Assembly: GCF_000365425.1 (NCBI RefSeq)
Contig: NZ_AQOV01000002.1
Location: 124,001-188,000, forward strand
DNA: 64,000 bases
Source of the DNA: Methylomonas sp. MK1
Lineage (GTDB): Bacteria > Pseudomonadota > Gammaproteobacteria > Methylococcales > Methylomonadaceae
Reading direction: 5' to 3'
Shown: positions 1 to 64,000 of the stretch, one piece after another
How the letters are laid out: each line of letters starts with the position of its first letter
Numbering within the stretch: position 1 is the stretch's first letter
Program-made: the position numbers and the translations under genes
Notes under the pieces: model-generated
Seen by the model: only the letters and a program-made list of their open reading frames with translations
The model's database searches: none
What the model was told of the DNA's origin: nothing

Positions 1-2516
1 TGCGCCGCAATCCGCAAAGCAAGGACAGCAGTACCGCATTGACCTTGCTTGGCGAGGAATTGCAGTTGGTCAGTATCGCGATAGACGGCCAAGCGCTGGA
101 GCAGAGCCAGTATGTGCTGGGCGAAGAAGCCTTGGTCGTGCATGAAGTGCCGCAGGATAGGCCGTTTCAGATCGTCATCGAAAATGTCATCAATCCGCAA
201 GCTAACACGGCGCTGGAAGGTTTGTATTTATCCAGCAGCATGCTGTGTACCCAGTGCGAGGCGCAGGGCTTTCGGAAAATCACCTGGTTTTTGGACCGGC
301 CGGATGTGATGAGCCGGTTTAAAACCACGCTGGTCGCCGATAAGACCAAATACCCGGTCTTGCTGTCCAACGGCAATAAAACCGGCAGCGGCGAATTGGA
401 TGGCAATCGGCACTGGGTAAGCTGGGAAGACCCATTCGCCAAGCCTTGTTACTTATTTGCCTTGGTGGCCGGGCAGTTGGAATGCGTGGCTGACCAATTT
501 ACTACGATGAGCGGCCGCAATATCGCGCTGGAAATATTTGTCGAGCAGCACAATGTCGACAAATGCGCTCACGCGATGCAGTCCTTAAAAAACGCGATGC
601 GCTGGGACGAAGAGACTTACGGCCTGGAATACGACCTGGATTTGTACATGATCGTCGCGGTCGACCATTTCAATATGGGGGCGATGGAAAACAAGGGCCT
701 GAACGTATTCAACACCAAGTTCGTGTTGGCGCGCCCGGATACTGCGACCGACAGCGATTACGAGCACATCGAAGGCGTGATCGGTCACGAATATTTCCAT
801 AACTGGTCCGGCAACCGGGTAACTTGCCGCGACTGGTTTCAGTTGAGTTTGAAGGAAGGCTTTACCGTATTTCGCGACCAGCAATTCAGCGGTGATCGTA
901 CTTCGCCAGCCGTAAAACGTATAGAAGATGTCAACGCCTTGCGCACTCGGCAATTTGCCGAAGATGCCGGCCCGCTGGCGCATCCGATTCGTCCGGAAGC
1001 TTATATCGAAATCAACAATTTCTACACGCTGACCGTCTATGAAAAAGGCGCGGAAGTGGTGCGGATGCTGCACACCTTGCTGGGTGCGGCCGGTTTCAGA
1101 AAGGGCTGTGATTTATATTTTCAACGCCATGACGGTCAGGCGGTAACTTGCGAGGATTTTGTCAAGGCTCTGGAAGATGCTAACGGTGTGGAATTAAATC
1201 AATTTCGCCTTTGGTATTCGCAAGCCGGTACACCGGTGTTGACGGTCAGTCAGCAATACGACGCCGAATCGCAACAACTGCATTTGGCCATTCAGCAAAG
1301 CTGTCCTCCCACCCCAAATCAGCCGGTGAAAGCGCCGCTGCATATTCCGGTAAAACTGGGTTTGCTCGCCGCCGATGGTTCGGCTGCGCAGATTCATTAC
1401 AAGGGTTCCAGTCAGGCGGAAATCACTTTGAATGTCACGGAAGCGGAGCAATCCTTTAGTTTTGCTAAGCTGCCGCAAAAGCCAGTCGTTTCGTTACTAA
1501 GAGGCTTTTCCGCGCCGGTTACGCTGAAAATGGAGCGTAGCCTGGACGAATTGGCATTTTTGCTAAGACACGACAGCGATACCTTTAACCGCTGGGAAGC
1601 TGGTCAACAGCTGGCGGTGCAAGTGATTTTCAAGCTGATCGACGCGATAGAGTTGGGTCGGCCTTTGCAGCTGGAGCCGGTTATCGTCGATGCCTATCGC
1701 AGCGTGCTGACCGATAGCGGTGGCGACTTGTCTTATCAAGCGCTGTTGCTGGCGCTGCCGGAAGAAAGTTATTTATCCGGGCAGATGGCTGTCATTGATG
1801 TCGAAGCCATCCATCAAGCCCGCGAATTTGTGAAAAAAACCCTGGCCGAGCAATTGCAAGCCGAGTTTAAGCAGTTGTACTCGGAACATCATCGGGACGA
1901 ATCCGGCAGTTTCGATGCCGGTGCAGTGGGGCGGCGGCGTTTGAAAAATGCTTGCTTGAGTTATTTGAGCAAACTGGAAAATGCGGACGTTTATCATATC
2001 GCCGAGCAGCAGTTCTACAGTGCCCGGAATATGACCGATCAGCTGTCCGCGCTGTCAGCGATTGTGAACAGCAATCATCCGGCCAAGGCCAGAAGTTTGG
2101 ACAGTTTTTATGTGCAATGGCGGCAAGAAGCGCTGGTTATCGACAAATGGTTTACCTTGCAAGCCACCAGTAGCATGCCCAATACCTTTGCTACGGTGCA
2201 GGCTTTGATGCAGCATCCAGCCTTTGATATGAAAACGCCTAACCGGGTACGATCCTTGATCGGCGCCTTCAGTCAAGCCAATCCGCTGCACTTCCATGCC
2301 CAAAACGGCGAGGGTTATCGCTTCCTGGCCGATCAGGTCTTGGCGCTAAATACCCTCAATCCGCAAATCGCCTCCAGGATGGTAACCGGGTTGGCGCAAT
2401 GGCGGCGTTATGATGCAGCCCGGCAGGGCTTGATGAAACAGCAATTACAGCGTATCGTCGCTACCGAGCATCTATCCAAGGATGTCTATGAGATCGCCAG
2501 CAAGAGTTTGGCGTAG
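1..2516 (+). CDS. pepN: Aminopeptidase N, 5' end outside window
   Basis: M1-family zinc aminopeptidase that removes N-terminal residues from peptides in the cytoplasm. The reading frame is open from base 3, so the true start lies upstream and about the first hundred residues of the usual roughly 870-aa protein are missing. The GAMEN substrate-binding motif is encoded near 676-690 and the zinc site HEYFHNW near 786-806, with the third zinc ligand Glu in LKEGF about 19 residues later. The long alpha-helical C-terminal domain typical of the E. coli PepN type follows and the end is intact. It lies 49 bases before hisB on the same strand; the two pathways are unrelated. Confidence 0.95.
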   Translation, partial: RRNPQSKDSSTALTLLGEELQLVSIAIDGQALEQSQYVLGEEALVVHEVPQDRPFQIVIENVINPQANTALEGLYLSSSMLCTQCEAQGFRKITWFLDRPDVMSRFKTTLVADKTKYPVLLSNGNKTGSGELDGNRHWVSWEDPFAKPCYLFALVAGQLECVADQFTTMSGRNIALEIFVEQHNVDKCAHAMQSLKNAMRWDEETYGLEYDLDLYMIVAVDHFNMGAMENKGLNVFNTKFVLARPDTATDSDYEHIEGVIGHEYFHNWSGNRVTCRDWFQLSLKEGFTVFRDQQFSGDRTSPAVKRIEDVNALRTRQFAEDAGPLAHPIRPEAYIEINNFYTLTVYEKGAEVVRMLHTLLGAAGFRKGCDLYFQRHDGQAVTCEDFVKALEDANGVELNQFRLWYSQAGTPVLTVSQQYDAESQQLHLAIQQSCPPTPNQPVKAPLHIPVKLGLLAADGSAAQIHYKGSSQAEITLNVTEAEQSFSFAKLPQKPVVSLLRGFSAPVTLKMERSLDELAFLLRHDSDTFNRWEAGQQLAVQVIFKLIDAIELGRPLQLEPVIVDAYRSVLTDSGGDLSYQALLLALPEESYLSGQMAVIDVEAIHQAREFVKKTLAEQLQAEFKQLYSEHHRDESGSFDAGAVGRRRLKNACLSYLSKLENADVYHIAEQQFYSARNMTDQLSALSAIVNSNHPAKARSLDSFYVQWRQEALVIDKWFTLQATSSMPNTFATVQALMQHPAFDMKTPNRVRSLIGAFSQANPLHFHAQNGEGYRFLADQVLALNTLNPQIASRMVTGLAQWRRYDAARQGLMKQQLQRIVATEHLSKDVYEIASKSLA

Positions 2517-2565
2517 TTGTCACAATCACGTAAACTAGCGCCGAAATAAGCCATCCGCATCAAGC

Positions 2566-3159
2566 ATGAACCCACGCACCGCCCAGGTTGAGCGCAATAC
2601 GCTCGAAACCCAGATCAAAGTTTCCATTAATCTCGACGGCAACGGCACAGCCGCGTTTACCACGGGCTTACCGTTTTTGGATCATATGCTGGATCAGATC
2701 GCTAGGCACGGCTTGATAGACATTGAAGTCGTGTCGCATGGCGACTTACATATCGATGCCCATCACAGCGTGGAAGACATCGGCATTACGCTCGGTCAAG
2801 CCTTTGCCAAAGCGCTAGGCGATAAAAAAGGCATTTACCGATATGGTCACGCCTATTGCCCGCTGGATGAATCGTTATCGCGGGTGGTGGTGGATTTCTC
2901 CGGCCGTCCCGGCTTGTTTTATCAAGTGGAATTCAAACGCGCGTTCATCGGTAATTTCGACGTGGATTTGTTTAAAGAGTTTTTTCAAGGTTTTGTGAAT
3001 CATGCCGGTGTGACCTTGCATATCGACAATCTGAAAGGCGGCAATGCTCATCATATTGCCGAAACCGTATTCAAGGCATTTGGCCGGGCCGTGCGGATGG
3101 CAATCAGCCATGACGAGCGGATGGCCGGTATCATGCCTTCCACCAAAGGCAGTCTATAA
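2566..3159 (+). CDS. hisB: Imidazoleglycerol-phosphate dehydratase
   Basis: Sixth step of histidine synthesis: dehydrates imidazole glycerol phosphate to imidazole acetol phosphate. At 197 aa this is the monofunctional dehydratase, without the histidinol-phosphatase domain fused in enteric HisB. The metal-binding [12 protein letters not shown] motif lies around residues 65-77 and the second one, [15 protein letters not shown], near residues 160-175. It opens the cluster hisB-hisH-hisA-hisF-hisI, all on the same strand. Confidence 0.97.
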
Positions 3160-3206
3160 TTTCCACGCTTTCCGCCTAGAACCCCTGACCCTGAATCACT
3201 AGTTTT

Positions 3207-3848
3207 ATGTCATCAGTAGCCGTTATCGATTACGGAATGGGCAATCTGCATTCCATTGCCAAAGCGCTTCAACATGCCGATAGCCGCGTAAATGTGCAAA
3301 TAACAGCCGATGCCTCGGTGATCCGCACGGCCGATCGCGTGGTGTTTCCCGGTGTTGGGGCGATACGCGATTGTATGCAGGCCCTGAACGAGAGTGGTTT
3401 GGCGGATGTGATTCGTGAAGTAGCGCAAAGCAAACCTTTTCTGGGCATCTGCCTGGGTATGCAGGCCTTGCTGACCGACAGCGAGGAAAACGACGGCATT
3501 ACCTGTCTGAATATATTCCCCGGTCACGCCCGCCGTTTTGCCGATCACATGCTGGATGCCGAGGGTAATGTTTTGAAAATCCCGCATATGGGCTGGAATC
3601 AGGTCAAGCAAAACCCGCATCCGCTCTGGCACAATATTCCGGATCATAGCCGCTTTTATTTCGTACACAGCTATTATGCGGCGCCGGACGATTCGTGCGA
3701 CAGTGCTGCAACGGCCGATTATCCGCAAGCATTTACCTGCGCACTAGCAAAAGATAATAAATTTGCCGTGCAATTTCATCCCGAAAAAAGCCAGACCGTA
3801 GGATTGCAGCTATTGCAAAACTTCCTGGCCTGGGATGGAGCCGCGTAA
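3207..3848 (+). CDS. hisH: Imidazole glycerol phosphate synthase, glutaminase subunit
   Basis: Class I glutamine amidotransferase that releases ammonia from glutamine and channels it to HisF. The nucleophile Cys is in FLGICLGMQ (about residue 83) and the catalytic His/Glu are in VQFHPEKS near the C-terminus. At 213 aa it has normal length. It starts 47 bases after hisB; a 68-base gap separates it from hisA. Confidence 0.97.
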
Positions 3849-3916
3849 CTCCCCAACCCTTAGATGTTGGCTTTACTAACCTTTAGATTTAGTGTTTTAA
3901 CTGTCGAGATTTAAAT

Positions 3917-4663
3917 ATGTTGCTGATACCCGCAATTGACTTGAAGGAAGGAAAATGTGTCCGTTTGCGCCAGGGTCGTATGGAAGACGACACCGTATTC
4001 TCGGACGATCCGGTGGCTGTGGCCGGGCGTTGGGTAGAGGCAGGGGCAAAACGATTGCACCTAGTCGATTTAGACGGCGCCTTCGCCGGTAAACCGAAAA
4101 ATGCCCAGGTTATTAACGCCATTGTCCAGGCTTATCCCGATGTGCCGGTGCAAATCGGCGGCGGCATCCGTGACGAAGACACCATCCAGGCCTATTTAGA
4201 GGCCGGCGTACAGTACGTAATTATCGGCACCAAGGCCGTCAGCGAACCGCATTTTGTCCGCGACGTATCGATTGAATTTCCTGGTCATATCATCATCGGT
4301 CTGGACGCCAGAGACGGCAAAGTAGCGATAGACGGTTGGTCGAAATTGTCCCGCCACGATGTGATCGACCTGGCGCAAAAATTTGAGTCCAACGGCGTCG
4401 CCGCCATTATCTACACCGATATTTCCCGCGACGGCATGATGCAAGGCGTCAATGTCGAAGCGACCGCCAAATTGGCGCGTTCGGTGCATATTCCGGTCAT
4501 CGCCTCGGGCGGCATTACCAATTTGGACGACATTCGCGCCCTCGGCGAGGTAGCTCACGAAGGTATCATGGGCGCTATTACCGGGCGGGCCATCTACGAA
4601 GGTACGCTGGATTTTGCCGAAGGGGAAAAGCTCGCCGAGTCTTTCGGCGGAGCCGATGTCTGA
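3917..4663 (+). CDS. hisA: Phosphoribosylformimino-AICAR-phosphate isomerase
   Basis: Fourth step of histidine synthesis: Amadori rearrangement of ProFAR to PRFAR on a (beta/alpha)8 barrel. The 248-aa product begins [17 protein letters not shown], with the catalytic Asp in AIDLK, and the second Asp is in YTDISRDGM near residue 173. The phosphate-binding glycines are in IGGGIRD and IASGGI. It is followed by hisF after 25 bases. Confidence 0.97.
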
Positions 4664-4688
4664 GCTATTAGCCGGTAAATCGTAAACA

Positions 4689-5462
4689 ATGAGCTTAGCC
4701 AAACGTATTATTCCCTGCCTGGATGTCGATAACGGCCGCGTCGTTAAAGGCGTAAAGTTTGTCGATATCCGCGATGCCGGCGACCCGGTGGAAATTGCCC
4801 GTCGCTATGACCGGGAAGGCGCGGACGAAATCACCTTTCTGGACATCACCGCTACCCACGACAACCGCGACACCATCGTCCATGTGGTCGAGCAAGTGGC
4901 CAGCGAAGTGTTTATTCCGCTGACCGTGGGCGGCGGCATCCGGGTGTTGGAAGATATTCGCCGCATGCTCAATGCCGGTGCGGACAAAGTGGGTATCAAC
5001 AGCGCTGCGGTATTTAGGCCGGAATTCGTCAAGGAGTCCGCCGAAAAATTCGGCTCGCAATGTATCGTGGTTGCCATCGATGCCAAGAAGGTTAGTGGCG
5101 ATGGCGAGGAAAACCGCTGGGAAATCTTCACCCACGGCGGTCGCAAGCCAACGGGCATTAATGCGGTGGAATGGGCCGTGAGAATGAAAGACTACGGGGC
5201 CGGCGAAATTTTGTTGACCAGTATGGACCGCGATGGTACCAAATCCGGCTTTGACTTGGCTTTGACCCGCGCCATCAGCGAAGCGGTCAGCATTCCGGTC
5301 ATCGCCTCCGGCGGCGTCGGCAATCTCGATCATTTAGCTGACGGCATCATCGAAGGCAAAGCGGACGCAGTGCTGGCCGCCAGCATTTTTCACTTTGCCG
5401 AATATACGATAGAGCAGGCCAAGAAGCATATGCAATCCAGAGGCATAGAGGTACGCTTATGA
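4689..5462 (+). CDS. hisF: Imidazole glycerol phosphate synthase, cyclase subunit
   Basis: Cyclase barrel that uses ammonia from HisH to convert PRFAR into imidazole glycerol phosphate and AICAR. The 257-aa protein begins [21 protein letters not shown], with the first catalytic Asp in CLDVD, and the second is in [10 protein letters not shown] near residue 180. The phosphate-binding motifs VGGGIR and IASGGVG are present. Its stop codon overlaps the hisI start (ATGA), so the two are probably translationally coupled. Confidence 0.97.
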
Positions 5463-5845
5463 GCGTCGCCTGGCTGGAGGAAATCCAGTGGACCGCAGAC
5501 GGCTTGGTGCCGGTCATCGCTCAACTGCACGATAGCGGCCGCGTGGTGATGTTTGCCTGGATGAACCGCGAGTCACTGGCCTTAACGGTTGCCGAAGGTT
5601 ATGCGGTATATTGGTCTCGCTCCCGCCAGCGTTTGTGGCGCAAGGGCGAAGAGTCCGGCCATCGCCAAAAGGTTATCGATATACAACTGGATTGCGATGC
5701 CGACGTGATTTTGCTTAAAATTGAACAGGAAGGCGGTATCGCCTGCCATACCGGTCGGGAAAGTTGTTTTTTCCGCAGCCTGACAGACGGCGATTGGCAA
5801 GCCACCGAGCCGGTACTGAAAACCCCCAAAGCCATCTACAAATAG
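5459..5845 (+). CDS. hisI: Phosphoribosyl-AMP cyclohydrolase
   Basis: Opens the adenine ring of phosphoribosyl-AMP (third step of histidine synthesis); a zinc/magnesium enzyme. The 128-aa product has the family motifs [24 protein letters not shown] and the metal-binding DCDAD and [10 protein letters not shown]. It lacks a HisE pyrophosphohydrolase domain, so hisE should be a separate gene elsewhere. It overlaps hisF by four bases and is the last gene of the his run here; a tRNA gene starts 10 bases on. Confidence 0.96.
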
Positions 5846-5855
5846 ACAATCACAC

Positions 5856-5931
5856 GCCGGCATAGCTCAGCAGGTAGAGCAGCGCACTCGTAACGCGAAG
5901 GTCGTAGGTTCGATTCCTATTGCCGGCACCA
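5856..5931 (+). tRNA. tRNA-Thr (anticodon CGT)
   Basis: Cloverleaf gene of 76 bases with CCA encoded. The acceptor arm GCCGGCA pairs with TGCCGGC, the D arm is GCTC/GAGC, the anticodon loop is CTCGTAA (anticodon CGT, reading ACG), and the T arm is GTAGG-TTCGATT-CCTAT. The anticodon stem contains an A31-C39 apposition. The 3' part serves as the attachment site of the downstream element; the tRNA stays complete because the element carries or leaves an identical 3' end. Confidence 0.95.
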
Positions 5932-5933
5932 TT
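5883..5933 (+). repeat. Attachment site, left (tRNA-Thr 3' end)
   Basis: A 51-bp stretch, from the anticodon stem of tRNA-Thr to two bases past its CCA, recurs exactly at 13995-14045. Exact duplication of a tRNA 3' end with a tyrosine integrase next to the far copy marks the boundaries of an integrated element. Confidence 0.93.
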
Positions 5934-5975
5934 TAAAACAATAACTTAGTCTTTATTCGATGGCTCATGCTTTTG

Positions 5976-5998
5976 CAATGATCCACTGATGATCCACT
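5976..5998 (+). repeat. Putative integrase arm-site pair, left
   Basis: Two tandem copies of TGATCCACT. The same 23-bp stretch is found at 13859-13881 near the other end of the element. Paired short direct repeats just inside the attachment sites are typical arm-type sites for tyrosine integrases; binding itself is inferred. Confidence 0.6.
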
Positions 5999-6016
5999 GG
6001 CTAAATTTAAAACAAC

Positions 6017-6044
6017 AAAAAAGCCGCTACTTAGCGGCTTTTTG
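6017..6044. terminator. Rho-independent terminator (bidirectional)
   Basis: A stem AAGCCGCTA/TAGCGGCTT is flanked by A-rich sequence on the left and a T run on the right, so it can work in both directions. It sits between the tRNA-Thr end of the element and the minus-strand gene fragment ending at 6065. Confidence 0.75.
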
Positions 6045-6064
6045 CTTTCTTACTGCTCTACTGT

Positions 6065-6359
6065 TTATTTTGCTGTGGCTCGCTCCAAATCAGGCTTTCT
6101 TTGCGGGAAATCTGTTCCAGGCTTCCACCAATACCTCTGCTTAAACTCCCTCTGTGCTCGCTGTTCCATACGGCGCAAGTAGCCTGGCGAAACCATCTCT
6201 TGAACTTGCTGGAATATCAAATGATCCAGCGCCCCTTTGGCATACCAAAGTGATGATCCAGGCGTTAAGCCCTTGATCATGCGCAAGGCTTCAGCGCCGG
6301 CGTGGGTGTCATCGCCCTGGATTGCTTGAATCATGTTGCCTTGGGTCAGATTCAACAGT
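6065..6359 (-). pseudogene. C-terminal fragment of a phage-type protein, cut by IS21
   Basis: About 97 codons are open on the minus strand, ending at a natural stop. The frame runs upstream straight into the IS left end at 6360 and the only nominal start is an internal TTG. The sequence (LIFQQVQEMVSPGYLRRM, then WWKPG and a basic proline-rich tail) resembles, from memory, the C-termini of large virion proteins of podovirus-like prophages; this is not proved here. It is the 3' end of a larger gene whose remainder was lost. Confidence 0.55.
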
Positions 6360-6474
6360 TGTTGACGCCGGTTGAAAATTGACCAAGTAAACCGGTAAAT
6401 TCCGGCTGAAGATTGACCAGGGTTATTAACCTGTCCTGTCCAGAAATTAGACAGGAACCTAAAGGGTGATAACC

Positions 6475-8010
6475 ATGATCCTATACGCCAAAATCCGGCG
6501 GATGTATTTCCGCGATAAGTTGTCCATTAATGAGATTGCCAGACGCACCAGTCTGTCTCGCAATACCGTCAAAAAATGGCTGAGAATGCCTAATGGCAGC
6601 GAACCTGCTTATCAACGTCGCTCGGTACCCACCAAGCTGACGCCTTACGAAGAGCAGCTCAAGCAAGCCCTGATAGCCGATAGCTATCGTCCCAAGCGCG
6701 ACAGACGTACCGCATTGAGGTTGTTGGAAGAGTTGCGGAAAGCCGGCTATGACGGTGGCTATACGCAGTTGACCGATTACATTCGGGCGTGGCGCAAGGC
6801 CGGTACCAGCGACGCCGGCAAACACGCGTTCGTGCCGTTGAAATTCCGTTGGGGTGAGGCCTTTCAATTCGATTGGAGTGAAGAGTCCTTGGTGGTCGGC
6901 GGTATTTACCGGCGCTTACAAGTCGCTCATACCAAACTCTGCGCCAGTCGGGCTTTTTTGCTGGTGGCCTATCCCAGCCAAAGCCACGAAATGCTGTTCG
7001 ATGCCCATAGCCGTGCCTTTCGGGTACTGGGTGGCGTACCGTTGCGCGGCATCTACGACAACATGAAAACGGCGGTCGATAAAGTGCAGAGCGGCAAGGA
7101 GCGCATTGTCAACGCGCGCTTTGCGGCGCTGACGGCTTATTACCTGTTTGATCCGGACTTTTGCAATGTGGCGTCCGGCTGGGAGAAAGGTATCGTCGAG
7201 AAAAATGTGCAGGATAGTCGGCGCCGTATCTGGCAGGATGCAGGGCAACAATGCTTTGGTAGCTTTGCAGAGTTGAACGTGTGGTTGGAAAGTCGCTGCC
7301 GGGCATTATGGGCTGAAATTCCTTGCCCGGATGCCAGCGGCATGACCGTGCAAGAGGCCGTGGAGATCGAGCAACCCCATCTGATGCCAATGCCCGGAAT
7401 GTTTGACGGCTACATCGAGGTGGTGGCTCGCGTATCCAGTACTTGCCTGGTGACCGTGAAGCGCAATCGTTATTCAGTACCGTGTCGCTGGGCCAATCGT
7501 CGGGTCAGTGTCAGGCTATATCCGGAAAGGCTCGATCTGTATGCCGACGATGCCCTGATTGCCAGTCATGCACGGTTGTTCGACCGCGACCAGGTCAGCT
7601 ATGACTGGCAACACTATATCCTGTTGTTAGAGCGCAAGCCGGGCGCGTTACGCAACGGTGCGCCGTTTGCCGAGATGCCGTCGCCATTGTTGTCTTTGCA
7701 GCGTGCATTGCGTAAGCGCCCCGGCGGCGACCGGGTGATGGCCGAGGTGTTGGCGTGCGTACCGGTTCACGGCCTGGACGTTGTCATCGCCGCTGTCAAT
7801 CGATGCCTGGAATCCGGGCATACCAGCGTTGAACAGGTACGCCATCTGTTAACTCGCCTGCCAGAAAATCATGAGCCAGAGCCAGCCACCATCACCACAC
7901 CGGATGCCTTAAAGCTAAACGAAGCCCCTATTGCCGATACCGGGCGTTATGATTTGTTGAGCGAAAACCTCAGCCCCATCCGTTTAGCTGAGGAGAGCGA
8001 AGATGCTTGA
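6475..8010 (+). CDS. istA: IS21-family transposase IstA
   Basis: DDE transposase that cuts and joins the IS ends, working with the IstB ATPase. An N-terminal helix-turn-helix ([19 protein letters not shown], about residues 17-35) is followed by the rve-type catalytic core, with Asp in FQFDWSEE and Asp in IYDNMK. A C-terminal beta-rich domain follows. ATG at 6475 is chosen over GTG at 6466 because AAAGGG lies about 8 bases upstream. At 511 aa it looks intact. It overlaps istB by eight bases. Confidence 0.93.
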
Positions 8011-8845
8011 TATTGAAGCCGAATTGAAATCGCTCAAACTCTATGGCATGGCCGCAGGCTATGCCGAGGTCGCCAGTCAAGCCGGCACTAGCCTGCACAC
8101 GTCGGAATGGCTGCTCCGACACTTGTTACAAGCCGAGACAGAGGATCGGCATATCCGCTCCATTCGTTATCAGCTACAAACCGCGCGGTTCCCCGTGCAT
8201 CGTGATTTAGCGGGCTTTGACTTTGAATCCGCCAACGTTGACCGCTCGCTGATCGATCAGCTTGCCAGAACCCAATTCACCGATGCTGCCCATAACGTGG
8301 TTTTGGTTGGCGGTACTGGCACAGGTAAAACACATCTGGCTACGGCTCTCGGTGTCAAAGCCATTACCGACTACGGCAAGCGAGTACGATTTTACTCGAC
8401 GATTGATTTGGTCACCCAACTTGAACGAGAAAAAGCGACCGGCAATCAGGGCAAGTTGGCGTACAGACTGATGCAAGTGGACTTAGTCATTCTGGATGAA
8501 CTGGGCTATCTGCCGTTCTCTCAGGTCGGCGGCGCGTTGTTGTTTCACCTGCTGTCGAAACTGTACGAGCGCACCAGTGTGGTGATTACCACCAATCTAA
8601 CCTTTGCCGAATGGTCCAGCGTGTTCGGCGATGCCAAGATGACCACGGCGTTGCTGGACAGGTTGACTCACCATTGTCATATCATCGAAACCGGCAATGA
8701 GTCCTACCGCTTTCGGCACAGCACCGAGCAAGCCAAGGTAAGAATACAGGCCCGAGAGCAAGCTAAGCGAGGCGGTAGTAAAAATCCATCGAATGAGGCA
8801 GTGTCAGAGGTGAATAACGTCTATATAATCCATGGAAGCGGATAA
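8003..8845 (+). CDS. istB: IS21-family helper ATPase IstB
   Basis: AAA+ ATPase related to DnaC that picks the target and activates IstA. Walker [12 protein letters not shown] is near residue 102 and Walker [13 protein letters not shown] near residue 161. The 280-aa length is slightly above the usual 250-260 because of a low-complexity basic C-terminal tail. It overlaps istA, as normal for the family, and appears functional. Confidence 0.93.
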
Positions 8846-8930
8846 TGAAACTTCCTTCCCATTATCCGTTTCCGTTACACTTATCCACGGTCGGCCACTC
8901 AAAAAACCGGCTCCATCCCCTAGTCAAATT

Positions 8931-9416
8931 TCAACCGGTACGGGTGATCAAATTTCTCCCGGCGCCAACACGCAAGTTGTCTTTCTTGGCGGCTCCAGGG
9001 TAGATGAATGGTAGGGTGCCCCAGTAGTCGTTCGCCCAGCTGCCTTGGTTGGCATAGAAAGCTTTTGCGGGTACGTCGATTGACGGCAAAGGCGTACCGT
9101 CGAAGCGCTTGCCTTCAATGCGCAGAAAATTAGCTTCGGTCAGGCCATTATCTGCAACGATTTCTTCGGTAATGCGGCATGTGAAATCGCACAACGGGAA
9201 AGAGCCTTCTGACCGATCGCCGCTCCCTTCGGAGCGCATCATCTTGAATTGAACAAAACGACCACTTTCCACGCCATAGTCACCAAATCGCAAGACATTG
9301 GCCGAACCCTTGCCAGCGCCGCCGCTCCCGCTTCCGCCTTTTCTGGGCGCTTTGGCAGGGTCAACTGGCTTGGCGTTATTAACAAATGCGAGTACCGGCG
9401 GCTTCTTCTCAGTCAT
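8931..9416 (-). pseudogene. N-terminal fragment of a phage/plasmid replication-type protein
   Basis: The start ATG at 9416 overlaps the end of the primase gene by eight bases. About 148 native codons run to the IS right end at 8970, and the remaining 13 come from IS sequence. It opens with a Pro/Gly/Ser-rich stretch, then a compact domain with CDFTCRITEEIV, FLRIEGKRFDG and AKAFYANQG. That domain recalls the N-terminal module of large DUF927-type helicase/primase proteins encoded next to Toprim primases. The helicase part is absent, so the gene is almost certainly inactive. Confidence 0.6.
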
Positions 9417-10359
9417 GATCGCCTGCCTTACGCCATATAGCGTAATCGTTCCAATCGCCACAGATCGGCGGTACGGCGACGCGGCCGGCCACGTCGCCGG
9501 CGGCCTCGGTAGCTTTGCTCAAGCCTGGATTTCCTTCCGTATTAATATCGTTATCCCCGGCGAGGACGATGTCCGCCTCCGGTAATTTTTGTCTAATAAT
9601 CCGACCGACGGCCAGCAGATTGCCGGCAGTGAAGGCCAGGTATACACGGAGACCGGTTTCTTCGTGGAGGGTGGCGGCGGTGGCAAAACCTTCGGCAATC
9701 AACACGGTGGCGTCTGGCCGGGTCGGACGTGGGCCTAGCCACCAGAACAAGCCGGCTAAACCGCCGGCCGCAAGGAAATCTTTATTTCTGTTCAAAATCG
9801 GATGCTTTGCTGGGAAGATGGCTTGCAGGCTTCTTATGGTTCCGGCAGCATCGAACAGTGGCAACAACAAAGCATTTTCAATGGTCAAGGTGGCGCGGTT
9901 GCCGTACTTATCCTGTATTACACGGCGCCAGCGGCCAAGCCTTGCGCCATGTGGCTTGATTTGCTTTTTAATTAAGTACGGGTGATTTGCCGGGGCCGGT
10001 GCTGCGGCTTGCCATATGGCCAGCGCCCGCTTAGCAGCCTGGTCCTTCTTTGCCGCTTCTTCAGCTTGCCGGCGCTTGCGTTCCTTCTCGATGCGAGCCC
10101 GTTCTTTTTTAGATAGTGGCTTGGGCTTGCCGGTATTCTCGCCGACTAGAAAGAACGGGCGCTTTTCACCACTTTTCCAGTTTTGGCAGTAGCCTCCGGT
10201 CCCGTCGGCAAAAAGCTTAATGCGTCCCGCGCCATTACCTGGCTTTCCGTCCGCTGCGTCAACAACCTGAAATTTATCAATTTCGAAAGCCTTTGGCGGC
10301 AATAAGCCCAGCTCAGCCAGCGCAGCGCGAGCGGCGTCTTCGATGTGGGCGAACGTCAT
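9409..10359 (-). CDS. Toprim-domain primase of phage/plasmid type
   Basis: 316-aa protein of the DnaG-like/Toprim family used by satellites and plasmids for replication priming. It has an N-terminal region with GAGRIKLFADGTGG and a Lys/Glu-rich coiled segment (about residues 80-120). The C-terminal Toprim domain has the acidic Glu in VLIAEGFATA and the DxD pair in VLAGDNDINTEG. No clear zinc finger is visible at the N-terminus. Both ends overlap neighbouring genes by a few bases, indicating one operon. Its partner helicase gene is truncated by the IS. Confidence 0.8.
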   Translation of the reverse strand: MTFAHIEDAARAALAELGLLPPKAFEIDKFQVVDAADGKPGNGAGRIKLFADGTGGYCQNWKSGEKRPFFLVGENTGKPKPLSKKERARIEKERKRRQAEEAAKKDQAAKRALAIWQAAAPAPANHPYLIKKQIKPHGARLGRWRRVIQDKYGNRATLTIENALLLPLFDAAGTIRSLQAIFPAKHPILNRNKDFLAAGGLAGLFWWLGPRPTRPDATVLIAEGFATAATLHEETGLRVYLAFTAGNLLAVGRIIRQKLPEADIVLAGDNDINTEGNPGLSKATEAAGDVAGRVAVPPICGDWNDYAIWRKAGDHD

Positions 10360-10868
10360 ATAGAAGCGCCATAGGTAGAAGAAATTAACTCCCGCAACTG
10401 CTTGATGAGCTTTGAAGTGGGATTTATTCTGTGGTTTACCCGCGACGAGTATCCGCCGGGAAGGGGTGAGCTATCGCCAAGGCGGGTGAGCAGGTCTCGC
10501 AATTCCGCTATATGTCGGATTATCTGTTCTATATCGGCAAGTGTGAGATTAGCCATAGCCAAGCAGTCGGCTTGTGTCAGTTCTTGGATTTTGCTGTTTA
10601 CCGTGTCAATCAGTTTGAGTATTGCGGTTGCCAAATGTCGGCCGCTTGCACTGTCATATCTTTCCGGCCAAGCGTCCATGCAACTGGTGTTGGAGTGGAA
10701 CAAGGCGTCGATGATGATTTTCATAGCGTCTTGCGACCACTGAAAATTTAAAGCCGGTTGCGGATCCTGATTCTGTTGAATACCAAACGCGGCATAAGTG
10801 GCCGAAACCTTAACCAAGTCTTCTGGCGTTGCTTTGGGTGGAGGCGGTGGCGGTAGCTTTTTGTTCAT
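10356..10868 (-). CDS. Hypothetical protein of element 1
   Basis: 170 aa, not recognised. It starts with a Pro/Lys-rich segment (KKLPPPPPPK); the rest is predicted largely helical and there is no signal peptide or membrane segment. It overlaps the primase by four bases downstream and the AlpA-like gene by four bases upstream, so it is part of the replication operon. A role in regulating or loading the primase is possible but only inferred from position. Confidence 0.6.
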   Translation of the reverse strand: MNKKLPPPPPPKATPEDLVKVSATYAAFGIQQNQDPQPALNFQWSQDAMKIIIDALFHSNTSCMDAWPERYDSASGRHLATAILKLIDTVNSKIQELTQADCLAMANLTLADIEQIIRHIAELRDLLTRLGDSSPLPGGYSSRVNHRINPTSKLIKQLRELISSTYGASI

Positions 10869-11107
10869 GCGTCGTCACCTGCATTTTGGTTTTGGGATTC
10901 CAGCCAATCGAAATATTTGTCTTCGCGAATTAGCACGCGGCGGCCATTCCGGAGAATAGCTCCAGATTTTTTTAGCCCGTTGGTATTTTCGTAGAAAATT
11001 TGATGACGTAAGGTGCCGATCGGAAAAGCTGGGTGCTTATCGGTAAATTGCTGGACGGTTAGATATTGCCGTGCGGTTTGCGCGGTGTCGGTTTGATGCT
11101 GGTTCAT
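10865..11107 (-). CDS. AlpA/excisionase-like DNA-binding protein
   Basis: 80-aa protein with a MerR/excisionase-type helix-turn-helix. YLTVQQFTDKHPAFPIGTLR and a wing with GAILRNGRRVLIRE match the form of small phage AlpA/Xis-like regulators. It is first in the minus-strand replication operon, where such proteins usually control excision or early transcription. The 157 bases upstream (11108-11264) have no gene and should hold the operon promoter; AT-rich sequence near 11225-11265 is visible but no clear -35/-10 is claimed. Confidence 0.7.
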   Translation of the reverse strand: MNQHQTDTAQTARQYLTVQQFTDKHPAFPIGTLRHQIFYENTNGLKKSGAILRNGRRVLIREDKYFDWLESQNQNAGDDA

Positions 11108-11264
11108 GGTTTCCCCTGATTCTAGGATTTACGAGAATCGCCGAGCTATTCTGTGTCGGCTTGGGGGGCATCGTATTTGTTCGGTGTTTTTTGTGTTCTT
11201 AGTCGGTCTTATCTGACCTTAGTTGACGCTAACAGATCAAAAGGTTAATAAGTAAAAAACAGGC

Positions 11265-12101
11265 CTATTTTGGGGTAAGTCTTGAATTGTATTTTTTAAC
11301 GAAAGTTGATTCGTCGACCTCTTCTCCGTCGTTCATGGTTATTTTAGCTGTACCTCTGTTGCCGCTCATCTTAGCTATCAAATCGCTATTAAATTTAGCA
11401 GAGAAGATTAGCCCCCAAGCCTCTTTAGCTGTGATATTCACTGTATCTCCGCTTTTTATTCCATGTTTTTCGAGGAATTTATAAATCAAGACAAGGGACT
11501 CATTTGTGCTTCTTTGAAGAGGTTTTAGTATTTGGTGGGGTGTCAAACCAAGTTTAGTTTGTGTTGCTGCATTATCTGGCGTAGCTTCTGCCTGGTTAAA
11601 TTCTTTTGGAGTTTCCCAGCCAAAACGTGAAGCCAACGCTACAAAATTTGCTTTGTTGAATCGCGCGTTCTGGCAACCTAAGCCATCAATCGATTTTAAT
11701 TCGCCCAGAGGAAAAATGTTTTCTTTTGCATCGACTAAACGCCTTAGAAAGGTTTTTAATTTCAGGATGATTTCGCAATCGTCTCGAGCTTCGAAATAAG
11801 GTAGTGCTTCAAATTCAATAAATTGAACGTCGGCAAACTCGGGAACCATGCCTATTGATTGTGCGGTCAAGCCTTCAATTGTGCCTGTTGGTCTTGCATT
11901 GACTCGTTGCCAATCAATCGAGAACAGGTTGTTCATCAACCAGGCTCTTTCGGCTGCCGCCTTATCAAGTTTTTGTTTTATTTTAGGATCATAAGCACCG
12001 GTGGCTGGTGGTGGATTGGGATGGTATTCATGTGAAAAAAGCGTGTCCTCTATTTCCCATAGTATTTGTTTATTGGGGGGCCGGATTCTTATTGTCATCA
12101 C
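11265..12101 (-). CDS. Hypothetical 278-aa protein after RelE
   Basis: Not recognised. The start overlaps the last four bases of the RelE-like gene, so it is translated from the same message. It is soluble, with mixed composition and no signal peptide or membrane segment. The C-terminal part around FLEKHGIKSGDTVNITAKEAWGL could be a small DNA-binding or barrel domain. It could be cargo, but coupling to a toxin gene also allows a role as a third component. Confidence 0.6.
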   Translation of the reverse strand: MMTIRIRPPNKQILWEIEDTLFSHEYHPNPPPATGAYDPKIKQKLDKAAAERAWLMNNLFSIDWQRVNARPTGTIEGLTAQSIGMVPEFADVQFIEFEALPYFEARDDCEIILKLKTFLRRLVDAKENIFPLGELKSIDGLGCQNARFNKANFVALASRFGWETPKEFNQAEATPDNAATQTKLGLTPHQILKPLQRSTNESLVLIYKFLEKHGIKSGDTVNITAKEAWGLIFSAKFNSDLIAKMSGNRGTAKITMNDGEEVDESTFVKKYNSRLTPK

Positions 12102-12364
12102 CGATAAACCTCCCGCCGATGCCCAATCTCAATCACTAGAATAACCAGTGCATCATCTTCAATTCGGCACAACAGACGATAGTCGCCGACACGGTAACGC
12201 CATAGCCCGGATAAATTGCCCTGCAGTGCCTTGCCGCTAGTTCGCGGGTTGTCTGCGGGTTTTATCCGATCCTGAAGAAAGGCAACTATTCGTTTCTGGA
12301 CAGGCTTGTCCAATTTCTGCAAGTCCCGCTTGGCGTCGTCTGATAGCTCAATTGTCCAGGCCAA
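12098..12364 (-). CDS. relE: RelE/ParE-family toxin
   Basis: 88-aa type II toxin of the RelE superfamily, which cleaves mRNA in the ribosome or inhibits gyrase, depending on subfamily. Typical features are WTIELSDDAKRDLQKLDKPVQKRI at the N-terminus (two adjoining motifs), then LSGLWRYRVGDYRLLCRIED and the C-terminal IGHRREVYR. The conserved RYRVGDYR core and final basic residues favour the RelE mRNase group. It overlaps the upstream antitoxin by 17 bases. Confidence 0.85.
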   Translation of the reverse strand: MAWTIELSDDAKRDLQKLDKPVQKRIVAFLQDRIKPADNPRTSGKALQGNLSGLWRYRVGDYRLLCRIEDDALVILVIEIGHRREVYR

Positions 12365-12572
12365 AGGCTTTCACCACATCATCTAGGCTATGGGAGATTT
12401 TTCCGCTGTCCAGATATCGCTGGTAAGCGGCTTCTGCCCGTTTGGCGTCTTGGGTGTCTTCCAGGTAGTCGAGTAGTGCGGTTTTAACCAATTGGGCAGG
12501 GCTTAGGTGCTGTTGCTCGGCAAGTTCGGACAATACGTCGGCGGTTTCATCGTCAAGTTCTAGGGTAATCAT
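12348..12572 (-). CDS. relB: RelB-type antitoxin
   Basis: 74-aa partner of the RelE-like toxin. The N-terminus MITLELDDETADVLSELA fits a ribbon-helix-helix DNA-binding fold and the acidic, helical C-terminus (GKISHSLDDVVKAFGL) would wrap the toxin. Antitoxin-first order and overlap with the toxin match the RelBE arrangement, normally autorepressed. The pair sits 21 bases downstream of the integrase and probably stabilises the element. Confidence 0.85.
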   Translation of the reverse strand: MITLELDDETADVLSELAEQQHLSPAQLVKTALLDYLEDTQDAKRAEAAYQRYLDSGKISHSLDDVVKAFGLDN

Positions 12573-12593
12573 GGTGGCTTCTCGGTGGTGGAG

Positions 12594-13712
12594 TTATTGG
12601 TTGGTGCCGAATTTTCGGCTGTTCATGCGTTCGACTACGCCGGCTATGTGTCCGTCGGAAAGGTGGGCGTATCGTTTCACCATATCTAAGGTGCGGTGCC
12701 CCAGTACAGCGGCAATGTCGACCATTGACGCGCCGCCCATTGCCAAATAAGACGCGGTGCAATGGCGTAAATCATGCCACCGAAAATTATTAACCTCGGC
12801 CCGTTTCAAGGCATTTAGCCAGGATTTTTTAAGCTCGATTGGCTGGCCTGGGTGGGTCGGGCTTGGAAAGACAAGCGCCGAATCCAACCGCCTAACCTTG
12901 TTGAGTTTTTGCAGCTCGATCAGGGCTTGACTTGTCACCGGTACCCGCCGCCGGTCGCCGTTCTTGGTCTCGTGCAAGATGATGCAGGATTCCGCCAGGT
13001 TGACCACGCCCCACGCGGTTTCGCTGGGTGGCGTTTCCGGCTCCCGCCAATATAGGTTCATCGTTTCGCCTTGCCTCATGCCGGTTGATATGGACAGCAC
13101 GAAAGCCGGATAAAGCAAAGGGTTTGGTGATTCCTTACAGGCGATTGTCAGCCGGTTAAGTTCGTCATCATCCAAAAAGCGAACAATTCCGCGCGGCAAG
13201 TCGGGCAATTTAACGCCGCTATCCTTTAGCGGGGATTGCTCCAACCAATGCCACTCAGTAACGCACCGCTTTAAAACATCGGTAGCAACTACAAAATGCT
13301 TTTTGATGGTGGCAGGCGCTAACGGTCGGCCTTTGCGTCCGCCGGTTGTTGCCAGGGTGTTACGGCAATCGGCAAAGGTTGCGGTTGATAAGTCAGCCAT
13401 TACACAATGACCGATCTGTGAAGCCCACCATTCGAGAATAGGCCGGCGATTACGTTGCTCGGTGGCTGTAAATTCGGTGGGGAGGATTTCGCGCGTGTAA
13501 CGGTCGATAGCATCCGCGAAGGTGTGCTTTTTAGCCGCGCTGGTTTTAAAGTGTCGCCCTTCCCGTATGGCGCTTTCTGTTGAGGCTGCCCATTTTTTCG
13601 CGTCGGTCAGTCGCTTAAATGTGGCGGTTTGCAGTGGGTAGCCTTTGAGCCGTACCCGTACAAAATAAGAAACGTCGCCTTCGTCGCTGCTACGCTTAGT
13701 GATGCTTGCCAT
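12594..13712 (-). CDS. int: Tyrosine recombinase/integrase of element 1
   Basis: 372-aa integrase. It has an N-terminal arm-binding domain, a SAM-like core-binding domain (about residues 60-170) and a C-terminal catalytic domain. Catalytic residues visible are Arg in TGMRQGE, His/Arg in WHDLRHCTA, His in VLGHRTLDM and Tyr in VKRYAHL. It lies next to the right attachment site at 13995, pointing inwards, so it should recombine the tRNA-Thr 3' end. Confidence 0.94.
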   Translation of the reverse strand: MASITKRSSDEGDVSYFVRVRLKGYPLQTATFKRLTDAKKWAASTESAIREGRHFKTSAAKKHTFADAIDRYTREILPTEFTATEQRNRRPILEWWASQIGHCVMADLSTATFADCRNTLATTGGRKGRPLAPATIKKHFVVATDVLKRCVTEWHWLEQSPLKDSGVKLPDLPRGIVRFLDDDELNRLTIACKESPNPLLYPAFVLSISTGMRQGETMNLYWREPETPPSETAWGVVNLAESCIILHETKNGDRRRVPVTSQALIELQKLNKVRRLDSALVFPSPTHPGQPIELKKSWLNALKRAEVNNFRWHDLRHCTASYLAMGGASMVDIAAVLGHRTLDMVKRYAHLSDGHIAGVVERMNSRKFGTNQ

Positions 13713-13858
13713 TGCTACTCCTCTGGGATAGCAACTGGCAATTTGATATGATGCGCTTAGCCATTGCTTAACCTGTCGTGTTAAGTGAGTCGGTCAGGGC
13801 TTGGCTGGTGTTCGCTGCACCGGTCAAACCCGTTTTGTTAGTGGCTTGGATTATATTC

Positions 13859-13881
13859 CAATGATCCACTGATGATCCACT
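13859..13881 (+). repeat. Putative integrase arm-site pair, right
   Basis: Exact copy of the 23-bp stretch at 5976-5998 containing two TGATCCACT repeats, lying between the integrase start and the right attachment site. Interpreted as arm-type binding sites by position and pairing. Confidence 0.6.
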
Positions 13882-13994
13882 AGACTATAAAAAACTTCGG
13901 TTTTTCTCGGCAATCCTCAGTAGTCAAAGTCTAGCAAGTTATTGTTTTTTATTGTTTATGTTTGTCGAGAGTTGCCGACGATTTTGATTAAAAC

Positions 13995-14045
13995 CGCACT
14001 CGTAACGCGAAGGTCGTAGGTTCGATTCCTATTGCCGGCACCATT
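13995..14045 (+). repeat. Attachment site, right
   Basis: 51-bp exact copy of the tRNA-Thr 3' part (5883-5933). It lacks acceptor 5' strand and D arm, so it is not a tRNA gene. The 240 bases after it (14046-14285) contain no gene and should carry the promoter of the desaturase. Confidence 0.93.
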
Positions 14046-14285
14046 AATATCAACCCATTACCCTTTTTAAAAAATTGCCTCGTTATACTCACGTGCAAAG
14101 CGCCGGGAAGTTTGAGAAAGCAGGCAAAAATACGGATGGTGTATAGACTTATGCCATCTTGCCCGGCCAGTCAATTTGTCCAAGCCTCGGCTGGTTTTTA
14201 GCACCGTCCGGAGCCTTCCAATCCTGACTTTTTTATCCGAAGGAATCCAACATCCTTCCCTTGCACTTTATAGAGACAACACATT

Positions 14286-15410
14286 TTGAGTTTAAATAGT
14301 TACCAGTCGGTTGATCGCGAGCAATTAGCCAAAGACATCAGTCAAATTCACAAACAAGCGTTAGCGGATATTGGTCCCGCAGATTTCGACCATTTAAAAA
14401 AGGTGGAACGTTGGGGAAAGGTTTGTTCGCTCATCGGTTACGCTACTGCCTGGGTTTTCCCCAATCCGATTTCCGCTTTGTTGATCAGTCAAGGTAGTTT
14501 TTCCCGCTGGACCGGGGTAGGCCATCCCATCGTGCATAAAGCCTTCGATAAAATGCAGGACGTGGATAAAAATTACACCAGCAAGAAGTTTGCAAAGGGT
14601 TGGCGGCGGTTTTTGGATTGGCCGGATTGGATGACTCCCGCCGGCTGGCATCACGAACATGATTTATTGCATCATTACAACTTGGGTGAAGAAACCGACC
14701 CCAACAATGCCCAACACAACATGGAATGGTTGCGGCAATCCAAACTGCCCATGTGGCAACGCTATGCCATCGTGGCGTTTTTTTCCGGTATCTGGAAAAT
14801 CATTTATTACACACCGCGCACGCATAAAGAATTAGTTTTAAATGCCGCCCGACTGCAAGGGAAACCCAAACCCGAAACCACGCGTATCGGCGCCTGGAGT
14901 CTTTTTACACCGCAAGGTAAGGCGCTATGGCTGGAAAGCGTATTGCCTTATAGCGCGTATCGTTTTGTACTAATACCGCTGCTATTCTTACCGCTGGGTT
15001 CGTTTGCCGTTGTCAGTGTGTTGATCAATTCCTTGCTGGCGGAGATTTTCACCAATATGCACAGCTTTCTGGTGATGATCCCCAATCATGCCGGCGACGA
15101 CGTGATGATGTTCGACGAAAAGTCACATAGCAAGGGAGAGTTTTATCTGCGGCAGATTTTGGGTTCGGTCAATTATCCAACCGGGTCTAATTTGAATGAC
15201 TTTTTCTACGGCTGGTTGAATTACCAAATTGAGCACCATTTATGGCCGGATTTGCCGCTAAGCCAATACCAAAAATTGCAGCCGCAAGTGAAAGCGCTGT
15301 GCGAAAAGCATAATATTCCTTACTGTCAGGAATCGGTATTTAAACGCATGCTGAAAGCAGCGGATATTATGGTCGGCAAAACCTCAATGCTGAAGCCCGC
15401 GGTTGTTTAA
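14286..15410 (+). CDS. Membrane fatty acid desaturase
   Basis: 374-aa di-iron desaturase that introduces double bonds into acyl chains of membrane lipids. The three histidine clusters are GHPIVHK (near residue 80), HHEHDLLHH (near 120) and QIEHHLWP (near 320). Hydrophobic segments lie near residues 45-65, 155-175 and 225-255. The frame has an in-frame TAG 15 bases upstream and no ATG for many codons, so TTG at 14286 is the likely start. Substrate position is not predictable from sequence alone. Confidence 0.88.
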   Translation: MSLNSYQSVDREQLAKDISQIHKQALADIGPADFDHLKKVERWGKVCSLIGYATAWVFPNPISALLISQGSFSRWTGVGHPIVHKAFDKMQDVDKNYTSKKFAKGWRRFLDWPDWMTPAGWHHEHDLLHHYNLGEETDPNNAQHNMEWLRQSKLPMWQRYAIVAFFSGIWKIIYYTPRTHKELVLNAARLQGKPKPETTRIGAWSLFTPQGKALWLESVLPYSAYRFVLIPLLFLPLGSFAVVSVLINSLLAEIFTNMHSFLVMIPNHAGDDVMMFDEKSHSKGEFYLRQILGSVNYPTGSNLNDFFYGWLNYQIEHHLWPDLPLSQYQKLQPQVKALCEKHNIPYCQESVFKRMLKAADIMVGKTSMLKPAVV

Positions 15411-15561
15411 TACGTCCAGCGCGACTTGCTCAAATAACCACTGAATCAAACTTAACGTCTTAGGCAATTAGCCTATTCGATTCCCGGTTACTGGCGATAC
15501 GCGCTAATTTATGTCAATGCAGTTAATCTGCCCACACACGAGTGTAATCAACGAAAATACT

Positions 15562-15747
15562 ATGAGCGACATCAGAGATACCAAACCCGAACCCATCGCA
15601 GCAAAACCAAACTGGAATTACGACTCGTATTTTCTAGCCCAACTTGAACGCATCAATCAGCAGTCGGCTAGTAAGCAGCCGAAAAAACGCGTTGTCGAGC
15701 AGGCCCCGAAAGACGACGCAGACGCAGTCGACGAACAGAATAAATAG
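15562..15747 (+). CDS. Small charged hypothetical protein
   Basis: 61 aa from ATG 15562 (a longer frame from 15511 exists, but this ATG begins the more natural MSDIRDTKPEP). Hydrophilic and Lys/Asp/Glu-rich, with no hydrophobic segment; not recognised. It stands alone between the desaturase and the DUF805 gene. Confidence 0.45.
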   Translation: MSDIRDTKPEPIAAKPNWNYDSYFLAQLERINQQSASKQPKKRVVEQAPKDDADAVDEQNK

Positions 15748-16100
15748 TTTATCCGCGTAAACCGCGCAATACGGTTTAGTCTGCTTATGCCGCCTATTAG
15801 CGGACAGGACGACCAGCCGTTTTTTTTAAACTAATTTAGGCGAGCTCCCACCTGATTTTTCTGAATCTACCGCCTCGTGCAAAGTGGCGACAAACTTGCT
15901 GAGGTTGTACGTTCTCTATTTGCCGGGATTTGTTGGGTTACCGGTGTGCAGCACCAGGATGGTAGCCGGGCAGCATTGCCAACGGCTTTGTCCCTATCGT
16001 CAAAGCGGCTAAACGAAACTGAATGAAAATGTGCGAACGGGCTACACATTTTTCTATATCGCAGTAATATCGTTACTTAAAAATTCTGTCGGAGAGCGAG
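15748..16100. other. Intergenic region, no gene seen
   Basis: 353 bases without a convincing reading frame. It contains a weak hairpin TAAACCG/CGGTTTA near 15758-15779 and a T8 run near 15820, which may mark transcript ends, and presumably the promoter of the DUF805 gene. Confidence 0.5.
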
Positions 16101-16565
16101 ATGTATTGCCCAAATTGTGGAAAGCAAAATCCGGATAATGCGAATTTCTGCCTTGAGTGTGGCGCAACCATGCAATCGAATAACGGCTATCGCGGGCCAG
16201 TAACTAACGGACGGGACATGACGTTTACCGAATCGGTGTCCGGTTGTTTTGCAAAGGCATTTGTTTTTACAGGTAGAGCCTCGAGAGCCGAATACTGGTG
16301 GTTCGCGCTTTTCACACTATTGGTATCGATGATAGCGGGGATCATAGATCAATCGGCCTACGGCGAGCCGGCAACCGTCACGGCAATCACCAACTTGGTT
16401 ATTCTATTTCCTTCGCTGGCTGTTAATATCCGCCGATTACACGATACCGGGCATAGCGGCTGGTGGTATCTGATTATTCTGACCATCATCGGCATCATCC
16501 CGTATGTCATCTGGATGGTGTCAAAAGGCGATGACCGTGCAAACGAATACGGGGCGCCTGTTTAA
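16101..16565 (+). CDS. DUF805 membrane protein with zinc ribbon
   Basis: 154 aa. The N-terminal zinc ribbon is CPNCGKQNPDNANFCLECG (residues 3-21). A DUF805 inner-membrane domain follows, with the family-typical FTGRASRAEYWWF entry, three or four hydrophobic helices, and RRLHDTGHSGWW before the last helix. Function of DUF805 proteins is not established. It is 44 bases upstream of a second zinc-ribbon membrane protein, so the two may work together. Confidence 0.85.
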   Translation: MYCPNCGKQNPDNANFCLECGATMQSNNGYRGPVTNGRDMTFTESVSGCFAKAFVFTGRASRAEYWWFALFTLLVSMIAGIIDQSAYGEPATVTAITNLVILFPSLAVNIRRLHDTGHSGWWYLIILTIIGIIPYVIWMVSKGDDRANEYGAPV

Positions 16566-16609
16566 CTCCCCCATCATTTTAAATTTCGTCGAGCAATCAA
16601 TTAGCCGGG

Positions 16610-17122
16610 ATGATGACCAATATTGCGTTGTTCGCATCGCTAATATTGAACATTACTTTGGTGGGGCTTCTTGTCTGCAATGCCAGAAAAACTCGACGCA
16701 AACATCAAAATCAAAAACAGCCCACCCTTAGAACGCCTGCCAATGTAAGGACAATTTCCTGTCCATCCTGCGCGCAACGCATTAAATTTACCTTGCCCAT
16801 CGAAGGTAACAAAGCGCGATGCCGAAAGTGTCATGCACAATTCAAATTGGACATCGACGAACATCTCAATGTGTATATAACCGAAATAAAACTGCCTGAA
16901 GACGATCAACACATCAAATCTTTGGCGGATTGTTATTTAATTCTTGGCCTGACGGCTGAAGCCCTACCGATAGACATTAAAGCGGCATACAAAAAGAAAA
17001 TTTCCGAATACCACCCGGACCGCGTCGGTGTGTTTGGCGCAAAAATCAAACAACTCGCCGAGGAAGAAACCCGACAAATAAACGCCGCCTACGCCATGCT
17101 GCAAGAGCAGGGCATGGTGTGA
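16610..17122 (+). CDS. Membrane-anchored zinc-ribbon J-domain protein
   Basis: 170 aa with three parts. An N-terminal transmembrane helix (residues 2-23) is followed by an MJ0042-type zinc ribbon (CPSCAQRIKF...CRKCHAQFKL, about residues 48-85). A C-terminal J domain (about 103-168) has the HPD motif in EYHPDRVG. The J domain should stimulate a DnaK-type Hsp70 at the membrane. The terminal position of the J domain recalls DjlA, but the zinc ribbon differs. The 217 bases after it hold the cas promoter region. Confidence 0.85.
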   Translation: MMTNIALFASLILNITLVGLLVCNARKTRRKHQNQKQPTLRTPANVRTISCPSCAQRIKFTLPIEGNKARCRKCHAQFKLDIDEHLNVYITEIKLPEDDQHIKSLADCYLILGLTAEALPIDIKAAYKKKISEYHPDRVGVFGAKIKQLAEEETRQINAAYAMLQEQGMV

Positions 17123-17339
17123 CATTGCCAAACCGAGTTCAGGCTTATTGGTGCTGACAACCGCTAAACGATTTTGAGTGGCCATGGTTTTTTGTAAACA
17201 TAGTCATCTGCACAACGATTAACAAACGCCGAAATCATCCTATGCCGAGTCTATTCATTGTTGATGAATGCGTGCGAGCGACTAAACTACCTGGCGGCGT
17301 AGCATATCTGTCAGATATGGATTTCAATCAAATCAGGGA

Positions 17340-20072
17340 ATGAGCGTGACAGCATCGTATTTCCAATATTGGGGTAAAGCCAAGCCAGAAGCCGATGACG
17401 GTCCGGCTTACCATTTGCTGCCTTACCATTGTATGGATGTGGCGGCGGTGGCGGAGGCTTGGCTGAGAGCGAGTCAAAGTCTTAGCCGCAGCTTTACCTT
17501 GATGACTGGTTTGAATGAAAAACAGGCTCGCGCCTGGCTACTGTTTTTCATCGCATTGCACGATTACGGCAAGTTCGACTTGCGTTTTCAGCGTAAAGCT
17601 CAGGAAGCTTGGAAAGCCGCTAATCCTCTGCTGTCTGCAATTCCGGCACAGCTGAAGGGTTTGGAAATCCAGGCTTATAACCACGGTCCTGCCGGGTTGT
17701 ATTGGTTTTATAACGACTTAGCAGAACGTTTTTCCTTTGGGGATGGCGACTTTGATTTTGGCGATAACGAAACCTGGACTTCTTGGTGCAGTTGGTTGGC
17801 GCCAGTCGTGGGTCATCATGGCATCGTGCCGGCTGAGCATGCCAAAAATGATCTTGAATATGATTTGTGTATCTCCAAGGAGCTAAAGGCAGCCATCAAA
17901 CAAAGTCGCTTGCGGTGGCTGCAAATCCTGGAGCAACTGTTTTTAATACCTGCCGGATTAACGTTGAGCGACAATCCTCCCGAATTGAAAACCAGCAATA
18001 ACCACCAATCTCCTGCAACCATGCTGGCCGGGTTTTGTTCGGTGTGCGATTGGTTGGGTTCTTCGGAACGCTTCGAATACGACGACCAGCCTTGCGATGG
18101 CGTCGATGCGCTAAAAACCTGGTACGTCAAACGTCTAGCCGTTGCTGAAAAAACCTTGGCCGATGCCGGCGTGATTGGCCGGATTAAAGCTTACCAAGGC
18201 GTTAGTTCATTGCTCGATTCGGATAGCAGACCGCGGCAGGTGCAATGTCTGGTCGATAAACTCCCGCAAGCGCCTGGATTGACGATCATCGAAGCCTCCA
18301 CCGGATCCGGTAAAACCGAAACCGCGCTGGCCTATGCCTGGCAACTGTTGGCTGCGGGGTTGGCCGACAGCATCGTGTTTGCGTTGCCGACACAAGCGAC
18401 GGCCAATGCGATGTTGAGCCGTCTGGAAAAAGCCGCGCCGCTGTTGTTTGCCGAACAAACCAATTTGGTGTTGGCGCATGGTCTGCGAGATTTTCAACAA
18501 CGATTTATCGATTTGAAACACGCCTGCCGGCCGCAAACTGCGCAAGGCCACGAAGAAGCCTGGGTACAATGCGGTAACTGGTTGGCGCAAAGCCGCAAGC
18601 GGGTCTTTCTCGGGCAAATCGGTGTTTGTACCGTCGATCAGGTGTTGGTGTCGGTGTTGCCGGTCAAGCACAAGTTCGTGCGCGGCTTCGGTATCGGCCG
18701 TAGCGTGCTGATCGTCGATGAAGTTCACGCCTATGACAGTTACATGTATGGTTTGCTGGAAGCCGTACTGGAGCAACAACGCCTGGCCGGCGGCAGCGCG
18801 ATATTGTTGTCGGCAACCTTGCCGTTCGAACAAAAACGCCAGTTAGCAGCTGCGTGGAATTGCGCTTTGCCGAACGACAACAAGCATTATCCGCTGATCA
18901 GCCATTGCCAAAGCGTTCGAGCCGAATGCTTCGATTTAGCCGAACAGCCTGAGCAGCAACCCAAAGCGACGACCGTCAATATTGAGTTGCTTAAAACACC
19001 GGCATTGTTGCCGGACGAAAATCTGTTGCAACGCATGCTGGATGCGGTGGAACAAGGCGCGCAAGTATGCTTGGTCTGCAATCTGGTCGCGGTGGCTCAG
19101 CAGATTTATCAACTGTTACACCAGCAGATACAACAATCGCCGACGCTGAACGAAGCGCAACTTTTGCTGTTTCATTCCCGTTTCATTTTTGCCGACCGCC
19201 AACAAAAGGAGCAAACCGTACTCGACTGGTTCGGGCCGGAATCTTCCGAACGGGGTAAGAGCGGCCATTTGCTGATTGCGACGCAAGTGGTCGAGCAATC
19301 GCTGGACTTGGATTTCGATTGGCTGATTACTCAGCTTTGCCCGGTCGATCTTTTGTTTCAACGCATGGGGCGCTTGCATCGACATGCCAAAAATCAAAGT
19401 AGCCGGCCAGCCGGATTCGATAAACCGGTTTGTACCGTCTTGCTGCCGGAAAATATCGACTACGACTTGCATGCGGTGGTTTACGGCAACAGTCGGGTGT
19501 TGTGGCGAACGCAGCAATTACTGGAAAAGGCCGAGCGAGAAAACAATTCGCAGGCCACTTTTCCCGGTGTTTATCGCGATTGGATTGAACAGGTTTATGA
19601 CGAAGAGCCGTTAATCGATGAACCGGAACCGGTGACTAAAAGCTATGAAACCTTCAAAGATGCTTGTTACGCCAGCCATATGTCGGCGAAACAATTGATC
19701 AGAAGCTCGATGCATGAGTTATCGGATAACGATTCTAACGTTTCGGCGTTAACTCGCGACGGCGAGATGAGTTTGAACGTATTGCCGACCTATCTCGATG
19801 CTGACGGCCGGGAGCGTCTTTTGAACGGCGAATGTTTGAGCGGTCTCGATGAAAGCGAGAAAGCGGAAGCGCTGAATCTGAATACCGTTACCGTGCCGCA
19901 TAGCTGGGCCAATCGAGATCGATTGCCTAAGTCCGAAGCGGACGGCTTGATTTACTTGCCAATGCAACGGCAAGACGCGGGTGGTTTTATCGCCCGTCAT
20001 GGCAACGACACCTATCTTTATCATGCCGATACCGGCTTAATCCGCATTGAAACAACCAAGGAGAGCGTATGA
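17340..20072 (+). CDS. cas3: CRISPR-associated helicase/nuclease Cas3
   Basis: Effector nuclease of type I-E: unwinds and degrades target DNA after Cascade binding. The HD nuclease domain is N-terminal (His30, ALHDYGKFD at about 72-80) and the SF2 helicase follows (Walker A ASTGSGKTET near residue 320, DEVH box VDEVHAYD near 460, motif VI QRMGRLHRH near 680). A C-terminal domain completes the protein. At 910 aa it is close to E. coli Cas3 (888). It overlaps cse1 by four bases. All catalytic motifs seem present. Confidence 0.96.
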   Translation: MSVTASYFQYWGKAKPEADDGPAYHLLPYHCMDVAAVAEAWLRASQSLSRSFTLMTGLNEKQARAWLLFFIALHDYGKFDLRFQRKAQEAWKAANPLLSAIPAQLKGLEIQAYNHGPAGLYWFYNDLAERFSFGDGDFDFGDNETWTSWCSWLAPVVGHHGIVPAEHAKNDLEYDLCISKELKAAIKQSRLRWLQILEQLFLIPAGLTLSDNPPELKTSNNHQSPATMLAGFCSVCDWLGSSERFEYDDQPCDGVDALKTWYVKRLAVAEKTLADAGVIGRIKAYQGVSSLLDSDSRPRQVQCLVDKLPQAPGLTIIEASTGSGKTETALAYAWQLLAAGLADSIVFALPTQATANAMLSRLEKAAPLLFAEQTNLVLAHGLRDFQQRFIDLKHACRPQTAQGHEEAWVQCGNWLAQSRKRVFLGQIGVCTVDQVLVSVLPVKHKFVRGFGIGRSVLIVDEVHAYDSYMYGLLEAVLEQQRLAGGSAILLSATLPFEQKRQLAAAWNCALPNDNKHYPLISHCQSVRAECFDLAEQPEQQPKATTVNIELLKTPALLPDENLLQRMLDAVEQGAQVCLVCNLVAVAQQIYQLLHQQIQQSPTLNEAQLLLFHSRFIFADRQQKEQTVLDWFGPESSERGKSGHLLIATQVVEQSLDLDFDWLITQLCPVDLLFQRMGRLHRHAKNQSSRPAGFDKPVCTVLLPENIDYDLHAVVYGNSRVLWRTQQLLEKAERENNSQATFPGVYRDWIEQVYDEEPLIDEPEPVTKSYETFKDACYASHMSAKQLIRSSMHELSDNDSNVSALTRDGEMSLNVLPTYLDADGRERLLNGECLSGLDESEKAEALNLNTVTVPHSWANRDRLPKSEADGLIYLPMQRQDAGGFIARHGNDTYLYHADTGLIRIETTKESV

Positions 20073-21559
20073 ATCTACTGACTGATGCCTGGATACCGAT
20101 TCAACAGCAAAGCCGCTATCAAAAAATCGGCTTACAACAGTTGCTATGCGGCGAAGCCAACGGTGAACTGTGTTTGCCGCGCGACGATATGGAATTGGCG
20201 TGTTTGCAATTGCTTTGCGCCATCACGCAAGTGTTGTTTACACCCAAGGATAAAAAGGAGTTGGGTCGCTATGTTCAACAACCATTAACATCTGAAAGCT
20301 ACGCTGAGGCTTTTAAGGACAAATTGGATTGGTTCGATCTGGATCATCCGCAAACGCCATTTATGCAGATTCGCGGTGTCAATGCCAAAGAGCCGACCAG
20401 CATGGATAAATTGTTGGCTGGCGTCGCCGATGGCACCAACAAGGCTTTTGTCAACCCGCCGGGATTGGGCGAAACCTTGTGCGGAGGCTGCGCGTCGATT
20501 GCTTTATTCAATGTCGCGAATAATGCGCCGAGCATGGGGGGCGGCTTTAAAGGCAGTTTGCGTGGTAGCACGCCGATTACTGTTCTAATCAAGGGCAAGG
20601 ATTTACGGCAGACACTTTGGCTTAACGTTTTGACCGCGGAAACTGCCGAATCGGTTATGCCGTGGTATCAGGAAACTAAAGACCAGCACCCTAACTACAT
20701 CGACACCGTCAAAGCCGAGCAAAAAATTCCAGCGTCATCGATTGGCTTGATCCGTGGCTTGCTTTGGCAACCTGCTCATTTCGAGTTGTTACCGGTCGAG
20801 GACCCAGCGACATGCAGTTGCTGCGGCTGCAAAGCGCCTGTTTACCGAGGGTTCAAAAAAGCCAAATTCAATTACACCGTGGTAAGCGTCTGGCCGCATC
20901 CGCTTTCGTCCCGCATATTTTCAATCAAAAAAGGCGAAAGGGAAGAGAAGTTTCCGTCGTTCACCACAACCGCACCCACTTGGACGCATTTGAGTAAGTT
21001 AGTGGTCGATCAACTGAACGATAAAGAAGGCCAACAAGCCGCACCGGTGCTGCAACAGGCTAGAACCTTTATGGCGGCTGACAAGATGCAGTTGATTGTT
21101 GGTGGATACCGCAACAACCAAGCGACCGTATTGGAACGTAGGCATGAACTTTACAGTTTGGCGCAAGGCTGGGCTGATCATGGTTTGGTGATTCATAAAA
21201 TTATTGAGGGCGGCTTGGCTTACAAGTCGGCGCTACGCAAGGCGCTCTATCTGTTTGCGGTCGGCGTCAAAGATAAAGTCCACGGTTCCGGGGTTAATCT
21301 GTGCGATCCAGTTGAAGCGAATTATTACCAGCAAACTGAAAATCTATTGCACCGAACTTTTGCCGGCGTGAATTTTTCCGAACCCGATTTGACGTTGCAA
21401 GCCTTGAATCGAAAGCTAAAAGCCGTCGTACTTCAATTGTTCGAGCAAGCAACCGATCCTTACCGCCAGGAACCCAAAATGTTGAAAGCGCTGGCGCTAG
21501 CCAGACGCTCTTTACACAAATCACTTCAAGACTTGGAACCCGAAGGAGCTAACGCATGA
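20069..21559 (+). CDS. casA: Cascade large subunit Cse1/Cas8e
   Basis: 496 aa, the PAM-recognising large subunit of type I-E Cascade, which also recruits Cas3. It opens with the family motif NLLTDAWIPIQ. It has GGCASIALFNVANNAPSMGGG around residue 145, in the region of the PAM/L1 loops, and the cysteine cluster CSCCGCKAPVYRG near residue 250. A helical C-terminal domain follows. Overlaps with both cas3 and cse2 (four bases each) indicate a single transcript. Confidence 0.93.
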   Translation: MNLLTDAWIPIQQQSRYQKIGLQQLLCGEANGELCLPRDDMELACLQLLCAITQVLFTPKDKKELGRYVQQPLTSESYAEAFKDKLDWFDLDHPQTPFMQIRGVNAKEPTSMDKLLAGVADGTNKAFVNPPGLGETLCGGCASIALFNVANNAPSMGGGFKGSLRGSTPITVLIKGKDLRQTLWLNVLTAETAESVMPWYQETKDQHPNYIDTVKAEQKIPASSIGLIRGLLWQPAHFELLPVEDPATCSCCGCKAPVYRGFKKAKFNYTVVSVWPHPLSSRIFSIKKGEREEKFPSFTTTAPTWTHLSKLVVDQLNDKEGQQAAPVLQQARTFMAADKMQLIVGGYRNNQATVLERRHELYSLAQGWADHGLVIHKIIEGGLAYKSALRKALYLFAVGVKDKVHGSGVNLCDPVEANYYQQTENLLHRTFAGVNFSEPDLTLQALNRKLKAVVLQLFEQATDPYRQEPKMLKALALARRSLHKSLQDLEPEGANA

Positions 21560-22014
21560 GCGAAGGACAAAACCAAGGGCCGGATTTTATCGGCCTATAT
21601 GAGCGTTACCAAAAGTTAAAACCTGGCCCACAAGCTGAGTTGAAACGGGTGGTACAGCCGGATGATTTGCTGGAAATACCGGCTTTTTACCGTTTGTTGA
21701 TCGACGCTAACGTCAGCAAAGGCATACAGCGTTTGGTGTATTGCTTGCCGCTGATCAAACACGCGGAGGGTGGCGACTCGTTGGGCAGAACGCTTGCGAA
21801 AGCCGACGTCAACGAAAAACGCCTGTTCATGGTAATTCGCTCGCAAGAACCGAACGATTTGATCCAGTTGCGGCGTTTGCTCAAGCAAATAGAGCCAAAA
21901 ATGGATTGGTTATCGGCTGCCAGGATCGTGTATTACTGGAACGACCGCGCCAAACGCCAATTGCTGGAAGACTTTTTCTTTTATCAAAACACCAAAACCA
22001 AAGAATCTGCCTAA
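21556..22014 (+). CDS. casB: Cascade small subunit Cse2
   Basis: 152 aa, helical small subunit present twice in Cascade, stabilising the displaced DNA strand. Basic residues in LVYCLPLIKH and the C-terminal WNDRAKRQLLEDFFF fit the family. Length is close to E. coli Cse2 (160). It overlaps cse1; a 188-base gap with a cluster of hairpins separates it from cas7, which is unusual inside a cascade operon. Confidence 0.9.
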   Translation: MSEGQNQGPDFIGLYERYQKLKPGPQAELKRVVQPDDLLEIPAFYRLLIDANVSKGIQRLVYCLPLIKHAEGGDSLGRTLAKADVNEKRLFMVIRSQEPNDLIQLRRLLKQIEPKMDWLSAARIVYYWNDRAKRQLLEDFFFYQNTKTKESA

Positions 22015-22050
22015 CGCCAGGATGCCAGTCGTGAACGAACGCATTGGCTG

Positions 22051-22159
22051 GCGCCCAAGCTCCAGCTTGGGCGCTCGGTCTTGGAAGCTCTTGCTTCCTG
22101 AGCAGGCGAATGAAAGCTGGAGCTTTCAAGATTCAGTTCCCAAGCAGGAGCTTGGGAAC
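22051..22159 (+). repeat. Four-hairpin repeat cluster inside the cas operon
   Basis: Four perfect or near-perfect palindromes follow one another: 22051-22074 (10-bp stem GCGCCCAAGC, loop TCCA), 22083-22098 (GGAAGC/GCTTCC), 22111-22128 (TGAAAGCT/AGCTTTCA) and 22136-22159 (10-bp stem GTTCCCAAGC, loop AGGA). All are variations on an AAGCT.AGCTT core. This resembles a dispersed palindromic (REP/MITE-like) element. On RNA it would give a run of stable hairpins between cse2 and cas7. Confidence 0.8.
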
Positions 22160-22202
22160 CAGAACCATATGAATATATCGGTCTAACCCAAAGGAAACCA
22201 CC

Positions 22203-23330
22203 ATGAACGAAAACTTTATCAACTTCCACGTTTTGATTTCTCACAGCCCGTCTTGTCTGAACCGCGACGACATGAATATGCAAAAGTCGGCAATTTTCGG
22301 CGGCAAGCGCCGGGTGCGGGTTTCCAGTCAGAGCCTGAAACGGACGATGCGGCAGAGCGATTACTACCGCGAGCATTTGGGCGAGCCGAGCATTCGAACT
22401 AAACATCTGTCTGACTATCAACATCAAGCAATCGCGGCGTTATCCGGTCGTTACGATGAAGCCTTGATCAAACAAGCCATTGATTTTATTTCCGGCAAAG
22501 ACGCCAGTGCCGACGATGCCAAGGATGATGCTGTTGCGCCTTGGGTGCTGGAGGAAGTCGCGTATTTCTGCGATCAAATAAAAGGCTTGGAAGCTGACGG
22601 CGTCGATGCCAAGAAACTACAAAAGCAAATCGAAAAAGACAGTCAAGCGTTTCGCCAAGCCTTGGCCAAAGGCTTGGACATAGCTCTGTCCGGACGGATG
22701 GCAACCTCCGGCTTGATGAGCGAAGTCGGTAAAATCGACGGCGCGCTGGCGGTAGCCCATGCCATTACCACCCACGCTGTCGATGCCGACATCGATTGGT
22801 TTACCGCCGTCGATGATCTGCAAGAACTGGGTTCCGGCCATTTGGATACCCAGGAGTTTTCGTCCGGCGTATTTTATCGTTACGCCAGCCTCAACCTGAA
22901 ACAGCTGCAAGTCAATTTGGGCTTGTTGGCCGACATTAAGTCGGAGGAAAGCGCCGAAAGCCGGGCCAAAGCCTTGGACATCGCAGCCCATGTGCTGCAC
23001 ATGCTGGCAACCGAAGTGCCCAGCGCCAAGCAGCAAAGTTTCGCTGCGCATAATTTGGCGGATTTGGCTTTGGTCAGCTTCTCGCATCAGCCGATTTCGT
23101 TGGCAAACGCCTTCGAAAAACCGATTCAGGCCGATTTCAAAACCGGTGGTTTCCGCGAGCCGTCGATCACGGCTTTAAATAGCCATTGGGACAAAATCCA
23201 TCGCGGCTACGGTTTGCAAGAGCGTTGTGCCGAGTTTGCGCTGGATGAAGTGAAAGTGCCGAACGACATCATTTCGAAACCGTCGTTGCCCGAGTTGGAA
23301 CAGTGGGTTAGAGCCAACGGCCAAGGATAA
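22203..23330 (+). CDS. casC: Cascade backbone subunit Cas7e (Cse4)
   Basis: 375-aa RAMP-type backbone protein; six copies coat the crRNA. It starts [20 protein letters not shown], typical of Cas7e, followed by [16 protein letters not shown], the conserved crRNA-binding segment. GRMATSG and the later FRYASLNL-type strand (here [11 protein letters not shown]) complete the family pattern. GGAAACC upstream provides the ribosome site after the hairpin cluster. Slightly longer than E. coli CasC (363). Confidence 0.94.
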
Positions 23331-23335
23331 ACGCC

Positions 23336-23989
23336 ATGCCCGATTATCTGATTTTAAAATTGCAAGGACCGATGCAAGCCTGGGGCCGGGAAAGTTTCGA
23401 GGGTTTGCGGCCTTCCGAACTATTTCCAGGCCGAAGCGCGTTGCTGGGATTGTTGGGGGCGTGTCTCGGCATCGACCGGCTTGATCGCGAAGGTCTACAA
23501 GCGTTAGCGTCAAGTGTGTCGATTGCGGTTCGTGTCGATCATCAGGGCCAAAAAATGACCGATTACCACACCGTCAAAAACGCCCGGGAAGATTATCGCG
23601 GCCTGAAAAGCCACGACACCATTCAAACTTGGCGGGAATATTGGCAGGATGCGTTTTATACCGTGGCGGTTTGGAACGATGCCAATGCGTCGATCAGCTT
23701 GGATAGTATCGAGCTAGCCTTGAAAAGGCCATTTTACACACCGGTGCTAGGGCGGCGAAGTTGTCCGTTGGCCCGACCATTGTTTGATGCTCGCCTGTCG
23801 ACCGACTCGGTGCAGGCTGCATTAGCGTTGAGCGGCGAAACCGGCGGTACGGTTTACAGCGAGGAATTTACCGACCACGCGATCCCGATGAAAAAACGCG
23901 ATGTGCCGATTATTCACCAACCGCGCCAATTCGCCAGTCGGACGCTTTACATGACAAATGGACAAGGAGAGCAACATGTTTCTGAGTAA
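23336..23989 (+). CDS. casD: Cascade subunit Cas5e
   Basis: 217-aa RAMP protein that caps the 5' handle of the crRNA. Family features: LILKLQGPMQAWG at the N-terminus, then PSELFPGRSALLGLLGACLG and YHTVKNAREDYRGLK; RPFYTPVLGRRSCPLARPL is near the middle. The start lies five bases after cas7 and the end overlaps cas6e. Confidence 0.93.
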   Translation: MPDYLILKLQGPMQAWGRESFEGLRPSELFPGRSALLGLLGACLGIDRLDREGLQALASSVSIAVRVDHQGQKMTDYHTVKNAREDYRGLKSHDTIQTWREYWQDAFYTVAVWNDANASISLDSIELALKRPFYTPVLGRRSCPLARPLFDARLSTDSVQAALALSGETGGTVYSEEFTDHAIPMKKRDVPIIHQPRQFASRTLYMTNGQGEQHVSE

Positions 23990-24593
23990 GGTGCATATCC
24001 CCTGGCAACAAGCGAAAAACCCTTATCAGTTTCATCAAGCTTTGTGGCGCCTGTTTCCAGGATACGAAGACGCGGAGCGGGATTTTTTATTTCGTGTCGA
24101 GCAAATTCAGACGGGTGTTGGTGCTAGTGTGCTGTTGCAGTCGGCAATCAAACCTGAAGGTAGCGAGCAAAGTCCGTTACTGTTGGTGCAACGCGAATTT
24201 GCGCTGAACATTCCCGACGGACAACGCCTGCGCTTTCGTTTGCGGGCCAATCCGATCAAAACCATCAAAGACAGCAGCAAAGGTACCGTCGAGAAAAAAG
24301 GCAAAACCTTTACTAAAACCGTCCGCGTGCCGTTGTTACATGAAGAACAGCAACAAGCTTGGTTGGCGCGCAAATTACAGGACTTCGCCCAGTTGGAAAC
24401 TTTGATCGTCCAACCGGAACCGGTTACGTATTTTCGCAAAACCAAGGAAGGCCGCAGCGGCAAAATACAAACGGTGTTATTCGACGGCATCATGACGGTA
24501 ACCGATTCGACCCAATTCGAATCACAAGTTGTGCAGGGTATCGGGCCAGCCAAAGCTTTCGGCTGCGGCCTGTTATCCATCGCCAAAGTGTGA
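23976..24593 (+). CDS. casE: CRISPR RNA endoribonuclease Cas6e
   Basis: Cuts the CRISPR transcript in each repeat hairpin and stays bound in Cascade. ATG 23976 is preferred over 23958 because AAGGAGAGCAAC precedes it; this gives 205 aa and a 14-base overlap with cas5e. It starts MFLSKVHIPW; the catalytic His is probably that of FHQALWRLFPG, about residue 20. The C-terminus has the glycine-rich loop GIGPAKAFGCGLLSIA. A second, relic copy of that last motif lies at 24788-24838. Confidence 0.92.
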   Translation: MFLSKVHIPWQQAKNPYQFHQALWRLFPGYEDAERDFLFRVEQIQTGVGASVLLQSAIKPEGSEQSPLLLVQREFALNIPDGQRLRFRLRANPIKTIKDSSKGTVEKKGKTFTKTVRVPLLHEEQQQAWLARKLQDFAQLETLIVQPEPVTYFRKTKEGRSGKIQTVLFDGIMTVTDSTQFESQVVQGIGPAKAFGCGLLSIAKV

Positions 24594-24602
24594 AAATAAA
24601 CT

Positions 24603-24785
24603 ATGCAATTCAAAGCCATAATCCATTCTGCCGAAGAATCCGGTTATTGGGCCGAAGTGCCAGAAATTCCTGGTTGTTTGACACAAGGGGAAACCTTGGA
24701 GGAGTCGCACGCCAATTTGCGGGAAGCGATTGTTGGTTGTTTAGCCATCGATTTGCCGGGAGACGAGGGTGCGAAGTCAGATTAG
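24603..24785 (+). CDS. HicB-like orphan antitoxin-fold protein
   Basis: 60 aa with the HicB/UPF0150 fold signature: MQFKAIIHSAEESGYWAEVP, then IPGCLTQGETLEES and NLREAIVGCL. No HicA toxin (double-stranded-RNA-binding fold) is encoded on either side, so it is an orphan or a stand-alone regulator. It lies nine bases after cas6e and before a relic cas6e tail, so it occupies a position where I-E operons normally have nothing before cas1. Could be a passenger gene brought in by recombination. Confidence 0.75.
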   Translation: MQFKAIIHSAEESGYWAEVPEIPGCLTQGETLEESHANLREAIVGCLAIDLPGDEGAKSD

Positions 24786-24787
24786 AC

Positions 24788-24838
24788 AAGGCTTTCGGTT
24801 GCGGCTTGCTGATGGTAAGACGACCGGGCAATGGGTAG
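24788..24838 (+). pseudogene. Relic C-terminus of a second cas6e
   Basis: An open stretch ending at TAG encodes KAFGCGLLMVRRPGNG. The first eight residues are identical to the C-terminal loop of the intact Cas6e (KAFGCGLL), but several codons differ only at synonymous positions. This is therefore an old homologue rather than a recent duplication. Nothing upstream in this frame continues the Cas6e fold; the hicB-like gene intrudes instead. Confidence 0.6.
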
Positions 24839-24844
24839 TCTTGG

Positions 24845-25075
24845 GAGTGTGTACGACCGCTGTGTGGTGGCTTACCGAGGCTTCGTCGGTGCGCACAAGC
24901 GTTTCGGGGGCGCCGACGCGCGTTCTGGGCGCGCAGCCAAACGGTCTGTGCGTGCCTCCAAACGTTTCGGGCGTGCATCCGAGCCTGTCGTGCGTACGAT
25001 AGAATACTTTGCAGGTGCGCTCGAACCTTCTGTGGGTGTCCGCGAAGGCTTCGGAAGCGCGCACGGATGCTGCGG
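24845..25075 (+). repeat. Tandem repeat, 11 degenerate 21-bp units
   Basis: Units start at 24845 and every 21 bases to 25055; a representative is 24950-24970 (GCGTGCCTCCAAACGT then TTCGG). Most units end in TTCGG, TTCTG, TCTGT or a close variant, and carry GTGC or GCGC near the start. The period equals seven codons and about two DNA turns. All phases are open, so reading frames here are probably by-products. The remaining bases up to cas1 (25076-25261) have no gene. Confidence 0.8.
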
Positions 25076-25261
25076 ATGCGCCGCTGTTTCTGAATCGATT
25101 TTGCTCGTGCCGCGAATAAGAAATGAACTGAAACCGGCGATAAGCGCTTTTTTGCCGGCGGGGTATGCGATTTTGGATGGCCAACGCAACCCGCTAACCC
25201 CAGCCTAGCGATTGCTTGGCGCCGTCTACTTACTTTGTCACTTGAATAAGGACTGTTCGAC

Positions 25262-26487
<1,226 letters not shown>

Positions 26488-26623
26488 ATGCGTACTAAAT
26501 TCCTGTTGGGGTATAGGGTGCTGTAAGGGGGCGCCCGCTTTTTAACAACTTGGAAAAGGTAAAAAATTCGGTAGAAATTTAGCCGGGTTATTTTTATATG
26601 CGTAACAATAAGTTACGATTAGT
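26488..26623 (+). promoter_or_regulatory. CRISPR leader
   Basis: 136 bases between cas2 and the first repeat. The second half is AT-rich (TAAAAAATTCGGTAGAAATT and TTATTTTTATATGCGTAACA). The terminal, degenerate repeat is at the other end of the array, so this side is where new spacers enter and where the array promoter should lie. An IHF site is expected by analogy with E. coli but is not asserted. Confidence 0.7.
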
Positions 26624-29586
26624 GCGTTCCCCGCACCCGCGGGGATGAACCGCGCGGCATTGAGCGGTGCCGGGCTGAAATGAAGCGTTCCCCGCACCCG
26701 CGGGGATGAACCGCAAATCAGCGACGTGGCCGACAAGGCGTTGACGCGTTCCCCGCACCCGCGGGGATGAACCGGCGGCGTGCTGTCGTTTCCCAATGCG
26801 GTAGACGCGTTCCCCGCACCCGCGGGGATGAACCGGCCGACAACCGTGCTCAGGCAAAAAAGGCGGCGCGTTCCCCGCACCCGCGGGGATGAACCGACCG
26901 GAGTTTCTATCATCGCCGCACTGGTATAGCGTTCCCCGCACCCGCGGGGATGAACCGCCAACGGCGCCGTTGTTCCGGTTTCTAAATATGCGTTCCCCGC
27001 ACCCGCGGGGATGAACCGACATCACCGCCAACATCGTGTTGGATTTGTCCGCGTTCCCCGCACCCGCGGGGATGAACCGAAAATTCCGGCCATCGTACTG
27101 CAATGGGGCCGGCGTTCCCCGCACCCGCGGGGATGAACCGCCTTGGTCGGTGTACGTAGGTTGCCGTTCGGTGCGTTCCCCGCACCCGCGGGGATGAACC
27201 GTCACCGCCGATCCGCGTCTGTTTAACCGGGTAGCGTTCCCCGCACCCGCGGGGATGAACCGCGATTGGCCGGGCACAGATACGCCTGCTGGCGGCGTTC
27301 CCCGCACCCGCGGGGATGAACCGGTCAGGCCAAACGAAAAAAGCGATGCAGACAGGCGTTCCCCGCACCCGCGGGGATGAACCGCCAAATCATGAATCAC
27401 TTCATTTATCCCGTTAGCGTTCCCCGCACCCGCGGGGATGAACCAGTGACGGAAGGGGCGTTGACCGACGAAAACACGCGTTCCCCGCACCCGCGGGGAT
27501 GAACCGCCCGGGTTATCGGTGGCAATAGCCAGCGGTGCGCGTTCCCCGCACCCGCGGGGATGAACCCACAACAGCATAACAACCGCTGGTCTGCGCTAAG
27601 CGTTCCCCGCACCCGCGGGGATGAACCGGAAATTGGCTTAACTCAGGAACAAGCACAAAACGCGTTCCCCGCACCCGCGGGGATGAACCCACAACAGCAT
27701 AACAACCGCTGGTCTGCGCTAAGCGTTCCCCGCACCCGCGGGGATGAACCGGAAATTGGCTTAACTCAGGAACAAGCACAAAACGCGTTCCCCGCACCCG
27801 CGGGGATGAACCGGCGGATTGGTCGGTATTGGCCGGCCGTCGGGTGCGTTCCCCGCACCCGCGGGGATGAACCGCCCGCCGCGCTGACATTCTGACGCAT
27901 CCACGCGCGTTCCCCCCCGGGGTTACTAGGAACAATCCGGTAGCAGGTTCCACCCGCTGAGGACCATCGCATCCCATATTAGCGGTCCACCGCGATACGC
28001 GCAGAGCACCCTGGTGCCTCCGCGACCCGGGAAACGTTCGGATGCCCCTTGTGACGCGTCCACCCGCGTGAACCGAACTCGCGCCATGCACCATCGGCTC
28101 CCCACCCGCGGGGAACAGTGAAACATTATGTCAATAACCCCCATTGCGTTCCCCACCCGGGGATGACCGTGCGGCTGCATCAAGAATATTGCGATTGCGT
28201 TTCCCACCCGCGGGATAACCGCCATATCGGTTAACGATGCCGTGTTAATGCGTTCCCCACCCGCGGGGATGAACCGATGATAGCCACTCGCTAGGTCCGC
28301 CGGGCGTTCCCCGCACCCGGGGGATGACATCAAGATCTTTTTTGACACAAATTACGCGTTCGCACCCGCGGGGATGAACCACATCCGCAAGACCGCAAAG
28401 ACGCGTCCCCGCACCCGCGGGGATGAACCGCTTTATCGGGGCAGTCGGCAATCAGCTTTTCGAGCGTTCCCCGCACCCGCGGGGATGAACCGGTGGGCGC
28501 TCATTTAATTAGTATATAGCTATAGCGTTCCCCGCACCCGCGGGGATGAACCGGAACAGCGACACTTTAAGGACGAAAAAGGTAGGCGTTCCCCGCACCC
28601 GCGGGGATGAACCGTCAGGCGCAATCAATCGTTACAGATTGCTAGCGCGTTCCCCGCACCCGCGGGGATGAACCGACAAAGCAGACTCCCCGCGAGCAGC
28701 ATACCAAGCGTTCCCCGCACCCGCGGGGATGAACCGTTGGGGAAATGGTACCGATTGCTGCGTCTGCTGCGTTCCCCGCACCCGCGGGGATGAACCGGAA
28801 CCAGAGGAACCATGTCCGATGTCATACTTGCGTTCCCCGCACCCGCGGGGATGAACCGACCAACGAGTTCGCTATTATTATACTGGTGCCGCGTTCCCCG
28901 CACCCGCGGGGATGAACCGGACGGCCCCGCAATACTGCTTTGTGTAGGACTGCGTTCCCCGCACCCGCGGGGATGAACCGCTATGCGGTCAAACGCTGCG
29001 AGTGGCCACGGGGCGTTCCCCGCACCCGCGGGGATGAACCGACGAGAGTCAACCAAATACTTATTCACTATACGCGTTCCCCGCACCCGCGGGGATGAAC
29101 CGGAATGCAGTTCATATTGCCTGCCACCGGCTCGAGCGTTCCCCGCACCCGCGGGGATGAACCGATTGTTGATGAAATAAAACAAGAGCGAGGCAAGCGT
29201 TCCCCGCACCCGCGGGGATGAACCGGCTCCGGCAAATCATTGCGGAATACGCCTTAGGCGTTCCCCGCACCCGCGGGGATGAACCGTTAGCCGCTGACTC
29301 AGCGTTGCCAGCGTTGGTGCGTTCCCCGCACCCGCGGGGATGAACCGTCCTGCAAGGCTTCTTCCAGGAATGGCGTGATGCGTTCCCCGCACCCGCGGGG
29401 ATGAACCGAACAAAACGGTAAATGGTCGGTTCAGATCGACGCGTTCCCCGCACCCGCGGGGATGAACCGAATCCTATCGCCAGTGCGTTGAATGCCGAGC
29501 AGCGTTCCCCGCACCCGCGGGGATGAACCGCGCAGCATGTTGCGCCATACCCGGTTGAACAAGCGTTCCCCGCACCCGCGGGGATA
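26624..29586 (+). CRISPR. Type I-E CRISPR array
   Basis: The 29-base repeat reads GCGTTCCCCGCACCC then GCGGGGATGAACCG, a palindromic I-E repeat. There are 21 regular repeats from 26624 to 27874 and 20 from 28403 to 29586, spacing 61 bases with a few 62 (spacers of 32-33). Between them, 27907-28402 holds shortened, mutated repeats at spacings of 47-54 bases. The last repeat (29563) loses its 3' end (GGGGATAAATT). Two neighbouring spacers are duplicated at 27568-27661 and 27691-27784. Repeat-end variants occur at 27417, 27539 and 27662. Confidence 0.98.
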
Positions 29587-29806
29587 AATTACTTGTTGTT
29601 GTCTTTCTTCATATTGATGCGTGGTTCTGTTGCAAGTGTCGATACATGGAGTACGGGGGGTATTCTGCCGCAACGGGTATTTCTGATCGGCTTACCGGCA
29701 GGGAAATTGCTAAAATGGCTTGTCGGCAGGCGAAGTGGATGATCTCCGGTATTCGTTGATTCGGTTTGTATTGGCTCGGTTCCCCGGGATTAGAAGAGGA
29801 ATTTAT

Positions 29807-29917
29807 ATGATGTTGCAGCAAGGCTTCGCCGAAATTAACAGGGTCGATGCGCCGGATGTGATGGCCTTAAGCGGCCGCAAATGCCGCGGATTTGCTGTTG
29901 TCATTAACTTGATATGA
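29807..29917 (+). CDS. Possible 36-aa ORF upstream of ParB-like gene
   Basis: ATG 29807 follows AGAAGAGGAATTTAT, a good ribosome binding site. The 36-codon frame ends in an ATGA overlap with the next gene, suggesting translational coupling. No homology recognised; it may be only a leader peptide. A longer TTG start at 29720 is less convincing. Confidence 0.35.
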   Translation: MMLQQGFAEINRVDAPDVMALSGRKCRGFAVVINLI

Positions 29918-30147
29918 ACAATATTCCCCCCAAACGCGGCCTGGGCCGCGGGCTTGAAGCTTTATTAACCGATATGCCGGCTAAACCGGTAACGGATAAA
30001 CAAAGGATTAAGGCTGATGCAGTGCCGGTGCGAGCCGTCCGCCAAGAAAATAGCCATTTGCTTCAAGAAGCCGAAGCTTTAAAGACCCTGTTGGAGGAGC
30101 TTGAAAACGTGTTGAGTGACTTCAATCCGGATTCGCCTACTTATTAG
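29914..30147 (+). CDS. Miniprotein with ParB N-terminal box
   Basis: 77 aa. Residues 6-20 (KRGLGRGLEALLTD) match the conserved N-terminal ParA-interacting box of chromosomal ParB/Spo0J. None of the ParB CTP-binding, helix-turn-helix or dimer domains follow. Instead there is a basic linker and a Leu/Glu-rich helix (about 48-70) that could form a coiled coil. It might touch a ParA-type ATPase; this is inference. It overlaps the preceding small frame by four bases. Confidence 0.65.
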   Translation: MNNIPPKRGLGRGLEALLTDMPAKPVTDKQRIKADAVPVRAVRQENSHLLQEAEALKTLLEELENVLSDFNPDSPTY

Positions 30148-30149
30148 TC

Positions 30150-30203
30150 TTTAAATATCGTCGCTCCAGCGACTATATTGGATTTCCGCCTCCGCGGGAA
30201 TGA
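30150..30203. repeat. Dispersed intergenic repeat, copy 1
   Basis: TTAAATATCGTCGCTCC, a GCTATA-like core with TGGATT, and CGGGAATGAC are shared in order with 34567-34659. This is a family of genomic repeats around the common GGGAATGAC/GTCATTCCC palindrome. It sits between the ParB-like gene and tRNA-Arg. Confidence 0.55.
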
Positions 30204-30279
30204 CAAAAGAGTATTTGGTACTAGAGACCTTTCGGCACCATGATACGCAGGGTCAAGATACGGTAGGAAACATGTCAAA

Positions 30280-30356
30280 TGGCGCGCCCGAGAGGATTCG
30301 AACCTCTGGCCTCAGCCTCCGGAGGGCTGCGCTCTATCCAGCTGAGCTACGGGCGC
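30280..30356 (-). tRNA. tRNA-Arg (anticodon CCG)
   Basis: 77-base cloverleaf on the minus strand with CCA encoded. Acceptor GCGCCCG pairs with CGGGCGC; D arm GCTC/GAGC; anticodon stem CAGCC/GGCTG around loop CTCCGGA (anticodon CCG); T arm AGAGG-TTCGAAT-CCTCT. No element is integrated here. Confidence 0.95.
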
Positions 30357-30509
30357 AATGTGATTTGCGGTCAAGCGGTGTAGGCTTTTTACCTTAATCC
30401 TGAAAACCTAAGAGAATTTACTTTCAGGATATATAACGGCTACTGGGCCGAATCGGGTAAGCACACCATTATAAGATTAAATGCCGTTAAAGTCATCGCC
30501 AATCCGGGT

Positions 30510-31088
30510 TTAAACGGCGGATTTTCCTTTATTGAGTTTTGCCAGCAGTTGTTTTTGCCGATTCAGCCGTTCGGATTTTTCCGCTTCCGCTCTGGCTTGG
30601 CGCCGGTTTTTGGCTTGGTGGCGCTGTCTGGACTGGTCCGCATTAGCGGTGGTCCATTCGCTGTTTGCAGGGATCATGCTGATGCAGTTGACCGGGCAGG
30701 GGGCGATGCATAATTCGCAGCCGGTACACAAGGCGGCGATGACGGTATGCATATGCTTGGACGCGCCGAGGATGGCGTCGGTGGGGCAAGGCGGCAGGCA
30801 TTTGGTGCAGCCTATGCAGGCGGCCTCGTCTATCACGGCTGCGTGTAGCGGGCGCTGGACACCGAATGCCGGATTCAAAGGCTTGGCGGGTACTTTTAAT
30901 AAATCGGCCAGCAACTGGATGCCTTGGTCGCCGCCCGGTGGGCACTGGTCTATGTCCGCTAGACCGTTACTGATGGCTTCCGCATAAGGCCGGCAACCCT
31001 GATAGCCGCATTTGCGGCATTGGGTTTGCGGTAGTAGTGCGTCGATTTGGTCGGCTAGCGATGTCTCGTTTAGCGCGCTGATTGCCAA
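30510..31088 (-). CDS. rnfB: RnfB-like ferredoxin protein
   Basis: 192 aa. An N-terminal Fe-S domain ([16 protein letters not shown]...CPPGG) is followed by two 4Fe-4S ferredoxin motifs, [16 protein letters not shown] and [17 protein letters not shown] basic coiled tail ends the protein. It lacks the N-terminal membrane helix of RnfB in the Rnf/Rsx complex, and no other rnf gene is nearby, so it is a stand-alone soluble homologue common in proteobacteria beside metG. Electron partner unknown. Confidence 0.85.
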
Positions 31089-31112
31089 TTAATCAATCTC
31101 CACGGCTTTGTG

Positions 31113-33182
31113 TTATTTAACCCGCATGCCAGGCTGTGCGCCTTGGTCCGGCGATAGCACCCAGATGTCTTTGCCGCCGGGGCCTGCCGCCAGCACCATG
31201 CCTTCCGAGGTGCCGAAGCGCATTTTGCGCGGCTTTAGATTTGCCACTACCACGGTCAGTTTGCCTTCCAACTCTTCCGGTGCGTAAGCCGATTTGATGC
31301 CGGCGAAGATGTTGCGGGTTTCACCGCCCAGATCAACGGTCAGTTGCAGCAGTTTTTCGGCGCCTTCCACCGATTCGGCTTTGACGATACGGCCGATACG
31401 CAAATCTATTTTGGCGAAATCTTCGATCTCTATCGCTTCGGCAATGGGTTCGGCTATCGCTTTTGCCACTTGCTCGGAATTGGTTTCGATAACAGCAGCT
31501 GGTTTGGCCGGCTTGGCTGACACCGATGGCGTCTTTTCCAGATTTTCCTTGGAGGCTTCTACAATCGCGGCGATTTTGTCCGGCTCTACGCGGGTCATCA
31601 ACGGTACGAAGCTGTTGATTTTATGGCCGAGCAGCGGTTGCACTTCGTCCGGCCAGCTTTGCGCCGGGATGTTTAAAAAGCTTTCGGCATTGCTTGCCAA
31701 CGTTGGAATCACCGGGCGTAGATAAACGACCAGCAGCCGAAATAGATTCACGCCCATGCTGCATACCGCATGCAGCTCGGCGTCTTTGCCTTCTTCCTTG
31801 GCGATCAGCCAGGGCTTTTTCTCGTCGATGTACTGATTAGCTCTGTCGGCCAGCGCCATGATTTCCCGCATCGCTTTGCCGAACTCACGGCTTTCGTAAA
31901 GATCGGCGATGGTGCTGTTGGCGTCGACAAACTGTTGGAATAAGGCCGGTTCCGCGCATTCAGCGGAAAGTACGCCGTCGAAGCGCTTGGCGATAAAACC
32001 GGAACAGCGGCTGGCGATGTTGACCACTTTACCGACCAGGTCCGAGTTAACCCGTTGGCTGAAGTCGTCGAAGTTTAAATCAATGTCATCCACGCCGGCG
32101 CTGAGTTTGGCGGCGAAGTAATAGCGCAAATATTCCGGATTCAGATGGTCCAGGTAAGTGCGGGCCTTGATGAACGTGCCGCGCGATTTGGACATTTTCT
32201 CGCCGTTGACGGTTAAAAAACCGTGGGCGAAGATCGCGCTGGGCGTGCGGAAGTTGGCGCCGTGGAGCATGGCCGGCCAGAACAGGGCGTGGAAATAAAT
32301 GATGTCCTTGCCGATGAAGTGATACAGCTCGGCGGTGCTGTCTTTTTGCCAAAAGCTGTCGAAATCCAGGCCTTGCCGGTCGCAGAAGTGCTTGAAGCTG
32401 GCCATGTAGCCGATGGGCGCATCCAGCCAGACGTAAAAATACTTGCCCGGTGCGTCCGGGATCTCGAAGCCGAAATACGGCGCATCGCGGGAGATGTCCC
32501 ATTGCTGCAAGCCGTTCTCCAGCCATTCCGCCATCTTGTTGCTGACTTCCGGTTGCAAGTGACCGGCGGTGGTCCAGTCGCGCAGCATCTCGGCAAAATG
32601 GCCCAGTTCGAAGAAATAATGCTCGGAATCTTTTTCGATGGGACGTTCGCCGGAAATTGCGGACACGGCATTTTTCAGTTCTGTCGGCGAATAGGTGGCG
32701 CCGCAGGCTTCGCAGCTGTCGCCGTATTGATCGGCCGCGCCGCATTTCGGGCATTCGCCTTTGATGAAGCGGTCCGGCAGGAACATGTTTTTTACCGGAT
32801 CGTAGGCTTGGGTGATGGTGCGTTGGCTAATATGACCGGCATCGCGCAGGCGTTTGTAGATCAGTGCCGAGTATTCTTTGTTTTCCGGCGAGTGGGTGCT
32901 GTGATACTGATCGAAAGCGACGCCGAATTCTTTGAAGTCGGCGCGATGTTGCTTTTCCACATCGGCAATCAATTGTTCCGGGGTAATGCCTTCCTTGTCG
33001 GCGCGTAGCATGATCGGCGTACCGTGGGTGTCGTCGGCGCAAACGTAATAGCAATTGTGCCCGCGCTGTTTCTGGAACCGCACCCAGATGTCGGTTTGGA
33101 TGTATTCGACGAGATGGCCCAAGTGGATAGGGCCGTTGGCATACGGTAAGGCGCTGGTAACAAGGATTTTTCGGTTAGACAT
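31113..33182 (-). CDS. metG: Methionyl-tRNA synthetase
   Basis: 689 aa, charges tRNA-Met. The class I HIGH equivalent is PIHLGH near residue 20. The zinc knuckle is [21 protein letters not shown] split around residues 145-162 (four Cys), and the KMSKS loop is GEKMSKSRG near residue 330. The C-terminal EMAP/Trbp111 tRNA-binding domain (about 590-689, [13 protein letters not shown]) promotes dimerisation. Full length for the E. coli type. The RnfB-like gene follows 24 bases downstream. Confidence 0.97.
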
Positions 33183-33447
33183 GGGGTTAAAACAGCCTGG
33201 GAAAATGAGGGCGGATTATGGCATAAATCGCCAGGGCTTTCATGGTTTGGGCGGCGGTTCCGCGATTGCTTGCCACTAGATATGTGTAACGGCGAGGGGT
33301 GTTTCGTATCTTTGGTAATAGGGAGCAGTAAGGTACAATCCCGACGAAGCCTCCCGCTTAAGCGCTAAGCCTTTCGGCATGGCATACTAAGTCAGCTTGG
33401 CCTTACCCATTTTTGAACCACTTAAACTTATAAGAAGAGGTAACATC

Positions 33448-33849
33448 ATGAGAAAAACGTTGTTTCTGGCCATCGCGATGCTGGCTTCCGGTACTGTTGC
33501 GGCGGCTACCGATCATTATCTGTTGCGCGACGGCAATCATGTGCAGCATTTGAAGGTCACGACCTTAGGTAAAGAAATTAACGCCACGGTGGATGTGGAT
33601 TTCGAACCCAATCCCGACGAAGCCGGCAAGCACGCCTGTTCCGCAACGGTATCCGATGAAGCTAAGAGCGTCGGCGAAAACGAATTGGTATTGAAAAAAC
33701 ACATTGAGGGCGAAGCCCGCTCTTGCTCCGTGAAGATCAAATTGACACCGAATGGTGCCAAACTGGAGCAATCGGAGGAATGCACTTACTTCGCAGCCGG
33801 TATATGCAGTTTCTCCAGCAATGGTAAGGAACTGGTCAAAATCAAATAA
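33448..33849 (+). CDS. Small exported protein
   Basis: 133 aa from ATG 33448, preceded by AAGAAGAGGTAACATC. A clear signal peptide (MRKTLFLAIAMLASGTVAAA) with cleavage near residue 20-21 directs it to the periplasm. The mature part is beta-rich with four Cys (ACSATV, RSCSVK, EECTYF, GICSF) that could form two disulfides. Not recognised as a known family. Confidence 0.75.
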   Translation: MRKTLFLAIAMLASGTVAAATDHYLLRDGNHVQHLKVTTLGKEINATVDVDFEPNPDEAGKHACSATVSDEAKSVGENELVLKKHIEGEARSCSVKIKLTPNGAKLEQSEECTYFAAGICSFSSNGKELVKIK

Positions 33850-33855
33850 ATTCCT

Positions 33856-33892
33856 GGCGCAATGGCTTCGGCTGATTGCGCCGTTTTTTATT
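33856..33892 (+). terminator. Rho-independent terminator
   Basis: A GGCGCAAT/ATTGCGCC stem with a GGCTTCGGCTG loop is followed by a T-rich run, directly after the exported-protein gene. The bases from there to 34138 hold no gene. Confidence 0.85.
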
Positions 33893-34138
33893 TTTCTCCT
33901 CGGGTTTGCCAGGACTGGCAGCTTGCCTTTTTAATAGCTATTGTTAACGCTTTTCATCAGTTGCTCGTATGGTTGGTTTTCAAAAATTGTGTGATATGCC
34001 GCACTGTAGAGACATATTGTCGCGCGGCAATCGGCCACATTTTAAACGTTAGGATTCTTTGCTAGATTATCGCCAGCTCATGCGGGTTTGCATGGGCTTT
34101 AATCGTCCCCCGATAATCGAGAAGCCAAGGAGTTTTTT

Positions 34139-34387
34139 ATGAAAAAAGCACACATGATGATAGTAGCCGCAGCTGTTGCCGCGCTGGGTTTGACCACTGC
34201 GTTGAATGTTACTAATGCTAATGAAGCGGCTGGCGAGGATGTCAAAACCGTCGCCTGGTACGTAGCCAACATTAAGGAAGCTCGCGCCCAAAACCAAGCC
34301 TGTCACGATGACCCGGCTATTCAAGGCAGCGCCAATTGCGCTAATTCCTTGCACGCGTTGGAAATCACCTTTAAAGGCGGCAACTGA
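34139..34387 (+). CDS. Small exported EexN-like protein
   Basis: 82 aa with a signal peptide (hydrophobic stretch about 8-24, cleavage near the Ala/Asn-rich region at 28). The mature part TVAWYVANIKEARAQNQACH...NCANSLHALE resembles the short pattern of EexN-type lipoproteins (WYxxN, conserved Cys pair), but no lipobox cysteine is present at the cleavage site. AAGGAGTTTTTT precedes the start. Function unknown. Confidence 0.65.
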   Translation: MKKAHMMIVAAAVAALGLTTALNVTNANEAAGEDVKTVAWYVANIKEARAQNQACHDDPAIQGSANCANSLHALEITFKGGN

Positions 34388-35081
34388 GACCTGTTAAATC
34401 TATCCGATTCAATAACTTGCCGGACAAGACTTTACGATATTACTATTAACCCGACCCTATTTATTACCGATATTCCATTCGGGCTGGGCTCGACGAAGCC
34501 CAGGCTGGTGTGCCCTTCGATAGACGCAAAGCGAACGGTATTTAAGGGCCGGGTTAATTCTAATTCTTAAATATCGTCGCTCCCGCGAAAGCGGGAGCCC
34601 AGTGGCTATACTGGATTCGCTGAGCGTCTATAACGGTTGCGACCTTCTCGGGAATGACGACTACAGGGAGTTTAAGAGTCTGTTGGATAGATGGTTTTGA
34701 ACGGTTTGGTTTGAACCGAGATAATGGTTTTTGGCGGACACTTCCACCTGTTTTGTGAACGAACAATCCCCTTTCATTGCTTGTCCGGATGGCGTTTACC
34801 GGTTTGCTTAGTTGACGTCCGTCGTCTAAATAAGCAAGCCGGCAACGCAATGCAAATTCCCGCTTTCCGAGTGCTTTCTGTAGCCGCTGCGGATGAATAG
34901 TCGCTAAAGTGCATGATTTTAGCGGTCACTTTTAAGTCCTTCCTTTCTTCATTTCCATAGCACGCGGTCGAACGGTAAGCGAAGCCTACAAGTTGGTGTC
35001 GGCGGTTACTGAAATAATTCTCAAAGCTGAAAATCTGCTAAATTAACCTTTCAATTTGTCAGATAATTCGACCTTTAGACC
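34388..35081. other. Gene-poor region with dispersed repeat
   Basis: 694 bases without a convincing gene. 34567-34659 carries a second copy of the repeat seen at 30150-30203, including a perfect hairpin CTCCCGCGAAAGCGGGAG (34579-34596). Another stretch, 34480-34560, has the CGAGCCC/GGGCTGGGCTCG type of palindromic sequence. The 96-codon minus-strand frame across the repeat is judged spurious. Confidence 0.5.
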
Positions 35082-35420
35082 ATGCATAAAGCCAGCCAAA
35101 ATCAAATTCATATTTCTGCCAACTTGGGTGAATACGCTATTCCACCTTTAAAAGATATGTTGGTATTAGGCAAGGAGTCGCCGATTGGCTGTATTGCCAT
35201 GCGCCGGGCTATCGAATTATTGGTAAAAGCACCGTTTGAGCATATTGAGTTCGATGACGATGTGATCAGCGATATTTTGGTGAGACAAAGCTTGCTAAAA
35301 CGCATCAGCAAAGGCGCTTTGATCGACTTTGTGTTGAATCAGATAAAGCCGTTGATGAGTGTCGATGAAATATTGCATGCGGAGATGGATATTTCCGTTC
35401 AACTTAATACCAAGCTATGA
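35082..35420 (+). CDS. Hypothetical partner of the GGDEF-EAL protein
   Basis: 112 aa, soluble and mostly helical, not recognised. Its last four bases overlap the start of the c-di-GMP protein, so the two are co-translated. It may be a regulator or adaptor of that enzyme; this is inferred from coupling only. Confidence 0.65.
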   Translation: MHKASQNQIHISANLGEYAIPPLKDMLVLGKESPIGCIAMRRAIELLVKAPFEHIEFDDDVISDILVRQSLLKRISKGALIDFVLNQIKPLMSVDEILHAEMDISVQLNTKL

Positions 35421-37684
35421 AACAACTGGCGGTTGGCGATTGTTTATGGCCGCATGTTTCTCGGGTCAAGGAGGAGGATCGTCCATATAGCGTGGCATGC
35501 GATATTGTCTTTGCCGTGTTTCGGGATGCTCCGGCGGAAGAGTTTTGCGGTTTGGCCACCGATCACGATATATCAAAACATCCCAATTGGATTTTTGCCG
35601 ATTTGGTCGAACATCGGCCGATGCTTAGTGTCGCTCCCAAGCTTGGCGTCCGCAAAGCGTTAGGTCTGATGGATGAAAATCAGCTGGGCGCCTTGGCCGT
35701 GCTCAATAAAGGTCAATTCGTCGGCGTGGTTACCCGGCAAAGTATTTTGGAAGCTCTACTAAACCGCGAACGGCAATTACTGAAAGAGACTATGCGCCTT
35801 AAGATTGCGGCGGAAACCAACCACGAGCAGACTGTAGTGTGGGTCGAACGTTTGGCGGCATTGAACGACGCTGCGCGCAGTTTATTGGGAGTGTTGGCGC
35901 ACACGTCAATCGAAACCGAGTTATTACAGGCCGGCATCGATGCGCTTTGCAATCTATTGGATGCCCGTTATGGTGCTATTGGAATTGTCGATAATGTCGG
36001 TGCGTTGAAGGAATTTATTTATGCCGGAATCAGCGACGAACAGGCGCAGCAAATCGGGCATTTACCGGAGGGCAGGGGCTTGTTGGGGGTCGTGATTGAG
36101 GAAAATGTCTCGTTGCGGCTTGAGGATATGGGCAAGGACCCGCGCAGCGCCGGTTTTCCGCAGCATCATCCGCAGATGAAATCCTTATTGGCGGTGCCTA
36201 TTTCCCATCAAGGCCGGGTGTATGGGCGTATCTATCTCAGCGATAAATACAGTGGTGAGCTGTTTACCAAGAACGATGAAGAGTTGGCGTTGAGTTTTGC
36301 GCATTCGTTGTCCTTGGTAATCGATAACGCCCGAGAAATCGAGGAAGTGAAACGTGCACGGCAACGCCTGGATTATATTGCCCATTTCGATGCGCTTACC
36401 GAGTTGCCGAACCGGACTTTGTTAACAGATAGAGCCTTGCAGTTCATTACGCAAGCGCAGCGCAAGAACGAGATTATCGCGTTTCTATTTCTCGATCTGG
36501 ATAATTTCAAGGCGATTAACGATACCTTCGGGCATGCTGTGGGTGATGAATTGCTCAAGGCCGTTGCCAAGCGAATTTCCGCATGCTTAAGGGAAGGTGA
36601 TACGCCCTCTAGGATGGGTGGCGATGAGTTTATTATCATGCTGCCCAATATTGCAGATAGCCTGGATGCCGCCAAAGTTGCCATCAAAATATTACATGCA
36701 TTGAACGAGCCTTTGCAGGTTCAACAGCATCAAATCTATTCCCGGGCCAGTATCGGTATCAGTATTTATCCGGATAATTCGCTTTCGTTTGACGAATTGC
36801 TGGCACAGGCCGACTCTGCTTTGTATCACGCCAAAAAGCTGGGCAAAAATAATTATCAATTTTTTACCCCGGAAATGAACAGCGCCGCTCAGTATTATCT
36901 GAAGCTGGAGCATCATTTGCGCCAGGCCTTGGAGTTGGATGAACTGGTATTACACTATCAGCCGCAGGTGAAAATCGATAACGGTTGCATCATCGGTATG
37001 GAAGCCTTGATCCGTTGGCATAATCATGCCTTGGGTATTGTCATGCCGGATCAATTCATCGGCTTGGCGGAAGAAACCGGGCTGATCGTGCCTATCGGTG
37101 CCTGGGTATTGCGTACTGCATGCAAACAGGCGCGGGCCTGGCAGTTGGCCGGTATGCCGATTCGAATTGCGGTCAATTTGTCCGGACGGCAGTTTCACCG
37201 TTTCCAAGATCAGCGTCAGCTGCTGGATGTGGTGTTGGATGTGCTGAAAGAAACCGAACTTTCGCCGGAGTTGTTGGAGTTAGAGATTACCGAAAGCATC
37301 TTGATGCATAAGCTGGATACGACGCTGGACACGCTGAATCAGATCAAGCAGCTGGGAGTGCGGATTTCGGTGGATGATTTCGGTACCGGTTATTCTTCGC
37401 TCAGTTATTTGAAGCGTTTTCCGCTCGACACCTTAAAAATCGATAAATCGTTCGTGAAGGATATTTGCACCGACGCCAACGATAGAGCGATTGTGTCGGC
37501 TATTTCGGCAATGGCGGGCCAACTGAAACTGGAGTTAGTAGCGGAAGGTGTCGAAGATCAGAGTCAGTTGGACTTTTTGGGCGGACAGCAGTGCAATTAC
37601 GGACAAGGGTATTTTTTCAGCAAACCCGTGCCGGTCGAGCAGGCGTCGGCCTTGTTGCGGCAGTCCTTGCTGGGCCGGCAATAA
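35417..37684 (+). CDS. CBS-GAF-GGDEF-EAL c-di-GMP signalling protein
   Basis: 755 aa. An N-terminal CBS-type pair (about 1-120, ending GQFVGVVTRQSILEAL) is followed by a helical linker, a GAF sensor (about 155-305) and a GGDEF domain (about 320-480). GGDEF is intact in RMGGDEF with the inhibitory I-site RxxD (REGD) five residues before. The EAL domain (about 495-745) has EAL in GMEALIRW, and NLSGRQF, DDFGTGYSSL, KIDKSFV and EGVE. Both diguanylate cyclase and phosphodiesterase could be active. No membrane segments, so cytoplasmic. Confidence 0.92.
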   Translation: MKQLAVGDCLWPHVSRVKEEDRPYSVACDIVFAVFRDAPAEEFCGLATDHDISKHPNWIFADLVEHRPMLSVAPKLGVRKALGLMDENQLGALAVLNKGQFVGVVTRQSILEALLNRERQLLKETMRLKIAAETNHEQTVVWVERLAALNDAARSLLGVLAHTSIETELLQAGIDALCNLLDARYGAIGIVDNVGALKEFIYAGISDEQAQQIGHLPEGRGLLGVVIEENVSLRLEDMGKDPRSAGFPQHHPQMKSLLAVPISHQGRVYGRIYLSDKYSGELFTKNDEELALSFAHSLSLVIDNAREIEEVKRARQRLDYIAHFDALTELPNRTLLTDRALQFITQAQRKNEIIAFLFLDLDNFKAINDTFGHAVGDELLKAVAKRISACLREGDTPSRMGGDEFIIMLPNIADSLDAAKVAIKILHALNEPLQVQQHQIYSRASIGISIYPDNSLSFDELLAQADSALYHAKKLGKNNYQFFTPEMNSAAQYYLKLEHHLRQALELDELVLHYQPQVKIDNGCIIGMEALIRWHNHALGIVMPDQFIGLAEETGLIVPIGAWVLRTACKQARAWQLAGMPIRIAVNLSGRQFHRFQDQRQLLDVVLDVLKETELSPELLELEITESILMHKLDTTLDTLNQIKQLGVRISVDDFGTGYSSLSYLKRFPLDTLKIDKSFVKDICTDANDRAIVSAISAMAGQLKLELVAEGVEDQSQLDFLGGQQCNYGQGYFFSKPVPVEQASALLRQSLLGRQ

Positions 37685-37697
37685 GTCCTGGCCGCAC

Positions 37698-39035
37698 TTA
37701 GTTTCTTGCAGCCTGTTTCGGATCTATAGCTTTAACGTCCATATCGAAATTCTGCTTGATGCGTTGCGCTACGGTTTTGGCTTCTTTCTTATTCTTAAAC
37801 GGTCCGGCTACCACTTGAAAGCCACCATCTTTGGCAATTTTTCGGGCAGGAATCGGCGGTCCTTGGTGATTGAGCATGGCTGCCAGCTTTTGGGCGTCGG
37901 TCTCATTTTCGAAGCTGGCGGCCAGAATCGACCAGTCGCTGTCGCTCAATTCATTGATAACCGGTTGGCCGTAGAATTGCTCAGGATGGGCAAGTTGCAC
38001 CGCATCGGCTGTTAATTCGGGTAGATCGGCACTGCCGGGTAGTACTGGAGTGGGGACGCCGTCGGCACGTTGCAAGATGCGCTCGACTTTGCTCCAGTCA
38101 ACCGTTGCTTGCTTTTCGCTTGCCAGTTGTTGCAGTTTTTTCCGAATATCTTTTTGCAGCTGTTTTTGTTGTTTTTCCCATTTGTCTAATGGGCGGTGGG
38201 CTTCCAGATAAAGCATGTCATCTTGCCAGGTTGCCATGTACGGCTGGTGGACGATACGAACCGGGGTGCCGACTTCTACTTTGTTGAATAGGACTTCTAT
38301 GTCTTCGGGGTATAGCTGTACGCAGCCATGACTGACTTGTAAGCCGATTCCGTAAGGCTTGTTGGTGCCATGGATCAGATAGCCGCTGAAACCCAAAGGC
38401 ATGGCATAACTGCCCAAGGGGTTGTCCGGGCCGGAACGTATCACTTTCGGCAGCGGGTCGCCCAATGCCTGATGTTCGCGGTGGATCGATTCCGGTACCG
38501 TCCAGTCCGGATTGGCCTTTTTTGCGACAATTTGGGTTTGTCCTAACGGCGTGTTCCAGCCTTGGCGGCCTATTCCCACCGGATACGTCAGCACGGTATT
38601 GGCTTGATTTTTGGGGTAATAGAACATGCGCATATTGGCCAGATTCAGCACGATACCTTTGCGTGGGGCGTCGGGGAGCACGAAACGCAAGGGCAGCAAC
38701 ACGGTTTGCTCGGCGGGCAAGGTCCATGGATCGAGATGGGCATTGGCGATGGTAATGTCGTTGTAACCCAAACCGTAATGGCGGCCGATGTCGGACAGCG
38801 TATCGTTTTCGCGGCTGCTGATACTGGCAAGCGTACCGACCATGCCTTGGTCACTGCTCAGGTTAAATTCATGACTGGCTATATTGTCCGGTTTGGAGTT
38901 CCAGACGATGTGTTCCGGCTGGTTGTCGGAAAATAACGGGATGTTTTGACAGCCGCTAAGCAGGGCGCTGACTACTGCTACAACGAAGACTAGCGGTATC
39001 GGTGAAACAGTACGGTTTTGAATGACTGCTGACAT
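37698..39035 (-). CDS. Lipoprotein L,D-transpeptidase with LysM-like and SPOR domains
   Basis: 445 aa. A signal/lipobox (VSALLSGC, Cys about 29) anchors it to a membrane. A LysM-like segment (NDTLSDIGRHYGL, about 78-90) is followed by the YkuD catalytic domain (about 135-265) with HGTN and the catalytic Cys in SHGCVQLYPED near residue 235. A linker and a C-terminal SPOR domain (WSILAASFENETDAQKLA...) end the protein. It should cross-link peptidoglycan or attach proteins to it; SPOR suggests targeting to denuded septal glycans. Confidence 0.9.
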   Translation of the reverse strand: MSAVIQNRTVSPIPLVFVVAVVSALLSGCQNIPLFSDNQPEHIVWNSKPDNIASHEFNLSSDQGMVGTLASISSRENDTLSDIGRHYGLGYNDITIANAHLDPWTLPAEQTVLLPLRFVLPDAPRKGIVLNLANMRMFYYPKNQANTVLTYPVGIGRQGWNTPLGQTQIVAKKANPDWTVPESIHREHQALGDPLPKVIRSGPDNPLGSYAMPLGFSGYLIHGTNKPYGIGLQVSHGCVQLYPEDIEVLFNKVEVGTPVRIVHQPYMATWQDDMLYLEAHRPLDKWEKQQKQLQKDIRKKLQQLASEKQATVDWSKVERILQRADGVPTPVLPGSADLPELTADAVQLAHPEQFYGQPVINELSDSDWSILAASFENETDAQKLAAMLNHQGPPIPARKIAKDGGFQVVAGPFKNKKEAKTVAQRIKQNFDMDVKAIDPKQAARN

Positions 39036-39293
39036 GTTTATGATAGGCGCAGATAGTGACGGAGCGGATGGTTGAAGGTAAGCGATCCAAATTAAAATCA
39101 GATTAAGGCGGCATTAAGTCTTAATTAAGAATTAACTATTAAGGCTAATTGTTAAGTCGTTACGATAAAGCATTATTCTACAAGAGAAAACTATTTTTTA
39201 ACAATGGCGCGGATTTAATGGCATCCTGTTAAGGTGTTATCATATTCGCACTATTTTACTTGGTTATTATTTCCCCTTACTTCGGAGTTCCGC

Positions 39294-40385
39294 ATGGCGA
39301 GCATTGACAAAACGGCTGTCGAAAATTTACTTAAACACTTTATCGATCCAAATGTGGAAACCGATTTGGTGTCGGCAAAATCCGTTAAGAAAATCAGTGT
39401 GGATGGCAATGATGTCAGCGTCGTTATCGAGTTGGGTTATCCGGCTAAAAGTTATCTTGAAGAACTGAAGGCGGCGGTAACACAGCGTCTGCAAACTTTG
39501 CCTGGTGTGGGCAAACTAGATGTGTCGGTCAGTTTCAATATCCTTTCGCATTCGGTACAAAAAGCGTTAAAGCCTTTGCCGAATGTGAAAAATATTATTG
39601 CGGTGGCCTCCGGCAAGGGTGGGGTGGGCAAGTCCACTACTTCCGTGAATCTGGCTCTGGCCTTGGCGGCGGAAGGCGCCAATGTCGGTATTCTGGATGC
39701 CGATATTTACGGCCCCAGCATTCCGACCATGTTGGGCTTGTCCGGTAAGCCCGACAGTCCGGATGGCAAAAGCATGTTGCCGAAAATCTCGTTCGGCGTG
39801 CAGACCATTTCGATCGGTTATTTGATCGACCCTGACCAACCGATGATCTGGCGCGGGCCAATGGTTACCGGTGCTTTGCAGCAATTACTGAATCAAACCC
39901 AATGGCACGATGTGGATTACCTGATCATCGATTTGCCGCCCGGCACAGGTGATATTCAGCTGACGCTGGCGCAACAGATTCCGGTCAGCGGTGCGGTGAT
40001 TGTTACCACGCCACAGGATATTGCGCTAATCGATGCGCAACGCGGCTTGGGGATGTTCGAAAAGGTCAATGTGCCGATATTGGGGCTAGTGGAAAATATG
40101 AGTGTGCATATTTGCAGTAACTGCGGGCATGAAGAAGCGATTTTCGGCCAAGGCGGCGGCGTAGCGATGGCAATCAAGAATAAGCTGGATTTGTTGGGCT
40201 CTTTACCGCTGGATATTCAGATTCGCGAGTATGCCGATAGCGGCAGGCCTACAGTGGTGGCCGATCCGGATGGTCGGCCGGCGCAAATCTACAAAGCGAT
40301 TGCTCGGAAGATGGCCGCCAAGTTGGCGATGCGGGCGCGGGATTATAGCGGTCGGTTTCCAAATATTGTTATTCAGAATACCTGA
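39294..40385 (+). CDS. apbC: Mrp/ApbC Fe-S cluster carrier ATPase
   Basis: 363 aa from ATG 39294 (a TTG-type start further upstream gives an unlikely extension). An N-terminal MIP18/DUF59 domain (about 1-80) is followed by a P-loop NTPase with the deviant Walker A GKGGVGKST near residue 107 and CSNCG, the cluster-binding CxxC, near residue 280. It assembles or transfers Fe-S clusters. The last codons and stop form the left attachment site of element 2; the coding sequence remains complete. Confidence 0.95.
   Translation: MASIDKTAVENLLKHFIDPNVETDLVSAKSVKKISVDGNDVSVVIELGYPAKSYLEELKAAVTQRLQTLPGVGKLDVSVSFNILSHSVQKALKPLPNVKNIIAVASGKGGVGKSTTSVNLALALAAEGANVGILDADIYGPSIPTMLGLSGKPDSPDGKSMLPKISFGVQTISIGYLIDPDQPMIWRGPMVTGALQQLLNQTQWHDVDYLIIDLPPGTGDIQLTLAQQIPVSGAVIVTTPQDIALIDAQRGLGMFEKVNVPILGLVENMSVHICSNCGHEEAIFGQGGGVAMAIKNKLDLLGSLPLDIQIREYADSGRPTVVADPDGRPAQIYKAIARKMAAKLAMRARDYSGRFPNIVIQNT
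40360..40385 (+). repeat. Attachment site of element 2, left (end of apbC)
   Basis: 26 bp, CAAATATTGTTATTCAG then AATACCTGA, comprising the last codons and stop of apbC. The same 26 bp recur at 53094-53119; flanking bases differ. With an integrase 172 bases inside, this marks the insertion site. Confidence 0.88.
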
Positions 40386-40496
40386 TGGTGTTTCAGTGAA
40401 TCCCGGATAGGCTCTGGATGCCCGATTTTACAAGGGAATCATCGTTTTTTTATTCCCAGACAGTCCCACAAAAAACCATTAAATCCCGCTATAATG

Positions 40497-40533
40497 TCCC
40501 CTGTTTTGTCCCCTGGATGCATAAACAGGGGAC
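40497..40533 (+). repeat. Putative integrase arm sites of element 2, left
   Basis: TCCCCTGTTTTGTCCCCTG (40497-40515) plus an inverted AACAGGGGACA at 40523-40533. The 18-bp core recurs at 53035-53052 near the other end, as expected for arm-type sites. Confidence 0.55.
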
Positions 40534-40557
40534 AAGTATCACAAGCGCGGGGTGGAC

Positions 40558-41835
40558 ATGCTAACCGACACAGCAATAAAGAAATTAAAACCCGTAGGAA
40601 AGGACTATCAAAAAGCCGATGGCGAAGGTTTGGTATTGGTGGTGCGAGCCGCTGGCGAAAAGTCCTGGCGCTATGAATTCCGGCTTAATGGCAAAAAGCA
40701 GAAATACACTTACGGCAACTACCCGGAATTCAGCCTGGATGATGCACGATCAATTAACAGGGTGGCGCGCAAGCTGGTTGAACAAGGGCGACACCCATCA
40801 ACGATGCTCGATGACCCGGTTACCAAAAAACAAATCATTGATGGTGCCAGCTTTAAAGAGCTGGAGGCGTCACTAGCAGAACGGCAACAGCAGGCGGCGT
40901 TAGCCAGTATTCCAACCTTCGGCCAATTAGCCGAGCTTTACTGGCAAGAGGTAGAACGAACCTGGAAGAATCCAGAGAAGCAGTTCAGCTTAGCTAGGCG
41001 GCACCTGCTTCCTAAGCTGGGGCATATACGCATAAACGAAATTGATGTTGCTATGGTTCGTGAGCTGATCTATGACATACGGGAGAGAATCGGCACACCT
41101 ACCGCCCACGTTGCCAGGGATTGGGCTAATCGAATCTTTGACTATGGTGTTGAACACAATCTATGCGCCAGCAACCCGGCAAGCTTGGTAAGGGCAAAAC
41201 GGGTAGGGGACAAAGTGAAGCGAAAGCGTTGGCTAAAAAGCTCAGAAATTCGGCGCTATTTAACAGACGCATATCGGCTAAATAGCTACCGAGGGCATAA
41301 GCTTGGCCTTCATCTTCTAATGATTACCGGTGTCCGTATCGGGGAACTGGTCGGTGCCAAGTGGAACGAAATCGATTTAGAGCAGGCGGAGTGGTTGATA
41401 CGTTCTGACCGGATGAAAGCCGAAAATGATCATTACGTACCGTTGCCAGCCCAAGCCGTTAGTATGTTTCAGGAGCTTAAGCAGTTGAGCGCAGATGATG
41501 AATTTGTTTTTCCATCTGATAGAACCTCAACCGGGCATATTCAAAAAGAAACGCTGCGCTACTTTCATCAGCAGGTGTGCGCGTCGGCAAACATAGCGGA
41601 TTATCTGCCGCATGACCACCGGCACACCATATCGACGCATTTAAGAGAGCGCGGTTTTAATCCCGAGATTGTAGAAACCACCTTGGCGCATAAACTGCCG
41701 GGTGTTGCTGGTGTGTATTCCCATGCTCAGTACCGCGAACAACGCCGAGCCATGTTACAGGATTGGGCGGATTATCTGGATAGCCTTGTCACTGAGCAAG
41801 TTGTGGTTCAGGCCAATTTTAGGCAAGCGGTATAA
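40558..41835 (+). CDS. int: P4-type tyrosine integrase of element 2
   Basis: 425 aa from ATG 40558. An N-terminal DUF4102-type arm-binding domain (LTDTAIKKLKP, YGNYPEFSLDDAR) is followed by a core-binding domain and a catalytic domain. The catalytic Arg is in TGVRIGELVGAKW, His/Arg in HDHRHTISTHLRERG, and His and Tyr in TLAHKLPGVAGVYSH. It lies next to the left repeat and should recombine the apbC 3' end. Confidence 0.94.
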   Translation: MLTDTAIKKLKPVGKDYQKADGEGLVLVVRAAGEKSWRYEFRLNGKKQKYTYGNYPEFSLDDARSINRVARKLVEQGRHPSTMLDDPVTKKQIIDGASFKELEASLAERQQQAALASIPTFGQLAELYWQEVERTWKNPEKQFSLARRHLLPKLGHIRINEIDVAMVRELIYDIRERIGTPTAHVARDWANRIFDYGVEHNLCASNPASLVRAKRVGDKVKRKRWLKSSEIRRYLTDAYRLNSYRGHKLGLHLLMITGVRIGELVGAKWNEIDLEQAEWLIRSDRMKAENDHYVPLPAQAVSMFQELKQLSADDEFVFPSDRTSTGHIQKETLRYFHQQVCASANIADYLPHDHRHTISTHLRERGFNPEIVETTLAHKLPGVAGVYSHAQYREQRRAMLQDWADYLDSLVTEQVVVQANFRQAV

Positions 41836-42218
41836 CAGAATTTAACCGGATAGCTCGACGGGGCAACAAACGGGATTCGCCCCCCGTTTCCGGTTAATCC
41901 TTTCGGACGACTGACACTTTGGCGGGGTGTTGACGAAACAAGTACAAGCATTAATTAAACATCGTTCAAAAAATACTTGCTATCTTTTAAATGCCACGAT
42001 AACATTTGCACCATCTGGGATTGCTAGGGAGTTTGTGAGCCTTCTTTCCAGAGTTTATGTTTTTTAGGGCCAGCTATTGGCGACCCTGATTCAACACCTG
42101 ACCAATCGGCCAGGCAGTGCATAAGCAAATTTGGTTTTATTAACTTAATTCGCTTTGTCGTGCTTGGTACATTGCTGTCTATCGCAAGGCAAAGCAATCT
42201 TCATTATGGAGTTTGCTC
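41836..42218. other. Intergenic region, probable early promoter region
   Basis: 383 bases with no gene seen. Locally AT-rich (AATTAAACATCGTTCAAAAA near 41950). Its position before the AlpA-like gene suggests the promoter for the replication module; no specific box is claimed. Confidence 0.4.
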
Positions 42219-42521
42219 ATGCAAAAAATACAACATTCTCATACTGGTGGACAGACCAGTCTAAACGCCAATGCAATTCTGCGTCGTAAAGTCGTTTCTG
42301 GCTTGACCGGCAAGAGCCGCTCGACACTCTATCGTGATATTTCAAAAGGACTATTTCCTCATTCGATTGAAATTGGGGGAGGGTGCGTCGGTTGGCCTTG
42401 TTATGAGGTCGAGCAAATCAACAATGCCCGCATTTCAGGTAAATCAGACGATGAAATAAAACAATTGGTTGTCGAGCTGGAAGCCGCAAGAAAGCAATCA
42501 AACGCCGACTTAGCAGCATAA
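42219..42521 (+). CDS. AlpA-family regulator
   Basis: 100 aa from ATG 42219 (TATGGAG upstream). The central AlpA-type helix-turn-helix is VSGLTGKSRSTLYRDISKGL followed by FPHSIEIGGGCVGW. A charged C-terminal helix follows. In satellites AlpA proteins switch on excision or early genes. It is first of the plus-strand replication operon. Confidence 0.85.
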   Translation: MQKIQHSHTGGQTSLNANAILRRKVVSGLTGKSRSTLYRDISKGLFPHSIEIGGGCVGWPCYEVEQINNARISGKSDDEIKQLVVELEAARKQSNADLAA

Positions 42522-42530
42522 GGCGGTCAC

Positions 42531-42863
42531 ATGGAAGATAACCTTAGAAAGGTAGCCGCCCTGGCCGGCGGCGTCCCCAAAATTGAAATGACTGAAGCGG
42601 TCAACGGCTACTCTACCGACACAGCAAGTCAGCGTCAACGGATTTTAGACTGGTTGCATTCGTCACCACTAACCACATTGCAGGCTCGTAAAGAGCTGGA
42701 CATTATGCACCCAGCCGCGCGAGTTCAAGAGTTGAAGCAGTGCGGCCACAACATCGTTACTCACTGGACCACTGACTCTGCCGGCAAAGCAAAGCACCGT
42801 GTCGCATCTTATGTGTTGTTCGCCGAACCTTCCCTGTCGCTAGGAGGTGGTTGCGATGCCTAA
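42531..42863 (+). CDS. Helix-turn-helix protein
   Basis: 110 aa. The central part QRQRILDWLHSSPLTTLQAR and IMHPAARVQELKQCGHNI has the form of the winged HTH_39 domain seen in phage genes (start of helix, LTT.QAR, R..ELK..G). It starts nine bases after alpA and overlaps the next gene by eight bases. Probably a regulator. Confidence 0.75.
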   Translation: MEDNLRKVAALAGGVPKIEMTEAVNGYSTDTASQRQRILDWLHSSPLTTLQARKELDIMHPAARVQELKQCGHNIVTHWTTDSAGKAKHRVASYVLFAEPSLSLGGGCDA

Positions 42864-43266
42864 TCAATCAAAAATACCGCCATTCGGCAAAGCCTTGCTG
42901 GATCGTCAACGCTTCAATAATCCGCCGTTTCTGGTGGCTGTCTGCGTCGGCGGCGATGCATGGAACCACGCCAAACAATGGAATCGGCGCGGCGTTAATG
43001 TCGGCTTGGTGTTACCGCCCGATACCTCGCCCAAGTCGCTCAATTGGCCGGTTAAAGGCTGTCTATGTGTGATTGAGTGGGGAACCGGTCCCGCCGTGCC
43101 GTTAATTGTTGAGTTGGCTAAATGCCTACTGATGGCTGGCGCCGAGTCCGTCACAGTTCGCCCGTTGTGGGTGGATTTCAGTCAGCCTAACCTGGAATGG
43201 CCGGCAGATCAGGAACGCATCCGCACATACTACGCGCCACGGAAGGAGTTAGCCCATGTTGCCTGA
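42856..43266 (+). CDS. Hypothetical protein of the replication module
   Basis: 136 aa from ATG 42856, preceded by the strong site AGGAGGT. The longer frame with an extra three codons lacks such a site. Alpha/beta composition (FLVAVCVGGDAWNHAKQW), with no membrane segment. Not recognised. It overlaps the RepA-like gene by eleven bases and so is tightly coupled to replication. Confidence 0.65.
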   Translation: MPNQSKIPPFGKALLDRQRFNNPPFLVAVCVGGDAWNHAKQWNRRGVNVGLVLPPDTSPKSLNWPVKGCLCVIEWGTGPAVPLIVELAKCLLMAGAESVTVRPLWVDFSQPNLEWPADQERIRTYYAPRKELAHVA

Positions 43267-44425
43267 GAATATCGAATTCGATCCGCCAGAACACAAGCCT
43301 GCCCCGTTTCCGTTTATATCGGCCCGTGAGTTGACCTTAAAGCCGATTCGGATTGATTGGCTGCTGGAAGGTTTCCTGGAGCGTGAAAGCCTGAATCTGC
43401 TGTTTGGTGAGCCTGGCGCGGGTAAGTCGCTATTTGCCTTGGATTGGGCCTTCTGTATTGCGACGGGTCGTGATTGGCATGGCTACAACACTAAGCAGGC
43501 TGATGTTGTGATTGTCGCCGGCGAGGGTTTTGCTGGACTGTCACGAAGAGTTAAGGCGCTAGAGCAAAAATACAAAATGCTGGCGCCGGAATCGCTGCAT
43601 ATCAGTCAACGCCCCGCGCAACTGATGGACGAGAAGAACGCGCAATGGGTAGCCGATAGCATCAATAGTCTTTGTGCCAATCCCGGCTTAATCATTATCG
43701 ATACGCTGCACCGCAACATCGAAGGCGACGAGAACAGCAGCCAGGACATAGCCAAGTTCATAAGCAACCTGGACAACTATCTAAAGCCTTTGGGTGCGGC
43801 GGTACTGATCGTGCATCACTCAGGCCACGGACAAAAAGACCGCAGCCGAGGAAGTAGTTCTATCAGGGCGGCAATGGATGGCGAATTCTCAGCCACCAAG
43901 GGCGAAGGCGGCATTGTGCTTAGTTGCCACAAGGCTAAGGATTTTGAGGCCTTCACGCCGCTGCAATTCAGTCTAAAACCTACCGACTTGGATTGGCTCG
44001 ACGATGACGGCGAACCGATGACCAGCGTCTATTTGGAGCATGTCGGCGAGGCTAAGCCCATCCCCAAAAAGCGCAAATTATCCGCCCGCGATGATGCCAT
44101 TTTGACCGCTTTAACTGAGGCAATTGATAAGCATGGCATCGTACCTTCGTCAGAAATAAAGGAGAAATTCGGCGGCTTTTCTGGTTCTGGTGTTGATAGT
44201 CGAAAGGTAGTCAATATCGATCACTGGCGGGAACAGGCATACAAGGCAATTGTGGTTGATGCCAATACAGATGACGCACGCCGCATGGCTTTCAAACGAT
44301 GTCGGGATAAGCTTTTTGACCAAGGGTTTACCGTCGAATATGACGGATATGCATGGCCAATTTTTGACCGACCGAACAACGAACAGAACCGAACAAAAAC
44401 GAACAACCATTCGGGCGGAGCATGA
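43256..44425 (+). CDS. RepA-like AAA ATPase/helicase
   Basis: 389 aa of the RecA-like hexameric RepA/AAA_25 group. Walker A is GEPGAGKSLFALDWA (about residues 50-64), Walker B LIIIDTLHRNIEGDENSS (about 146-163), and sensor region VLIVHHSGHGQKDRSRGSSS (about 185-204). The C-terminal region varies and probably holds a winged helix. Expected to be the replicative helicase of the element. Confidence 0.87.
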   Translation: MLPENIEFDPPEHKPAPFPFISARELTLKPIRIDWLLEGFLERESLNLLFGEPGAGKSLFALDWAFCIATGRDWHGYNTKQADVVIVAGEGFAGLSRRVKALEQKYKMLAPESLHISQRPAQLMDEKNAQWVADSINSLCANPGLIIIDTLHRNIEGDENSSQDIAKFISNLDNYLKPLGAAVLIVHHSGHGQKDRSRGSSSIRAAMDGEFSATKGEGGIVLSCHKAKDFEAFTPLQFSLKPTDLDWLDDDGEPMTSVYLEHVGEAKPIPKKRKLSARDDAILTALTEAIDKHGIVPSSEIKEKFGGFSGSGVDSRKVVNIDHWREQAYKAIVVDANTDDARRMAFKRCRDKLFDQGFTVEYDGYAWPIFDRPNNEQNRTKTNNHSGGA

Positions 44426-44552
44426 ACTTTTTAGCGAACGAACACGAACACACTTCTATAAGAAGTGTTCGGTGTTCGCAAAATCTGTTCGCCCTCTCAG
44501 TTCAGTTAAAAACAGAATTTAAATGCCGGCAACCGGCAAGGGATTAAACCCA

Positions 44553-45908
44553 ATGAAAGCAACCTTATCCGATAAAACTTATTTAACCGACCTGGACGGC
44601 TTCCAAGCAATGGAAATCGAAAAGGCGCTTACTTATATCAATCCGAAGTATCAGGAAGCCTTAAAACAAGGTCGTTCGGTGCGTGGCATTGATAAACACA
44701 TCCAGCTATTCGAACGCACCAGCAACGGTCTATCGATTCCACGCGGCATATTTTTGGCGTCATTGGGCATGGTGGCGGAAGTAATCCAGGATGATAGACA
44801 GAGCCACCCGGTAATGATCGAAACCATTATCGAGCCGAGACACTATCAGGAGCGTGCCTTAAAACTGGCGGTTACTGTTGGCGGCGGCGTGCTTGTCGCC
44901 CCGACCGGCGCGGGCAAGACCACCATGGGCATTGAGTTGGCGGCAAGGCTTGCTCAGCGCTGTTTGATCCTGGTCAAGTCCAAAGACCTTGCCGAACAAT
45001 GGATAGGCGCTATTAAGCGATTTACTGGCCTGGAGTGCGGCATTATTGGCGGCGGCAAGTGGATCGAAGGCAAACAGTTCACCGTCGCCTTGGTGCAGTC
45101 TCTGCACAAACACGAAACCAGCTTGGATTATGGCTTAGTGATCGTTGATGAGTGCCACAACGTACCAGCCACACAGGCTTACACCGTCATTAACCGGCAG
45201 CGGGCACAATACCGATTTGGCTTATCTGCCACGCCACAGCGGAGCGATAACCTGGAAATGATGATACATGCCGCCCTTGGTCCTGTCGTTGCTGAAATCG
45301 AGCAAAGCGAGGTTGTCGGCGCGGTGTTGCCGGTCACGGTGTCGACGTTGAATTACGCCTTCCAAGGTAATCCGAAAAGCTGGACGGATTTTATCGCCAA
45401 GCTGGCAGACGATCCCGAGCGCAACCGGCTAATCGTAAACAGCGCTATCAAGTCGAGCCGGTCACTGGGTACGGCGGTTTTAACCGGTACCATCGAACAC
45501 GCGGAAAAGCTCCACGCCCTGATTGCACAGCATGGCGTCGATGCTTTGCTGTTGCATGGGCAATTACCCAAGAAAATCCGCGATGAGCGCATGAAGGCGG
45601 CGCACGGTAGCCAATTGATCATCGGCACGCTGTCGTTATTGTCGGAGGGTATCGACTGGCCGCATGTTGGCTCGATCATTTTCGCCAGTCCGGTATCTGC
45701 GGCGGTGAACAAGGAAACGCCGTCAGCCATCCGCTTGATTCAATCTATCGGCAGGGCCAGACGCCCATTCCCCGGCAAATCGGTGGCGCATGTCATGGAT
45801 ATTATCGACGCCACGCCTTTCGGCAGAGGTGCCTACCGCAAACGCGCGCTGATCTACCGTCAACAGGGTTTTAATGTGCGGGCATTAAATCAGGGAGGCC
45901 GGGCATGA
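44553..45908 (+). CDS. DEAD/DEAH-box helicase of phage type
   Basis: 451 aa from ATG 44553 (GCAAGGGATTAAACCC upstream; ATG 44523 would add ten residues). SF2 helicase: Walker A LVAPTGAGKTTMG near residue 119, DECH box VIVDECHNVP near 200, SAT motif FGLSATPQR near 220, and motif VI SIGRARRP near 405. An N-terminal extension of about 100 residues precedes the helicase. Probably a repair or replication helicase of the element. Confidence 0.87.
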   Translation: MKATLSDKTYLTDLDGFQAMEIEKALTYINPKYQEALKQGRSVRGIDKHIQLFERTSNGLSIPRGIFLASLGMVAEVIQDDRQSHPVMIETIIEPRHYQERALKLAVTVGGGVLVAPTGAGKTTMGIELAARLAQRCLILVKSKDLAEQWIGAIKRFTGLECGIIGGGKWIEGKQFTVALVQSLHKHETSLDYGLVIVDECHNVPATQAYTVINRQRAQYRFGLSATPQRSDNLEMMIHAALGPVVAEIEQSEVVGAVLPVTVSTLNYAFQGNPKSWTDFIAKLADDPERNRLIVNSAIKSSRSLGTAVLTGTIEHAEKLHALIAQHGVDALLLHGQLPKKIRDERMKAAHGSQLIIGTLSLLSEGIDWPHVGSIIFASPVSAAVNKETPSAIRLIQSIGRARRPFPGKSVAHVMDIIDATPFGRGAYRKRALIYRQQGFNVRALNQGGRA

Positions 45909-46357
45909 TTAACAGCAGAGCCAAAGGCAGCGCCGCCGAAAGAGAGTTTGCCGGTTTGGTCTATGACTGGTCCGGTGTGCGGTTGATTCGAAACCTGGAG
46001 CAAACCCGTTCGGGCGGTCACGATCTTATCGTTCATCCTGATGAAGTGGGTCCGGTCGCCGATGCTTTCCGCGCATTGGCCATCGAGTGCAAACGCTATC
46101 AATCGGTCACTGAGGCTAACATTCAAAAATGGTGGAATCAGGCAATTGCCCAGGCTAAGCCAGCCGAGTTGATGCCCATCCTAGCCTATCGCGCCAATCG
46201 CGCACCCTGGCGCGTTGTCTTGCCCTTGCGGGCGGTTAATCAAGCCCTGAGCCACAGTCAGCAGCTTGGTTATTGCGTCACGCTCAGCCCTGAGGGCTTT
46301 TGTCATGTCATGACAGAGGCTGTTCTGAACCAGGGGGTAAAATCACATGACAGATAA
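45905..46357 (+). CDS. PD-(D/E)XK nuclease, Holliday-junction-resolvase-like
   Basis: 150 aa. The nuclease core is visible: Glu in GSAAEREFAGLV, Asp in SGGHDLIVHP and the ExK in LAIECKRYQS. The N-terminal layout resembles phage Holliday junction resolvases. It overlaps the helicase by four bases, fitting a recombination/replication module. Confidence 0.75.
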   Translation: MINSRAKGSAAEREFAGLVYDWSGVRLIRNLEQTRSGGHDLIVHPDEVGPVADAFRALAIECKRYQSVTEANIQKWWNQAIAQAKPAELMPILAYRANRAPWRVVLPLRAVNQALSHSQQLGYCVTLSPEGFCHVMTEAVLNQGVKSHDR

Positions 46358-46637
46358 ACCAAAACCGCACTGGCTTAAAGGAGTTATGAGTGGCGGCGCG
46401 CCAACTGCCGCTTCAAATTGCTTGGATGATGGCGCCAGCATACCTAAAAAAGAGACGAGGCTATGGACGTGGCTATTTCACAATGATGGCACAGGTTTAA
46501 AGCAACTCGAAGCAGAAGATCTCGTGCCGGATGATATGCCAACCATAACCGTTTTGATGCATACCTCCACCAGTCTTAGCGATTTGACCAAAGCGTTGCA
46601 TCGAGTGATTGAAGAATACGGTGAAGAACATCTTTAA
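46347..46637 (+). CDS. Hypothetical protein
   Basis: 96 aa, overlaps the nuclease gene by eleven bases. No family recognised; hydrophilic, with an acidic C-terminus (VIEEYGEEHL). Coupled to the replication module. The 82 bases after it are free. Confidence 0.55.
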   Translation: MTDKPKPHWLKGVMSGGAPTAASNCLDDGASIPKKETRLWTWLFHNDGTGLKQLEAEDLVPDDMPTITVLMHTSTSLSDLTKALHRVIEEYGEEHL

Positions 46638-46719
46638 AAGACCGATAGGGATGATTGCAATATTTAATTGAACAGTGTTTAATTTCTGAAAAAAGCAGAT
46701 CAGAAACAGGAAAAACAGT

Positions 46720-47121
46720 ATGCCTCGCCGAAAATTTCAACCAGGGCAAAGCGGTAATCCAAGTGGCAGGCCGAAGGGTAAAACAGCGGCCACTTTGCTC
46801 AGAAAATCGATAGCCGATGCAATGCCGGAAATATTGGAAAAGTTGGTCGCTTTGGCAAAAGACGGTGATATTGCTGCGGCAAAAGCCTTGCTAGACAGAG
46901 CGGTACCACCTTTAAAGCCCGTGGCGGCTAATGTAAGTCTTTCCGTCCCCAATGAAGCCAGCTTGACCGAGCAAGGCGCTGCTGTCGTTAACGCCATCTT
47001 AACGGGATCAATTCCGCCAGATATTGGTGGCCAGCTGATAGCCGCCCTGTCCAACCAAGCCAAATTGATCGAGGTGGACGAATTAATTAAACGCATTGAG
47101 GAACTGGAGAAAAAGCAATGA
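46720..47121 (+). CDS. DUF5681-domain protein
   Basis: 133 aa. The N-terminus FQPGQSGNPSGRPKGKTAATLL is a DUF5681 signature (two adjoining pieces: FQPGQSGNPSGRPKG and KTAATLL). Such genes often lie next to phage terminase genes, but no terminase is present here. The C-terminal third ends in a short coiled coil (ELIKRIEELEKKQ). It overlaps the next small gene by four bases. Confidence 0.8.
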   Translation: MPRRKFQPGQSGNPSGRPKGKTAATLLRKSIADAMPEILEKLVALAKDGDIAAAKALLDRAVPPLKPVAANVSLSVPNEASLTEQGAAVVNAILTGSIPPDIGGQLIAALSNQAKLIEVDELIKRIEELEKKQ

Positions 47122-47300
47122 GCTTACAAATTCGCTTAGCCAAATTGGAAAACCATCAGGGTGTAAAAACGCCGGTCATGCCGGAAGGTTTGAGTCCGAT
47201 GGATCAGTATTTGTTCATGATTCGCCTGCCGGCGGCAAGCACCTCCCAAACATCCGCTCTGACACCGGCACAGGCTTATCAAGCTATGACTGGTCGGTAG
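47118..47300 (+). CDS. Small protein, LEK-type N-terminus
   Basis: 60 aa, starts MSLQIRLAKLE and is coupled to the DUF5681 gene by ATGA. The C-terminal part (PAQAYQAMTGR) is simple. Its opening resembles that of the next small protein (47337), suggesting related assembly or regulatory peptides. Confidence 0.55.
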   Translation: MSLQIRLAKLENHQGVKTPVMPEGLSPMDQYLFMIRLPAASTSQTSALTPAQAYQAMTGR

Positions 47301-47336
47301 CAGCCGCAATTTTCACAGTTTCCATTGAGGTAACCC

Positions 47337-47507
47337 ATGGCCTTGCAAGATCGAATCACAAAACTTGAGCGCAAGCATCGTAAAACCGGCCCTGTCTTCG
47401 TCATAGTGCAATCGAACGAAACGCCGTCCGAGGCATTACTGCGCTGCCATCCGGGCGAAAAACCAGAACAGGTCTTGTATTTAGACCCATGTGACGTTCG
47501 AGCATGA
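47337..47507 (+). CDS. Short 56-aa protein, related N-terminus
   Basis: ATG 47337 (TTGAGGTAACCC upstream) encodes 56 aa, starting MALQDRITKLERKHRK and then a VFVIVQSNETP strand. The start shares the M-S/A-L-Q-x-R-x-x-KLE pattern with the preceding gene. Such short coiled-coil-plus-strand proteins occur in phage structural clusters; function unknown. Confidence 0.6.
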   Translation: MALQDRITKLERKHRKTGPVFVIVQSNETPSEALLRCHPGEKPEQVLYLDPCDVRA

Positions 47508-47550
47508 GCTGTTCTGACTATCAAATTTATCTAAATTAAGCGAGGTTGTT

Positions 47551-48627
47551 ATGGGTTTGTTAGGTGCTGCGTATGGCTTGGGGGCCGGCGTTAATGATAT
47601 GGCTGATCGTAGGCTGAAGTTCTTGGATGAAAGCCGGATGTTGCAGATCAAAGCTGATGCGGACGCCGCTAGGGAGCAGCGGATTTTGGAGGCGAAAAAC
47701 CTGTACAGCATTCAGGCCGAACAGCGCGGCTTGGAGAACGACAAAATTCGAGCTCAGAATGCGATTGACATCAATACCAACCCCGATAACGTCGCTAGGG
47801 CTGCTAATGCGGAAATTGCCAAGCTCAAAACCAAGGACGAATACGGCGATAGCCGCTTCGATACCGAGCTGGATCAGGCGACACGCAAAGCAAATGCGCT
47901 TGATGAGGCAACCTATCACGACAATACCGACTATGAAGGCCGGCGACTGTCGCACGAGCTGGACCGGTTAAAACTTGACGAAGCAAAACAGCCTCAGTTC
48001 AAAATGACCAAGGCCGACGAAAAGCGGTATGACTTCTTGAAGTCACAATATGAGAGTCTTGCTAAAGCTCGCAGTGAAACGACTGACGAAAAGATAAGAG
48101 TCGAGCTGTTGGATAAAATGGACGGCGTTTCCGGTCAGGTAGATAGTCTGCTGTCAAGGTACGACGGGGAAGGCAAGGAGCAAACAAAAGCCGCTGTCGA
48201 TGACGATCCATTGGGCGTTAAGCGTGACCTGCTTTTGAAAGACTTGCGCAAGATCAATCCGAAGGTGGATGTTTCCGAAAAGCTTAGCAACTCAGACTTG
48301 CAAGAAATTCTCGATTACGAGCGGAAAAACCAGGGATCAAGCCAAGCAGAAAAGCCAAAAGGCATGCTCGGCGCAACGAAATTGCCAACACAGTATTCGG
48401 AACCAAAACCTAAAGGCATATTAAACCAGGGGAAAGCAGCATCTTCTGAGGGCAATTCGCTGAAAGCCATGGTTGAATCCGAGAACGACCCGGATAAGTT
48501 GCTGGATTTGATCGTACCTTATTTGCAACCGTCGGACATAGATGGTCTGAAATCAATGCCGGCCAATCAGCGCGGTGACAGAATACGCGCCATTCGAGAC
48601 AGGTTGATCAGGCTCGGCGACATATAG
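47551..48627 (+). CDS. Long coiled-coil phage-type protein
   Basis: 358 aa. After a Gly/Ala-rich start (MGLLGAAYGLGAGVNDMADR) comes a long, highly charged helical region (about 25-180) rich in Lys, Glu, Asp and Arg. A disordered Pro/Lys/Gly segment follows (about 270-300), then a small C-terminal helical domain (LLDLIVPYLQPSDIDGLKS). Similar proteins lie near virion genes of podovirus-like prophages, from memory. No catalytic motif is visible. Confidence 0.65.
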   Translation: MGLLGAAYGLGAGVNDMADRRLKFLDESRMLQIKADADAAREQRILEAKNLYSIQAEQRGLENDKIRAQNAIDINTNPDNVARAANAEIAKLKTKDEYGDSRFDTELDQATRKANALDEATYHDNTDYEGRRLSHELDRLKLDEAKQPQFKMTKADEKRYDFLKSQYESLAKARSETTDEKIRVELLDKMDGVSGQVDSLLSRYDGEGKEQTKAAVDDDPLGVKRDLLLKDLRKINPKVDVSEKLSNSDLQEILDYERKNQGSSQAEKPKGMLGATKLPTQYSEPKPKGILNQGKAASSEGNSLKAMVESENDPDKLLDLIVPYLQPSDIDGLKSMPANQRGDRIRAIRDRLIRLGDI

Positions 48628-48652
48628 GCTTTTGAACTATCGAGGACGCTTC

Positions 48653-48832
48653 ATGGTTACTGATGATGTTAAAGCACTACGCGACCTGGCGGAACAGGTA
48701 TTGCTAGGCTGGCTGGAAACTGAAACGCCGGCTGATCGCCGCCGGCAAAAAGCCCTCGAATTGGTCGCAGAGGCCGGACAATGCCTGCATTGCGCGTGTA
48801 TCAATCTTGGGGCTTTCGAAATACACGATTAA
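48653..48832 (+). CDS. Small hypothetical protein
   Basis: 59 aa from ATG 48653, mostly helical (DVKALRDLAEQVLLGWLE) with a Cys-rich turn (CLHCACINLG). Start 48632 would add seven residues without a clear ribosome site. It ends the plus-strand operon. Confidence 0.5.
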   Translation: MVTDDVKALRDLAEQVLLGWLETETPADRRRQKALELVAEAGQCLHCACINLGAFEIHD

Positions 48833-48886
48833 TCCTTGGCATTTAAAGTCCAACGGAATACTAAGATTTACTAACTATACAAGCGC

Positions 48887-49483
48887 TTAGTTATTTCTGT
48901 TTGAGGTTTTAGTGAGAAAAAGGGTCATACCTCCTATAGCTAAAACTCCTGCCCACTGTGTTAAAAGCATTGCTACATTAACGGTTGCAGTTATATTTCC
49001 TTTCTTTGGAGGAGCTAAAAGCCAGTCATATCCCATGTTATAAACAACGCCGTTCGCTGCTATGACTTGGTAAGGTGGATAGAAAAACATAATGGCAATA
49101 ATTAATGAGACAACAAGCATTATTCGCGTTTGGTTTTTGCTTACTGATTGTTTGGCGTAATCATTAAAATCATTTAGTAATTTAGTTTTCTTAGGGCAAT
49201 TGATACTTGCTTCATTGCTTTGCCATGACTTTAATCTGAACCAACCAAATCCAATTACGTAGCCCATTAACCAAGCGACAACAATTTGCAGAAAAATGAA
49301 AGCAAAAAAGTTTACATAGTCGCCATTATCTAACTTTGTTAGACTGGTCATTAATACACTTCCGCTAACAAGCCAGCTTGCTAGCCAGCGCCCTTGTTGA
49401 TGAGCGGATGAGATGCTAGCTTTCTTAATCCCAATTGCTAAAATCTGAAATATCCCTATTGCAAAAAGCAGCTTTAAAAACAT
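48887..49483 (-). CDS. Membrane protein, probably 3' half of a split gene
   Basis: 198 codons from ATG 49483. There are about five hydrophobic segments (near residues 2-18, 33-50, 56-78, 122-138 and 175-192). The same frame is open upstream to 49657 without any ATG, GTG or TTG start, and encodes a hydrophilic linker. It overlaps the end of the preceding secreted-protein frame (49596-50048) at a purine run. The most economical reading is one gene broken by a one-base shift. The region is AT-richer than its neighbours. Confidence 0.6.
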   Translation of the reverse strand: MFLKLLFAIGIFQILAIGIKKASISSAHQQGRWLASWLVSGSVLMTSLTKLDNGDYVNFFAFIFLQIVVAWLMGYVIGFGWFRLKSWQSNEASINCPKKTKLLNDFNDYAKQSVSKNQTRIMLVVSLIIAIMFFYPPYQVIAANGVVYNMGYDWLLAPPKKGNITATVNVAMLLTQWAGVLAIGGMTLFLTKTSNRNN

Positions 49484-49595
49484 ATGAGCAACAAACTTTT
49501 TTAGAAACTCATGTAAATCAAAGTCGCTTGCTTCACGTTTTTCGAAATTTTCTTTGTTGGTATTAGATGCTGTGTAGTTAGATTCATCTGATAGA

Positions 49596-50048
49596 TTACT
49601 GGCTTCTATATTCTTTTCTTTCTTCTTTCTTGTATCTTGTAATGTATTCAGATATTTTTATGGCGTCCCAAGTCTCTGATAGCATCTTTCTATGTTCATC
49701 GCTAAGCCTTGATGTCCACTTTTCGAAATCCTCACTTTTCGAAATTTCTTTCCAGTCAGGATGAAGAGTATCAAGTAATTTAATCTGATGCTCATGGACA
49801 CTATTTGTCTCGCTATCATCAACTTTAGAATTGTTCTTAGGTATTTGATAGCCGATGACTTCGGCATAGTCCTTAAACGGGATGTCGGAATAAAACTTTT
49901 TGTGCAGATAGTTCGCCAGCTGGTCGTCATCTAGGTTGGCGTAATCTGGATTTTTGTCGCGCACTTGCTGGAGAGTAAGCGCCGCTTGAGAAATGCCGAA
50001 AGGAAATAAGGCTAATACCAGGAAAGCTATTTTTACTAACCGAATCAT
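49596..50048 (-). CDS. Exported protein, probably 5' half of a split gene
   Basis: 150 codons. A signal peptide (MIRLVKIAFLVLALFPFGIS, cleavage near AQA-24) is followed by VRDKNPDYANLDDDQLANYL and HKKFYSDIPF. That motif pair is familiar from phage internal virion and tape-measure-type proteins. Then comes LHPDWKEISKSEDFEKW, also phage-like. The frame ends in a Lys/Glu/Arg run (KKEERKEYRSQ) where the downstream membrane frame is open in the +1 phase. Confidence 0.6.
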   Translation of the reverse strand: MIRLVKIAFLVLALFPFGISQAALTLQQVRDKNPDYANLDDDQLANYLHKKFYSDIPFKDYAEVIGYQIPKNNSKVDDSETNSVHEHQIKLLDTLHPDWKEISKSEDFEKWTSRLSDEHRKMLSETWDAIKISEYITRYKKEERKEYRSQ

Positions 50049-50319
50049 AGGATGACTGAACTTTTTATCAATTAAATAACACTAGAATCGTTACAAAATA
50101 TTGCAACCAGCAACAAAGCAAAGTGGGTTTATAGATAACATGGAATTAGCGCAAGTTTCAAACCAAACTCTATTGGTAGTCAAGCGAGCTTCGATTCTAC
50201 CCTGTGCCGGCGAGGTTTTGCACGGAATTGGATAGAGCTTCACCATCACATAAAATCTGATTGACAGGGCAAAGCAACTAAGTGCAGAATCTAGCCGTTG
50301 GCCACATTGCCGACCGGGA

Positions 50320-50341
50320 TTTGCAGCCCGTTTTGAAGTGG
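50320..50341 (+). promoter_or_regulatory. C4 target boxes, upstream pair
   Basis: TTTGCAG (50320-50326) and GAAGTGG (50335-50341) are each complementary to segments in the loop of the C4-like RNA (CTGCAAA and CCACTTC). The same two boxes recur in the same order before the 234-aa gene. In phage P1 such paired sites lie on both sides of the C4 RNA. Confidence 0.65.
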
Positions 50342-50351
50342 CGAGAAAAGC

Positions 50352-50374
50352 GCCGCAGCTTATGCGGCTTTTTT
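50352..50374 (+). terminator. Rho-independent terminator upstream of C4-like RNA
   Basis: Stem GCCGCA/TGCGGC with loop GCTTA and a T6 run, located just after the upstream target boxes. It could terminate the leader transcript or isolate the locus. Confidence 0.75.
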
Positions 50375-50416
50375 GTGCCTGTCATTTAGCATGGCTTTTG
50401 CTGTGCGTTCATTATG

Positions 50417-50485
50417 ACGTGGTTATTTGGGCGGCTTCGGCCGGCCGCACCACTTCGCGGTACTGCAAACCCACTTAACCACGTC
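50417..50485 (+). ncRNA. C4-type antisense RNA
   Basis: A closing 10-bp stem GACGTGGTTA (50417-50426) / TAACCACGTC (50476-50485) encloses a GCGGCTTCGGCCG hairpin region. Segment a is CCACTTC (50450-50456) and segment b is TACTGCAAAC (50461-50470). Segment b is exactly complementary over ten bases to 50494-50503, and segment a over seven to 50526-50532, which reaches the GGAG ribosome site of the downstream gene. Matching boxes also lie upstream at 50320-50341. This reproduces the layout of the P1/P7 C4 antisense RNA (and P4 CI RNA). Ends are approximate. Confidence 0.78.
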
Positions 50486-50493
50486 GCCTGATA

Positions 50494-50534
50494 GTTTGCA
50501 GTATCGGCGGCGGTTTAATCATTCAGAAGTGGAG
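50494..50534 (+). promoter_or_regulatory. C4 target boxes over the ribosome binding site
   Basis: GTTTGCAGTA (50494-50503) and GAAGTGG (50526-50532) pair with C4 segments b and a; the second overlaps the GGAG ribosome site (50531-50534) nine bases before ATG 50543. Pairing would block translation of the 234-aa gene. Confidence 0.7.
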
Positions 50535-50542
50535 TAACCGCA

Positions 50543-51247
50543 ATGACAACAGAATCAACAGCTCAAGCCGAGCAAAGCCCCAATTTTAGCCACCGATTCA
50601 ACCCTGAAGATGGTTTAGCCATTGATGCTTTCGACAACATATCGTCGCAAGCTATAAGCACACTTATGCTGCTTTCTGGTCAATTTGAAATGGATAACGA
50701 AACCGTTATTAATGACCATGACGTGGTTAATATTATTTATGGGGTTATAAACAGTATCAAAGATATGGGTGCTATTTACCGAAACGACTATAAGCACCAA
50801 TTCAATGCAAATCGTGTAAAAACTGGTGTGGACTGCGAGCCAAAACGCACGATTCGCAGCCGTGATGATTTGTCATTTACCAAACGTGATCATGAAGGGC
50901 GAATGTTAAATTGGTTTATGCCCGATAGAAACGGAAATTATCACGAACACTACGGCATTGGTGAAATTTGGTTTAACGAAATCGTAGACCTGGCGCGACA
51001 CAACACCCAAGATGCTTATGACGCGATGAAATTCGCTGGCCCTGAATTAACGCGTTATTGGAACAACGGCCATTCTGAAGGCTTTTTTGACAGGATGTCA
51101 CGTTGGGCGCTTGCGGGAATAATATCAAATCCCGATGAGCCAATAGTCCCGTTCAAGTTCTGCAAGATGGGAAAACCACCGGTTGAAGGAATGGATAATC
51201 TAATAAGTCGTGCAATTGGCTCTGGCACGAAGGACGGTGCAGCATGA
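50543..51247 (+). CDS. C4-controlled protein of unknown function
   Basis: 234 aa, soluble, no signal peptide or clear DNA-binding motif seen. It begins MTTESTAQAEQSPNFSHRF and has a helical N-terminal half; a middle segment is rich in aromatic and charged residues (RMLNWFMPDRNGNYHEHYG). Position behind a C4-type antisense RNA makes it the functional counterpart of P1 icd/ant: an antirepressor or cell-affecting switch protein. That role is inference. It overlaps a 36-codon frame by four bases. Confidence 0.75.
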   Translation: MTTESTAQAEQSPNFSHRFNPEDGLAIDAFDNISSQAISTLMLLSGQFEMDNETVINDHDVVNIIYGVINSIKDMGAIYRNDYKHQFNANRVKTGVDCEPKRTIRSRDDLSFTKRDHEGRMLNWFMPDRNGNYHEHYGIGEIWFNEIVDLARHNTQDAYDAMKFAGPELTRYWNNGHSEGFFDRMSRWALAGIISNPDEPIVPFKFCKMGKPPVEGMDNLISRAIGSGTKDGAA

Positions 51248-51354
51248 ACAGCAAGTCAGCAATGGCGCAAGGCGAGCGACCAGAAGCCAAAAGCAACATA
51301 ATACGACAAAAAACAGAGCCGGCTAGACTCCGGCCAATCATTCAAAGCCGGTAG
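51244..51354 (+). CDS. Possible 36-aa basic peptide
   Basis: ATG overlaps the stop of the preceding gene (ATGA), encoding a Lys/Arg/Gln-rich 36-residue peptide; its stop lies inside the following terminator. No homology known; kept because of the coupled start. Confidence 0.35.
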   Translation: MNSKSAMAQGERPEAKSNIIRQKTEPARLRPIIQSR

Positions 51355-51378
51355 CCCTCGCGGGTTATCGGCTTTTTT
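51346..51378 (+). terminator. Rho-independent terminator
   Basis: A 12-bp stem AGCCGGTAGCCC/GGGTTATCGGCT (with G-T pairs), loop TCGC, followed by T6. It ends the C4-controlled transcript. Confidence 0.85.
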
Positions 51379-51435
51379 GTGATTGAAGTTTGTTTTTAAG
51401 CAAATATCGTTACAGGTTGAGCAGAAATTGATGCG

Positions 51436-51795
51436 TTAAGCATAGCCAACGAGCCGGTGCGCCTCCTGGTACTGGCTTTTTTTGCCCAAATCAAAACCAT
51501 CACCACCAGCACAAGGAATGGTCGACATAGATCTTTTCCCCGCCGACACAGGTGAAACAGCCGCCTTTTGGTCCTTGGTGGTAATCCCCGTCGTAGCCGG
51601 TGATACTCCAGTCTGGCAGGTCTTTCGCTCCCATTTGTCCTTGGCTTTTCCAGCCGTCACCGTTTGCCATTGCATATTACTGGGATCGTCGGCACCGCCA
51701 CGCACCAACGGCCTGATATGATCGATTACACAACCTGGACACGCGCGGGTGTTCAGCTGTTGCGCCGAACTGAAATAGTGGTGTGTGCTATTTTA
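51436..51795 (-). pseudogene. HNH-endonuclease relic
   Basis: The frame on the minus strand from 51795 reads CPGCVIDHIRPLVRGGADD then PSNMQWQTV and KAKDKWERK, the core of small exported HNH nucleases. It has no start codon, and no signal peptide upstream where the Fic gene begins. After WERK the frame becomes unlike protein, whereas another phase reads on (SITGYDGDYH, CFTCVGGEK), so a frameshift is likely. Judged inactive. Confidence 0.55.
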
Positions 51796-51857
51796 GTTTT
51801 TGCGTAAAATCTAAAATATCGAGTAAGGTTGTTTTAGTTTCCGGGAAAAGCAAGGCC

Positions 51858-52982
51858 ATGAAAAATTTTAAGGCTGGTCAAATCGTCCAGCAAACACATT
51901 ATAAAAGCTTCCAGCCAAATACCATTAATCGTGCTTGGGTGTTGGATAACATGGAGTTGATTCAATTGCTGGGGCAGGCGGATCGTGAGCTGGGTAGGCT
52001 GGATATGTATTCGGACTACATCCCTAATATTGATTTATTCATTCGCATGCATGTACTGAAGGAGTCAACTCAATCCAGCAAGATCGAGGGCACGCAGACC
52101 AATATGGAGGAGGCGTTGCTTGAGCAAGAAGATGTTGCACTGGATAAGCGGGATGATTGGGAAGAGGTGCAAAACTATGTGGCTGCGATGAATGAGGCGA
52201 TTGCGAATTTGCAGACTCTCCCCTTTTCAGCTCGCTTAATCCGTGAGACTCATAAAACTTTGATGCAGAGCGTACGCGGCAAGCACAAGCAGCCGGGCGA
52301 GTTTCGGCTAAGCCAGAATTGGATTGGCGGGGCAACGCTGAGCGATGCGGTGTTTGTGCCGCCAGTGCATACGTCCATCAGTGAGCTAATCGGCGATATT
52401 GAACTGTTTGTGCATAACGATGTTCAGTATTTCCCCGAGTTGCTTAAAATTGCCCTGGTGCATTACCAGTTCGAAACCATTCACCCTTTTTTGGACGGCA
52501 ATGGCCGAGTCGGAAGGTTGCTGATTACGCTGTATCTTGTGAGCAAGGGGATATTGAAGAAACCGGTGTTGTATCTGTCGGATTTTTTCGAACGCAATCG
52601 CTCGCTTTATTACGACAATCTAATGCGGGTAAGGGAAAAAAACGACTTGCTGCAATGGTTCAAGTTTTTTCTGGTTGGCGTTATCGAAACCGCACAAAAC
52701 AGCATTACCGCTTTTGACAATATTCTGAAGCTGCAAAAGATTGTGGATAGCCAAGTACAGACCTTGGGCAGCAGAGCTGTCAATGCACAAAAAGTGATTC
52801 ACTACTTGTACCAGCGTCCGATGATCGATGCTTCCAAGGTCGGCGAAGTGGCAGAAATATCCGCAGCTTCGGCGTACAAACTGATTGCTGATTTAGAGCA
52901 GTTTGGCATATTGAAAGAAATCACCGGCGGCAAACGCGGCAAAATGTATCTGTTTGATGACTACTTGCAGCTGTTCAGATAA
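51858..52982 (+). CDS. Fic-domain protein, class II
   Basis: 374 aa from ATG 51858 (GTG 51783 would add 25 unconserved residues). Fic AMP-transferase motif HPFLDGNGRVGRLL near residue 205. The N-terminal inhibitory helix SSKIEG fits the (S/T)xxxE(G/N) motif and marks class II Fic, kept inactive until the helix is released. A C-terminal winged-helix-like part (about 310-370) completes the usual architecture. Element cargo; possible toxin, regulator or anti-phage effector. Confidence 0.9.
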   Translation: MKNFKAGQIVQQTHYKSFQPNTINRAWVLDNMELIQLLGQADRELGRLDMYSDYIPNIDLFIRMHVLKESTQSSKIEGTQTNMEEALLEQEDVALDKRDDWEEVQNYVAAMNEAIANLQTLPFSARLIRETHKTLMQSVRGKHKQPGEFRLSQNWIGGATLSDAVFVPPVHTSISELIGDIELFVHNDVQYFPELLKIALVHYQFETIHPFLDGNGRVGRLLITLYLVSKGILKKPVLYLSDFFERNRSLYYDNLMRVREKNDLLQWFKFFLVGVIETAQNSITAFDNILKLQKIVDSQVQTLGSRAVNAQKVIHYLYQRPMIDASKVGEVAEISAASAYKLIADLEQFGILKEITGGKRGKMYLFDDYLQLFR

Positions 52983-53034
52983 CGATAGGTTTAACCGGGA
53001 AAAAAGGTAAAGAGAAGAAATCCTGAACTAATGC

Positions 53035-53052
53035 CCCCTGTTTTGTCCCCTG
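53035..53052 (+). repeat. Putative integrase arm sites of element 2, right
   Basis: CCCCTGTTTTGTCCCCTG, identical to the core of 40497-40515, located 42 bases before the right attachment repeat. Confidence 0.55.
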
Positions 53053-53093
53053 TTTTTTGTTTTAAGTCCTTAAAGCCTTGTAAATAAAGGCAT

Positions 53094-53119
53094 CAAATAT
53101 TGTTATTCAGAATACCTGA
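53094..53119 (+). repeat. Attachment site of element 2, right
   Basis: Exact 26-bp copy of the apbC 3' end (40360-40385). Beyond it chromosomal sequence resumes with the end of proB. Confidence 0.88.
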
Positions 53120-53162
53120 GATTGATGACAGACGACTTGGCTAGTAGCTAAGTCGCCTGGCC

Positions 53163-55332
<2,170 letters not shown>

Positions 55333-55345
55333 CTACCGGTATAAA

Positions 55346-55376
55346 CAAAAAAGCCCCGCTGAAAACGAGGCTTTTC
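55346..55376 (-). terminator. Terminator between rpmA and obgE
   Basis: Reading the minus strand, AAAAGCCTCG/CGGGGCTTTT-type stem with a TTTTCAG loop and a T run. It likely lowers read-through from the ribosomal protein genes into obgE. Confidence 0.8.
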
Positions 55377-55410
55377 TTTTCAGTTGTGCTAATCAGCACA
55401 GCCAAGAAAT

Positions 55411-55668
55411 TTACGCTGCTGCAATGCTGACGTATTTGCGGTTTTTAGGACCTTTTTCTTCAAAAACCACTTTGCCGTCGACTGTTGCAAACAAGGTGTG
55501 GTCTTTGCCGATTCCGACGTTGGTGCCGGGGTGAAACTGGGTGCCACGTTGACGAACCAGAATGTTGCCGGCTTTAACAACTTGACCGCCAAAACGTTTG
55601 ACACCGAGGCGCTGTGCCTGTGAGTCGCGGCCGTTACGAGTACTACCGCCTGCCTTCTTATGAGCCAT
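55411..55668 (-). CDS. rpmA: 50S ribosomal protein L27
   Basis: 85 aa. It begins [20 protein letters not shown] and has the L27 core [20 protein letters not shown]. It sits at the peptidyl transferase centre and stabilises tRNA. It is 17 bases downstream of rplU. Confidence 0.97.
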
Positions 55669-55685
55669 TTCTTATCCTCGTTATA

Positions 55686-55997
55686 TTAAGCAGAAATGCC
55701 AGTAATCTGGATTTCTGTGTAGTATTGACGATGCCCCATTTGTTTCATGTGGTGCTTACGTCTTCTGAATTTAATGATTCTGACTTTTTTGTGTCTACCC
55801 TGGGAAACCACAGTTGCAGTCACTTTGCCGCCTTCGACAAATGGCTGACCTACTTTTATGGAGTCGCCTGATTGGACCATCAGCACTTTGTCGAACTCTA
55901 CGCTGTCGCCTGCGCCCAACTCAAGTTTTTCTATTTTTAAGGTAGTACCCTCTGCGACCCGATACTGTTTACCACCTGTTTGAATTACCGCATACAT
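55686..55997 (-). CDS. rplU: 50S ribosomal protein L21
   Basis: 103 aa from ATG 55997 ([14 protein letters not shown]); the earlier in-frame ATGs add six residues not seen in the family. The ending [20 protein letters not shown] is typical L21. Divergent from ispB across 206 bases (55998-56203) that must hold both promoters. Confidence 0.96.
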
Positions 55998-56203
55998 CAG
56001 CGTAAGCTCCATCAAGCATAATCTGTTAATAGTGAACAGAGGATTATATTTTTTATTTAAGCCACAGTCAAACTAAAATTCCAGGAGAAACCTGCTGTCC
56101 AGCAGGTGTATGCGGGAAGTACTATTGACACTACTCGGTATTCTTCATAGCATGACCGGTTATTCACGTTATGCGCTACCGAGCGACAAGTTCACAACAT
56201 CAC

Positions 56204-57208
56204 ATGATAGCTAAAGTTTCAACGCCAGCGTCAGTCACTATAGACTTCGATTCCATCAAAAATTTAACCAGTGCGGAAACTCAAGCCGTCGACCAGTTGA
56301 TTTTAGAGGAACTGAGTTCCGATGTTGTGCTGATTAATCAAATTGGACATTACATAATCGGTAATGGCGGAAAAAGATTGCGACCGATGCTGTTGCTGTT
56401 GGCGGCAAAAGCCTTGGGTAAGGTTGATGATCACCATCTGATCTTAGCGGCGGTGATCGAATTCATCCATACTGCAACCTTATTGCACGACGATGTGGTC
56501 GACGAATCGGCTCTGCGGCGCGGCAAAGAGTCGGCCAACGCTGTGTGGGGTAACGCCGCAAGCGTGCTGGTAGGCGACTATTTGTACTCCAGTGCCTTCG
56601 AAATGATGGTCCGCACCGATAATATGCGGGTGATGGCGATTATGTCCAAAACCACCACCGCGATTGCCGAGGGCGAGGTATTGCAATTATTGAATTGCAA
56701 TAATCCGGAGACCAGCGAAGCCAGGTATTTAGAAGTTATCGCCCGCAAAACCGCCATTTTGTTCAGTACGGCCACCCGCTTGGCAGCAGTCGTTTCGGCG
56801 ACGGACCCAGCTACGGAAGAAGCGTTGGCGGTTTATGGTCAGCAATTGGGTGTGGCGTTTCAGTTGATAGACGATGCATTGGATTACAAGGCCACCAGCG
56901 AAGAGCTGGGTAAAAACTTGGGTGATGACTTGGCTGAAGGTAAGCCGACCCTGCCGTTAATTTATGCCATCCAGCACGGCAACGAGCAGCAAGCCAAAAT
57001 TGTGGTAGATGCGATTAGGCAAGGCTCGCGTGATGCGTTTAACGAGGTCTACGAAGTCGTCAAAGCCACTAACGCCATCGAGTATACCGAGCAATGCGCC
57101 GACAGGGCAGCAGAGCAGGCGATTGCAGCATTGCAATGCTTGCCAGATTCCGAATACAAGCAGGCCCTTGAAGAGCTGGCGCGCTTCTCTGTGCAACGCA
57201 GTCACTGA
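56204..57208 (+). CDS. ispB: Octaprenyl diphosphate synthase
   Basis: 334 aa from ATG 56204 (MIAKVSTPASV); ATG 56171 is an alternative giving 345 aa. A trans-prenyltransferase that makes the ubiquinone side chain. First Asp-rich motif LLHDDVVDES (about 95-105), second QLIDDALDYK (about 225-234), and GGKRLRP for pyrophosphate binding. The chain length is assigned from the rplU/ispB neighbourhood. Confidence 0.93.
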   Translation: MIAKVSTPASVTIDFDSIKNLTSAETQAVDQLILEELSSDVVLINQIGHYIIGNGGKRLRPMLLLLAAKALGKVDDHHLILAAVIEFIHTATLLHDDVVDESALRRGKESANAVWGNAASVLVGDYLYSSAFEMMVRTDNMRVMAIMSKTTTAIAEGEVLQLLNCNNPETSEARYLEVIARKTAILFSTATRLAAVVSATDPATEEALAVYGQQLGVAFQLIDDALDYKATSEELGKNLGDDLAEGKPTLPLIYAIQHGNEQQAKIVVDAIRQGSRDAFNEVYEVVKATNAIEYTEQCADRAAEQAIAALQCLPDSEYKQALEELARFSVQRSH

Positions 57209-57212
57209 CGGT

Positions 57213-57617
57213 TTATAGCTTATCCTGCATAGCAGTTAATTGCTGGATTGACGACAGTAGCGGCGAATACAGTTTTTCGATTTTATCGAGCAACTGTTGA
57301 AAAAATTCACCTACTTCGTTCGATTCTTGATCAGCATGAACTGCAAACAGCCGTTGTTCCAGTGTGCTGATCGGATCACTATCAATCAGCTCATCCAATA
57401 TCTCGAGTATTTCCGATTCTGCCAAAGTGGCGTTGAATTCTGCTTTTTTTAAGCCGGCTAATTGTTGGTTTAATGTCTCGATGTTTGTTTTTAGGCTTAG
57501 CGCCAGTTCATGTGTGTCTGCAAGCAAGGTTAAATCGCTGGTCAATCGTGCTAAATGATTTGCTGAGTCCTGTATGTCGTTTAATAGGCGTTTGCTTTGT
57601 TTTTTTAGGGATGCCAT
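57213..57617 (-). CDS. Coiled-coil hypothetical protein
   Basis: 134 aa, almost wholly helical, with heptad-like Leu/Ile spacing (about 10-60 and 95-130); acidic in the middle. No recognised family. Convergent with ispB, four bases apart. The 200 bases beyond its start contain a hairpin CTTATAAAACCCATTGTTTT/ATAAG around 57720-57746. Confidence 0.6.
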   Translation of the reverse strand: MASLKKQSKRLLNDIQDSANHLARLTSDLTLLADTHELALSLKTNIETLNQQLAGLKKAEFNATLAESEILEILDELIDSDPISTLEQRLFAVHADQESNEVGEFFQQLLDKIEKLYSPLLSSIQQLTAMQDKL

Positions 57618-57817
57618 GTTTTCTCCTGGTTTTTTCCGTACGTTGATTGCTGTGGCTGCATAGGTTCTGGCTTAGAGGCGAAGCCTTATGATAGCAAGAG
57701 TGTTGGGAGTGATTGATCGGCTTATAAAACCCATTGTTTTATAAGCTTTTTGCGCCTTGGGAGCTTGGCGTCGCGCTTGCAATTGGCTCGATTATCATTT
57801 AACTTAGCAAGTCACCT

Positions 57818-59824
<2,007 letters not shown>

Positions 59825-60022
59825 TTCACGCCTCATTCGTCAGTGGTGCGGTTCTGCATCGCTGACGGCTTCAAGTGTTCGCCTGCTTCAAACGATTGCC
59901 CGGCGGCATCACGATACAACCGTGTTAAAGTCTTAAGCATGGCTTGATGAGTTTGGATAAAATCCTTACTTCATCTATAGTTGCAGCACATAGTTGCAGT
60001 AAAACCAATCCAGACTTTTTTC

Positions 60023-61738
60023 ATGGCGACAGTACCTTCTAACATCCATTTCAGCGGCTTGGTCAAATGCCTGATTCAGAAAGGTTTGTTGACCGAGGAA
60101 TCGGCGGCGACCTGCCTACAGGAGGCGCAGAAGCGCAAACAAGCGTTTATAAGCTATTTGGTTGAGCATAAGTACGCGGACAGCAAAACCGTGGCCACGC
60201 TGGCTTCGGCGGAGTTTGGTGTTCCGTTTTTCGATCTGGACGCGATAGATCCGTCATTTCTGCCAATCAAGCTGGTCAGCGAGAAATTGATTCGCCAGCA
60301 TCACGCCTTACCTTTATTCAAGCGCGGCAATCGCTTGTTTGTCGCAACCGCCGATCCGACCAATTTTCAGGCGCTGGACGAGATCAAATTCCATACCCGG
60401 CACAATACCGAAAATATTCTGGTTGAAGAAGACAAGCTGATCCGAATGATAGACACGGCACTGGAAGCTGCCGATACGTCGATGAAGGATCTGTTGGACG
60501 ACGATCTGGACAATATCGATATTTCCGCAGGAGACGAAGCTAAGCCCGCCGACGAGGGGATGGGCTCGGATATTGACGACGCGCCTATCGTTCGCTTTGT
60601 GAATAAGATTTTGCTGGATTCAATCAAGCGCGGGGTGTCGGATATCCACATGGAGCCCTTCGAGAAAAAATTCCGCATCCGCTTTCGTGCCGACGGTATT
60701 TTATCGGAGGTAGCCAGTCCGCCGGTGGGGATTGCTAACCGGATTATTTCCAGGCTGAAAGTCATGTCCAGAATGGACATCGCCGAACGCCGGGTGCCGC
60801 AAGACGGCCGGATCAAGATGCAGATTTCCAAGAATCGGGCGATCGATTTTCGGGTTAACACTTGTCCGACGTTGTTCGGTGAAAAAGTGGTGCTGCGGAT
60901 TCTCGATCCCACCAGTGCGCAGATCGGTATCGAGAAGCTCGGTTTCGAGCCGGAACAGCAGAAAAACTTTTTGGAGGCGATTCACAAGCCTTACGGCATG
61001 GTGTTGGTCACCGGGCCGACCGGTAGCGGTAAAACCGTATCGCTGTATACCGGGCTGAATATTTTGAACAGCATTGAAACCAATATTTCCACTGCCGAAG
61101 ATCCGGTAGAGATCACCGTGGAAGGCATCAACCAGGTCAATGTCAATCCAAAAGCCGGCCTGACCTTTGCCGAGGCGCTGCGGGCGTTTTTGCGGCAAGA
61201 CCCGGACATCATTATGGTCGGCGAGATTCGCGACTTGGAAACCGCCAGCATCGCGGTCAAGGCTGCGCAAACCGGTCATATGGTGTTATCTACGCTGCAC
61301 ACCAATGATGCGCCGCAAACTATCAACCGTCTGGTGCAGATGGGCATAGAGCCTTTCAATATCGTTTCGGCGGTGGTGTTGATTATGGCGCAGCGGCTGG
61401 CCCGGCGCTTGTGTGAGCATTGCAAGCAAGAAGTCGATTACCCTGAAAGTGCCTTGCTGTCGGCTGGGTTTAAGCAGGAAGAAATCGGTACGTTCAAAGT
61501 CTACGGCCCGGTGGGTTGTGAACATTGCAATAACGGTTACAAGGGCAGGGTGGGTATCTATCAGGTGATGCCTATCACTGAAAAAATGCGCGCGCTGATT
61601 TTGAACGGCGGCAACTCCATGCAAATGGCGGAATTGTCGAAAAGTGAAGGGATTAACGATTTAAGAATGTCCGGGCTGTTAAAAATCAAGCAAGGCATTA
61701 CCTCGCTGCAAGAAATTGACCGGGTCACCAAGGAATAA
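60023..61738 (+). CDS. pilB: Type IV pilus assembly ATPase PilB
   Basis: 571 aa from ATG 60023. A MshE/T2SSE N-terminal domain (about 20-160) is followed by a secretion ATPase with Walker A GPTGSGKTVSLY near residue 332. The Asp box is EDPVEITVEG, and Walker B DPDIIMVGEIRD lies near 395. The zinc tetracysteine is CEHCKQE ... CEHCNNGY. It powers pilus extension. The first gene of pilB-pilC-pilD. Confidence 0.96.
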   Translation: MATVPSNIHFSGLVKCLIQKGLLTEESAATCLQEAQKRKQAFISYLVEHKYADSKTVATLASAEFGVPFFDLDAIDPSFLPIKLVSEKLIRQHHALPLFKRGNRLFVATADPTNFQALDEIKFHTRHNTENILVEEDKLIRMIDTALEAADTSMKDLLDDDLDNIDISAGDEAKPADEGMGSDIDDAPIVRFVNKILLDSIKRGVSDIHMEPFEKKFRIRFRADGILSEVASPPVGIANRIISRLKVMSRMDIAERRVPQDGRIKMQISKNRAIDFRVNTCPTLFGEKVVLRILDPTSAQIGIEKLGFEPEQQKNFLEAIHKPYGMVLVTGPTGSGKTVSLYTGLNILNSIETNISTAEDPVEITVEGINQVNVNPKAGLTFAEALRAFLRQDPDIIMVGEIRDLETASIAVKAAQTGHMVLSTLHTNDAPQTINRLVQMGIEPFNIVSAVVLIMAQRLARRLCEHCKQEVDYPESALLSAGFKQEEIGTFKVYGPVGCEHCNNGYKGRVGIYQVMPITEKMRALILNGGNSMQMAELSKSEGINDLRMSGLLKIKQGITSLQEIDRVTKE

Positions 61739-61740
61739 AC

Positions 61741-62958
61741 ATGGCAAAGCAAGAAGAGCAAATCGAGTTTAATTGGGACGGTTTCGATAGGCAAAACAAG
61801 AAAACCAAAGGCACCATCAGCGCCAAGAGCGAGGTGATTGCCCGCGCCGAATTAAGGCGGATGGGTATCCGGGTAGTCGGTATCAAAGCCAAATCCAAGC
61901 CCTTGTTCGGTGCCAGAGTGCAGAAAATTACGCCCGGCGACATCGCGGTGTTCGCCAGACAGTTGGCGACGATGCTAGCCGCAGGTGTGCCCTTGGTGCA
62001 ATCTTTCGACATCATCGGCAAGGGGCACGACAATGCCAGCATGTCGGAATTGCTGCTATCGATAAAAACGGATGTTGAAGGCGGCGATACTCTGGCGCAG
62101 GCCCTGAGCCGCAAGCCGCTCTATTTCGACGCCTTGTTCTGCAATCTGGTTGAGGCCGGCGAACATGCCGGGGTATTGGAAACCTTGTTGGACAAGATTG
62201 CCACTTACAAGGAAAAAACCGAATCGATCAAAAAGAAAGTCAAAAAAGCCTTGACCTACCCAATTGCGGTATTGGTCGTAGCGTTTATCGTGACCGCGAT
62301 TTTGCTGATTTTTGTGGTGCCGGTATTCGAGGATTTGTTTAAAGGTTTCGGTGCCGATTTGCCGGCCTTTACTCAGTTCGTCATCGAGCTGTCGGCTTGG
62401 GTACAGGAATGGTGGTGGGCAGTGGTAGGCGTGATCGTTGCCGTTGCTTATACCTTTAGCTACTTTAAAAAGCGCTCCAAAGCGTTTAACCACTTTCTGG
62501 ATAAGACCCTGCTGAAGATTCCGGTGGTGGGTATGATTCTGGAAAAATCGGCCATCGCCCGTTTCGCCAGAACGCTGTCCACCATGTCGGCGGCTGGCGT
62601 GCCCTTGGTAGAAGCCTTGGTTTCGGTAGCCGGTGCCTGCGGCAATATTTTGTTCTATGAAGCAGTGATGAAGGTGCGAGACGACGTATCCACTGGTCAA
62701 CAATTGAAGTTTGCCTTGGAGACGACCGGTATGTTTCCGAATATGGTGGTGCAGATGGTGGCGATCGGCGAGGAATCCGGTTCCATTGATGCGATGCTGG
62801 ATAAAGTCGCCGACTTTTACGAAGAAGAAGTCGATAACCTAGTCGATAACTTGAGCAGTTTGATGGAGCCCATCATCATGGTGATCTTGGGTATCCTGGT
62901 CGGCGGTTTGATCGTCGCGATGTATCTGCCTATCTTCAAGCTGGGCGCGGCTATTTAG
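61741..62958 (+). CDS. pilC: Type IV pilus inner-membrane platform PilC
   Basis: 405 aa with duplicated T2SSF domains (about 70-190 and 275-395) and three membrane helices (about 180-205, 220-240, 375-400). Motifs include FARQLATMLAAGVPLVQSF and the mirrored FARTLSTMSAAGVPLVEAL. Two bases after pilB. Confidence 0.96.
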   Translation: MAKQEEQIEFNWDGFDRQNKKTKGTISAKSEVIARAELRRMGIRVVGIKAKSKPLFGARVQKITPGDIAVFARQLATMLAAGVPLVQSFDIIGKGHDNASMSELLLSIKTDVEGGDTLAQALSRKPLYFDALFCNLVEAGEHAGVLETLLDKIATYKEKTESIKKKVKKALTYPIAVLVVAFIVTAILLIFVVPVFEDLFKGFGADLPAFTQFVIELSAWVQEWWWAVVGVIVAVAYTFSYFKKRSKAFNHFLDKTLLKIPVVGMILEKSAIARFARTLSTMSAAGVPLVEALVSVAGACGNILFYEAVMKVRDDVSTGQQLKFALETTGMFPNMVVQMVAIGEESGSIDAMLDKVADFYEEEVDNLVDNLSSLMEPIIMVILGILVGGLIVAMYLPIFKLGAAI

Positions 62959-63031
62959 TTTTGCTACTCCCCGGCGCTCGTTATCGTTGCGCCGAGCGCC
63001 GGGGCCGAATTACAGACATCCTCTCTTCCTC

Positions 63032-63898
63032 ATGGTTTTTGCCACTCTACAACAATATCCGCTTTTTCTGATCGGCGTCGTTTGCGTACTGGGCCTGTTG
63101 GTCGGCAGCTTTCTAAACGTGGTGATCTACCGTTTGCCGGTGATGATGCAGGCAGGTTGGCGCCGAGAATGCCACGAATACTTGCAACTGCCGCATGCCG
63201 AAGCAACCGAAGTGTTCAACCTGATGTTGCCGGCCTCGCATTGCCCATCTTGCAAAACCGAAATCAAAGCCTATCAGAATATTCCGGTCATCAGTTATCT
63301 GTTGTTGGGTGGTAGATGTGGACATTGCCGGGTGAAAATCGCCATTCGTTATCCGCTTATCGAGGCGTTTACCGGTCTGTGCTCTGCGGTACTGGCTTGG
63401 CATTTCGGATACGGCTGGGCTTTAGCGTTTGCATTGCCGTTGACTTGGTGTTTGATTGCATTGAGTTTTATCGACATTGATCAGCAATTGTTACCGGATT
63501 CGATCACGCTGCCGATGCTGTGGCTGGGTCTGCTGTTAAGCCTGTTTGATATTTACACGAATAGCCACGACGCGATTATTGGTGCGGTGGCAGGCTATTT
63601 GAGTCTGTGGAGCGTTTATCAGCTGTTCAAATTGCTGACCGGCAAGGAAGGCATGGGCTATGGCGATTTCAAACTGCTGGCGCTGTTCGGTGCCTGGCTG
63701 GGCTGGCAATATCTGCCGCTGATTATTCTATTGTCATCGTTGGTGGGCGCCGTCATCGGCATCGCGATGATCGTGTTCGGCAAACGCGATGCCGGCAAAC
63801 CAATTCCATTTGGGCCTTATCTGGCCATGGCCGGCTGGCTGGCGATGCTGTTCGGGCCGGAGATGAATGCCTTATATCTGCATATTGCCGGTCTGTAG
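63032..63898 (+). CDS. pilD: Prepilin peptidase/methyltransferase PilD
   Basis: 288 aa from ATG 63032. The zinc tetracysteine is CPSC and CGHC (about residues 72 and 97). Catalytic Asp are in FIDIDQQLLPD (about 150) and GYGDFKLL (about 210), the GxGD protease site. Seven or eight hydrophobic segments. It cleaves and N-methylates prepilins. A hairpin CCGGCGCTC/GAGCGCCGG lies at 62971-63003 after pilC and may act as a processing or termination signal. Confidence 0.95.
   Translation: MVFATLQQYPLFLIGVVCVLGLLVGSFLNVVIYRLPVMMQAGWRRECHEYLQLPHAEATEVFNLMLPASHCPSCKTEIKAYQNIPVISYLLLGGRCGHCRVKIAIRYPLIEAFTGLCSAVLAWHFGYGWALAFALPLTWCLIALSFIDIDQQLLPDSITLPMLWLGLLLSLFDIYTNSHDAIIGAVAGYLSLWSVYQLFKLLTGKEGMGYGDFKLLALFGAWLGWQYLPLIILLSSLVGAVIGIAMIVFGKRDAGKPIPFGPYLAMAGWLAMLFGPEMNALYLHIAGL

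Positions 63899-64000
<102 letters not shown>

Follow-up and report, generated by a model that had tools for sequence, protein, structure and literature searches.

In phage P1, a plasmid prophage, target boxes are found both before and after the C4 antisense RNA, and the icd/ant layout includes a translationally coupled leader open reading frame. The two-loop mechanism of the P1/P7 C4 RNA is established (PMC5320573) and its target is described as an antirepressor (PMC8546580). The P1/P7 C4 RNA (Rfam RF01695) resembles the locus described here in being a three-stem RNA with a' and b' loops whose b' side falls on a ribosome site. The antisense RNA CI of P4 likewise has targets on both sides (seqA and seqC), as at this locus; unlike the control proposed below, it works by terminating the transcription of replication genes (PMC4825925). 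Both C4 and c4-a1b1 were listed by Weinberg 2010 (PMC2864571), and IsrK and the C4 antisense stand together in an annotation table (PMC12189769). No paper joining a C4 antisense RNA with a satellite was found in a literature search outside most subscription journals, and in the journals beyond that search the link between IsrK and C4 may already have been published.

Among worked examples, the isrK-orf45-anrP region of prophage Gifsy-1 comes nearest to this locus. The Rfam models isrK, c4-a1b1 and C4 all match the same stretch (L021, 34131-34329) with 79.3, 48.1 and 69 bits respectively, which apparently puts the orf45 of Hershko-Shalev et al. 2016 (PMC4825925) on a C4 RNA; the main text of that paper does not use the terms "C4 antisense" or "C4 RNA", and it mentions a processed RNA (STnc1160) that is likened to P4 CI. 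With the published numbering mapped exactly, G28 and G31 belong to box a1, C159 and C162 to the a' loop of C4, and the two orf45 start codons to the 5' part of C4. The downstream a2 box has the same TTGGCGT.

The window analyzed here is a stretch of 64,000 nucleotides from Methylomonas sp. MK1, probably a methanotroph judging from three matches to the AMO/pMMO family PF02461 in its genome. The original prediction placed in this window a C4-type antisense RNA with two sets of target boxes, and the covariance model, the fold and the covariation of boxes and loops in homologous loci all support it (Table 1). The boxes TTTGCAG and GAAGTGG do stand in the same order on either side of the RNA, exactly where they had been reported, and the RNA holds the complements of both. 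The RNA itself is there, but the limits given for it (50417-50485) are better drawn at 50410-50491. The second box set does reach the ribosome site of the 234-aa gene, with b2 overlapping a Shine-Dalgarno-like GGAG that lies 8 nt 5' of the ATG at 50543. The Rfam C4 model, proposed as a check, gave 49.5 bits (threshold 45) on a 2 kb input; C4 was absent from the list of a whole-window Rfam scan with fast filters. Folding, also proposed, gave -37.2 kcal/mol for the C4 stretch (z -4.5; none of 200 shuffles was equally good); CCACTTC occupies the second hairpin's loop and TGCAAA the junction after it, as in C4. The sequence and structure hallmarks of C4 are found together, namely a closing stem plus two hairpins (in the fold and in the covariation of 13 loci), a' and b' loops that have their complements in the target boxes, and, in the sequence, a b2 box overlapping the ribosome site of the controlled gene. 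A C4-type mechanism is very likely at this locus, which counts as a new and well-supported instance of a known, P1-phage-style kind of switch. Unlike P1, the window has no translationally coupled leader frame, encodes a different protein and carries the system in an integrative island. A leader frame coupled to the 234-aa gene was considered and dropped, as the frame that starts at an ATG within C4 meets its stop after 25 codons (50489-50491), 51 nt 5' of the gene.

Table 1. Features of the C4 locus and of the surrounding island (window coordinates)
Feature	Position	Strand	Basis and remarks
Box a1, TTTGCAG	50320-50326	+	Exact match
Box b1, GAAGTGG	50335-50341	+	Exact match
C4 antisense RNA	50410-50491	+	Rfam RF01695, 49.5 bits; fold; stem covariation in 13 loci
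C4 loop b', ACCACTTC	50449-50456	+	Fold and cross-locus pairing; CCACTTC = 50450-50456
C4 junction a', TACTGCAAAC	50461-50470	+	Exact match, fold, cross-locus pairing
Box a2	50494-50506	+	13-nt complement of a' and neighbors (50458-50470), one G-U; TTTGCAG = 50495-50501
Box b2, GAAGTGG	50526-50532	+	Overlaps Shine-Dalgarno-like GGAG, 50531-50534
Sigma-70-like promoter, TTGACA-18-CAGAAT	50261-50290	+	Consensus scan, 10/12; predicted
IsrK-like short RNA	50297-50374	+	Sub-threshold Rfam match; two hairpins, a1 in hairpin loop, b1, terminator
Intrinsic terminator, GCCGCAGCTTATGCGGC then T run	50352-50374	+	Predicted; between first boxes and C4
234-aa antirepressor-like protein	50543-51247	+	N-domain ~1-97 (two-helix hairpin), C-domain ~100-225
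att repeat, left	40360-40385	+	Perfect 26-bp direct repeat; end of mrp
att repeat, right	53094-53119	+	Perfect 26-bp direct repeat
Tyrosine integrase of island	40552-41835	+	Pfam
int-alpA RNA	41843-41909		Rfam; 5' of AlpA-type gene
AlpA-type regulator	42213-42521	+	Pfam; behind int-alpA RNA
Replication-type module (AAA_25 ATPase, helicase, PDDEXK nuclease)	43256-46357	+	Pfam, PHROGs
DUF5681 protein	46720-47121	+	Pfam
Fic-family protein	51783-52982	+	NCBIfam, 166.6 bits (model cut-off 550); inside att sites

Short boxes of this kind could be chance repeats, and the upstream ordered pair arose in 75 of 20000 dinucleotide-shuffled flanks, a figure that is weak alone; the downstream pair arose in 3 of 20000. 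In a sliding control along both strands of the window, which took every 7th position and did not sample C4 in register, box pairs occurred in both flanks at 11 of 18086 positions, all of them in or at a CRISPR-like array (26629-29507). This array has 40 exact copies of the repeat core with a period of 61-62 nt. The decisive support for the boxes being real comes from covariation across loci. With loops taken from the predicted fold, all 13 C4 loci compared have a complement of a' of at least 7 nt both up- and downstream at near-fixed offsets, and the mean pairing of the loci with their own boxes exceeded random re-pairing for each of the four box sets (p ~5e-5, the limit of the 20000 permutations used). 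When the RNAs were swapped among these loci, the own C4 was best or tied for b1 and b2 in 8/13 each, for a1 in 9/13 and for a2 in 10/13; the expected position of b1 gave no match in L002 and L010, and that of b2 gave none in L011.

The larger set comprised 42 loci (12 of the earlier ones and 30 found in relatives with a model of our own, R1), reduced to 41 by dropping L067, whose upstream side is cut by a contig end. Duplicate places (L005, the same as L042; L017, the same as L002; L018, the same as L009) and two loci that do not have C4 (L006 and L009, with sRNA-Xcc1) were left out. Boxes and C4 loops change together in these 41 loci, as the original prediction had asked of homologues: for none of the four box sets did any of 20,000 re-pairings match the mean of the own pairs, a figure that does not count independent events because the loci are related. 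The boxes lie outside the C4 model by which the loci were found. Their positions are also constant, b2 being located 28-38 nt 3' of C4 in 39/41 loci and a2 0-6 nt 3' in 34/41; C4 is misfolded in six of the seven loci where a2 was missed, the exception being L064. The automatic fold misplaced the a' loop in L048, L051, L054, L055, L056 and L065 and made the b' loop of L011 too short, and all were counted unchanged.

A way to see this at close range is to compare L046 and L061, two congeners with similar leaders. From 150 nt 5' to 60 nt 3' of C4 they differ in 29 of 294 aligned columns, and 18 of these differences fall in the 48 loop and box columns against 11 in the other 246. There are three differences each in a1, b1, b', a', a2 and b2, made in concert so that each locus retains its own pairing; the b boxes of L046 are the same as those of the window and its a set is different. 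Taken with the 41 loci, this refutes the reading as chance repeats, whose probability is practically negligible. The covariation indicates that specificity evolves as six short boxes and loops change in a coordinated way. The stems also covary, with two-sided changes in 22/28 pairs of the 13 sequences and 93.6% of cells paired (36.6-43.1% with the partners slid), which is weaker evidence than the box test because the sequences were picked by a structural model.

The first box set lies on a stretch that is IsrK-like in layout, and the last base of the predicted promoter falls 7 nt 5' of the start of the match. Its score with the isrK model (RF01394) is 32.8 bits, under the threshold of 50, so that the likeness is one of layout and not of membership; c4-a1b1 (RF03163) reaches 15.5 bits at 50284-50334, also below its threshold (46.7). 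Folded alone, the stretch adopts a different lowest-energy structure (z -1.6). Gifsy-1 has the same order of elements: a promoter, a short terminated RNA with a1 and b1, then C4, a2 and b2 and an antirepressor gene. It differs from the window in that its isrK is above the Rfam threshold, and in the overlap of orf45 with anrP (PMC4825925).

The observed sequence, fold and loop/box covariation allow a mechanism to be proposed in which transcription, processing, the direction of control, decoy action and antirepressor activity would be as follows. One promoter would drive the leader, and part of the transcripts would stop at the terminator, giving a short IsrK-like RNA with a1 and b1; read-through transcripts would carry C4 and the 234-aa gene. 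C4 would fold and then be trimmed out (in P1 by RNase P), a step that we infer here. Its a' and b' loops could pair with a2 and b2 and cover the ribosome site in front of the antirepressor-like gene; the protein would thereby be kept off in the quiet, integrated state. Pairing of C4 with a1 and b1 would probably strengthen repression on the long transcript, and the short RNA could soak up C4, releasing the gene. The protein made would inactivate a repressor belonging either to the element or to a helper phage. As a whole, this explanation (silencing of an antirepressor-like gene by C4 pairing at two box sets, with release by a short decoy RNA) is in our opinion quite probable.

The mutants published for Gifsy-1 bear on it directly. 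Basal lacZ was 4 in the wild type, 93 and 218 with a1 changed, 484 and 926 with the a' of C4 changed, and 224 and 327 with both changed (PMC4825925). Hershko-Shalev et al. explained them by a preferred model in which the leader refolds in cis, a1 pairing with the C4 region, and the short RNA opens it, a separate C4 not being needed. Native gels in vitro, besides the mutants, speak for this model in Gifsy-1 (PMC4825925), and the same complementarity is present at the window locus. Yet it leaves without a role the a2 and b2 boxes, whose covariation with the loops extends over 41 loci; the double mutants that restore the cis helix are still 56- and 82-fold above wild type, and a separate processed RNA, STnc1160, was detected (PMC4825925). 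We consider cis refolding improbable as the account of this locus. In our own reading the lacZ values fit two needed sites, since the double mutants re-pair a1 and not a2, and they can be arranged as a two-site table: both paired, 4; a1 broken, 93/218; a2 broken, 224/327; both broken, 484/926.

These figures also touch a reading in which the locus works mainly like P4 CI, C4 pairing with a1 and b1 to end transcription early and translation control at b2 being secondary. Changing a1 alone in Gifsy-1 raises expression 23- and 55-fold, and the likening of STnc1160 to CI comes from the same paper (PMC4825925); a terminator follows the first box set and the element is satellite-like. Pure termination, however, needs no b2 box near the start codon, where it is held 28-38 nt after C4 in 39/41 loci, and restoring a1 alone in Gifsy-1 does not restore repression (224 and 327 vs 4; PMC4825925). 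Control mainly of the CI kind is rather unlikely in our view, and it can hold together with silencing at two box sets, the two not being mutually exclusive. Another published result argues against a simple decoy, since the isrK-driven growth arrest became stronger instead of weaker when orf45 RNA was co-expressed (PMC4825925). According to the methods of that paper the orf45 construct begins at the second ATG; if this was the one used, its C4 would by our mapping lack the first 16 nt together with part of the closing stem. As to decay, in which the boxes would survive at a locus no longer expressed, the C4 score is only modestly above threshold, but the boxes, loops, ribosome site, promoter-like site, terminator and 234-codon frame are all intact, making a decayed remnant very improbable.

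The original prediction took the 234-aa gene to be of unknown function and to represent a new kind of C4-governed switch. Neither statement is supported in that form, because the C-terminal half belongs to a family that is otherwise joined to Bro-N, Rha, KilA-N or AntA domains and is often found behind C4; the claim is reduced to a known kind of switch with an unusual protein. The protein has no sequence relative in Pfam, PHROG, NCBIfam or PDB, and Pfam shows neither a Bro-N, KilA-N, Rha or AntA N-terminal domain nor an antirepressor DNA-binding domain. A single-sequence scan of genome and viral contigs gave nothing, and tblastn against phage and plasmid records gave no match. A large-database search recovered 31 proteins, 27 of them with a precomputed Bro-N, Rha or KilA-N domain, and the 19 of these that were aligned share residues ~100-225 of the window protein (RDDLSFTKRD ... 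HEHYGIGEIWF ... GFFDRMARWA). This RDDLSFTKRD...HEHYGIGE domain, carried at the C terminus by a subset of antirepressors, is thus present in the 234-aa protein, and in L010 and L020 it is joined to AntA. A profile search matched 720 proteins (120 listed) with a profile that includes Bro-N; among the matches listed, those further down cover Bro-N alone and fall outside the C-domain family. The profile scan found 11 loci in genome contigs and four in viral contigs.

A C4 above the Rfam threshold precedes the C-domain gene in L002/L017, L005, L010, L011, L012 (two copies), L013, L014, L019 and L020, with one to three small open frames in between in L013, L014, L005 and L019. In L006 and L009 (L018 was taken as the same locus as L009) sRNA-Xcc1 stands before the gene, and model R1 finds no C4 there. 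Neither RNA precedes it in L007, L008, L015 and L016, and these four together with L003 have no C4 by Rfam or by R1. Directly 5' of the Bro-N gene of L007 and L008 there is an apparent truncated C4/sRNA-Xcc1-like RNA that runs into its own b box.

The N-terminal part (residues ~1-97), an unusual domain, matches small stand-alone proteins in L003 (2.7e-5) and L004 (2.3e-4), the latter with three small N-domain-like proteins in tandem, the third more divergent. In L046, L061, L040 and L065 the first gene after C4 encodes a small protein similar to these and 18-24% identical to the N-part of the window protein; the small gene of L046 has an apparent frame shift with respect to that of L061. With an N-part like this small first gene and a C-domain like that of antirepressors, the 234-aa protein looks, from its sequence, like a fusion of the two. 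The same N/C fusion is found in another protein (P0002; 51% over 95%). The link of the N-domain rests on the L003 and L004 matches, the alignment and P0002; hhalign of the N-domain family against alignment A1 was weak (probability 10.8), and alignment A3 was discarded because it had set N-domain proteins wrongly against the C-domain. In the AlphaFold model (pTM 0.52) the N-part consists of two helices and the C-part is mostly helical, with blocks of residues 101-220 at pLDDT 82-95; no fold match to the model was found in PDB or BFVD at E 0.001.

Model R1, whose training set includes the window sequence, matched C4 in 50 of the 121 genomes searched (own included), from 23 of 44 genera. In the own genome it found the window copy and no second one among the 150 of 1590 candidates scored; a genome search with the Rfam C4 model missed even the window copy. 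To look at what lies behind C4, one open frame was scanned with Pfam in each of 20 of the 30 fetched loci, and 11 of the 20 had no Pfam family. Bro-N was found in L045 and L055, Rha in L050, and KilA-N in L059 and, at a distance of 221 nt, L053. The gene directly behind C4 encodes RadC in L052 and L063 and AlpA in L044; in L066 a RadC gene comes second. Given the spacing in L052, L063 and L044 (b2 at 34-36 nt and the start codon at 52-53 nt after C4), control of genes beyond classical antirepressors does seem to occur in relatives.

In one Delftia and one Amantichitinum locus the place of C4 is taken by sRNA-Xcc1 (RF02221; L009 5476-5563, 84.1 bits, and L006 5407-5494, 80.1 bits). A 7-mer in the same register, in a predicted loop (CTAGTTG or CCTATGA), has complements in both flanks, the downstream one adjoining the ribosome site of a Bro-N gene. 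This RNA differs from C4 in its predicted fold, and Rfam lists no clan; it looks like a C4 analogue. In a wider reading, C4, IsrK/a1b1 and probably sRNA-Xcc1 would be one widespread three-part switch (terminated decoy, antisense RNA and target gene) that requires both box sets. In methanotroph-related islands this switch would have gone beyond antirepressors to direct control of RadC, AlpA and small helical proteins, with loops and boxes swapped as a unit in the manner of immunity specificities. We give this reading an even chance; the published IsrK-orf45 mutants are already a test of it. What the window contributes is a clean instance of C4, found in a small integrative element and together with an unusual fused antirepressor-like protein. 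Of greater weight is the comparison, which ties Gifsy-1 IsrK/orf45, P1 C4 and perhaps sRNA-Xcc1 to one mechanism, connecting several RNAs whose descriptions had been separate, and gives the first box set a testable role.

The island that carries the locus spans 12.7 kb between the 26-bp att repeats at the end of mrp. Its flank was matched in 35 of 37 genomes (own included), and the empty site is continuous in all seven fetched loci of other congeners (370/426 to 418/427 identical). The placement of the switch in a satellite thus holds as far as an integrative element is concerned (att repeats and empty sites), but life as a satellite, that is helper dependence, is only inferred. Integrase, att sites and replication genes are all present, and none of the 10 island proteins scanned, several of them without a family, matched a head, tail or large-terminase PHROG; the case for a satellite-like element is fair. 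The Fic-family protein is likely cargo. Repeats of TGTCCCCTG near both element ends (40481-40515 and 53018-53064) are perhaps integrase arm sites. Contig C1 of the same genome has two Phage_capsid loci (L032 and L033), possible helper prophages. The L080 region of a congener combines the same replication module (58-68% identical) with a C4 RNA; behind the latter stand small proteins, an AlpA-like gene (43% to that of the window) and a gene that we read from its translation as Bro-N-like. Just 5' of this C4 (10402-11354) translations show DUF5681-like and small-terminase-like proteins.

Two other features of the window were recorded. A weak Rfam tRNA match (13974-14040, 30.2 bits with a threshold of 29) is absent from the ARAGORN list. 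An ordinary TPP riboswitch (57816-57923, 69 bits) precedes a 632-aa gene at 57926, which we take to be probably thiC.
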